Shown here in pieces: positions 1 to 33,545 of a stretch of DNA of 33,545 bases. Where the stretch lies: positions 1 through 33,545 of the forward strand of contig DBZJ01000141.1 of the NCBI GenBank assembly GCA_002311635.1, written 5' to 3'. Numbering within the stretch: the stretch's first letter is position 1; each line of letters opens with the position of its first letter. The stretch comes from Syntrophaceae bacterium UBA1163. Lineage in GTDB: Bacteria > Desulfobacterota > BSN033 > UBA1163. The notes under the pieces are model-generated. The model made no database searches, was not told the DNA's origin, and saw nothing but the letters and a program-made list of their open reading frames with translations. The position numbers and the translations under genes are program-made.

Positions 1-538
1 TTTATTAATGAGGCATCAGGTGAGGCCCCTAATTCACTTTACCATTGGATTGTCTATGCGCTTTACTTGAGGTGTTTTTTATATAGACTTCGTGACCTTT
101 GACCAAAAGAAATTCGCTTCTAATGTACCACAAAAACATTGCTTGTCAATATCAAGAATGAGGTTGTGAAAATTATCTTCTAAGGACTATCCCTTGTAAT
201 CTCGTATAACGATCTGGGTTCTCAGGAAGAAAGAGTTAAGATAGGGGCTGCTTCTTCAACCTACAGAGGTTCGAGATCAATCTACGTTAAGGGGCTCTGG
301 GATCGAGTCATTATCCTTGGCTTTGCCCATATTTTACAAAAGTTTTGTTCTGATTCCGGGTTTCTTTCCCTGGAAGCAACGAAATATCTGCACCGCCACC
401 CTTTGCATTTCTGACCACAATATATCTATTTTATGAAAGTTGGTCAACCGAAACGTTCAGAAAGAACCGGAGAAGTATGTTACATCTGCGGTCTAAGCCA
501 TCTTCAAGAGTTAACGATTTCCGGTAGACATGTGCATA
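1..538. other. Left-end stretch with no supported gene
   Basis: I see no credible coding region. Reading frames are short, lack ribosome binding sites and show no family resemblance. A 61-codon plus-strand frame starting at 433 runs through the terminator that follows the CBM48 gene and is probably spurious. A 13-base match to the 3' end of the tRNA at 25682-25758 lies at 388-400 (see findings). Confidence 0.5.
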
Positions 539-539
539 A

Positions 540-568
540 AAAAGGCAGGACCAAAATGACCCCGCCTT
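540..568 (-). terminator. Intrinsic terminator after the CBM48 gene
   Basis: On the minus strand the arms AAAGGCGGG and CCTGCCTTT can pair (one G-U) around a loop and are followed by a run of T. It lies about 35 bases downstream of the CBM48 stop codon. Confidence 0.7.
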
Positions 569-601
569 TGCTCTGGAGTATTGGGAATATCTCCTACTCT
601 T

Positions 602-895
602 TTAACTTACAATTCTGACACAATTTTGGCTTCCAAAAGGATTTTCAACCCTTTCTTGGGCATCTGGGTCATCATACCAGACTCCATCAACCCAGAAACG
701 GTATTCATACCTTCCAGGTGGCAGAGGGAAGCTGGCCTCCCAGGTTCCTTTTTTAGCGTTCTTCATCGGGAGGTTTTTGACATCCCAATTGTTGAAATCT
801 CCTGCCAAAAACACCCTCTCAGCTTCGAAGGCATGCAAATTGAATTGAACCTTTTTAGTCTTTGGTTTGGTTTCCTCGGATGATTTCTTTTTCAC
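602..895 (-). CDS. Stand-alone glycogen-binding (CBM48 / isoamylase early-set) domain protein
   Basis: This 97-residue protein is almost entirely one carbohydrate-binding domain of the CBM48/AMPK-beta type. After a lysine-rich start (residues 1-15) it shows the family pattern VQFNLHAFEAERVFLAGDFN, then NW, a GTWEASFPLPPGRYEYRFWVDG block and a DDP turn. The conserved Trp and Gly residues that bind alpha-glucan are present. No catalytic amylase or debranching domain is attached, so it probably binds glycogen or acts as an adaptor. There is no signal peptide, so it should be cytoplasmic. It is the last gene of the small-protein array and has terminators on both sides, so it is probably transcribed alone. 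The fold is secure; the role is inferred. Confidence 0.85.
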   Translation of the reverse strand: MKKKSSEETKPKTKKVQFNLHAFEAERVFLAGDFNNWDVKNLPMKNAKKGTWEASFPLPPGRYEYRFWVDGVWYDDPDAQERVENPFGSQNCVRIVS

Positions 896-961
896 CTTTC
901 TTCTCCTTGCCGTTGTATTGGTTATCTGCTTTAAGATGTACCTTAAAGTTCAATAAAAAAT

Positions 962-1000
962 TAAAAGAGACCCCAAAAGAAAAAACTGAGGTCTCTTTCC
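962..1000 (-). terminator. Intrinsic terminator after the cold-shock gene
   Basis: On the minus strand the arms AAAGAGACC and GGTCTCTTT (plus-strand positions 990-998 and 964-972) form a 9-bp stem followed by an A/T-rich tail with many T. It lies about 25 bases past the csp stop codon. Confidence 0.8.
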
Positions 1001-1024
1001 TCTTGAGCCTAACGTGTTTCTATC

Positions 1025-1228
1025 TCAGCCCAAAACGACTACATTCGTCGCCTGTAGACCCTTCGGTCCTTCGGATACTTCGAACTCTACCTCGTCGCCT
1101 TCATCAAGGGATTTAAATCCATCCCTCTTTATCGCGGAGAAGTGGACGAATACGTCGTTTCCATCGTCTTTGGAAATAAATCCGAAGCCCTTCTTCTCGT
1201 TAAACCATTTTACATGACCTTTGGCCAT
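1025..1228 (-). CDS. Cold-shock-domain protein (CspA family)
   Basis: A 67-residue single cold-shock domain, the normal length for CspA-type RNA/ssDNA chaperones. RNP1 (KGFGFIS, about residues 13-19) and RNP2 (VFVHFSAI, about 26-33) are both intact, with aromatic residues positioned for base stacking. The start is fixed by a strong AAAGGAGGTGA ribosome binding site 6-7 bases upstream of ATG. It belongs to an array of small nucleic-acid-binding proteins but has its own terminator, and its leader contains a terminator-like hairpin (1291-1332). Csp proteins are known antiterminators and RNA chaperones. Whether this one is cold-induced cannot be told from the sequence. Confidence 0.97.
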
Positions 1229-1290
1229 TACAACTCACCTCCTTTCATTTCTGAACTTGAGTAAGTTGTAATAGCCTTTGGTCCTAAATA

Positions 1291-1332
1291 AAAAAGGCCA
1301 CAGAAGTTTTCGAAGCACTTTTGTGACCTTTT
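1291..1332 (-). terminator. Terminator or leader attenuator upstream of csp
   Basis: On the minus strand AAGGTCACA and TGTGGCCTT form an imperfect stem, extended by AAGT/ACTT around a short loop and followed by TTTTTTATTT. It could simply end transcription of the 58-aa gene upstream (1578-1754). A TATAAT at 1367-1372 suggests a csp promoter upstream of the hairpin, which would place it inside the csp leader as an attenuator. Confidence 0.7.
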
Positions 1333-1366
1333 ACGATCCAAACAATTACTTCTTACAACCTACAGG

Positions 1367-1400
1367 ATTATACTATGACTCTTTATTTTCCAAAAGTCAA
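1367..1400 (-). promoter_or_regulatory. Possible csp promoter
   Basis: The minus strand shows a perfect TATAAT (1367-1372). A TTGACT lies further upstream (1395-1400), but 22 bases separate them, longer than the usual 16-18. The -10 is good and the -35 assignment is doubtful. Confidence 0.35.
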
Positions 1401-1577
1401 GGGTCCAGACTAAAATTGTTTAATTGTATCGATATAACGAATAGATGTTGAAATGTTGTATGGTGTCACAAAAATGTAAACTGAATGCTCCAGGGAGGTA
1501 ATATTGGGGGTGGTATAGAAGCAAAGGGATAGAGCCATTCCGGACCCTGCGTTGGTTCTCCGAGAAATGGTTCTGCT

Positions 1578-1754
1578 TTAAGATCTTACGTCGTCCAACT
1601 TCTGGCAGGTTTGTTTGAGACTTGCTTTACCAGTCAATCTGCGGCCCAAACCGTTTTCTCCTTCCAGGCAAAGCGTATCGTTACCGATTTCCATTCTTAT
1701 AATGTATATCTTTCCAGTTGTCTTATCTTTGAACCTGTCTCCTATCTTCATCAT
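1578..1754 (-). CDS. Small hypothetical protein, relative of the 63-aa protein nearby
   Basis: A 58-residue frame starts MMKIGDRFKD and ends KLDDVRS. I recognise no named family. Its start resembles the 63-aa protein at 2132-2323: both begin M-x-K-x-GD-x-FK, then four residues, G-K/R-I, and a short beta-rich stretch ending in a Gly, which suggests a small beta-barrel-like fold from an old duplication. Cysteines at about 29 and 50 are not arranged as a zinc site. An AAAGG motif lies upstream. The frame is closed by a TAG 22 codons before the ATG and no earlier start codon exists. It sits 55 bases downstream of the zinc-ribbon gene, probably in the same transcript. Confidence 0.6.
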   Translation of the reverse strand: MMKIGDRFKDKTTGKIYIIRMEIGNDTLCLEGENGLGRRLTGKASLKQTCQKLDDVRS

Positions 1755-1809
1755 AGCACCGTTACCTTTCTTGACCTCCTGTCGGACTACAAAGGTTTGA
1801 CGCCAAAAA

Positions 1810-1980
1810 TCAGTCTGCTAAATCCGGAACCCGTATTGCTTTTTTTTCGGGATCGTTGAGGTCGAGCTTAATGACTCTTCGACAATGAGGACATTGTATA
1901 AACTCTTTGGTTTCCAGGCCAATCATGCTCAGTTTGAATTTTTCATCACAATTCGGGCATAGGGCGTCAAAATCAAACAT
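1810..1980 (-). CDS. Small zinc-ribbon protein
   Basis: A 56-residue protein starting MFDFDALCPNCDEKF. Two CxxC knuckles, CPNC (residues 8-11) and CPHC (30-33), are spaced as in a rubredoxin-like zinc ribbon. The tail is charged (LDLNDPEKKA) and ends VPDLAD. An AAAGGA motif lies 8-9 bases before ATG. Ribbons this short commonly bind nucleic acid or serve as protein adaptors; its own role is unknown. It follows the terminator of the 63-aa gene and precedes the 58-aa gene, so the two form a short unit within the array. The coding call rests on the ordered Cys motifs and the ribosome binding site. Confidence 0.7.
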   Translation of the reverse strand: MFDFDALCPNCDEKFKLSMIGLETKEFIQCPHCRRVIKLDLNDPEKKAIRVPDLAD

Positions 1981-2003
1981 AGGTATTCCTTTCTTTAAGA
2001 TCT

Positions 2004-2025
2004 GAAAAAGAGGTTGCGAACCTCT
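2004..2025 (-). terminator. Short intrinsic terminator after the 63-aa gene
   Basis: On the minus strand AGAGGTT-CGC-AACCTCT forms a 7-bp stem with a 3-base loop, directly followed by a run of T. Confidence 0.65.
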
Positions 2026-2131
2026 AACCTCGTTTACTCCGTTAGAAATAATGCGTCGCCGGTCTGCAGGGGGGTTAGACTTTAGAATAATTCCGGCTGG
2101 GTTTAATGCCTCGCCCGAATTTCTAAGGGGT

Positions 2132-2323
2132 TTACTCTTTGGGTTTTTCCTTGGCCTCGCCTTCTACGACGGGCAGGAATACGGATTCCATGTTGTTTGG
2201 ACTGACAAACATTGATTGGAATCCGTCCTTTGTTCCCAAAATGATGGTGCCGGGATCAACGCTTTTAACTGTAAATATTCTCCCACTTTCTATGTTTTTG
2301 AACATGTCGCCTGCTTTGATCAT
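2132..2323 (-). CDS. Small hypothetical protein (63 aa)
   Basis: No named family is recognised. The sequence opens MIKAGDMFKNIESGRIFTVK, predicts a series of short beta strands up to about residue 52, and ends with a charged tail (EGEAKEKPKE). The first 30 residues share the M-x-K-x-GD-x-FK-x4-G-x-I pattern with the 58-aa protein at 1578-1754. A GAGGAG ribosome binding site lies 6 bases before the ATG, so the start is well supported. It is in line with the RRM/zinc-protein array and is followed by a terminator, so it is probably the last gene of the first transcript. A role beside the RNA-binding proteins is an inference from position only. Confidence 0.75.
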   Translation of the reverse strand: MIKAGDMFKNIESGRIFTVKSVDPGTIILGTKDGFQSMFVSPNNMESVFLPVVEGEAKEKPKE

Positions 2324-2413
2324 GGTATCTCCTCTCTCGGGAATCCTTGCAAATCAGGTCTGTGCCGCTCTCGCCAGCCCTGCCCGAATCCCTGCTTCCT
2401 GAACCCTTTCACA

Positions 2414-2674
2414 TCAATCGGGTCTTACCAGAGGCCTCTGGGGCCTGACTTTTTTGGGGACGCTTTTCTTGACGGCAAAACGATCGGATCTCTTGTTGGG
2501 TAACAATTGTGACTTGGTCCTGTAAAGGCTTTCCAGCCTATCCTCCTGCCCTTCTGTTAGCGCATGGTTTTTATCGAAGTCTCCCAACGCCGTTTTGAGA
2601 AATTTGTCTTCAGCCTGGGTTAACGCATACTGATTTAGCCCTGACATAACCCATTCAAGCCTTGCTTTATTCAT
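2414..2674 (-). CDS. Hypothetical protein with helical core and basic tail (86 aa)
   Basis: Residues 1-55 look like two or three amphipathic helices (LEWVMSGLNQYALTQAEDKF, then GQEDRLESLYRTKS). The last 25 residues are strongly basic with prolines (KKSVPKKVRPQRP), as in nucleic-acid-binding tails. It is not a family I can name. An AAGGAG ribosome binding site precedes ATG by 5 bases. It lies 46 bases downstream of the second RRM gene on the same strand. Association with RNA or the ribosome is a guess from composition and neighbours. Confidence 0.75.
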   Translation of the reverse strand: MNKARLEWVMSGLNQYALTQAEDKFLKTALGDFDKNHALTEGQEDRLESLYRTKSQLLPNKRSDRFAVKKSVPKKVRPQRPLVRPD

Positions 2675-2720
2675 TGTGACTCCTTTCCATCCTGATGACT
2701 GTCGTTAAGCGTTCTTATTG

Positions 2721-2987
2721 CTATCTTCCCCGGAAGCCGCGCTTGACGATCGCCTCTTTAACCAGTAAGTTGTTCCCCATAAAATCTGTCTTATTCAGCA
2801 TGGAGACAGCTCTCCGGGCTTCCCATTGTGTTGACATCTCAACGAACGCAATACCTCTCGGTTGGCCGGTTTGCCTGTCCGATACAATCTTGACGGACAT
2901 GACGTCCCCAGCTTTGGAGAACAGCAATTTGAGTTCAGGTTCGCAGGCCTTGAAAGGGAGGTTGGCTACATAAACCTTCTTATTCAT
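2721..2987 (-). CDS. RNA-binding protein with one RRM domain (second copy)
   Basis: Residues 1-80 form one RNA-recognition motif. RNP2 is VYVANLPF (residues 4-11) and RNP1 is RGIAFVEM, where aromatic positions are partly replaced, so RNA stacking may be weaker than in the neighbouring RRM protein. The ATG at 2987 is preceded by GAGGAG 7 bases upstream; a longer frame beginning with TTG would start inside that binding site and is rejected. At 88 residues it has the usual size of bacterial RRM proteins, which are cytoplasmic and often cold- or stress-linked. It lies 21 bases after the CxxC-x17-CxxC gene and 46 before the 86-aa gene. Confidence 0.93.
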   Translation of the reverse strand: MNKKVYVANLPFKACEPELKLLFSKAGDVMSVKIVSDRQTGQPRGIAFVEMSTQWEARRAVSMLNKTDFMGNNLLVKEAIVKRGFRGR

Positions 2988-3008
2988 ATATTTTCTCCTC
3001 AACTATCT

Positions 3009-3176
3009 CTATTTACTGAAGCATTCGGTACACAATAGTTTCTTGTCCGCCGGTGGAGGAACGGGAGTAACAACTTCCTTTCCACAACCCGAACATAAAA
3101 CTTTATAGGATTTCGGATGCCTCAAGTGGTTCGGTCTTGAAGCCCGAAACCTCCCGTGTCTTCTTCGCTGTAACAT
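3009..3176 (-). CDS. Small CxxC-x17-CxxC zinc-binding protein
   Basis: A 55-residue protein. The first 22 residues are Arg/His-rich (LQRRRHGRFRASRPNHLRHP). They are followed by CSGC (28-31), exactly 17 residues including TPVPPP, and CTEC (49-52). This matches the short domain family defined by CxxC-x17-CxxC (TIGR04272 as I recall), a presumed zinc ribbon. A GAGG ribosome binding site lies 9 bases upstream. It sits between the two RRM genes, 30 and 21 bases away, which implies co-transcription. The basic N-terminus plus ribbon suggests nucleic-acid binding; this is inference. Confidence 0.75.
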   Translation of the reverse strand: MLQRRRHGRFRASRPNHLRHPKSYKVLCSGCGKEVVTPVPPPADKKLLCTECFSK

Positions 3177-3206
3177 CGTTTCAGCCTCTTTTCTGCGAAA
3201 ACAGGA

Positions 3207-3509
3207 TTAATAACGGTTTCTACGGCCGCTATAATCCATCCCAGCTCTTCCGGTTCTTCCCTGGTCGGCACGGGGACGGGCCTCATTCACACTGATCGCC
3301 TTGCCCAGGAGTTCCTTCCCGTTAAGGCCTCTAATGGCCGTTTGAGCCTGAGACTGCGCAGGCATTTCAACAAAACCAAACCCGCGCGACTGGCCACTGT
3401 ACTTGTCTTTGATCACTCTCGCCGAGGTTACCTCCCCGAAGGATTCAAAAGCCTCCCGAATCGTACCGTCTGTTGCTTCATAAGATAAGTTTCCCACATA
3501 GATATTCAT
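3207..3509 (-). CDS. RNA-binding protein with one RRM domain (first copy)
   Basis: A classic bacterial RRM protein. RNP2 is IYVGNLSY (residues 3-10) and RNP1 is RGFGFVEM (about 43-50), with the aromatic residues needed for RNA stacking. The domain ends near residue 80 and is followed by an Arg/Gly-rich tail (RPRADQGRTGRAG), typical of RNA-chaperone-like RRM proteins. Three ATG codons are in tandem at the start; the third (3509) is 7 bases from AAGGAG and is chosen, while the first is too close. It lies 31 bases downstream of the unusual-start gene and 30 bases before the CxxC-x17-CxxC gene. Confidence 0.95.
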   Translation of the reverse strand: MNIYVGNLSYEATDGTIREAFESFGEVTSARVIKDKYSGQSRGFGFVEMPAQSQAQTAIRGLNGKELLGKAISVNEARPRADQGRTGRAGMDYSGRRNRY

Positions 3510-3540
3510 CATCATTCTCCTTTTCTAAACATTTCCTTCG

Positions 3541-3714
3541 TTAGACGGAATACTTCTCGTTCCAGTCACGTGAAAAAGTGTCATGATTCCACCGTTTCCA
3601 TTTCGAAGAGACAGTCTCGTGGCAGACGAGTACCTCTTTTTCCTCTTCCCTTCCGTCTTCAACTTCGATAACCTTCACACCCTCGTTTCCGTGTTTCTTG
3701 TAGAATGGAATTAT
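3541..3714 (-). CDS. Small charged protein with apparent AUA (or AUU) start
   Basis: The frame encodes IPFYKKHGNEGVKVIEVEDG, then an acidic stretch (REEEKEVLV), CHETVSSKWKRWNHDTF and a tail ending NEKYSV. It has coding-like composition but no ATG. The best ribosome binding site, GGAGG (3722-3726), ends 7 bases before ATA (3712-3714) and 10 before ATT (3709-3711). A GTG at 3676-3678 would give 45 residues, but with GAGG only 2 bases ahead. An in-frame TGA at 3730-3732 closes the frame upstream. It is first in the RRM transcript, 31 bases before the RRM start and behind a promoter and attenuator-like hairpin. It matches no family I know. The conventional alternative is the GTG start. Confidence 0.55.
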   Translation of the reverse strand: MIPFYKKHGNEGVKVIEVEDGREEEKEVLVCHETVSSKWKRWNHDTFSRDWNEKYSV

Positions 3715-3747
3715 CTTTTTTCCTCCAAGTCAGCGTTTATACCGATA

Positions 3748-3788
3748 AAAAAAGCCCGCAAAGAAGTCGTTTAGAGTTCTTGCGGGCA
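3748..3788 (-). terminator. Attenuator-like terminator in the leader of the RRM operon
   Basis: On the minus strand GCCCGCAAGAA pairs with TTCTTTGCGGGC (one bulge) and is followed by seven T. The next gene upstream on this strand is beyond the divergent activase genes, and a good promoter (3835-3863) lies just before it. The hairpin therefore appears to sit in the leader of the operon it precedes. Confidence 0.75.
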
Positions 3789-3834
3789 TAAGCTATAAGC
3801 CTATAAAGCTCTCTGCAACTTGGTTTGTTAATTT

Positions 3835-3863
3835 ATTATAAGCTAATCCATACTTAAAAGCAA
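3835..3863 (-). promoter_or_regulatory. Promoter of the RRM / small-protein operon
   Basis: The minus strand shows TTGCTT (3858-3863), a 17-base spacer and a perfect TATAAT (3835-3840). The predicted transcript starts near 3828, runs through the hairpin at 3748-3788 and reaches the first gene about 115 bases later. Confidence 0.6.
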
Positions 3864-3972
3864 GAAAATTAGCATATCTGGTTTTGGGGACGGTTCTTAT
3901 TTTCTGATTGAAGCTCGCCGCCCACAGGCCGGGGCTTCCCGGCATTGTATAATATCATTCATATTGTACCCC

Positions 3973-4020
3973 TTCCTGCCTGCCGGTAGGCAGGAACCCC
4001 GCCTATCCCGCAGGGGGCGG
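3973..4020. repeat. GC-rich palindromic intergenic repeat
   Basis: Positions 3973-3996 form a palindrome with 9-bp arms TTCCTGCCT/AGGCAGGAA around GCCGGT. A second hairpin-prone block follows (CCCGCAGGGGGCGGG). The core is nearly identical to the perfect palindrome at 14698-14717. The rest of 3864-4105 shows nothing else I can name. Confidence 0.7.
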
Positions 4021-4105
4021 GACGGGGCTGGTTCCGGCCAATAACAACCAGATTCAAACCATTTTATTCGTCTCGTCGCAAACCTCCCCCTTCTTCAGTC
4101 AGGCA

Positions 4106-4133
4106 TTGACATGAAAGTCACGAACAGTATAGG
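4106..4133 (+). promoter_or_regulatory. Possible promoter of the activase operon
   Basis: TTGACA (4106-4111), a 16-base spacer and TATAGG (4128-4133), about 160 bases upstream of the first activase gene and in the correct orientation. Confidence 0.45.
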
Positions 4134-4292
4134 TGGTCGCTGACTGCGATAAGGAAGACAGGCACAATAATAATATTAGTTTTATAATACTTCAGTCTTG
4201 CCTTTTACGGGCAAAATGGATCACCCCTCAGAATCAGGGCTGCCGTTTGTGAAATGCGGGCGTCACCTGAAGAGGAAAAAGAAAGAGGGTCG

Positions 4293-5090
4293 ATGATGAT
4301 CGTTGCAGGAATAGATGTAGGTGGAAAAAATGTTCACATTGTCATTGAGAAAGACGGCCAAATTCTCGGAAAAGCTGCGGGGCCTACAGGAATAAAGAAG
4401 GCAGAGGCTGTGGAACAACTCTATAGCGAAGCCCTGAAGAAGGCGGGCATCAGCCGGAAGGATGTGGAGCGTGTGGTAGCCACAGGGAGTGCCGCGAAAC
4501 GAGTGGCCTTTGCAAACGATATCCTCCCCGATGCGGCGGCCGATGCCCGCGGGGTCATTAAACTGATCCCCTCGGCAAGGACGGTCATCGATGTGGGGGC
4601 AGAAGAAGGCAGGGCCATCAAAGTCAGCGCCGACGGGAAAGTGTTGGACTTTGCCGTCAACGAGAAATGCGCCGCCGGTACAGGCACGTTTGTTGAGACC
4701 ATGTCCAGGGCGCTCGAGGTCTCCGTGGATGAGATGTCGAAGATCACCCTTCAATCCACCCAAACCCTTTCGATCAATGCCCAATGTGCGGTCTTCGGAG
4801 AATCCGAGGTGGTCTCACTCATTCATCAAAAGACGTCCAAACCGGATATTGCCCGAGCAGTGATGAATGCCATTGCCGGCAGAATTGCTTCCGTCGCACG
4901 AATTGTGGGACTGGACAAGGATGTGGTGATGGTCGGCGGCATGGCGAGAAACGCCGGGTTCGTTGACTCTCTTAAAAAAAGTATCGAGATGAATGTCTTG
5001 GTTCCGGAGGACCCTGATTATGTGGGGGCTCTCGGGGCCGCCGAAGCGGCGCTTGCCGGTAACCCCACCCCCACCCGACCCTCCTCCTGA
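4293..5090 (+). CDS. Acyl-CoA dehydratase activase / benzoyl-CoA reductase BcrD-like ATPase subunit
   Basis: A 265-residue member of the BadF/BadG/BcrA/BcrD (HgdC-like) ATPases, which use ATP hydrolysis to push a low-potential electron onto a dehydratase or aryl-CoA reductase. The ASKHA phosphate-1 loop GIDVGGKN is at residues 6-13. The cluster cysteines are in NEKCAAGTGTF (C126) and NAQCAVFGESEV (C165), one [4Fe-4S] being shared across the dimer. The second phosphate motif reads DVGAEEG, as in BcrD-type subunits. Of two tandem ATGs, 4293 is chosen, with GAGGG just upstream. The last nine residues (NPTPTRPSS) and the stop codon come from an intergenic palindrome, so the C-terminus looks altered by a repeat. 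The BcrA-like partner follows. Confidence 0.9.
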   Translation: MMIVAGIDVGGKNVHIVIEKDGQILGKAAGPTGIKKAEAVEQLYSEALKKAGISRKDVERVVATGSAAKRVAFANDILPDAAADARGVIKLIPSARTVIDVGAEEGRAIKVSADGKVLDFAVNEKCAAGTGTFVETMSRALEVSVDEMSKITLQSTQTLSINAQCAVFGESEVVSLIHQKTSKPDIARAVMNAIAGRIASVARIVGLDKDVVMVGGMARNAGFVDSLKKSIEMNVLVPEDPDYVGALGAAEAALAGNPTPTRPSS

Positions 5091-5133
5091 AGGGGAGGGA
5101 AACTGGTATGTTCCTCCCCTTTCAAGGAGGAGG
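5063..5133. repeat. Inverted-repeat element overlapping the activase gene end
   Basis: Two similar arms (5080-5102 and 5111-5133) are near reverse complements built on CCTCCTCCTGAAGGGGAGG. A CCCCACCC leader precedes them. The stop codon of the BcrD-like gene lies in the first arm, so the repeat supplies the end of the protein. Confidence 0.7.
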
Positions 5134-5182
5134 TCAGAGCCTGCCCCGTACACGATACGGGGAGGGAGATGAGACATCGAAA

Positions 5183-6118
5183 ATGGCAGAGGAAGTGAAA
5201 ACCCAAGAATTTTGGAGATGGCCTGAAACCAACTGGGTCAACCCGGATATAGATTGGGAAAAAGGTAAAGTAATCACGGCAGGAGTCGATGTGGGCTCGG
5301 TGAGCACTCAAGCGGTCGTTATGGTCGATGGCGAATTTTTCGTCTATGGCAACATGCGGACCGGTTCAGACAGTCCCGATAGTGCCAGAAAAGGCATGGA
5401 CTTTGCGTTAGAAAAAACCGATATGAAAATTGAGAATATCGATTACTGCGTCGGCACAGGCTACGGGAGGGTTAACGTCCCCATGGCCCAGCAGTCCATT
5501 ACTGAGATCTCTTGCCACGCCCGGGGGGCCAACTTCATGTATGGCCCGGAAGTCAGAACCGTCATGGACATGGGGGGACAGGACTGCAAAGCCATCAACG
5601 TCGATGATCAAGGAAAGGTCCTCAATTTTATGATGAACGACAAGTGTGCGGCGGGAACGGGCCGGGGGATGGAAGTCTTTGCTGACCTGATCCGCGTCCC
5701 TGTCTGGGAGATCGGACCCCGCTCGTTTAAGATCAAGAGAGAGCCTCCCATGATCAGCAGTACCTGTGTCGTATTTGCCAAGAGTGAAGTCGTCGGGTTG
5801 TTGGAGTCGGGAATGCCTGAAAACGATATCATGGCTGCTTACTGTTCTGCGATGGCCCACCGAATCATGGAACTATTGAACCGTCTGGGTGTAAAGGAAA
5901 AGTTTGTCATTACCGGCGGGATCGCCAAGAATGTCGGTGTTGTAAAGAGACTGGAAAAGGAATTAGGCATTAAAACTGCCGAACGTGTTTGGAATAAAAA
6001 AAAGTATGCCGGTCGCGGTTATCCCTTTGACACGCAGCTCGCCGGCGGCATTGGAGCAGCCCTGTTCGGACAAGCCCTCTTGAAAATGGGTAAAGCGAAG
6101 AGCGAGAGAAAAGCCTAA
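5183..6118 (+). CDS. Acyl-CoA dehydratase activase / benzoyl-CoA reductase BcrA-like ATPase subunit
   Basis: 311 residues, the larger partner of the preceding activase. A 25-residue extension (EFWRWPETNWVNPDIDW) precedes the ASKHA loop GVDVGSVSTQ. The second phosphate motif is canonical (MDMGGQDCK), and the cluster cysteines are C155 (NDKCAAGTGRG) and C195 (SSTCVVFAKSEV). A GGIAKN motif near residue 255 completes the nucleotide site. The ATG at 5183 is chosen because an upstream in-frame ATG at 5108 would translate the repeat element. Together the subunits should form a heterodimer that takes electrons from ferredoxin, fitting the ferredoxin gene downstream. No catalytic BcrB/BcrC-like gene is in the window, so the substrate cannot be assigned. 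Confidence 0.92.
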   Translation: MAEEVKTQEFWRWPETNWVNPDIDWEKGKVITAGVDVGSVSTQAVVMVDGEFFVYGNMRTGSDSPDSARKGMDFALEKTDMKIENIDYCVGTGYGRVNVPMAQQSITEISCHARGANFMYGPEVRTVMDMGGQDCKAINVDDQGKVLNFMMNDKCAAGTGRGMEVFADLIRVPVWEIGPRSFKIKREPPMISSTCVVFAKSEVVGLLESGMPENDIMAAYCSAMAHRIMELLNRLGVKEKFVITGGIAKNVGVVKRLEKELGIKTAERVWNKKKYAGRGYPFDTQLAGGIGAALFGQALLKMGKAKSERKA

Positions 6119-6119
6119 A

Positions 6120-6300
6120 CGGACCAAAAAGGATTCAAGGGGTCAAGGGATCGAGTGAAATGGCAAAGAGCGAATAAGGCCGGCAGAAGTTTCGGTGAAG
6201 GGATTCTACGGATGAGGGAATGCGTGGCCTTAAGTAGTAATGATAGAGAGAAGGATTCACTTGAACCCTGGACTCCTTGAACCCTCGAACCCTCAGGCCA
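6120..6300. repeat. Degenerate TTGAACCCT-type repeats in the spacer
   Basis: The gap between the BcrA-like and ferredoxin genes has no gene. Its right part (6255-6295) contains imperfect tandem copies of TTGAACCCT/GAACCCT and GACTCCTTGAA. A similar tract lies at 14208-14240. I see no hairpin terminator. Confidence 0.45.
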
Positions 6301-6354
6301 TTGGTAGTTGTAACCGCACAGCCTCTAGCCAAATCTACTTATAGGCGACAAATT

Positions 6355-6669
6355 ATGATAGCCAATTATGGTTTTAAGGACGGGTCCGGCGACTGGTATG
6401 TCGTCATCGATACGGATAAGTGCACTGGCTGCGGCAAGTGCCCTGAAGTCTGTCCAGCCAAAATCCTCGAGGTGGGGCCGGACGAGATCGACATTTTCCG
6501 CCAAGAACCCGTGGCCTTTGTAAAGCATGAGGAGCGGAAAAAAGTCAGGTATAGCTGCGCTCCCTGCCGCCCCGGCTACGGTGATAAACGAGCACCCTGT
6601 GTCGGAGTCTGTGAACCAAAGGCCATCTCTCACTCGGAAGGATGGAAGACCTTATACGGTCGCAGGTGA
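6355..6669 (+). CDS. 2[4Fe-4S]-type ferredoxin of the activase operon
   Basis: A 104-residue iron-sulfur protein. The first cluster motif is CTGCGKCPEVCP (about residues 23-34). The second set of cysteines is irregular (SCAPC, then APCVGVCEPKAI), as in ferredoxins fused to a short insert. The start at 6355 (MIANYGFKDG) is preferred to an earlier frame that reads through the repeat-rich spacer; the binding site is weak (AGGCGA). Position directly after two activase subunits makes it the likely electron donor to them. It is cytoplasmic with no transmembrane segment. Confidence 0.88.
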   Translation: MIANYGFKDGSGDWYVVIDTDKCTGCGKCPEVCPAKILEVGPDEIDIFRQEPVAFVKHEERKKVRYSCAPCRPGYGDKRAPCVGVCEPKAISHSEGWKTLYGRR

Positions 6670-6699
6670 CTTTTCCCTATTGAATGGAAGACCTGTAAC

Positions 6700-6742
6700 T
6701 TCTCCCCCTCTCCCTTGAGGGAGAGGGCGGGGTGAGGGTGTA
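6700..6742. repeat. Intergenic hairpin repeat (CTCTCCCTTGAGGGAGAGG type)
   Basis: A palindrome CCCTCTCCCTTGAGGGAGAG followed by GGCGGGGTGAGGGTG. It is related to the copies near 14680-14740 and 25561-25610, belongs to a dispersed family, and may also act as a transcript-end hairpin. Confidence 0.7.
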
Positions 6743-6757
6743 CAAAGTTTCTTTTAA

Positions 6758-6967
6758 ATGATCCGAGAACAAGAACTTAACAAGCAAGGTTGGGAGAAAC
6801 GTTTCACCATCGATGAGCCCCGCCTATCGGAGATGGCAGACCAATACAAGGAGCTCGGATTCGAAGTTCTTCTCGAACCCGTGGACACCTCCTCTGAGGA
6901 ATGCATGACGTGCATCGCCGCCTTCCACGACCGTTACAGAACCATCTACACCCGCCCCAAAGAGTAA
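6758..6967 (+). CDS. Small hypothetical protein with CxxC, end of activase operon
   Basis: 69 residues, rich in Glu/Lys with a predicted helix and beta strand (GWEKRFTIDEPRLSEMADQY, then LGFEVLLEPVD) and a single CxxC (ECMTC, about 49-53). I cannot assign a family. No good ribosome binding site precedes the ATG, but codon use is ordinary and the frame follows the ferredoxin in the same direction, so it is likely the last gene of the activase unit. The CxxC could bind metal or serve in redox exchange; this is speculative. It converges with the DUF1571-like gene on the other strand. Confidence 0.65.
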   Translation: MIREQELNKQGWEKRFTIDEPRLSEMADQYKELGFEVLLEPVDTSSEECMTCIAAFHDRYRTIYTRPKE

Positions 6968-6990
6968 CAGTTATTGTTTCCTGGAAGTAA

Positions 6991-7737
6991 TCAAAACTTG
7001 TACTCCGGATTTTTGGGCGAGAAGTCAGCATCGCTGAGGCCCACGTTGAACCTCAGATCCTCGTACCCGTAGTTTTCAATGAGGTTGTTTCCCCAATCAT
7101 AGATCTGAATCTTGATGGGAACTTTCCTCTCAAGATCCAGGTTTAATACGGCCCGGTAACACTAATAGTCTTTTGCTTTGTCTCTCGGTGAGAAGACTTC
7201 AACCCGTCGGGTCCTGCGGCCATAAAGGATCTTTTCGCCCACTTCCTTGAACTTAAGTTCTTTCTCCTTGACCCCTCTCCGCATATCGTTCCCCAAGAGC
7301 TTCACCAGGTGATCCAGACCCGAGTCGGTGACGGGGTGACGGTTTCCTTTCATGGCCAACGACCCCTTCGGGTTGATGTTCACTGTCATTATACCCATGA
7401 TCCCACTGTCCCGAACCATCATGCGATTATCGTTCCATCCCTCCACATAGAGCAATTCGGGGCCCTTGTAAGGTCTCTTTATCCACTTCATGTAAACCTT
7501 AAACGGCCTCTTGAACTTTAACAGGACCGTCTCCTCCTCCATGAGCCTTCCTTCGACTCGCTCCTGCTTGTGGAAAATCGCCCGGTAATTCTCGACCCGC
7601 ACGAGGGCTGTCTCGGCTTCCCTCATCCATTGCTCAGGATCGCCCTTTTCCTCCGCCCCGGCTTTTGTGACGAGGGCCGCGACTAAGAACAGCGAGAGCA
7701 CCAGAATATTCCCAACCGCATAAACTCGACTTTCCAT
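6991..7737 (-). pseudogene. DUF1571-like exported protein interrupted by an in-frame amber codon
   Basis: A signal peptide (ILVLSLFLVAALVTKAGA) leads into a domain resembling DUF1571 (ENYRAIFHKQERVEGRL, KFKRPFKVYMKW, GPELLYVEGWND, GNRHPVTDSGLDHL). A TAG at 7162-7164 stops the frame after KAKDY. The same frame continues for 56 codons with the expected family ending: CYRAVLNLD, PIKIQIYDW, NVGLSDADFSPKNPEYKF, then TGA at 6991-6993. The domain is therefore cut about 57 residues short by a single substitution, plausibly in a Tyr codon. The start at 7737 gives a cleaner signal peptide than ATG 7764. It could be a recent pseudogene, a sequencing error or readthrough. The product would be periplasmic; its function is unknown. 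Confidence 0.8.
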
Positions 7738-7841
7738 TTTTCTCAATTTTTCCCTCGGACTCATTCGGCGGCATTAGGCCTTCGGCATAAGACTTCAGTG
7801 AGCTCAGCCGAACCGGTCCGCCGAACGGTCGCCATCCCGGC

Positions 7842-8351
7842 TTAAAGACCTTCTTTCTTGAAGTCTCTCGAGAGGGCCACGTAAAAGTTGGCTCCGGAAA
7901 TAATCCTCTCTATCTCTTTTGTGTTTATCGTCCTCTTCATTCTCGCCGGCACCCCTGCGGCCAAAGATCTTGGAGGAACCCTGAAACGATCTTTCACCAT
8001 CGAATGGGCTCCAATGATACAGTCATCGCCAATTTCCGCAAAAATACCGAGGGTGGTATTCATTCCGATAAGAACTTTGTTCCCGATTCTGGAACAATGG
8101 ATGACGGAGCCGTGTCCCACGATCACATTGTCTCCGATGATGACGTCCGCCACGCCTGCATGGATAACACAGTTGTCCTGGATACTGCAATTGCAGCCGA
8201 TTTGAATTCGGAATCGATCTGCCCTCAAAACCGCGCCGGGCCAAATACTGGAATTTTTTCCTATTTTTATATCTCCGACCAAATAGGCATTCTCGCTGAC
8301 AAACGCAGTGGGATCAACCTTCGGCTTTTTCTTCCCAAAACTCTTGATCAT
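7842..8351 (-). CDS. Gamma-carbonic-anhydrase-family protein (left-handed beta-helix)
   Basis: 169 residues made of hexapeptide repeats (for example VGDIKI, IGKNSS, IGDNVI, IGNKVL), forming the trimeric left-handed beta helix of the gamma-CA/YrdA/PaaY group. Putative zinc histidines are H64 (CVIHAG), H80 and H85 (VGHGSVIHC); the 5-residue spacing of the last two matches gamma-class enzymes. The helical C-terminus (TKEIERIISGANFYVALSRDFKKEG) is typical. Carbonic anhydrase activity is possible but many relatives have no proven activity. It is cytoplasmic, on the minus strand between the cyclase and DUF1571 genes, and separated from the cyclase by a repeat element. Confidence 0.9.
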   Translation of the reverse strand: MIKSFGKKKPKVDPTAFVSENAYLVGDIKIGKNSSIWPGAVLRADRFRIQIGCNCSIQDNCVIHAGVADVIIGDNVIVGHGSVIHCSRIGNKVLIGMNTTLGIFAEIGDDCIIGAHSMVKDRFRVPPRSLAAGVPARMKRTINTKEIERIISGANFYVALSRDFKKEGL

Positions 8352-8389
8352 AGGTCGAATCTACTCCTATTTAATTAAAAAATATCATC

Positions 8390-8502
8390 TTAAAATCCCT
8401 CCCAACCTCCCTTTGCCAAAGGGAGGAAATGATTACCCCCTTAATATCTTTTCCCTATCATTAGACAACCAAGGGGGGGGCGAAGGGGGATTTTCATTGC
8501 TC
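8390..8502. repeat. MITE-like imperfect inverted repeat
   Basis: The ends AAAATCCCTCCCAACCTCCC and (reverse complement) AAAATCCCCCTTCGCCCCCC face each other across about 110 bases. A further internal hairpin (CCTCCCTTTG/CAAAGGGAGG) is present. It fills most of the gap between the cyclase and gamma-CA genes and contains no reading frame. Confidence 0.65.
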
Positions 8503-8526
8503 AAAGGCGGAATTTTACAAAAAGTT

Positions 8527-9315
8527 TTATGCCTTTTCCTCTACGATGGCGACAGGCCGAACCCAGCCTGCGCTAGCCTTCTTGATGTTGATAGGAAAAC
8601 AGCACACCTTGAACCCGTGAGGTTTCCCGATCGCTGACAAGTTCGCCAATTTCTCCATATGACAATATCCAATCTCGATCCCCGCAAAGTGGGCTTCCCA
8701 GATGACCCTTGGGTCCCCGGTCCTCTTGAACTCTTTGGCCAGGAAAGGCAAGGGCCTATCCCAACTCCACGCATCAATACCCACCACCTTCACCCCTTTC
8801 TCCGTAAGGAACAGGGTGCTCTCGCGATCCATCCCAGCGCCTTTGGTTAAATACGCTGGTGTACCCCAGGCAGCATCAGCCCCGGTCTGGATAAGGACGA
8901 TGTCGAGCGGACGGACCTTGTATTTGATTCGTTTCAATTCCTTCTCGATGTCCACTGCCCTAATCCTTTCACCGTCTGCCTTGTGGCGAAAATCGAGGAC
9001 GACCCCGTTGCTAAAACACCAATCCAGAGGGATCTGGTCGATGGTGAACGAAAGTTTCCCCTTGTCCATGGTGGGGTGATAATGGTAGGGAGCATCCAAA
9101 TGCGTTCCCGAATGAGTCGCCAACGTGAGGAACTCTACGGCCCAGCCCATACCGCCGGGCAGCTGTTCGGGCGTGACTCCCGGAAAGAACTCCTTCATCC
9201 CTTCGGCGCCCTGGATGTGATCGACATAATCGATTTTTGGAATCATCATCGGAGGGTCACTCGGGAGTCCTGATTCAATGGGCAAACTCAAATCGACAAA
9301 CTTTTTCCGCTTCAT
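8527..9315 (-). CDS. Cyclase-family metal-dependent hydrolase (kynurenine-formamidase-like)
   Basis: 262 residues of the cyclase family (PF04199), whose members hydrolyse amides or esters such as N-formylkynurenine. The metal-binding signature HSGTHLDAPYH is intact (H68, H72, D74). Other family blocks are FVDLSLPIESG at the start, DIVLIQTGA in the middle and VVGIDAWSWDRP near residue 190. The aromatic pair in the last motif and the EAHFAGIEIGYCHMEKL segment suggest a substrate other than formylkynurenine. No tryptophan-catabolism genes are nearby. It is a lone minus-strand gene with a possible TATAAT upstream at 9432-9437. Confidence 0.9.
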   Translation of the reverse strand: MKRKKFVDLSLPIESGLPSDPPMMIPKIDYVDHIQGAEGMKEFFPGVTPEQLPGGMGWAVEFLTLATHSGTHLDAPYHYHPTMDKGKLSFTIDQIPLDWCFSNGVVLDFRHKADGERIRAVDIEKELKRIKYKVRPLDIVLIQTGADAAWGTPAYLTKGAGMDRESTLFLTEKGVKVVGIDAWSWDRPLPFLAKEFKRTGDPRVIWEAHFAGIEIGYCHMEKLANLSAIGKPHGFKVCCFPINIKKASAGWVRPVAIVEEKA

Positions 9316-9657
9316 AGACTAACCTTTCCTTCTCGCGGTTGACTTCGCATTTCTTGTAACCTACCAGGAGCGCAGCTCAGAAAGAAAGCCGGATGTCCCG
9401 ACGCAGCACTTCGGTCTCCACGATTTCCCTTATTATAGCAAAAGCCTCGGTTAAACGCATGCTGTAAGTCCTGCCCGACGATTCCACAAAGGATTTCTTT
9501 CAGAATGTTGTTGGTCCTCCAGCAAAAGACACCCGGAAAATACAGCACTTTCATTAAAAAAATAGGGCCTTTACCCCGTTTACAATTTGGCTTATTTTGA
9601 ATAAGTTTGAATTGAGCGCGATGCTTCGCCATTTCCAGCGGCAAGGAGGTTAAAGAA
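9316..9657. other. 342-base spacer between divergent genes
   Basis: This lies between the minus-strand cyclase gene and the plus-strand secreted-protein gene. The only signal I can point to is a TATAAT on the minus strand (9432-9437) with no good -35. A long minus-strand frame here and across the next gene has no family features and is rejected. Confidence 0.4.
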
Positions 9658-9951
9658 ATGGGGAAAAACATATTTGGGGTACTATGCTTGGGGATTTTTT
9701 TTCTGATTCCGAGTCTAAGCTCGGCAGAATGCATGACCATCGGAGCTTTCAGCAACTTTTCCTTGGAAGGGACCAATACGGTCGTTCTTTACGCCGGACC
9801 GTCACCTGTCGCCCGCTTTGACGTCCTCGGTTGTAACGTCCAACCGACATCAAAAATCCAGCTCATTAAAAGCAATGTGTGTGACGGAGACGAAATAATG
9901 ATAGACGGCTCGAGATGCACGATGATGGAGATAAAACCATTAGGACCTTAA
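9658..9951 (+). CDS. Small secreted hypothetical protein
   Basis: 97 residues with a clear signal peptide (KNIFGVLCLGIFFLIPSLSSA, cleavage near residue 23). The mature part has cysteines in ECMTIG, VLGCNV, SNVCDG and SRCTMM, consistent with two disulfide bonds in the periplasm or outside the cell. It is mainly beta-strand and polar. The start is fixed by a strong AAGGAGG ribosome binding site. I recognise no family. It is an isolated plus-strand gene between two minus-strand units, so it should have its own promoter, which I cannot locate with confidence. Confidence 0.8.
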   Translation: MGKNIFGVLCLGIFFLIPSLSSAECMTIGAFSNFSLEGTNTVVLYAGPSPVARFDVLGCNVQPTSKIQLIKSNVCDGDEIMIDGSRCTMMEIKPLGP

Positions 9952-10000
9952 GCTAAAACCCTCACTCAACAAAGATTCGTGCAGCGCAATCAGTCAGTTT

Positions 10001-10978
10001 CTATGATCTCAATTTAAATCCGAGATCCTTGACCATTGTCAAATCGTCCTCCGCGTTCCGGCCGGGGGTTGTCAGATAATTTCCCACAATCAGGCCGTTT
10101 GCACCGGCGAGAAGGGCAAGGGACTGCAAATCTCTCAGATTGGCTTCTCTCCCGCCCGCAATCTTTATCGTCCCTTTGGGTAAAACGAGACGAAACAGAG
10201 AAATGGTCTTGATGACCTCCATGGGAGGGATGGGTTCCGAATTCTCCAAAGGCGTCCCGGGTCTGGGATTAAGAATATTGAAGGGAATGCAGTCGATCCC
10301 AAGTTGCTTAAGGGAGAAGGCAAGTTCCAGGCGTTGCTGAAGGGATTCTCCCAGACCGATGATTCCTCCACAGCAGACCGAGAATCCCTGTCCCTTCAAA
10401 ACCTCAACGGTCTTCACGCGGTCCCTAAAAGAGTGGGTCGTGCATATTTGGAGAAAATGGCTCTCCGCCGTTTCCACGTTATGGTTATATCGGGTCACCC
10501 CAACCTTTCTCAAAGATTCTGCCCTTTCTTTGCTCAACGTTCCCAAAGAGCAATCGAGGTCGAGGGTTGTTTCTCTCCGTATTCGGCCGAGCGCATCCAG
10601 AATGGTCTCAAATTCTTTGTCACTTACCTCCCGACCACTCGTGATGAGACAGAAGCGGCCCGTCCCTCTTGCCTGGGCCTCCTTAGCCTCTTCTACTATT
10701 CGCTGTATATCCATTAGAGGATAAACAGGGGCTTCCGTTTTGTAGTGAGCCGACTGGGCGCAGAAAGCGCAGTCCTCGGGGCACTTTCCTGATTTGACAC
10801 TGAGCAGTGAACAGAGATCGATCTTGTTCCCGTTGAACTCCTCTCTCACGCGATTGGCCGCAGCAGCAAGGTCCAAGACATCAGGCCCGTTTGTCCCTAA
10901 CAGGGGAAGCACATCCTTCATACTGACGTCCTTTCCTTCGAGAACCTTATCTCCAATCTTCCGGATTTCTCTTCTCAT
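10001..10978 (-). CDS. bioB: Biotin synthase
   Basis: A 325-residue radical SAM enzyme that inserts sulfur into dethiobiotin, the last step of biotin synthesis. The SAM-cluster motif CPEDCAFC is at C66/C70/C73, followed by AQSAHYKTEAPVY. The conserved YNHNVETA block and the CCGGIIGLGES segment are present, and an Arg in the IKIAGGREANLRDLQ motif matches the [2Fe-2S] ligand region. The length is typical. An AAGGGAG ribosome binding site precedes ATG. No bioA, bioD or bioF is in the window. It is the last gene of the minus-strand sulfur-related run and follows the PP-loop gene by about 97 bases. It consumes cluster sulfur, which fits its neighbours. Confidence 0.97.
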   Translation of the reverse strand: MRREIRKIGDKVLEGKDVSMKDVLPLLGTNGPDVLDLAAAANRVREEFNGNKIDLCSLLSVKSGKCPEDCAFCAQSAHYKTEAPVYPLMDIQRIVEEAKEAQARGTGRFCLITSGREVSDKEFETILDALGRIRRETTLDLDCSLGTLSKERAESLRKVGVTRYNHNVETAESHFLQICTTHSFRDRVKTVEVLKGQGFSVCCGGIIGLGESLQQRLELAFSLKQLGIDCIPFNILNPRPGTPLENSEPIPPMEVIKTISLFRLVLPKGTIKIAGGREANLRDLQSLALLAGANGLIVGNYLTTPGRNAEDDLTMVKDLGFKLRS

Positions 10979-11075
10979 GGTTGCTCCCTTAGCCCTTTCG
11001 CCATATTCTCCGCCCCCCTCCCTTCCCTCTCAAGAGACTGGCCGCCTGCCCTCCAGAAGTCGGCGGTTGGGGGTT

Positions 11076-12080
11076 TTACTCATTGATCATCAGTCTCTCA
11101 ATTTCTCCCCTCGGAATAGGCGAGATAGAAAGAGATCGATAGCGATCTTCATTCACAATCTTATAGATTACTTCTGTATTCCCTAAGTCTTTTGCCTTGC
11201 TATAATGAGCTGTGATGGCTGCCGCCTTCTCGATATCTCTTCCATCGGCCTTTCCTCTCAGGAGAGAAAGGGGCCCCGGGAAACCGGATAGCTTAAATAG
11301 AAGATCCTGCTCCTGAGCAAAGGTCTCGATCTTTCGGTTCTCTTCCTCATTCCTCCCGACCACCAATTTCACTCCGTCGGAGAGCCGAAAATGTCTCCCG
11401 ATCTTAAGAAGGTGGACATCGTTCATGGAAAAGGCAGGTTCGTGGAGCATCAAGTCTTTCATGCGCTTTGCAAACCCAGGGTCTGTAAGAAGACATCCGC
11501 CGGCAGGGCATGGATAGTCATGAATGCCATAATGCTCTGCCAATTGGATCTGAGGCTTTCTCGACCGTCCCTGAAACTTTAACAACTTCTCCCGATCTAC
11601 CCATCCTTGCTTTTCCGGAACGGTCATTGGAAGGACGTTGGCAGAGAGGGGTCGCAGGATGAGACCCTCGAGTTCTGCCTCCTTTTCAATCAGCCGCATC
11701 GCCTCTTTTCTTTGGGACATGGGTCTTTGTCCCAGCACTTCACCCGTAACGATGAAAGCGGCTCCCGAATCCTGCATATAGGCCTTGGCTTTCTTCAGCA
11801 TGAAAATCCGGCAATCGATGCAGGGATTCATATTTCTCCCATAACCATGTTTGGGATCCTTCACCACGCCGAGGTATTCCTCGGAGACATTGAATATTCT
11901 CAAAGGAATGTCCAGCGTTTCAACGGCCTTTTGAGACGCCAGACAGGTAGCCCCCCGGCTGGTGCAGGTGCAAAATAACGTCATAAAATTGAGGGCCTCG
12001 AGTTCGATTCCCTGTTCCATGACCACCTTGGCCGCGAGCGTACTGTCGAGCCCTCCGGATAGGAGAGCGATGGCTCTCAT
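11076..12080 (-). CDS. PP-loop ATPase, ThiI/TtuA-like putative tRNA sulfurtransferase
   Basis: 334 residues. The PP-loop SGGLDSTLAAKV (residues 8-19) adenylates the substrate in this ATPase superfamily. NPCIDC (C87, C90) and a distal cysteine pair in YPCPAGGC (C191, C196) resemble the three-cysteine cluster site of iron-sulfur-dependent thiouridylases. The C-terminal third (IGRHFRLSDGVKLVVGRNEEEN) resembles the NFACT-R_2 RNA-binding domain seen on such proteins. It is often mis-named as a thiouridylate methyltransferase. The real substrate is unknown; a tRNA base is likely. The gene overlaps larE by 4 bases (ATGA), so the two are translationally coupled. Confidence 0.85.
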   Translation of the reverse strand: MRAIALLSGGLDSTLAAKVVMEQGIELEALNFMTLFCTCTSRGATCLASQKAVETLDIPLRIFNVSEEYLGVVKDPKHGYGRNMNPCIDCRIFMLKKAKAYMQDSGAAFIVTGEVLGQRPMSQRKEAMRLIEKEAELEGLILRPLSANVLPMTVPEKQGWVDREKLLKFQGRSRKPQIQLAEHYGIHDYPCPAGGCLLTDPGFAKRMKDLMLHEPAFSMNDVHLLKIGRHFRLSDGVKLVVGRNEEENRKIETFAQEQDLLFKLSGFPGPLSLLRGKADGRDIEKAAAITAHYSKAKDLGNTEVIYKIVNEDRYRSLSISPIPRGEIERLMINE

Positions 12081-12892
12081 CGTAGAACCTCATTCATGGA
12101 CCCAGAGCGGAAACCCTGAAGATCCAGCGTGACGTAGCGATAGCCAATCTCTTTCAAACGGTCTGCCACTTTCTCTCTCAACGGGCCGTCGATCAGACGT
12201 TGCATTTCTTCCTTGAGAATTTCGATTCTCGCCAGATTCCCGTAGTGGCGCACCCGGACCTGCTTGAACCCCAATCCAAACAGGAAATCCTCTGCTTCAT
12301 CGACCATTCTCAATCCCTCTTCATCGATTTTCTCTCCGTAAGGAAATCGCGACGCGAGGCAGGCGAAAGAAGGTTTATCCCATGTGGGCAACCCCAATGC
12401 TTTGGACAATTCCCTCACTTCCATTTTTGTGAAGGAGGCTTCTTTGAGGGGGCTTCTGATCCCCAGCTCCTGAACCGCCACCCTTCCGGGTCTGTGGTCC
12501 TTGTCGTCGTCTAAGGTGGAGCCTTCGACGATACAGGAGATCCCTTCTTCTCTGGCCACTTCCAATAATTCTCCGAAGAGCTTCCGTTTGCAGTGGTAGC
12601 ATCGGTTGGGAGGATTTTTTGAGAATCCGGGAATCTCCAGCTCATTCGATTCGATCAGGCGGTGTCTCGTTCTTAAGGTTCGAATCAGTTTCCTTACTCC
12701 TGCCAATTCCCGTTCCGGGTAAAGAGGAGAATGTGCCGTGACAGCAAGGACATTCCCATCCCCGAGGGTATCTTGAGCCACCTTCAGAAGGAGGGTGCTA
12801 TCCACCCCCCCTGAAAAGGCAACCAGCACCTTCCCCATCGATTGAATTATTTCCCTTAATTTTTGAGTCTTAATATTTAACTCTAAACTCAT
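12077..12892 (-). CDS. larE: Pyridinium-bisthiocarboxylate sulfur transferase LarE
   Basis: 271 residues. LarE adenylates and thiolates the nicotinate-derived precursor of the nickel-pincer nucleotide used by lactate racemase-type enzymes. The PP-loop is AFSGGVDSTLL. The key Cys lies in PSFACLASRFPYG (about 178). A further CxxC (RCYHC, about 98-101) gives the three-cysteine set associated with the [4Fe-4S]-dependent, non-sacrificial type. ATG 12892 is preferred over a GTG one codon earlier; no good ribosome binding site is visible, and the upstream region is a degenerate AACTCTGAACTC tract. larC is in the same window (20568); larB and a lactate racemase are not seen. Confidence 0.92.
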   Translation of the reverse strand: MSLELNIKTQKLREIIQSMGKVLVAFSGGVDSTLLLKVAQDTLGDGNVLAVTAHSPLYPERELAGVRKLIRTLRTRHRLIESNELEIPGFSKNPPNRCYHCKRKLFGELLEVAREEGISCIVEGSTLDDDKDHRPGRVAVQELGIRSPLKEASFTKMEVRELSKALGLPTWDKPSFACLASRFPYGEKIDEEGLRMVDEAEDFLFGLGFKQVRVRHYGNLARIEILKEEMQRLIDGPLREKVADRLKEIGYRYVTLDLQGFRSGSMNEVLR

Positions 12893-12947
12893 CACTCTGA
12901 ACTCTCAGCTCTGAACTCTGAACTCGTAATTTTTAACTCAGAACTTT
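12885..12947. repeat. Degenerate AACTCTGAACTC tract
   Basis: Several imperfect copies of AACTCTGAACTC/AACTCAGAAC lie between larE and mnmA and reach the larE start codon. Related tracts are at 16021-16051 and 16186-16210. Copies are too degenerate and irregular for a CRISPR array. Confidence 0.6.
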
Positions 12948-14015
12948 TTTTATCCATCCTCCTCCGAGCACGGTATCCCCATCGTAAAAAACCGCTGCTT
13001 GCCCGGGAGTGATAGCCTTCTGAGGCGACTTGAACTTCACCTCCAATTCACCCTCCCCCTTGGGTGAGAGGCCGGCCTCCGAGCCAGGATGGTTATACCT
13101 GATCTTCACCTGGGTCTGATGGAAAGGAATCCTTTCCCGTGGAACAATCCAGTTGACAGATTCGACAATAAATGTGTCACCGTAAACCTCTTCTTCTTCT
13201 CCAATGACAATCGTATTCTTTTCTCGATCGATCCCAATCACGTAGAGAGGCTTTCCTTTTGCCAGGTGAAGACCCCTTCGCTGGCCAATGGTGTAGAAAG
13301 GGATTCCTTTATGTCTTCCCAAGACGTTCCCTTTTCTATCGACCATGGGACCCGGTTCAAACGACTTTTCAAACCTCTCGGATAAAAAAGAATGATAAGA
13401 CGATTCCTGAATAAAACAGACCTCCTGGCTGTCGGGTTTGTCATGTACCCGAAGACCCCGTTGAAGCGCCTTGTTCCTCACTTCTTCTTTCCGAAGCTCT
13501 CCCAATGGAAATAGCGTATGACGAAATTGGTCCTGAGTCAAAGAGAAAAGGACATAGGATTGATCCTTCTTTTGATCCACGCCTTTTCTTAAAAAATAAT
13601 GTCCGATCCTTTCGTCGAAATCCAATCTTGCATAATGGCCCGTGGCGATAAAATCTGCCTCCAGTTCCAAGGCCCTCTTCAAAAAAGAGCCGAACTTTAC
13701 TTTCTCATTGCATAGGATGCAAGGGTTAGGCGTTTTCCCTTTAGCGTACTCGTCGCAAAAATATTGGACGACTTCTTTTTCAAACTCCTCTCTGAGATGG
13801 AAAACATAAAAAGGAATATCGAGTTCAAGCGCGACGCGTCTGGCATCCTCGATGTCGGCAACACCGCAACACCGGGCCGGCCCTCCCCGGGCTCTGTCCG
13901 TCATTCCGATACACATCGTCGCCCCGATGACTTCATAGCCTTTTTGCTTGAGGAGCCAGGCAGTCGTGCTCGAATCCACGCCCCCACTCATGGCAACCAC
14001 TACCCTTTGACTCAT
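12933..14015 (-). CDS. mnmA: tRNA-specific 2-thiouridylase MnmA
   Basis: 360 residues. It adds sulfur to C2 of U34 in tRNA Lys/Glu/Gln using ATP. The PP-loop MSGGVDSS is at residues 9-16. NPCILC (C99, C102) and QEVC (C200) are the catalytic cysteines. E. coli has Asp at the first of these three positions, so a third Cys here suggests the cluster-dependent form. The DKKDQSYVLF-like motif (VDQKKDQSYVLF) and the C-terminal beta-barrel (TIGQRRGLHLA, PGQAAVFYDGD) are typical. The start has AAGGTG 9 bases upstream. Neighbours larE and the PP-loop gene downstream and hcyS upstream are all sulfur-handling. Confidence 0.97.
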   Translation of the reverse strand: MSQRVVVAMSGGVDSSTTAWLLKQKGYEVIGATMCIGMTDRARGGPARCCGVADIEDARRVALELDIPFYVFHLREEFEKEVVQYFCDEYAKGKTPNPCILCNEKVKFGSFLKRALELEADFIATGHYARLDFDERIGHYFLRKGVDQKKDQSYVLFSLTQDQFRHTLFPLGELRKEEVRNKALQRGLRVHDKPDSQEVCFIQESSYHSFLSERFEKSFEPGPMVDRKGNVLGRHKGIPFYTIGQRRGLHLAKGKPLYVIGIDREKNTIVIGEEEEVYGDTFIVESVNWIVPRERIPFHQTQVKIRYNHPGSEAGLSPKGEGELEVKFKSPQKAITPGQAAVFYDGDTVLGGGWIKKVLS

Positions 14016-14060
14016 CTCCGCTTCACCTTTTTAGAGTATCGTCCGCATTCCTGGCCGACG

Positions 14061-14095
14061 GCCTGCCCTGAACCTTATGATGGTACAGGGCAGGC
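14061..14095. repeat. Perfect-arm hairpin repeat upstream of mnmA
   Basis: The arms GCCTGCCCTG (14061-14070) and CAGGGCAGGC (14086-14095) are exact reverse complements with a 15-base loop and no T run. The surrounding gap (14016-14241) also has a TTGAATCCC/TTGACCCC tract near 14208-14240 and no gene. Confidence 0.7.
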
Positions 14096-14241
14096 ACTGT
14101 CAACGATGTCTCAATCAACGCCGTCGATGAGGCCGCTGCAATGTTTATCAAGCGTACGAATAGTAATCGTTTGTGAATTTACGTTGGTTTACGAGAATCT
14201 GCCCGCTTCGACCCTTGAATCCCAGGCCCCCTTGACCCCTA

Positions 14242-14649
14242 TCAAAAAAGGATTTCCATGGCCTGGTAAGGACAGACCGGAATGCACAGTTCACAGGCAA
14301 TGCACTTGTCCCGTTTAAAGGAGACCTCCATATTCGTCCTTTGGACATCCAATGCCTTCATAGGACAGACACTGATACAGGCCGTGCAGTGGGTGCAGCG
14401 ATCCTCATGCCATTTGACGTCCTGGGCCAAAGATTGGGTCTGCACACCTATCTCGCTGAGATATTTGAGCCCTGCCTCCATCCCGGCCCTCTTCCCGGTA
14501 AGCTCTAAGACGAGCCTTCCCTCTTCCTTGGGTGTAATCCGGGCTCTCATGATATTGACGACCAAATCATAATCCTTGACGAGTTTTGAGAGAACGGGTT
14601 GATCGACGAGATGCTGAGGGTAATTGAGAACAATTCTTTTTTTCTGCAT
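14242..14649 (-). CDS. NIL-domain 2[4Fe-4S] ferredoxin for homocysteine synthesis
   Basis: 135 residues. Residues 1-75 match the NIL domain (RIVLNYPQHLVDQPVLSKL, then IMRARITPKEEGRLVLEL). Residues 80-135 carry two full cluster motifs, CTHCTACISVCP and CIACELCIPVCP. NIL-ferredoxins are paired with the DUF39 protein in the aspartate-semialdehyde sulfurtransferase route to homocysteine described in methanogens (MA1822 with MA1821), where this subunit supplies electrons. The partner gene is directly upstream (14757-15968). The start has AGAGGTG upstream. The gap between the two holds a palindromic repeat. Confidence 0.93.
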   Translation of the reverse strand: MQKKRIVLNYPQHLVDQPVLSKLVKDYDLVVNIMRARITPKEEGRLVLELTGKRAGMEAGLKYLSEIGVQTQSLAQDVKWHEDRCTHCTACISVCPMKALDVQRTNMEVSFKRDKCIACELCIPVCPYQAMEILF

Positions 14650-14679
14650 GGGACACCTCTTTTTAGGTTTCGGATCCCC

Positions 14680-14741
14680 TCCACCCCGCCCTCTCCCCCT
14701 GCCTGCCGGCAGGCAGGCGACGGCGAGAGGAGAAGGGTGAG
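14680..14741. repeat. Nested palindromic repeat with 20-bp core
   Basis: A perfect 20-bp palindrome CCTGCCTGCCGGCAGGCAGG (14698-14717) lies inside a larger inverted repeat whose arms are CCACCCCGCCCTCTCCCC and (reverse complement) CCTCACCCTTCTCCTCTCGC. The outer arms match the family at 6700 and 25561 and the core matches 3975-3994, as if one repeat had inserted into the loop of another. Confidence 0.75.
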
Positions 14742-14756
14742 GAAGTCTGCAATCTG

Positions 14757-15968
14757 CTATATTTTTTTAATGGGTCGTTCTTTCAAGGTTTTAAGAACAA
14801 CCCCGGAATCGACAGAGGGCAGAAGTTCAACGGGCCGGGTCAAAAAGAACTTTCCCGCTTCGATCCACTCCTTCAAGGTCTGAGCCACTTCCCTGGCTTT
14901 CAGATAGCTGGAGAGGCCAGCGGTTGGAATCTCCTTTCCCTGGACCGTAATCCTGCCGCTCTTGAGTTGCCTATAATTCGCCTCACCGAGGCTTCCGGGA
15001 TTACACTGAGGATAGGAATCGCTATAGTCCACCACTTGAGCCAATATCTCCTCATCCCGAACCGTAGTATACCGAAGGATCTCCTCATTTAATACGGGAA
15101 TGGGAACTCCGATACCAACGGTGAGGGTCACTCCATACCCGGTAAAGGAAGTTCCCCTCAGCCACTTCGGGCTCATCATCTTGAGATCTCCCTTTACGGC
15201 AAGGGTCCCAGCGGTCACCTTAGGAATACCGCCTTCCGTCCGTTTCACGTCGGGGTTATGCTGAGTTCCATTTCCCACGACATATCCTATCCCTCCACCC
15301 AGGAAGATTCGAGTACCGATCCCGATGGTTTTGTAAAAGGGGTCGTTCATGAGGGGGCTCAGCTGTCCGGCGTTGCAGTAGTTCGCATTACCCATCTTGG
15401 GCTGAAGAACTCCCATGTAAGTATAGATCATTCGATCTGAAAGATTGACAGCCACATTATAGTTTTGGTAGGCATTTCTTATGTTGAAAAGAACTGCCTC
15501 GTTCATATCCTTGAGGGAGATATACGTTTCCAAAGTCTTCCTGGGATAACAATCTGTCCCATAAGCGGTTGCCGTAAGTCTTACATCCTTGCCGGCAACC
15601 AGTTCCTCAATCACATAGGCTCCCCCATAGGCGAACTTTCCAGGATAGATTCTATTCCTTGGATCATCATCTGGCATTGCAGTCGCCCCTAAGAAAAAAT
15701 CGACCGCCGCAAGACCTGTGTAGACCGGGACATCGTTGAGATAGGTCTTTCCCCCTCCCAGTTTGATCCGGGGTTTTGTGTGTCCTACGTTGAAATAGGC
15801 CCCCGAGGAACACATTGGGCCAAAGGTTCCTGTGGTGACGACATCTACCTCCTGAGCTGCCTTTTTCGCTCCTTTTTCAGCAGCATACCCGATAATCTCC
15901 TCTGCCGTGAGCACAACGGCTTTTCCCTTCTTAATCTTATCATTTATCTCCTCAATGGTTTTGGCCAT
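14757..15968 (-). CDS. Homocysteine synthase (aspartate-semialdehyde sulfurtransferase, DUF39 family)
   Basis: A 403-residue member of the DUF39/HcyS family, which converts L-aspartate semialdehyde and a sulfide or persulfide sulfur directly to homocysteine, bypassing O-acyl-homoserine. Conserved features include GTFGPMCSSGAYFNVGH (C53), YGTDCYP (C140), and the Gly-rich block FLGGGIGYVVGNGTQHNP. No CBS domains follow, consistent with a bacterial short form. GGAGG lies 6 bases before ATG. The NIL-ferredoxin downstream is the known partner, and cysK and an Rrf2 regulator lie upstream, so this is a coherent sulfur-assimilation unit. The reaction is assigned from the family and pairing. Confidence 0.92.
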   Translation of the reverse strand: MAKTIEEINDKIKKGKAVVLTAEEIIGYAAEKGAKKAAQEVDVVTTGTFGPMCSSGAYFNVGHTKPRIKLGGGKTYLNDVPVYTGLAAVDFFLGATAMPDDDPRNRIYPGKFAYGGAYVIEELVAGKDVRLTATAYGTDCYPRKTLETYISLKDMNEAVLFNIRNAYQNYNVAVNLSDRMIYTYMGVLQPKMGNANYCNAGQLSPLMNDPFYKTIGIGTRIFLGGGIGYVVGNGTQHNPDVKRTEGGIPKVTAGTLAVKGDLKMMSPKWLRGTSFTGYGVTLTVGIGVPIPVLNEEILRYTTVRDEEILAQVVDYSDSYPQCNPGSLGEANYRQLKSGRITVQGKEIPTAGLSSYLKAREVAQTLKEWIEAGKFFLTRPVELLPSVDSGVVLKTLKERPIKKI

Positions 15969-16209
15969 GTTTTACCTCCGAATAGTTTAACTGCAGACCA
16001 CGGGTTTCAGAATTCGGATTTCAACTCTCAACTCTTAATTCTTAACTCTAATCCATCCCCATATCGGGGCCACCCATGATCCATACCATAAGATCACCCC
16101 CTGATTCGATTGCGGAGTGCAGATTGCGGAATGCGGAGAAAATAATTCGTAGTTAGCTTTGATTTTATAACTGTTGGCATTGATACTCCGAACTCTGAAC
16201 TCCGAACTT
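15969..16209. repeat. Repeat-rich spacer between hcyS and cysK genes
   Basis: It contains an AACTCTCAACTCTTAATTC-type tract (16021-16051), an ATTGCGGAGTGC / ATTGCGGAATGCGGAG pair (16109-16138) and ACTCCGAACTCTGAACTCCG (16186-16206). No gene, terminator or riboswitch is evident. Confidence 0.55.
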
Positions 16210-17142
16210 TTATTTTATCCCATTAAACAGCCGGGTGCTGATATATCGTTCCCCTGTGTCGGGCAGGATGACGACGATCATCTTCCCTTCGCTCTCTCGC
16301 CTCTTGGCTACCTCAATGGCTGCCCATGCCGCTGCACCGGAGGAGATCCCTGCCAATACCCCCTCTTCTTTGGCCAGCTTTCTTGTCATTCCTCCGGCAT
16401 CCTCGTCCGATACTTCAATGACCTCATCGACCAAGTCCGCTCGAAACACTTCTGGAACAAAACCGGCACCGATCCCCTGTATCTTATGGGGTCCTGGTCT
16501 CCCTCCTGAAAGGACCGGAGAATTCTTCGGTTCCACGGCGATGACTCTGGATTCCGGCTTTCTTTTCTTGAGGACTTCAGAAATTCCGCTAATCGTCCCT
16601 CCTGTTCCCACACCCGCCACTAAGACATCCACTTGCCCATCCGTATCTTCCCAGATTTCCAGAGCGGTGGTCTTTCGGTGGATCTCGGGATTCGCAGGGT
16701 TCTTAAACTGCTGTGGAATAAAATATCGAGCATCCTTTGAAGCCATCTCTTCCGCCATCCTCACCGCACCCGTCATCCCTTCATTTCCGGGCGTCAGGAT
16801 AACCTCCGCGCCAAACGTTCTAAGAAGATGAACGCGTTCAATAGACATGGTATCCGGCATCGTCAGAACCAAGGGATATTTCTTCGCCGCGCAGATAAAT
16901 GCCAAAGCGATCCCCGTATTTCCACTCGTAGGTTCTAAAATAACCGTATCCTCCTTTATCAAACCTGCCTTCTCAGCCGTTTCAATCATCGCATAGCCGA
17001 TGCGGTCTTTCACACTTCCGCAGGGGTTAAAGGACTCGAGTTTCGCTATGACCTGGCCTTTACACCCCACGGTGACTCGATTCAATTTCAACAAAGGGGT
17101 CCGTCCTATCAATTCAGAGATGAAGTTGGCTATTTTTGCCAT
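16210..17142 (-). CDS. cysK: Cysteine synthase A
   Basis: A 310-residue fold-type II PLP enzyme that makes cysteine from O-acetylserine and sulfide. The PLP lysine is K45 in [20 protein letters not shown] (phosphate/substrate loop), the GTGGTISG cofactor loop near residue 177 and the [11 protein letters not shown] segment are all present. The frame is open further upstream, but ATG 17142 ([10 protein letters not shown]) has AGGAG at the right distance and gives the family length. The longer 398-residue version would overlap the regulator gene. The Rrf2 regulator ends 52 bases upstream on the same strand, implying co-regulation. Confidence 0.97.
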
Positions 17143-17194
17143 CGCTGCTCCTAAAAAATGACCCTGAGCGCTTAGCGCTATGCGCAGAGCATAT

Positions 17195-17638
17195 TTAAAT
17201 CTGGTACGTCGCCGAGTCGCGTCCTTCTTTTTCCTTTCTCCGGTTAACCATATCTTCCAAGGTAACGGAATAAAAAATTTGTGAGATGGCATCCGAAACT
17301 TCTTTCCAGATATCTCGAGTGACACACGAGGAGGTTTTCTGACAGGCCTTCGAATCATGCAAACATTCAACCAAATTGAGCGCTCCCTCCAGGGTCTCAA
17401 CCACATCGTACAAACAGATTTGAGAAGGAGCCTTCGCTAACGAATACCCGCCTTTGGACCCACGAATTGATTTCACCAAACCCGCAGCACGAAGCGGATT
17501 GATCACCTGCTCAAGATACTTTAGGGAAATATCTTCCTTCCTGGCTATCTCCTTCAACTCAATAGGCCCTTCCCCATAATGAGAGGCAAGCTCTAACATC
17601 GCCCTTGCCCCATATCTGATTTTCGTTGAAATTTTCAT
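17195..17638 (-). CDS. Rrf2-family regulator, IscR/CymR-like
   Basis: 147 residues. An N-terminal winged helix ([18 protein letters not shown], then [19 protein letters not shown] and [10 protein letters not shown]) is followed by three cysteines C92, C99 and C105, close to the IscR cluster ligands C92/C98/C104. It may therefore sense an Fe-S cluster, although CymR-type members that respond to cysteine synthase are an alternative, favoured by the adjacent cysK. It leads the cysK-hcyS-NIL run and carries an operator-like inverted repeat over its own -10 (17669-17689), suggesting autoregulation. Confidence 0.93.
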
Positions 17639-17668
17639 GAGTTATTAAATCATACTTTTTCTATAGGA

Positions 17669-17706
17669 ATTAGGATTTATTAACCTAATGTTCTGTCGGT
17701 TGTCAA
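17669..17706 (-). promoter_or_regulatory. Promoter and operator of the Rrf2-cysK unit
   Basis: The minus strand shows TTGACA (17701-17706), a 17-base spacer and TTAATA (17678-17683). The inverted repeat ATTAGG-N9-CCTAAT (17669-17674 and 17684-17689) spans the -10, a typical position for a repressor site of the adjacent regulator. Confidence 0.6.
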
Positions 17707-17761
17707 GGGCTGTTGCAGGGTTTGCGGGATTGAATAAGTAAGGGGAAGTTGATGGTTCTTT

Positions 17762-19153
17762 CTAAACGATCTTTACTACCAAGACCTTTTCTGTCTTCTC
17801 GGTCACCTTTGCCCGTTCATCAATGCGATACCCGACGATCCATACAATCCTCTCTCCTGAAACGAGCAGGGGGATATTGGGCCTCTCAACCTTTGGGACC
17901 TTATGATCAATAAAGAATTCTTTCAACTTTTGAGTTCCTTTCACTCCCAACGGATGGAACCGATCGCCCGGTCTGAAATTCCTCATCTTCAACGGAAATT
18001 GTAGGCTTCCGTAATCCACGAGAGCTGTGTTGGCAGGTCCATTGTAATCTTTAAGCTTGTGTCGATCCGTCTCCTCAACGACCACTTCCTTTCCAATCTC
18101 TTCGATAAAGGTACTGCCCGGGGAGCGAAGTTCAACTTCAAAAGGCGGTAACGGTTTTACCTTTCCCTTCCCCAACAAAACCAGGTCGTAGCGTTTCTCA
18201 ACCCAGGCTCCATGGGGCAACTCGAGAAGAAAACTTGGAGAAGATTGGCGCAATTTCTCATAAATTTTATGAACCTCTGACCACTCTCCTTCCTCCACGC
18301 CCGTTCCCCAATTATAAACTTTCTCCAAGATCTTCTTCATCACTCTCCACTGAACGGCTTGATGAAGGGATCGGTATTCTGAGAATTTGAAGAAAAGGGT
18401 ATCCTTCTCCTTCCGGACAATCTCTTGATACGCCGCCTCGGCGCCTTTCTCTAAATAGTCATTTTCTTCCCTGAGAATGTTCGAGGTCCTCAGGAGGGTC
18501 TCTTTGAAATTCGGCTGATACTCCCTTTCCATCAACGGAATCAGAGTCAGGCGGATTCTGTTCCGAAGGTAATCGCTCTCGAGATTTGACGAATCTAGTA
18601 GAAAAGGGACCTTTTTCTCTGCGGCGAAGGTTCGAATCTCCTCCCTCCACACTCCAAGAAGAGGTCGAATCACCCTTCCTTCCCGAATGGGAAGCATCCC
18701 TTTTAGGCCCTGTAACCCAGATCCCCTGATTAGTTTTAAGAGCACCGTCTCCACCTGATCATCCGCGTGGTGGCCGAGTACGATCTTCTGTGCTTCATGC
18801 CTTTGGAGAAGGTTATAAAAGAAGTGGAAACGAATCCTTCTGGCTGCATCCTGCGGAGAGAGCCCCATCGTTTTTTGAAATTCTTTTACATTGAATTGTC
18901 CGTATTCCAAAGGCAAGCCAAGCCGTGCCGCCTCCTTCCGAACCATCTCGGCTTCGTCTTCCGACTCGACGGGTCGGAAACCATGATTGACATGAGCTAC
19001 GATAAGTGAGAGGTCAAACGCTTCGCGGCAGGCGTATAATAGATGGAGGAGGACCATTGAATCCACCCCTCCCGAGACACCCACAATCAACCGATCACCT
19101 TTTTCCACTAAACGGTGGCAGTCAATGGCCCTTTTGAATTGATCCAATAGCAT
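17762..19153 (-). CDS. tilS: tRNA(Ile)-lysidine synthase
   Basis: 463 residues. TilS ligates lysine to C34 of tRNA-Ile with CAT anticodon, switching its decoding from AUG to AUA. The PP-loop is GVSGGVDSMVLLHLL (about 25-39). Family motifs AHVNHGFRP, LGHHADDQVETVL, IRPLL and DSSNLESDYLRNRIR are all present, followed by the TilS C-terminal domain (MRNFRPGDRFHPLG). The initiation site is weak (GAGTCAGG before ATG). A lipoprotein gene lies 9 bases upstream, so both may share a transcript. It is the fourth PP-loop enzyme in the window. Confidence 0.97.
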   Translation of the reverse strand: MLLDQFKRAIDCHRLVEKGDRLIVGVSGGVDSMVLLHLLYACREAFDLSLIVAHVNHGFRPVESEDEAEMVRKEAARLGLPLEYGQFNVKEFQKTMGLSPQDAARRIRFHFFYNLLQRHEAQKIVLGHHADDQVETVLLKLIRGSGLQGLKGMLPIREGRVIRPLLGVWREEIRTFAAEKKVPFLLDSSNLESDYLRNRIRLTLIPLMEREYQPNFKETLLRTSNILREENDYLEKGAEAAYQEIVRKEKDTLFFKFSEYRSLHQAVQWRVMKKILEKVYNWGTGVEEGEWSEVHKIYEKLRQSSPSFLLELPHGAWVEKRYDLVLLGKGKVKPLPPFEVELRSPGSTFIEEIGKEVVVEETDRHKLKDYNGPANTALVDYGSLQFPLKMRNFRPGDRFHPLGVKGTQKLKEFFIDHKVPKVERPNIPLLVSGERIVWIVGYRIDERAKVTEKTEKVLVVKIV

Positions 19154-19162
19154 ACCTGACTC

Positions 19163-19648
19163 TTACATCTTCTTTTCTCCTAACGGACCCACTCGAATTT
19201 CCACAACGGCCGTACCATACCATTTTTCAACAATCTTGATCGTACACGTTTTATCCGGTTTTGAGAAATTGAGAACGGATTCTTTCCCCTTAAAGCTGTT
19301 CACTGCTTTCCAATTGTCTTTTCCCATTTGGTAGTTAAAGAAATCCATCAAGGAGTCTACATCGAGACGCCATTTTGAAAAAACCAGAATGCCCGCTTTA
19401 AATCCGGGAGTCTCATAGACAAAAGACTTATTCTGCCTATAATTCAACTCGCTTGGGACACGGACATCGTCGAAATAATAATACTTACCCATCCCCTCCT
19501 CTGACGTCGCCTCTCCCGTCACTCCTCCTGCAGGCTGACCCTGCTGGCGCTCCTTCACCGTTGTCGTACAGCCCATCCACGTCGCACTCAGAACGATCAG
19601 CAGCCACAAAGCGATAACCGAATTCCTTCGAAAGATATTTTGGCTCAT
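19163..19648 (-). CDS. Putative lipoprotein upstream of tilS
   Basis: 161 residues. The start ATG 19648 has GGGAGGG 6 bases ahead and gives an N-terminus RRNSVIALWLLIVLSATWMGC, a hydrophobic segment ending at a likely lipidated Cys (residue about 26; the -3 residue is atypical). The mature domain is alpha/beta (VPSELNYRQNKSFVYETPG, SLMDFFNYQMGKDNWK, SFKGKESVLNFSKPDKTCTIKIVEKW). The pattern recurs in deltaproteobacterial lipoproteins as far as I know, but I cannot name a function. A longer frame upstream adds 40 residues without a ribosome binding site and is rejected. Confidence 0.82.
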   Translation of the reverse strand: MSQNIFRRNSVIALWLLIVLSATWMGCTTTVKERQQGQPAGGVTGEATSEEGMGKYYYFDDVRVPSELNYRQNKSFVYETPGFKAGILVFSKWRLDVDSLMDFFNYQMGKDNWKAVNSFKGKESVLNFSKPDKTCTIKIVEKWYGTAVVEIRVGPLGEKKM

Positions 19649-19783
19649 GGTATCCCTCCCGTATGATGGAATATAAGATGATAAAAAATTTCTACCATTC
19701 CCCATTGAGAAAAGCAAGAAGAAATAAAAGAGCCCGCCAAAGCCCAGCCCTGGGAGTGCATCGATCAAAACTCACGAAGAAAT

Positions 19784-19812
19784 AAAAAGGGCCGCTTTTA
19801 CACAGCGGCCCT
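19784..19812 (-). terminator. Strong intrinsic terminator after the secreted-protein gene
   Basis: On the minus strand AGGGCCGCT and AGCGGCCCT form a 9-bp perfect stem with a short loop followed by TTTTTATTT. It lies about 30 bases past the stop codon of the 19842-20420 gene. Confidence 0.9.
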
Positions 19813-19841
19813 CAAAATTGGGTGTTTCTACAGTATAAGGA

Positions 19842-20420
19842 TTACCAATGACCTATCCTCCCGTACCCCCCCTCACCAGGATAATAAAGATCGACATCGA
19901 CATACCCCAGCCTTGGGAGATTCCCCTGATCGAAAGGAGCGGGCAGGGTATACGCATATTGGTTCGGCGTTAACTCGAAACTGAACGGGAGAACGACCTC
20001 ATTGCTCTCGTTCCCAGCCTTGTCAAATACAGCAACCTTCAGGGTAATCTGTGTCCACTCAGGCAAGTACCCTGCATTTGTACTGTACGTATTCCACTGG
20101 ATATACCCCTTGAAGTGCTTTTGATATTGAGGTTTCAGATAGATCCAATCGGTCGGGTAATGACCATAACCCACCTCGTCCACCATCGAGGCGATTCGAA
20201 GCATGTCCCCATCTGGATCATCTGCCTCAAGATAGATTTTCCAAATATATCCATAATATCCCTTCTCGACGGCAAAGGCATGGGTGATGACTGGGGCATG
20301 CGTACCTGGTTTGGTTGGTCCTCCCTCGTACGGAAATAATTGAGCCCGTCCTTGAAAAGGCATGAAAAGGACTAAGGCTGACAAAACGCTTATAAAATAA
20401 AGGGCCCTTTTATAATTCAT
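19842..20420 (-). CDS. Secreted hypothetical protein
   Basis: 192 residues. The start ATG 20420 has GGGAGG 9 bases upstream and gives a signal peptide (RALYFISVLSALVLFMPFQGRAQ). The mature protein is rich in aromatics and Gly. The central block (IWKIYLEADDPDGDMLRIAS, then TLKVAVFDKAGNESNEVVLPFSF) resembles Ig-like/cadherin-like beta domains with a DPDGD metal loop and a DKAGN turn. A Tyr/Gly/Pro-rich tail ends GYGRIGHW. It is probably a periplasmic or surface protein of unknown role. A longer upstream frame lacks a binding site. It ends at a strong terminator and is probably monocistronic. Confidence 0.82.
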   Translation of the reverse strand: MNYKRALYFISVLSALVLFMPFQGRAQLFPYEGGPTKPGTHAPVITHAFAVEKGYYGYIWKIYLEADDPDGDMLRIASMVDEVGYGHYPTDWIYLKPQYQKHFKGYIQWNTYSTNAGYLPEWTQITLKVAVFDKAGNESNEVVLPFSFELTPNQYAYTLPAPFDQGNLPRLGYVDVDLYYPGEGGYGRIGHW

Positions 20421-20567
20421 CGAAAGCACCTCCCTTCTTTGATATATAATGTAAGCTCGATAGGCGTAAATATCAAGAAAGTGGAAAAACGACAAATAGG
20501 CTGGTTTAGGCGTCTTGCGCCGAGGGAAAATGACAATAATACCAATCAATCATGGGTTTATGGGGGT

Positions 20568-21773
20568 TCATTTCTCTTGGAGGTGGGAAGGTCTCCGCCC
20601 ACCTTTTTGAAGGGTAATGATCTCCTTTTTCGCCTCCTCAAAGATCTGTTTAAGAGGAACTCCTTTTTCTAAGGCCAACCTCTTACAATCTTCATATTCC
20701 GGGGAAAGGTTGACGACCTTGCCTTCCCATCTCGACACTTTGAAACGGATTCTTCCATACTTCGTTTGACAGGGTATGATTTCCCTGTCGGCCTTCGCCC
20801 TCTCCTCTTCATGCCATCTCAAACCAATCGTCGTCGTCTCTTCGAAAAGAAATTTTATGACAGAAGCCAGCATTTCGGACGGACAGATCACGGTGAGCAG
20901 ATGGCCTGGCCGATTCTTCTTCATCAGAATGGGAGTGATGAACACCTCGAGGACTTTCATGGCCAAGAGTTTTTCCATCACATAGTCATAGAACTGAGGG
21001 TTCATGTCATCAATATTCGTTTCGATGACGACGACCCTTTCTTTTCCAAAGGCCGACCCCAAGGTCCCGACGATCAGCCTCAGAAGATTCGGATGGGGGA
21101 GGTCGGCTCGGCCGGCCCCATAGCCAATTCGGTCTATGTTGATCGGAGGCATTGAACCGAACTCAGATCCCAGTGTGGTGAGGATAGCGGCACCCGTGGG
21201 CGTGAAAAGCTCCCTCTCCACTCCCGACGAAAAGATCGTTTTCCCTTCCATCAACAAAAGTGTCGCAGGGGCTGGGACCGGAAGGGTTCCATGTTCGCAT
21301 TTTACAAATCCTCCTCCCACATTCACCCTGGAGACATAGGTCTTTTCAATCCCCAGCTGTCGGATGCCCCATACCGACCCGACAATGTCGACAATGGAAT
21401 CCAGTCCGCCCACTTCATGAAAGTGGACCTCCTCCGCCGGAGTTCGGTGGATCTTCGCCTCCACCGAAGCAATCCGCTTGAAAATTTCCTTGCTCTTCTC
21501 CTTCACATCGGTTTCCACTCCGCTTCTTTCAATGATCCTCAGAATCTCTTTCAAATTGCGATGGGTTCTCTTCTCATTTCTTCCTTCAACGATCACCTGG
21601 GTGGCCGCGAGACTCCCCTTCAAAACCCTCTCCGTTTTTAAACGCACGGTCGGGATTCGGAGTTTTTTCAGCTCTTCCCTCAGTCCTCGAGGGCTCAGCC
21701 CGGCATCGATCAGGGAACCGAGAATCATATCCCCGCTGGCTCCCGAAAAACAATCAAAATAGGCGATTCGCAT
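20568..21773 (-). CDS. larC: Nickel-pincer cofactor biosynthesis protein LarC
   Basis: A 401-residue LarC (DUF111). LarC inserts nickel into the bisthiolated pyridinium nucleotide made by LarB and LarE. The N-terminus MRIAYFDCFSGASGDMILG and the HFHEVGGLDSIVDIVG block are signature motifs, followed by GYGAGRADLPHPNLLRL and the CTP-hydrolysing C-terminal part (VIETNIDDMNPQFYDYVMEKL). LarC is one continuous frame here, whereas L. plantarum needs a frameshift to join LarC1 and LarC2. GAGGAG lies 7 bases before ATG 21773. larE is 7.7 kb away on the same strand; larB is not seen. Confidence 0.96.
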   Translation of the reverse strand: MRIAYFDCFSGASGDMILGSLIDAGLSPRGLREELKKLRIPTVRLKTERVLKGSLAATQVIVEGRNEKRTHRNLKEILRIIERSGVETDVKEKSKEIFKRIASVEAKIHRTPAEEVHFHEVGGLDSIVDIVGSVWGIRQLGIEKTYVSRVNVGGGFVKCEHGTLPVPAPATLLLMEGKTIFSSGVERELFTPTGAAILTTLGSEFGSMPPINIDRIGYGAGRADLPHPNLLRLIVGTLGSAFGKERVVVIETNIDDMNPQFYDYVMEKLLAMKVLEVFITPILMKKNRPGHLLTVICPSEMLASVIKFLFEETTTIGLRWHEEERAKADREIIPCQTKYGRIRFKVSRWEGKVVNLSPEYEDCKRLALEKGVPLKQIFEEAKKEIITLQKGGRRPSHLQEK

Positions 21774-21779
21774 CACTCA

Positions 21780-21902
21780 TCTCCTCATCACCGTTTCACC
21801 ACGTCTTATCTTTTCGATTCCGCATTCCGCATTCTGAAATCAGCCATTCTCCCTGTCTTTCCATCTCCGCGTCTCCGTATCTCCGTTTCACCGCGTCTCT
21901 TC
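21780..21902. repeat. Degenerate CGCATTC / CTCCGTTTCACC repeats
   Basis: The gap between larC and the peptidase gene consists of TTCCGCATTCCGCATTCTG and imperfect copies of CTCCGCGTCTCCGTATCTCC and CGTTTCACCGCGTCTC. The first unit is the reverse complement of the GCGGAATGCGGAG tract at 16109-16138. No gene or terminator is visible. Confidence 0.5.
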
Positions 21903-24900
21903 TTATTTCCCTATCGGGTTGGACGGCTCCGTTAGAAATTCATAGGCGGTTAGATAGATGAGTTTGCTCACATCTGCGAGCTTCTCAAAATTGACGGATT
22001 CGAGATGATCGTGGGAGGCACGCGTCTTTTTGTAATCCGATGCAACAAAGTCCAATGTCGGGATCCCCTTTTGATGGAAAAGATAATGATCCCTCCCAAG
22101 CTCGAACGAATACGGGTCGATGTTCCTTCCTTCTCTGATTCCCAAGGGCTCCAAGAACCTCCGGCTTAGCTGCGCCAGAGAGGGCTGGATGGAGCTTCCG
22201 ATCAAAAAGACTTCTTTTTCGTCCGTCGTGCCGCCGGGCGTATCCAAAGAGAACATTGCCTTGATCTGTGTCAGAGGAACAAAGGGGTGATTGACGAAGT
22301 AACGGGATCCCCACGATCCCCACTCCTCGCCTCCGAAGAAGACCAGGATCACGCTCCTTTTTAAATCCGTGTTTCTCTTCGCCAGAGACCTTCCGATTTC
22401 TAAGAGGGCCGAAACCCCTGATGCATTATCCTCCGCTCCCGGATAGGTCTTTCCACTTTTTTCATCTTTTCCCAGGTGATCATAGTGGACGCCCAGGAGC
22501 AGAAACTCCTTTTGCTTGTTTGGATCATGGCCCTCCATCATCACCCCGATATTTGCGTCTTTAAACCGCATCCTCTTAAACTGAAGACCGATTTCGAAGG
22601 AAACATCCTCCTGGTCGAGAATGCCCTTCGTCCAATCTTCCTCCCCCGGGGTGTAGGGAACGAAAAAGACCGGGATATGAATTGAGAAATCCGGTTCCTT
22701 GGCCCCTGTCGCTACCCTCGAAGCCTCGATCAAACGCTGGACAGGGCTGTCTCCCTGTTCTCTCTTGCGTAGCTTCTCATCCAGTTTCGGAGGGAAATAG
22801 GAAGGGTAAGTGAGATAGGGCGCCAAATAATCTAAATCCTCTTTCTTCGTCAGGAAAAGAATGGCTCTGGCCCCCTTCTGTTGAACTTCCTTTACCTTTC
22901 TTAAAAACTGCTCATAGTGAAACTCTTTCGTGAGATCCAGAAAAATCATGGCCCCTTTATCAAAGAGTTTGTCCATCTCATCTGTTTTGTTTTCACGCAT
23001 CCATACGAAAGGGCCTTCCCATTTTCCTTGCGCGGAAAACCGAAAGGGAATGGCCTTAAGGTTCTGTTCCCTATTGGGCGCCTTCAAAACCAAGGTAGCA
23101 TCTTTGACCTCTTTTACGGCAATGGAGAAGGATTGAGTAACCGGCGTCAACCCCATCCCTTCCAATTGCTTGATCAGGTACGTCTGCGCTTTTTGATGAC
23201 CTAAGGTTCCCGGGAATCGTCCGGCCAGCTCAGGGGAGGACAGATAGGCGACATGCTCCCTCAATTGCTGTTGCTCTACCTTGACGAAATCATCTTTGGA
23301 CAGGAAATTGTGCGAGACAAGCGAGCTTCTTGGAGGAAAATCTCCCCTCTCTTTCGGCCTTCCATTCTTGAAAAGGATGTAGCTATCCCAGCCGTAGAAG
23401 AAGAGGGACCGGGCCCGGGAAAGAGCACCCGCAGAACGTCCGAAGTAGAGGCTCACCCATTTCCCCGGAGAAAGAGGCCTGGGAAAGCTAAGAAGAAGGG
23501 ATTCATCTTCTTCATCCACTTTCTCCCCCTTCATAAAGAATGAACCCTCTTTGTGATCCATGGGCTTTGGAAGATGGGACAGGAATTTGGAGAGGATCGG
23601 AGTCTTCCAGCTTTCACCCAAAAGCATCACAGAGGAGTTTCTCAGTTTCTCTTCGGTCGCCTCTTTGGCCGATAGGATTTGCCCACCCTTTAGCTCTTTC
23701 ACCCTCTTGGCCAGTTCAAAATAGATCTTTCGACTCTCCTCATCTCCTTGATCCGAGAGGATAAGGACCTTCTCAGGGTCTTCCAGCAAAGCATTCAATC
23801 CGGGGATAATTTCTTCCGGGTACAACCTTCGAAAGAGTTGATCATCGGGGTCCAAAGTGAGCTTCAACGGCATTCTGGGAACTTCCATGGAAAAAGAGCT
23901 TCTTTTCTTCGAAACCTCCAAAATAAGGCGTTTCTTTCCCACCCCATCATCGACTTCAACGAGAAGGGGAAGCTCGTATATGTCCCCCTCCTGAACCACC
24001 TCCCCTGAGATGACGAACCCATCGGCGGTGGCCTGAACTCCAACATTTTCCAACTTCAGCTGGGGCCCGCCAGGCCGATCCAACCATTCAGAAAAGAAAC
24101 GATTCAGCCGCTTCCCACCCATCTCTTCAAAGACTTTCTGAATATCCTCCCAGCTTGCTTGTTTTCCGCCGTATCGCATTGCAAATTGTCTCAAGCTGGC
24201 GAAGAAGAGGTCTTTCCCAATCACCCTCCGGAGCATATGAAAGACCATGGAGCCTTTTCCGTAGCCGATCTGCGCATCCAACTCCGTCTCTTTTCCCTCG
24301 AACTTCCGAAGAGGATAATCTTTTGAAAGAAGCACTTTAACGGCGTACTTCTGCATCACATCCTGCCGGTATTTGTGGGCCACGTCCTTCCCAACCTTCA
24401 ACTCTTTATCGTAATAATTGGCGCAATAAGTGGTTAGGGGCTCCACCCAATTGCCCGTGCCGGGTTTCTCGCTGACATAGTGCCCCCACCAGGAATGCAC
24501 GATCTCATGATCCAGGGTACCCGGCTTGAGGAATTCTTTCGCCTGCCGGATGGCTTCGGGCGCGAGTAGAGTCAGGGTTGGAAATCCATAGCCCCTTGAG
24601 AAAAAGTTCTGGACAATATCAAACTTTTTGAAGGGGAATGGGCCCAGCAGGTCTGAATAAATTTTTAGATATTCTTCAGCACTATTGAGAAAGGTCTCTG
24701 AAAACCGGTCATCCTCATGGAAAAAATAAGTGGAGATTTTGATGCCGTCCACCTTCCGTGTTTTGACAGAATATTTGCCGGCGACGAGCGTGAGGCTTTC
24801 AGCCGGCAGTGCATTCACCCACTTGCTTACCCAGCTACCGTCTTTAAGCTTTTCAGACACCAGTTCACCCTGGGTGACGATCCGAAATGGGTCTGAAATG

Positions 24901-25436
24901 GTCGCCTCGACCTGGAACGTAGCTATTGAATCGGGTCTGTCAGGATACCAGTGTGAATCCGATGACAAATAGACCCCTTCCGAACCGACGAGCCCGGAGG
25001 TCTTATCTCCTCTTACGAATGGAAGCTCCTTCTCCTTGACGATAGGATCATAGATAGAACCTTCGTAAGAAATCGAGAGACTCAGAGGCTCCTCCATTTC
25101 CTGAAGAGAGAGATCCAACCGATTGGCGTGTGCTGAAAAATTGGCCTCAGACCAAGACAGTGGCTGTCCCGTTCTCTGGTCAACGATCCGGCTGATTTTC
25201 AGGTGAGGATTGAGGAGGAGTGAAAGGGTTGGGGACCTTCCCCGTTTCACGTCTATCTCAAGCCGATCTTCCGCCTTGAGGAGATGCCGGGAGGGATCCA
25301 TCTGGATGATCAGATGATGGGACTGAATATTAAAATCAAAATGGGGGGATGATGCAAACGGTTCTTCAACGGCGCAAGGAAGGACTGCCAGAGAGACTAG
25401 CAGAAAGATCACGTTTCTTAGAGTCTTTCGTTTCAT
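21903..25436 (-). CDS. Exported M1-like / M28 double peptidase
   Basis: 1177 residues. After a signal peptide (IFLLVSLAVLPCAV) comes an M1 aminopeptidase-like region with zinc motif HEIVHSWWG (310-318) and the third ligand E332 (WVEPLTTY). The spacing is 17 rather than the usual 18, and the exopeptidase motif GAMEN is replaced by GYGFPTLTLL (282-291). A region near residues 540-720 matches nothing I know. The C-terminal third is M28 (aminopeptidase Y/glutamate carboxypeptidase type): GVHYDHLG, AEDNASG, GGEEWGS, MFSLDTPGG and SHDHLES supply the two-zinc ligands, preceded by a PA-like insert. It is probably a periplasmic or secreted scavenger of peptides. Whether the M1 half is active is uncertain. 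Confidence 0.93.
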   Translation of the reverse strand: MKRKTLRNVIFLLVSLAVLPCAVEEPFASSPHFDFNIQSHHLIIQMDPSRHLLKAEDRLEIDVKRGRSPTLSLLLNPHLKISRIVDQRTGQPLSWSEANFSAHANRLDLSLQEMEEPLSLSISYEGSIYDPIVKEKELPFVRGDKTSGLVGSEGVYLSSDSHWYPDRPDSIATFQVEATISDPFRIVTQGELVSEKLKDGSWVSKWVNALPAESLTLVAGKYSVKTRKVDGIKISTYFFHEDDRFSETFLNSAEEYLKIYSDLLGPFPFKKFDIVQNFFSRGYGFPTLTLLAPEAIRQAKEFLKPGTLDHEIVHSWWGHYVSEKPGTGNWVEPLTTYCANYYDKELKVGKDVAHKYRQDVMQKYAVKVLLSKDYPLRKFEGKETELDAQIGYGKGSMVFHMLRRVIGKDLFFASLRQFAMRYGGKQASWEDIQKVFEEMGGKRLNRFFSEWLDRPGGPQLKLENVGVQATADGFVISGEVVQEGDIYELPLLVEVDDGVGKKRLILEVSKKRSSFSMEVPRMPLKLTLDPDDQLFRRLYPEEIIPGLNALLEDPEKVLILSDQGDEESRKIYFELAKRVKELKGGQILSAKEATEEKLRNSSVMLLGESWKTPILSKFLSHLPKPMDHKEGSFFMKGEKVDEEDESLLLSFPRPLSPGKWVSLYFGRSAGALSRARSLFFYGWDSYILFKNGRPKERGDFPPRSSLVSHNFLSKDDFVKVEQQQLREHVAYLSSPELAGRFPGTLGHQKAQTYLIKQLEGMGLTPVTQSFSIAVKEVKDATLVLKAPNREQNLKAIPFRFSAQGKWEGPFVWMRENKTDEMDKLFDKGAMIFLDLTKEFHYEQFLRKVKEVQQKGARAILFLTKKEDLDYLAPYLTYPSYFPPKLDEKLRKREQGDSPVQRLIEASRVATGAKEPDFSIHIPVFFVPYTPGEEDWTKGILDQEDVSFEIGLQFKRMRFKDANIGVMMEGHDPNKQKEFLLLGVHYDHLGKDEKSGKTYPGAEDNASGVSALLEIGRSLAKRNTDLKRSVILVFFGGEEWGSWGSRYFVNHPFVPLTQIKAMFSLDTPGGTTDEKEVFLIGSSIQPSLAQLSRRFLEPLGIREGRNIDPYSFELGRDHYLFHQKGIPTLDFVASDYKKTRASHDHLESVNFEKLADVSKLIYLTAYEFLTEPSNPIGK

Positions 25437-25554
25437 CGAAAACGATCATAACACAACCCCCACAAAAATGTCATTTTCAATCATCTTCCGGCAATCCTTC
25501 ACGACGGCCTCTGCCTCATCCTCGAACCTCGCCATTAGTGGGAAGAGTGGCCAA

Positions 25555-25612
25555 ATCTCTCCTCCCACCCTCACCCAACCCTCTCCCCTCAAGGGAGAGG
25601 AGGATTGGGATC
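25555..25612. repeat. Intergenic hairpin repeat (CCCTCACCC...CTCTCCC type)
   Basis: CCTCCCACCCTCACCC is followed by the palindrome CTCTCCCCTCAAGGGAGAG. This is the same family as 6700-6742 and the outer arms at 14680-14741, in reversed orientation to the 6700 copy. Confidence 0.7.
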
Positions 25613-25643
25613 AAGTCATTGTCTATTTTTTGGGGAAAATGTA

Positions 25644-25671
25644 TTGACAATTATTGGGGATTCGGTAAAAT
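25644..25671 (+). promoter_or_regulatory. Promoter of the tRNA gene
   Basis: TTGACA (25644-25649), a 16-base spacer and TAAAAT (25666-25671), ending 10 bases before the tRNA 5' end. Confidence 0.65.
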
Positions 25672-25681
25672 TTAATAATTC

Positions 25682-25758
25682 GGCGGTGTAGCTCAGTCGG
25701 TCAGAGCATGCGGCTCATATCCGCAGTGTCCGGGGTTCAAATCCCTGCACCGCCACCA
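25682..25758 (+). tRNA. tRNA with CAT anticodon (Met, or Ile2)
   Basis: 77 bases including an encoded CCA. The acceptor arms GGCGGTG/CACCGCC pair fully. The D arm is GCTC...GAGC, the anticodon stem TGCGG/CCGCA holds loop CTCATAT with CAT in the middle, and the T arm is CGGGG-TTCAAAT-CCCTG. Elongator Met is the more likely identity from the overall form. A tRNA-Ile2 that would be a TilS substrate cannot be excluded by eye; initiator Met is unlikely because the acceptor 1:72 pair is matched (G-C). The 3' end is the attachment site of the element that follows. Confidence 0.95.
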
Positions 25759-25760
25759 AT
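25740..25760 (+). other. Probable attL of the integrative element (tRNA 3' end)
   Basis: The recombinase gene ends 14 bases past the tRNA CCA, the usual arrangement for tRNA-integrating islands, so the crossover core is expected in the T-arm/acceptor end. The matching attR was not found to the right within the window. Confidence 0.6.
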
Positions 25761-25772
25761 TAATTCAATAGG

Positions 25773-26933
25773 TTAAGCCAAAGCGGCGTTTCCATCCTGG
25801 AAGCCCAAAGTCAATCCTAAGTCAATTTTATTGCCCTTCTCCTCGGTTTTCGCAAGGTAGGCTTGCAGCTTCTTCATGGCGATCCTGCCGTCGTCCAGGT
25901 CGACGCGGTTGTAGCGGTTGAACATAGCCATAGTTTTGTGCCCGGAGATGGCCATTATGACGGTGGTATCCACATCGGCTTTTCGCATGTTCGTGACAGC
26001 GGTGTGCCTGAAGTCGTGGAACCACAGGCCTTTGATGCCCACCCGCCTGCACGCCCGCCGGAAGGCTCTTCGGAAGTTGCCCAAGTAGTTTCCGTTCCTG
26101 GTCACGAACAGAAGGCCGTCGGGCTTGCCTTTCCGGCCGCTCATCCATTGCCTCAGTGGAGCACCCACCTCGATGCCAAAAGGGACTCTCCTTCCTTCCC
26201 CGGTCTTGGTTTCGCCGTCGCGCAGCTCAATGAACCCTTCGTCCGGCTTGTCCTCGTAGAAATGGACCTGCTTCCGCCTCAATGCCAGTATCTCCCCTTC
26301 CCTCATCCCAAGATAATAGCCGATGGTCAAGATGAGGGAATATTCCGGAAGCTCCTTCATTAGGGCTTCAAGCTCTTCCGGAGAGGCGACTCGGCCCCTT
26401 GCATTCCTTTCAGGCAGGAAAGAGACCTTCCAGCAGGGGTTCTTCTCTACCAAATCATCTCTGACAGCCAGGTTGTACATCCTCTTGAGCAGCGTGACAA
26501 AACGGTTGACCGTGGCCGGTTTGTATGGAGTGCCTCTCTTGGAAAGCGTGGTGAGCATCCGAGCCTGGAACGACTCGATGTCCGTGGGCTTGATTTCGTT
26601 TGCAAGCTTCTTTCCGAATTGCTTCCTGAGCACTCCCGCCGTTTCAACGTCCCTGCTGTAGGTCTTCTTAGCCTTGGCCTTCGGATGGGTCAGATACCAT
26701 TCCATAAGCTCGTTGAATGTGTATTCCTTCCAGCTTTCCTTCTTCAGACGCTTCTTCTTCTCCCACTCCCCCAGCTTGCGCTGGTACACCTGTTCCGCCA
26801 ATCTCTTCGAGCCGTAGACCTGGATGCTCGTCCTGACGGCTCTGCCGGTAATGGGATCCCTTCGGTAAGGGTATTGGACGATATAAGGGCCATAATGTCT
26901 GCCCTTACTGTCCTTTTGCCTATAAACACCCAT
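25773..26933 (-). CDS. Tyrosine recombinase (integrase)
   Basis: 386 residues. An N-terminal DNA-binding region (residues 1-60, basic) and SAM-like core-binding domain (about 65-170) precede the catalytic domain with R in GMREGEILALRR, HDFRHTAVTNMR (HxxR), SGHKT and the nucleophile Tyr in MFNRYNRVD. The full R-K-H-R-H-Y set appears to be present. The start ATG 26933 follows GGGAGG; the longer frame has no site. Its position at the tRNA and its orientation (3' end facing the tRNA) fit site-specific integration of the element to its right. Confidence 0.96.
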   Translation of the reverse strand: MGVYRQKDSKGRHYGPYIVQYPYRRDPITGRAVRTSIQVYGSKRLAEQVYQRKLGEWEKKKRLKKESWKEYTFNELMEWYLTHPKAKAKKTYSRDVETAGVLRKQFGKKLANEIKPTDIESFQARMLTTLSKRGTPYKPATVNRFVTLLKRMYNLAVRDDLVEKNPCWKVSFLPERNARGRVASPEELEALMKELPEYSLILTIGYYLGMREGEILALRRKQVHFYEDKPDEGFIELRDGETKTGEGRRVPFGIEVGAPLRQWMSGRKGKPDGLLFVTRNGNYLGNFRRAFRRACRRVGIKGLWFHDFRHTAVTNMRKADVDTTVIMAISGHKTMAMFNRYNRVDLDDGRIAMKKLQAYLAKTEEKGNKIDLGLTLGFQDGNAALA

Positions 26934-27014
26934 TTTATCTTCCTCCCTTCTATCCAGAGGAACCGGCAAAATGGGGATTACTGAGACACCACCTCCCTTC
27001 TAAAAAATAGTATC

Positions 27015-27248
27015 TCAGATGCGCCCCTTGCTGTCAACGCCCCCGGCTTCGCGATCTTCGCATTTCGCGTAGGACGGCTTCAGCCTATCCAAATATTTCT
27101 CCACATCCCTTCGGTCGAACTTAACCCGACCGCACACTTTCTTTGCCGGTGTTGGAAAAGTCCCCCCGCTCAAACGATTCCTTATTGTCTGGGGCCTGAT
27201 CCCAAGATACTCGCTCAATTCTTCAATCCCTAAAAGCCGCTGTTCCAT
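27015..27248 (-). CDS. MerR-like HTH / excisionase-type DNA-binding protein
   Basis: 77 residues. The first 60 form a winged-helix MerR/AlpA-like domain: LLGIEELSEYLGIRPQTIRN (helix-turn-helix), RLSGGTFPTPAKKV (wing), then KFDRRDVEKYLDRL. Proteins of this size beside a tyrosine integrase are usually recombination directionality factors. It is 81 bases upstream of the integrase gene on the same strand and downstream of an iteron-like repeat cluster it may bind. The short tail has two acidic/basic patches and no further domain. Confidence 0.85.
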   Translation of the reverse strand: MEQRLLGIEELSEYLGIRPQTIRNRLSGGTFPTPAKKVCGRVKFDRRDVEKYLDRLKPSYAKCEDREAGGVDSKGRI

Positions 27249-27286
27249 TGATAAGCCTTATATAGGTTGTAATGTTTTCGAATGCC

Positions 27287-27382
27287 GTAACCTCAGAACC
27301 TCCGCAAACCTCCGCAAAACGATTCCTGAGGTTTAACTGTTTGAAAATAAAGACGGTAAGATCAACCTCCTAACCTCCGCAG
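27287..27382. repeat. Iteron-like AACCTCCGCA repeat cluster
   Basis: AACCTCCGCA occurs at 27297-27306, 27307-27316 and 27372-27381. Related AACCTC units start at 27289 and 27364, and an inverted CTGAGGTT is at 27326-27333. They lie between the excisionase-like gene and the ATPase gene. They could be regulator sites, recombination arm sites or a replication origin. Confidence 0.7.
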
Positions 27383-27406
27383 CCTAGAGTTATACCTTTC
27401 ATCATT

Positions 27407-28798
27407 CTATTTAATAAGTACCTCCGCCCCCGTGATAGGATCGATCACGCTGGAACGTTGGCCCAACATAGGGAAGGCTTTCGCCAACTGTTCCGGAGTC
27501 GGTAGATCTGTCCCACTTATCCACTCTCTTTTTTCTCCAGGGGTATATGTCTTTGGGATTCGTCCCTTCGACCCCTGAACTTCGACCTCTCCGGTTTCTA
27601 TAGCTGGTTCGATCCATCTTTCGATGGTATCCCTGGACACCTTCAAATCCTCCTCCAACTCTTTAACTTTTACCCCTTGGTTTCCATTCTTTTCATAAAG
27701 AGAGATAACTGCCTCGATTATTTTTTGTGTTCTCTCACTCGTGCCAGAGAGGGATTCTTTGAAAGTTGGGCCTAATAAAATTGCCGCCATGTAATAGTCC
27801 TCAAGAGTTGCCACCAGGTATTGGGTCCCATTGTCCTCCTTAATTTCCCTCTGGAACTGATACAGAAGGGTGATTGTCTCTATGCCAGCAAGGAGCTTTC
27901 CAAAATCTCTTCTCATCCTCAATGGCCTGTTGGGTGTGTTCTCGCTAAGGAACTGGGCATAGGGAATCCTCACCGGGTAGTATTTCAGTAACTGCTGGGC
28001 GTCCTGATATAAAGTCAAGAAAGAAAGATCTGTATTGATTTCTGAAAAGGCCTCTGCAATCTTGTCCTTTACCCTCTTTGTTTGGTCGTCGGTTTCATCC
28101 ATGAAGATCGACCAATTTCGGGTCTCATTCTCGTAATGGATCATTGGGGAGGTTGTCGTCACTATAAAACTGACTGGACCTTCCTTCTCAATATGTTCCA
28201 CCTTCAGACCTCGGACCGTTTCAAAAACCAATTTTCCTTCGGACTGCATTGCTCTTATGTTGTAGAGCGCCTGTTCCATTCCTTCTTTTTCGCAAATCAG
28301 TATTACTCTGTGGGCAAGGGGCTCATCGGAATAAAGGAGAACCTGTCCGGTCATTCGGCTAAGTTCCTTGTAGGCCTGCTTGGGAAAGAACTGAGCTACC
28401 GTTCGAACGAGGTGGTTTTTTCCGGCCGCACTCACGCCTTTAACCAAAAGTGAATTAGGATTTCTTTGAATGCGTGATGTACAGCATAAGTAGACAATAA
28501 GGCCGTTCCTCCTCTCCCCTGTGACCCCAGCTTGCTGAATATGTTCCCCTACTTCATAGAGTAAGTTTCTGCTCTTTAGCAGCCTCAAGGCTTCCTTCTC
28601 CTCCTGGGGAGTCAAGGAAGAAGTTTCACCGCCATCCTTCAGGGTATCGGTCGTATTCATTTGACAAGCAGGCTTCTCCGTCACTTCATTTTTTGTCTTT
28701 CCTGCTTCCTTCCCTGTGTCCCTTTTCTCTTCCTTGATCTGCTGCTTCGGGATCACTTTATGCTGGCCGCCACTGATTCTTTTTTTCTTTTTTTCCAT
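27407..28798 (-). CDS. Element-encoded AAA-like ATPase with C-terminal HTH
   Basis: 463 residues. A Lys-rich N-terminus (1-60) is followed by a P-loop NTPase region. The Walker A-like GVSAAGKN (121-128) has Asn where Ser/Thr is usual, with a VILICE Walker B-like strand at 165-170, and FIVTTTSPMIHYENETRNWSIFMDETDDQ as possible sensor/arginine region. The end (VKVKELEEDLKVSRDTIERWIEPAIE, about 378-403) looks like a winged HTH. It resembles replication/primase-helicase ATPases of phage satellites and integrative elements, but I cannot place it in a named family. Its start has GGGAG upstream. It is transcribed away from the plus-strand cargo from a shared divergent region. Confidence 0.8.
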   Translation of the reverse strand: MEKKKKRISGGQHKVIPKQQIKEEKRDTGKEAGKTKNEVTEKPACQMNTTDTLKDGGETSSLTPQEEKEALRLLKSRNLLYEVGEHIQQAGVTGERRNGLIVYLCCTSRIQRNPNSLLVKGVSAAGKNHLVRTVAQFFPKQAYKELSRMTGQVLLYSDEPLAHRVILICEKEGMEQALYNIRAMQSEGKLVFETVRGLKVEHIEKEGPVSFIVTTTSPMIHYENETRNWSIFMDETDDQTKRVKDKIAEAFSEINTDLSFLTLYQDAQQLLKYYPVRIPYAQFLSENTPNRPLRMRRDFGKLLAGIETITLLYQFQREIKEDNGTQYLVATLEDYYMAAILLGPTFKESLSGTSERTQKIIEAVISLYEKNGNQGVKVKELEEDLKVSRDTIERWIEPAIETGEVEVQGSKGRIPKTYTPGEKREWISGTDLPTPEQLAKAFPMLGQRSSVIDPITGAEVLIK

Positions 28799-28837
28799 AA
28801 ATTCTCTCCCGGCTGAAAAAGACTTTTAATCTTGGAC

Positions 28838-28877
28838 TTGACTTTTAAATATTAATCGATTATAAATTCCTTGTCAA
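28838..28877. promoter_or_regulatory. Overlapping divergent promoters
   Basis: Plus strand: TTGACT (28838-28843), 17 bases, TATAAA (28861-28866), reading toward the 263-aa gene. Minus strand: TTGACA (28872-28877), 17 bases, TAATAT (28849-28854), reading toward the ATPase gene. The -10 of each lies in the spacer of the other, so polymerase cannot occupy both. Confidence 0.7.
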
Positions 28878-28899
28878 TCAAAATACCAATGATTTCAAC

Positions 28900-28928
28900 A
28901 GTTTACGACCACTTCAGTTTCGTAAACT
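28900..28928. promoter_or_regulatory. Operator-like inverted repeat
   Basis: AGTTTACG (28900-28907) and CGTAAACT (28921-28928) are exact reverse complements 13 bases apart. They lie downstream of the plus promoter and 18 bases before the ATG of the 263-aa gene. Either a repressor operator or a leader hairpin. Confidence 0.6.
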
Positions 28929-28946
28929 ATCAAGGGAGGGACAATT

Positions 28947-29738
28947 ATGGCCAGTAAAGAGGAAAGGGTTTTGGCTCAAAGGATGGCTAATCTCCTCAAT
29001 GAATTTTTAGAAGAGGATCTCACCAAGGAAGACATGTCTGCCCCGGGTCAAATTGAACATTATTGGAAGATTCTGGAGGAAAATTTCTGGCGCCAAAAAA
29101 TGAATATCCAAGACTGTGTCGACTGCCCAAAATGGACACATTTGGAGGATAATTCATGGCAGCAAGAATTTATTTCCCCAGCCCCGGCCGGCTTCTTCAA
29201 AGCAGAGTATTCGTACCTGTTTAAAGAAATTCTCGGGCCCATTAAGGACGAGGAGATTGAATTTGCAATCGCTATTCTTCTGTTCCATAAGTTTCTGAAT
29301 TATTTACGGGAGGGTGATTCCAAAAGGTTGAAATGGCCTCTTCGGCCGAAATCCTATGAGGATTTGTTCGCAAAGCCGATAGACGGCCGTGTACCGCGAT
29401 ACTTCGACCCCTTCATCTCTAGATATAAGGAAAGTTTCAATGATGACCTAAAATGGTCCATGCATTATTTGAAGAAGTGTAAAGATAAGCTTTGCGGCAA
29501 GTGGAAGGGAGGAAAAGGAGACCTACAAGTGAGGTCCGGTGGTAGGCGGAAGTGGTTTGTCCAGACAGGCAATAAAGAATTTTGCTGCCACGGCTGTGCA
29601 TCAAGGTACCGCAAAAGGATGAAAGAAGGGAAAGGAGACCTGCAACTGAGCTACCGTCCAAGGCGTCGGAACAAGAAGAAAGTTGCAATGTCTGAAGGTG
29701 GGATCAATGGGAAAAAGGAATACTCCAGAAACATCTAG
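28947..29738 (+). CDS. Element protein with C-terminal Cys-rich finger (263 aa)
   Basis: Residues 1-170 are largely helical and acidic, with CVDC near 57-60 that may bind metal. The C-terminal part has KCKDKLCGKW ... KEFCCHGCASRYRKRMKEG, a layout close to CGNR-type zinc fingers (pair of Cys, basic linker, CxxC, then RxRKR), and ends in a very basic tail. I recognise no family for the whole protein. The ATG follows GGGAGGG and the promoter/operator described upstream. It overlaps the 122-aa gene at its 3' end by 32 bases, so both are likely translated from one message. DNA or RNA binding is inferred from the finger. Confidence 0.75.
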   Translation: MASKEERVLAQRMANLLNEFLEEDLTKEDMSAPGQIEHYWKILEENFWRQKMNIQDCVDCPKWTHLEDNSWQQEFISPAPAGFFKAEYSYLFKEILGPIKDEEIEFAIAILLFHKFLNYLREGDSKRLKWPLRPKSYEDLFAKPIDGRVPRYFDPFISRYKESFNDDLKWSMHYLKKCKDKLCGKWKGGKGDLQVRSGGRRKWFVQTGNKEFCCHGCASRYRKRMKEGKGDLQLSYRPRRRNKKKVAMSEGGINGKKEYSRNI

Positions 29739-30051
29739 CATCAAGAAATCTCCTGCGGCTTCATCATTAAATTCCTCTCTAACGATGGCTGGGACATCGC
29801 TCGTCGAAATAAGTCAGATGGGGAATGTCCACTACTCAAGGGAGATCATTGAGAGCACAGAAGTAGCCTCTGACCTTGATAAACTTAGAACCTTAAAGAA
29901 AGACAAACAGAAATTTCTGAAATGGGAAAGAGAGATGCTGAACAGGCTCTGTGGAGGCAAAGACGCTCTGGGAGTTCATGATGACGCGTTTTTAATAAAG
30001 GTGGGAATCATTCTCTCGGAGATCAAAACCGCTTTCAAAGATGTCAAATGA
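29707..30051 (+). CDS. Small element protein of unknown function (114 aa)
   Basis: The start ATG 29707 (MGKRNTPETS) follows GGTGGG and lies inside the end of the 263-aa gene. Residues 1-40 are Ser/Thr-rich and probably disordered. From about 55 onward a coiled-coil-like helical stretch runs (EVASDLDKLRTLKKDKQKFL, then REMLNRLCGG) and the end (FLIKVGIILSEIKTAFKD) is another amphipathic helix. No family is recognised. Overlap with both neighbours argues for a compact operon; a regulator or an adaptor is possible but unproven. Confidence 0.65.
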   Translation: MGKRNTPETSSIKKSPAASSLNSSLTMAGTSLVEISQMGNVHYSREIIESTEVASDLDKLRTLKKDKQKFLKWEREMLNRLCGGKDALGVHDDAFLIKVGIILSEIKTAFKDVK

Positions 30052-30133
30052 ATTCGAGTATAGGAAAGAGGTCGAGAAATTCTTGAATAACGTGTTTGGA
30101 TATGCGGGAAGGAGGAACGAGAAAGTAGACTAA
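30041..30133 (+). CDS. Possible 30-aa coupled ORF
   Basis: ATG at 30041 overlaps the TGA of the previous gene (ATGTCAAATGA) and opens a frame MSNEFEYRKEVEKFLNNVFG ending RNEKVD. It is amphipathic and helical and could be translated by coupling. Length alone gives little support and I recognise no family. Confidence 0.35.
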   Translation: MSNEFEYRKEVEKFLNNVFGYAGRRNEKVD

Positions 30134-30334
30134 GGATGGCTTTTTGGTTAAAAGAAAATTGCCGATAATATTAACTCATAATTATTTTCTTACGTTCTGA
30201 CCGACTTACCTCACACTTACCCTTTATTAAGCCCCCTCAACGGGCTTACTTCCAAAAGAGTTACCCTCCCAAAAAGTCCTGAATATCAACCCTTTCTCTG
30301 CAGCAGTGCAGGCAAAACTCATGGGGAGGATCTT
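30134..30334. other. Spacer before the ParB-like gene
   Basis: An A/T-rich stretch with a weak hairpin AAGCCC-N7-GGGCTT (about 30226-30245) that lacks a T run. It may separate the upstream small genes from the ParB-like/TGT-like unit. No clear promoter was found. Confidence 0.35.
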
Positions 30335-31549
30335 ATGCGCAAAGATCAGTTAATGGATGCGAGCAATAATGCGTCCGGTATTGAAACACCTTGTGTGGAT
30401 TTGGCTTCCGGCGGACCCCTGAATCAGGTGGTCGCTATTCATTCGCATCAATCAGTACACGTTTCAGCTCTTCAAGAGGAAGAGCCTGATCAACCCTCCC
30501 AGAGAGGCTTGGTGGATCAACATCAACATTCTCATGCTGAGACGATTGATGAAAGGTACGAAGATCTTGAGATTGAAGTCATCCGGCATTTCACATCGAT
30601 CCCGGATTACAAAGCGCCAACGGACTCCAAATACCCGATTGTCGCAAGGACTCCGCAAGGCTGCTTCTGCCTCGATGGTTGGGACCTTATAGAAAGCGCG
30701 AAGGCCAGTGGAAAAGTTTCCGTGACCTGTGCTGTTGAGTATCTGGCAGACCATTCTGACGAAGAGCTGGCTATCCGAAAGACCGCTTTGCGGGTAAAGC
30801 CCAAAGGAGGGATCGCAAGCTATGCGGAAATCGTACGAAATGTGAGACGCCTCCAGGAGATGCTGCTGGCCTCAAATCATGACTTAAGGACCTTTCGTCA
30901 CGGGGGAAGCAGGAGGGGAGAAGAGTTTGCGAATAACAAGCAAGAAAACGTCATCAAGGTGCTTGCCCTGCGCTTAGGCAAATCCGTCTCGACCACAAAT
31001 CAGTATCTGAGCCATGCGCGCTACCTGTCCAAAGAAATGCTAAATCTCCTCGTTACCAAGGAGGTCAATAAGGACTTCTTCGAAAAAGCCAATGCCAATA
31101 AGACAACAGCCCTCACTCGTCTGAACAGTGAACGGAAATCTGAAGCCGAGATCACCGAGCAGATTTCCGCTCGCATGATAGGCTGGCTCCAGGAATACGA
31201 ACAGAATAAGAAGATTGAAGCCTTATGGAAAGAACATGAGCCTAGCCCACCAGGAGAGAGTCGGAGCGAGACCACTCAGGACCCGGCACCAGCAGAGTCG
31301 AAGGAGGGGGATGAGGAAGAAAAAGAAGAAATATTCGATCCATGGCGGGGAAATCCGGAGGAACCTGAGAATGATTCCTTTGAACAGCTGAAGCGAGAGA
31401 CCGGGGATCTGGCGAAAAGGTTATCGGAGGCAGTTACACTGGACGACCCAAACCTTCTTTGCGACAGAATCATGGAGGAGACACCTCGCTTCTATCAAAT
31501 TTCACTCAGGGCAGCGACCCTCAGGAAGATGCAAGATAGAAAATTGTAG
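30335..31549 (+). CDS. ParB-like DNA-binding protein paired with the TGT-like gene
   Basis: 404 residues. Residues 78-180 match the ParB/Spo0J N-terminal-like fold: KYPIVARTPQGCFCLDGWDLIESAK, then DEELAIRKTALRVKPKG and ASYAEIVRNVRRLQEML. A helix-turn-helix follows (VLALRLGKSVSTTNQYLSHARYLS, about 209-232). The GERRxRA CTPase motif of chromosomal ParB is not seen, so it may be a specificity or nuclease-like relative. The C-terminal 100 residues are acidic and low-complexity. GGGGAGG precedes ATG. The TGT-like gene begins 13 bases after its stop. ParB-like proteins accompany DpdA in 7-deazaguanine DNA-modification islands as I recall, hence the pairing is suggestive. Confidence 0.8.
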   Translation: MRKDQLMDASNNASGIETPCVDLASGGPLNQVVAIHSHQSVHVSALQEEEPDQPSQRGLVDQHQHSHAETIDERYEDLEIEVIRHFTSIPDYKAPTDSKYPIVARTPQGCFCLDGWDLIESAKASGKVSVTCAVEYLADHSDEELAIRKTALRVKPKGGIASYAEIVRNVRRLQEMLLASNHDLRTFRHGGSRRGEEFANNKQENVIKVLALRLGKSVSTTNQYLSHARYLSKEMLNLLVTKEVNKDFFEKANANKTTALTRLNSERKSEAEITEQISARMIGWLQEYEQNKKIEALWKEHEPSPPGESRSETTQDPAPAESKEGDEEEKEEIFDPWRGNPEEPENDSFEQLKRETGDLAKRLSEAVTLDDPNLLCDRIMEETPRFYQISLRAATLRKMQDRKL

Positions 31550-31562
31550 AAGGAGTTTTTTA

Positions 31563-32666
31563 ATGGGTAAATTGGTCATTTTTTGTGCTGGCACGGACAT
31601 AGGAATTCTCCCAGCGAAAAAGGTTACGAGCATCCTTGTCAACCCTTTTGACAATGCAATGAATCAAAAGGCAATCAGGGAAACCCTAGCCATGTTTGCC
31701 TACGCAGGGACTGAGAACCGTTTCCTCGACTCAGGAGGATATCAGATTTACAAGGCAGAAGAACAGGGGAAAGTAATGACCTTCGATCCAAATTCACCTC
31801 TGATAGAGTCAGAGGATCGGATTAACATATCACCGAATCACGTGGTTGAGACCGCCTGCCAGCTTCATCCTCAAATGATGACCGCCCTCGATTTTCCCGT
31901 TCGCAAGCTCAAAGATAAAACAGAGCGCGAGAAAGAGTTCCTCAGCAAATTGGGCTTCAACATCAAATGGGCCACTGAGGCATCACTGCTGAGGGCAAGG
32001 CATTGTCCCCAAGTTCAATTATTTCTCCCAATCCAATGCTACGATCTCGATCAATTTGAACTTTTTAAGAGATCAATCGGGGACATAAGCTACGACGGCT
32101 TCAGCACGCCATTGCGCAACATGGAATTAGATGAGATCGCTCTTTTACTGGTTCGCTTCTATCAACTTGGGACCAAGAAGGTCCACCTCCTTGGCTCAAC
32201 CTCCTTCTTTGTCATTGTTCTTTCGGCTTTCTTCGCGCGCCATCTGTTTGACTGGATCTCCCTCGACGCAACGAGCTGGAGGTTGGCGGCAGAGAAGGCG
32301 CAGGCATATTTCAACCCCTTTGATCTCTCCCCAGAGAATCTCAAGGATAATGTTCTAATTGACGAGAGCATCCGCATGATCTGTCAGTGCCCCTTCTGCG
32401 AGAATAGGACCTTCACCTACATCAAGACCTTACCTTATACGGATAAGCTTGCTCTTCTCAGAAGCCACAACTTTTACGTCATAGAAAAAGCGGGCGAGGA
32501 CCTATACGAAAATGCGTCCGATCTGTTGAGGTTCGAAAAGTTTCTCAGAAGGCGCAGTCCAAGGATCAAGGACATCAATAATCTCATCAGGTGCCTCTCG
32601 ATCATCGATATTTACAAAAAGGAGGACATCAACGTATTGAAACAGCTCTTGAGGACTGACACATAG
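31563..32666 (+). CDS. tRNA-guanine-transglycosylase-like base-exchange protein (DpdA-like candidate)
   Basis: 367 residues with the marks of the TGT superfamily. LDSGGYQ (55-61) corresponds to the (T/L)DSGGFQ active-site loop. HLLGS (208-212) matches the HxLGxG turn, and FDWISLDATSW (229-239) lies where TGTs carry the nucleophile in FDCVxPT. CQCPFC (274-279) and H302 form CxCxxC-x22-H, the TGT zinc site. It is divergent from housekeeping Tgt: the PTRxxRxG segment is missing. DpdA enzymes, which place preQ0 in DNA, and archaeosine TGTs are the closest logic. Coupling to a ParB-like gene on a mobile element favours DNA as target; tRNA remains possible. AAGGAG precedes ATG by 7 bases. Confidence 0.75.
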   Translation: MGKLVIFCAGTDIGILPAKKVTSILVNPFDNAMNQKAIRETLAMFAYAGTENRFLDSGGYQIYKAEEQGKVMTFDPNSPLIESEDRINISPNHVVETACQLHPQMMTALDFPVRKLKDKTEREKEFLSKLGFNIKWATEASLLRARHCPQVQLFLPIQCYDLDQFELFKRSIGDISYDGFSTPLRNMELDEIALLLVRFYQLGTKKVHLLGSTSFFVIVLSAFFARHLFDWISLDATSWRLAAEKAQAYFNPFDLSPENLKDNVLIDESIRMICQCPFCENRTFTYIKTLPYTDKLALLRSHNFYVIEKAGEDLYENASDLLRFEKFLRRRSPRIKDINNLIRCLSIIDIYKKEDINVLKQLLRTDT

Positions 32667-32838
32667 TGCAACAGAGGGGGAATTCCCTTTTTAGAAGGGG
32701 CCGTTAAACAAGAGCAGAGAGGAAGTGAGCAGAATATGGAGAAATAGATCTCGAGATGCAGTAGGCAAAGGCTTTATCACAAACCACCATATCAGACTGC
32801 TGTGCTATCGTGCACCACGGGCAGAAGGAGAAAGTAAA

Positions 32839-33360
32839 ATGTATTTAATCATAAGGATTATCGTACATGCCAAAGACAAAGAAGAAGCCTGGAAAAATGG
32901 AGAGGATGCCCTTAACAAATTGGTGAAAAGGGAAATATTTGATTGTTACAGAACTTTTGAAAGAGAAGATCGTAATGGTTGGAAGGGAGATTGGGCTCAC
33001 CTCCCACCTATACTTTTAGCTGACAGTCCCGAAGGAAGACGTTTTATAGACGTAGGTTGGAAATATACCGTTGAAGGTTTTACGCAGGCTTTCGAGCAAG
33101 TCAAGCTTGCTGTCCAGTATCTTAGCCTTCGGGAGATTATGGAGAGGACGTTTCCAGATGATCTGCCAGAAGATATCAGGAAAAAGATAAACATCCTCTC
33201 TATGCAGGTCTATTTTGATGAACTCGGTTTGAATAGTGGATATCCCAAATACCTTTATCATGACGATGAACCGATTTTGAGCAACACGGAATTGGAGTTT
33301 GCCCTTGATCCTAAGGAAGGATTAAACGCTTACGTTATTCCGGCGGATGTTCACTACTGA
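32839..33360 (+). CDS. Hypothetical protein downstream of the TGT-like gene (173 aa)
   Basis: The start ATG 32839 (MYLIIRIIVHAKDKEEAWKN) has AAGGAG 9 bases upstream; a longer frame adds 38 unlikely residues. The N-terminus forms a short ferredoxin-like beta-alpha unit (IIRIIVHAKDKEEAWKNGEDALNKLV). The middle has GWKGDWAHLPPILLADSPEG, and the end is acidic. No known family is recognised, and no catalytic pattern is evident. It lies 172 bases after the TGT-like gene in the same direction and may belong to the same system or be another cargo gene. Confidence 0.72.
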   Translation: MYLIIRIIVHAKDKEEAWKNGEDALNKLVKREIFDCYRTFEREDRNGWKGDWAHLPPILLADSPEGRRFIDVGWKYTVEGFTQAFEQVKLAVQYLSLREIMERTFPDDLPEDIRKKINILSMQVYFDELGLNSGYPKYLYHDDEPILSNTELEFALDPKEGLNAYVIPADVHY

Positions 33361-33439
33361 AGGCAGGCTGTGGGGAATAGGTGAGATGTTAAAGAGTGTC
33401 CTTTTTCTCTATGTGTCTAATTAAGAAGGAGGTAAAACA

Positions 33440-33545
33440 ATGGAAGATAAGACTATAAAAGAGGGAACTATAAAAGAAGTGAATGCAGGTCCAATGCCTT
33501 TTTGGGATATTATATTTGAAGACAGTCTTGTCCAAATTAGGTTTT
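33440..33545 (+). CDS. Start of a further element gene, cut by the window end
   Basis: A strong AAGGAGG ribosome binding site precedes ATG 33440. The visible 35 codons begin MEDKTIKEGTIKEVNAG and continue PMPFWDIIFEDSLVQIRF. The rest lies outside the window, so no function can be given. It shows that the plus-strand cargo operon continues to the right. Confidence 0.65.
   Translation, partial: MEDKTIKEGTIKEVNAGPMPFWDIIFEDSLVQIRF

Follow-up and report, generated by a model that had tools for sequence, protein, structure and literature searches.

A ParB-like gene and a TGT-fold gene on a tRNA-integrated element: a candidate divergent analogue of the DpdA DNA-modification pair

TGT enzymes exchange bases by a double displacement. 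Archaeosine TGT acts on tRNA and is not known to have a ParB partner, and preQ0 is used by archaeal TGT and DpdA alike. The accessible part of PMC8306585 names preQ0 as a precursor in the context of DpdA and archaeal TGT, and describes phages with dpdA alone that have modified DNA, probably from host precursors. In bacteria, DpdA and the ParB-like ATPase DpdB make dPreQ0 in DNA, although some clusters may do without DpdB (PMC12839542, available text). In such systems self DNA is marked and unmarked DNA is restricted (available texts of PMC12839542 and PMC11888242), and islands with dpdAB and without dpdC or restriction genes are also reported (PMC11888242, same text). DNA modification of phages is described as protective against restriction in the accessible portion of PMC6884629, and the opposite hazard is posed by GrwAB, which restricts 7-deazaguanine phages (PMC12137116, accessible portion). 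Our literature search, mostly confined to papers outside subscription, found no paper about the family described here or about integrative elements that carry a ParB-TGT pair.

An earlier note on this DNA had considered a ParB-like plus TGT-like gene pair as a candidate new modification system, and had taken its smaller architecture, with no restriction genes in view, to mean that it could be a distinct modification or self-protection module. Newness in kind is not supported. DpdB, which was not considered in that note, is already the ParB-superfamily partner of DpdA (PMC12839542 and PMC6392294, in their available parts), the idea of ParB with DpdA is in print in the CRB2 paper (PMC6392294, available part), and islands with only dpdAB have been described, so the pair is not a new category. 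The gene order is not new either. In the 12 phage regions examined around a TGT-like gene, a ParB-like gene lies directly upstream in three (Calamitous, CRB2 and Sonali), upstream with one gene between in two (Rinkes, and Bipper, where it is annotated only as DNA binding protein) and directly downstream in one (phiSM). No ParB-like gene is annotated beside the TGT-like gene in the other six (9g, BUCT006, BS162P1, PIP, KVP40 and Ssp-JY38), and in BUCT006, BS162P1, PIP and KVP40 the TGT-like gene itself lacks that annotation.

The window, the whole stretch of 33,545 nucleotides analysed here, is one entire contig (C92) of a host genome of 4.08 Mb in 248 contigs. Left of 25.7 kb the genes look chromosomal (five scanned: peptidase, nickel insertion protein, TilS, BATS/radical SAM and BadF-type ATPase). 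A tRNA-Met gene (anticodon CAT, 25682..25758, plus strand; ARAGORN) serves as integration target; its 46-bp 3' end forms a putative attL (25714..25759, plus strand) and is followed by a tyrosine integrase gene (25773..26969, minus strand; PF00589 82.2 bits, phrog_1 E 2e-61). An integrase beside a tRNA gene whose 3' end is repeated identifies a tRNA-integrated mobile element, as had been supposed. Exact copies of the repeat were found in the host genome at C134:1155-1200 and C72:5266-5311, with two further weaker, partial matches on C27 and C246; ARAGORN detected no tRNA gene at any of these copies. C134 is the likelier right end of the element, because this contig starts 1,154 bases left of the repeat with a G2P-like replication gene in between (PF23343 33.1 bits). 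C72 is less likely, since by eye its repeat is preceded on the left by genes of chromosomal appearance. No overlap of at least 16 bases was found between the window end and the ends of C134 or C72; the right end of the element falls outside the assembled window contig. Base composition does not distinguish the element (G+C 46.9% vs 48.9%).

Several further genes are carried by the element. A 463-aa protein (27407..28798, minus strand) has sub-threshold HTH-type matches and also matches phrog_12057 (22.1 bits) and an IS630 transposase model (20.4 bits, where the cut-off is 100); by eye it resembles the C-terminal part of ATPases on the related elements L010 and L011. A 263-aa protein (28947..29738, plus strand) has a short C-terminal Cys-rich, zinc-finger-like stretch (PF12156 16.1 bits, sub-threshold), and comparable ORFs, likewise only sub-threshold, occur near the integrase of some related elements (L008, L009 and L048). 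No family match was obtained for a 122-aa ORF (29683..30051, plus strand), and no significant one for a 211-aa ORF downstream of the TGT-like gene (32725..33360, plus strand), which is at most a candidate member of the module.

The TGT-like gene (31563..32666, plus strand) is preceded by a Shine-Dalgarno-like GAAGGAG (31549..31555, plus strand) and encodes a 367-aa enzyme with a predicted active site of D56, H208 and D235 and a predicted zinc site of C274/C276/C279/H302. PF01702 scores above its curated cut-off, and the predicted fold is a TIM barrel with zinc site; thus the comparison with TGT structures gave the match that the earlier note had anticipated, and its observation of a ParB-like and TGT-like gene pair with zinc site and nucleophile region is confirmed. 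Among 3,080 candidates, 182 proteins resemble the enzyme, and 40 of the 120 listed were aligned. Active and zinc sites are intact in all 40, the invariant positions being D56, D110, Q158, H208, D235, W239, C274, C276, C279 and H302. The nucleophile motif is D-[AS]-T-[ST]-W, with one member reading D-S-R-T-W and with D and W in 40/40.

In a sample of the host phylum, the enzyme profile matched 12 of 395 genomes. One is the window's own, and Desulfatibacillum alkenivorans has two remote matches at 67 bits apiece. The other ten score 18.4-23.1 bits (L016-L025), and each proved on reading to be a housekeeping Tgt. When genome contigs were scanned by pattern, six loci were returned (L006-L011), one titled Synergistaceae and the other five deltaproteobacterium, Desulfatitalea or Desulfobacula. 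Three pattern-based scans of IMG/VR viral contigs found no relatives, and the window enzyme had no tblastn match at E<=1 in 50,697 phage records; a viral origin of the enzyme was therefore rejected. Searches with the Desulfatibacillum protein recovered neither a phage nor a plasmid record, and those with the relative P0036 recovered no plasmid record.

The partner gene (30335..31549, plus strand) encodes 404 aa. According to the AF2 model and the alignment, the protein has a ParB/Noc-like N-domain fold of the ParB/Srx superfamily, followed by an HTH and C-terminal helices. It is resembled by 34 proteins among 5,202 candidates, 20 of which were aligned; invariant are C112, D114, G115, G190, G191 and R193, in the motifs C-[LI]-D-G and G-G-x-R. 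ParB CTPases are marked by a nucleotide motif of the G-E-R-R type, and this motif is absent from the window protein. At the corresponding position the family has D-G-W-x-L (the full motif C-[LI]-D-G-W-x-L in most of the 20 members), and none of the 20 has an arginine in alignment columns 114-118; because of this the partner may have lost nucleotide hydrolysis. The Desulfatibacillum homologue retains HGYRR at this position. In a sample of the host phylum, the ParB profile matched one of 390 genomes, the window's own. In the host genome the DpdB model NF041060 (cut-off 300 bits) lists a protein on C102 (58.7 bits) and not the window gene. That protein contains DGQHR, which we take to be the DpdB motif, and its kinship to the window protein went undetected (hhalign E 0.12), as did homology of the latter to the phage ParB partners (hhalign E 0.6, probability 0.1%). 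A possible ParB-TGT fusion was seen in BFVD (A0A6J5RUN9).

When the pair was sought in other genomes, it recurred. A ParB-like ORF lies immediately upstream of the enzyme gene at four of seven family loci, with gaps of 13 bases in the window, 22 at L006, 12 at L007 and 2 at L009, where the ParB-like ORF is broken by masked bases. L008 has no ParB-like neighbour. The upstream protein of L010 is HTH-like and weakly similar to the C-half of ParB (hhalign E 0.024, probability 2%), and the upstream ORF of L011 resembles it by eye. Of the two loci in the Desulfatibacillum clade, L049 has a ParB-like gene that overlaps or abuts the enzyme gene, and L048 has none adjacent. The L049 ParB appears related to the window ParB family (hhalign E 7.5e-4, probability 25%). 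Enzyme and ParB-like partner co-diverge: their distance matrices correlate with a Mantel r of 0.81, reached in 12/5000 permutations. Nine pairs entered this test, those of the window, L006 and L007 and six from metagenomes in which the two proteins were paired solely by equal length of the longest contig. By eye, an integrase is found near the relative at L006, L008, L009, L011 and L048, and replication genes at L007 (D5-type helicase), L009 (Prim-Pol and DnaB) and L008 (DnaG-type primase); with integrase and replication genes nearby, the setting of the relatives fits small integrative, replicating elements.

By family models the window enzyme is neither a Tgt nor a DpdA. TIGR00430 (bacterial Tgt; cut-off 306.75 bits) does not match it at E<=0.1 and matches 14 of 40 family members weakly (best E 1.4e-6). 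D-C-V-x-P-T was read as nucleophile in 20/20 housekeeping Tgts (L028 and L035, with no usable ORF, left out), and an FDC-type motif in 0/40 family members. TIGR00432 (arcTGT; cut-off 350 bits) gives the window protein 18.8 bits, below cut-off, and matches 39 of 40 members at E<=1 (best 5.6e-10). The DpdA models NF041059 (NCBIfam) and PDLC02807 (PADLOC) do not match the window at E<=0.1, and NF041059 matches 0/40 members at E<=1. These curated models do not cover phage DpdA, since that of phage 9g scores just 13.9 and 11.7 bits. D56, H208, D235 and W239 align to D72, H196, D215 and W219 of the 9g enzyme, so that the phage-type active site (D, H196 and a D-S-S-x-W-like motif) is present, while over the sequence homology to phage DpdA does not exceed that to other TGTs. 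Six of the aligned phage DpdAs all have D-S, W and H; in the seventh, phiSM, F replaces W. H208 is not a DpdA-only marker and was rejected as such, as H also occurs in archaeal TGT and at this position in at least 3 of 20 housekeeping Tgts; nor is a D-S-type nucleophile exclusive to DpdA, archaeal TGT having D-S-A-S-Y.

In profile comparison, hhalign of the family gives E 3.4e-5 with Tgt (probability 72.1%, 231 columns) and E 7.4e-4 with 9g DpdA, at a probability of only 25.6% over 81 columns. At E<=10, a search with the family profile recovers 15 of the 20 Tgts, none of seven phage DpdAs and not KVP40.0122. Because the profile finds Tgts and not phage DpdAs, and the Tgt alignment is longer and stronger, the whole-length signal is TGT-like in sequence, and only the active-site region is DpdA/arcTGT-like. 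A quick-method tree of 34 proteins separates four groups, with SH-aLRT support of 94 for the family, 100 for the Desulfatibacillum pair (joined to the family at 93), 99 for Tgt and 96 for phage DpdA, so that the family falls in a clade of its own, apart from Tgt and phage DpdA. Both Desulfatibacillum proteins, which join the family clade, lack the zinc site. The tree comprised the window enzyme, nine more of the 40 aligned relatives, L006-L010, L004/L005, seven phage proteins and ten of the 20 Tgts, leaving out L011, bacterial DpdA and archaeal TGT; the midpoint root is arbitrary, branches are long, and phiSM is flagged as long and oddly composed.

This TGT-like signal bears on the main alternative, which we judge unlikely: the element would carry a tRNA-modifying, arcTGT- or Tgt-like base exchanger, through which tRNA of the host or the element receives preQ0 or preQ1, and the ParB-like gene would be a mere neighbouring regulator or partition gene. 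A TGT-type zinc site throughout the aligned family, the recovery of Tgts instead of phage DpdAs and the enzymes without ParB neighbour at L008 and L048 are in line with it, and archaeosine TGT (1iq8) is the sole PDB sequence match of the family profile at E<=0.01 (1.4e-9). However, the host already has its own complete queuosine Tgt on C120 (543.7 bits), distinct from the window enzyme, and since it is complete, host tRNA queuosine needs no second enzyme. Moreover, 1iq8 has 582 aa with a long C-terminal extension, whereas 367 aa leave no room for the extra C-terminal domains of arcTGT, which we take to be tRNA-binding. A nucleophile motif unlike that of bacterial Tgt, and linkage and co-divergence with a partner of DNA-binding type, also argue against tRNA as substrate.

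We lean towards reading the pair as a divergent, element-borne analogue of DpdA and its ParB-type partner that would exchange guanine in DNA for host preQ0 and so shield the element. This model builds on predicted folds, invariant residues, the operon-like layout, co-divergence, the mobile context and the preQ0-pathway genes of the host. The latter encode QueC (274.7 bits), QueD (136.2 bits) and QueF (97.1 bits), and a gene for a Vut_1 transporter (184.8 bits), presumably of the YhhQ family, lies just before queC. No preQ0 gene is among the seven scanned element ORFs. The host would make or import preQ0, and the ParB-like partner would supply DNA binding and bring the enzyme to element DNA. 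There, D235 would attack deoxyguanosine, with D56 as general acid/base, and the enzyme would swap guanine for a 7-deazaguanine base by TGT double displacement, as its residues suggest. That base is most likely preQ0, which is favoured because archaeal TGT and DpdA both use it. Finally, with its DNA marked by 7-deazaguanine, the element would be protected against restriction by the host while it integrates and replicates. The DNA substrate, the identity of preQ0, the targeting by ParB and the protective role are what we infer from these observations.

Improbable, in our view, is a marking or defence module that acts on host DNA as dpd islands do and does not protect the element itself, the restriction genes lying at another place on the element or in the host. 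Bacterial DpdA systems do tag the cell's own DNA, and DNA that lacks the tag is restricted (available texts of PMC12839542 and PMC11888242); moreover, the element is not assembled to its right end. Against this, PADLOC gave no match at E<=0.1 among the seven window element proteins scanned, and no restriction or dpdC-like gene was recognised by eye in the ORFs viewed at L006-L011. Searches of the host genome with NF041059 and NF041060 yielded no dpd pair. Over 297 genomes of the host phylum NF041059 matched 33, none above cut-off; ten loci were returned, the eight with a readable ORF are housekeeping Tgts, and the host's match is its own Tgt. A true dpd system in the host phylum was rejected on these grounds. 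Least probable is a partition or copy-control system with the ParB-like protein as main actor and the TGT-fold protein marking origin DNA as an epigenetic switch, which the predicted ParB/Noc fold with HTH and the replication genes near relatives would suit, but no ParA-like gene was noticed by eye in the element and the TGT gene occurs without ParB gene at L008 and L048.

If the DpdA-analogue reading is true, 7-deazaguanine DNA modification is not confined to phages and dpd islands but also occurs on small integrative elements, carried by anaerobes most of which are uncultured. The enzyme would then be an intermediate that has retained zinc, in which the turn of a tRNA-modifying fold to DNA could be studied, and the pair would be a compact two-gene system with host-supplied precursor for probing the role of the ParB-superfamily partner. 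Database names of family members, where given, are mostly tRNA transglycosylase/ribosyltransferase or hypothetical protein; therefore testing function would change annotation. It is tempting to speculate further, at somewhat less than an even chance, that the family represents a third lineage of DNA guanine transglycosylases beyond bacterial/phage DpdA and DpdA2, which has kept the zinc site and forms a link between archaeal TGT and DpdA. Small integrative elements that replicate in Thermodesulfobacteriota and Synergistota would have spread this lineage, along with a ParB-type targeting partner of its own (motifs C-[LI]-D-G and G-G-x-R, canonical nucleotide motif absent), and host preQ0 would mark element DNA only, as anti-restriction camouflage or epigenetic tag.

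Compared with known systems, dpd islands (DpdA NF041059 and DpdB NF041060) share with the window pair a TGT-homologous enzyme and a ParB-superfamily partner. In contrast to these islands, neither window protein is listed by the DpdA and DpdB models, and no dpdC or restriction gene is among the seven scanned element ORFs, with the right end of the element on another contig. The window partner retains only D-G of DGQHR, and its family lacks the nucleotide-motif arginine, whereas DpdB is described as an ATPase (PMC12839542, available text). The bacterial DpdA structure 7UI4, named in the accessible portion of PMC12137116, is not among the structure matches listed. Phage DpdA2 (Vibrio phage nt-1/KVP40 type) is represented among the viral structure matches by R9TGF0 (rank 7, E 3.4e-8), which by its name we take to be the nt-1 protein, as we take KVP40.0122 to be DpdA2 by position. 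H196 is conserved in DpdA and absent in DpdA2 according to the accessible portion of PMC6884629; KVP40.0122, a likely DpdA2, nevertheless shows H at this position in our alignment. Its VHMLG and YDSST resemble VHLLG and LDATS of the window enzyme, and unlike the latter it lacks the zinc cysteines. Archaeosine TGT (1iq8) resembles the window enzyme in the zinc site, in the H of V-H-L-x-G and in the nucleophile region. The seven aligned phage enzymes lack the zinc cysteines that the window enzyme has, phage DpdA forms a separate clade in the tree, and no similarity between the window partner and the phage ParB proteins was detected. In Arthrobacter phage Sonali and in Mycobacterium phages Calamitous and CRB2, queC/D/E-like and GTP cyclohydrolase genes lie beside the pair. 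These phage pairs have the same layout as the window pair, with a ParB-like gene directly upstream on the same strand, and phage DpdA shares with the window enzyme a similar D-S-S-x-W nucleophile together with the histidine.

In the Desulfatibacillum locus L049 (G057:C45, 9450-11763), one of two joined to the clade of the window enzyme, a TGT-fold protein without the zinc site is encoded next to an abutting ParB-like gene. The HGYRR and HGGKRKG motifs are kept in its ParB-like protein, and the matches listed in a protein search with the L049 TGT-fold protein comprised that protein and one 46% relative, with no others. The TGT-fold model was matched by an uncultured phage protein named ParB/Sulfiredoxin (BFVD A0A6J5RUN9; Foldseek E 2.3e-3). 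This protein is a possible natural ParB-TGT fusion.

Elsewhere in the host genome, contig C102, separate from the window contig, encodes a protein (L047:463-1662, minus strand) that carries a CLDGQHR motif and matches the DpdB model weakly (58.7 bits, cut-off 300); no relationship between it and the window ParB was detected by hhalign (E 0.12). A QueC-like protein of 456 aa on contig C29 (L013:782-2149, minus strand; PF06508, 28.8 bits) exceeds queC in length and may belong to a defence-type system instead of preQ0 synthesis.

The likely right attachment site of the element, on contig C134, adjoins a gene for a G2P-like rolling-circle replication protein (L056:103-1005, minus strand; PF23343). 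A second exact copy of the 46-bp tRNA-Met 3' end lies on contig C72 (5266-5311; L055). About 850 bases from this copy is a short ORF that, by eye, resembles the beginning of a gene for a type III methyltransferase. As read from the repeat and this ORF, the same tRNA-Met may have hosted another element.

In Vibrio phage KVP40, KVP40.0122 (L061:2634-4013), annotated as hypothetical, carries DSGGLQ, VHMLG and YDSST motifs. Its gene has folE on one side; the gene on the other side belongs to the GTP cyclohydrolase I family and is QueF-like by inference. KVP40.0122 is probably DpdA2. DpdA2 is reported to lack the H conserved in DpdA (PMC6884629); however, in our alignment KVP40.0122 does possess an H at this DpdA site.
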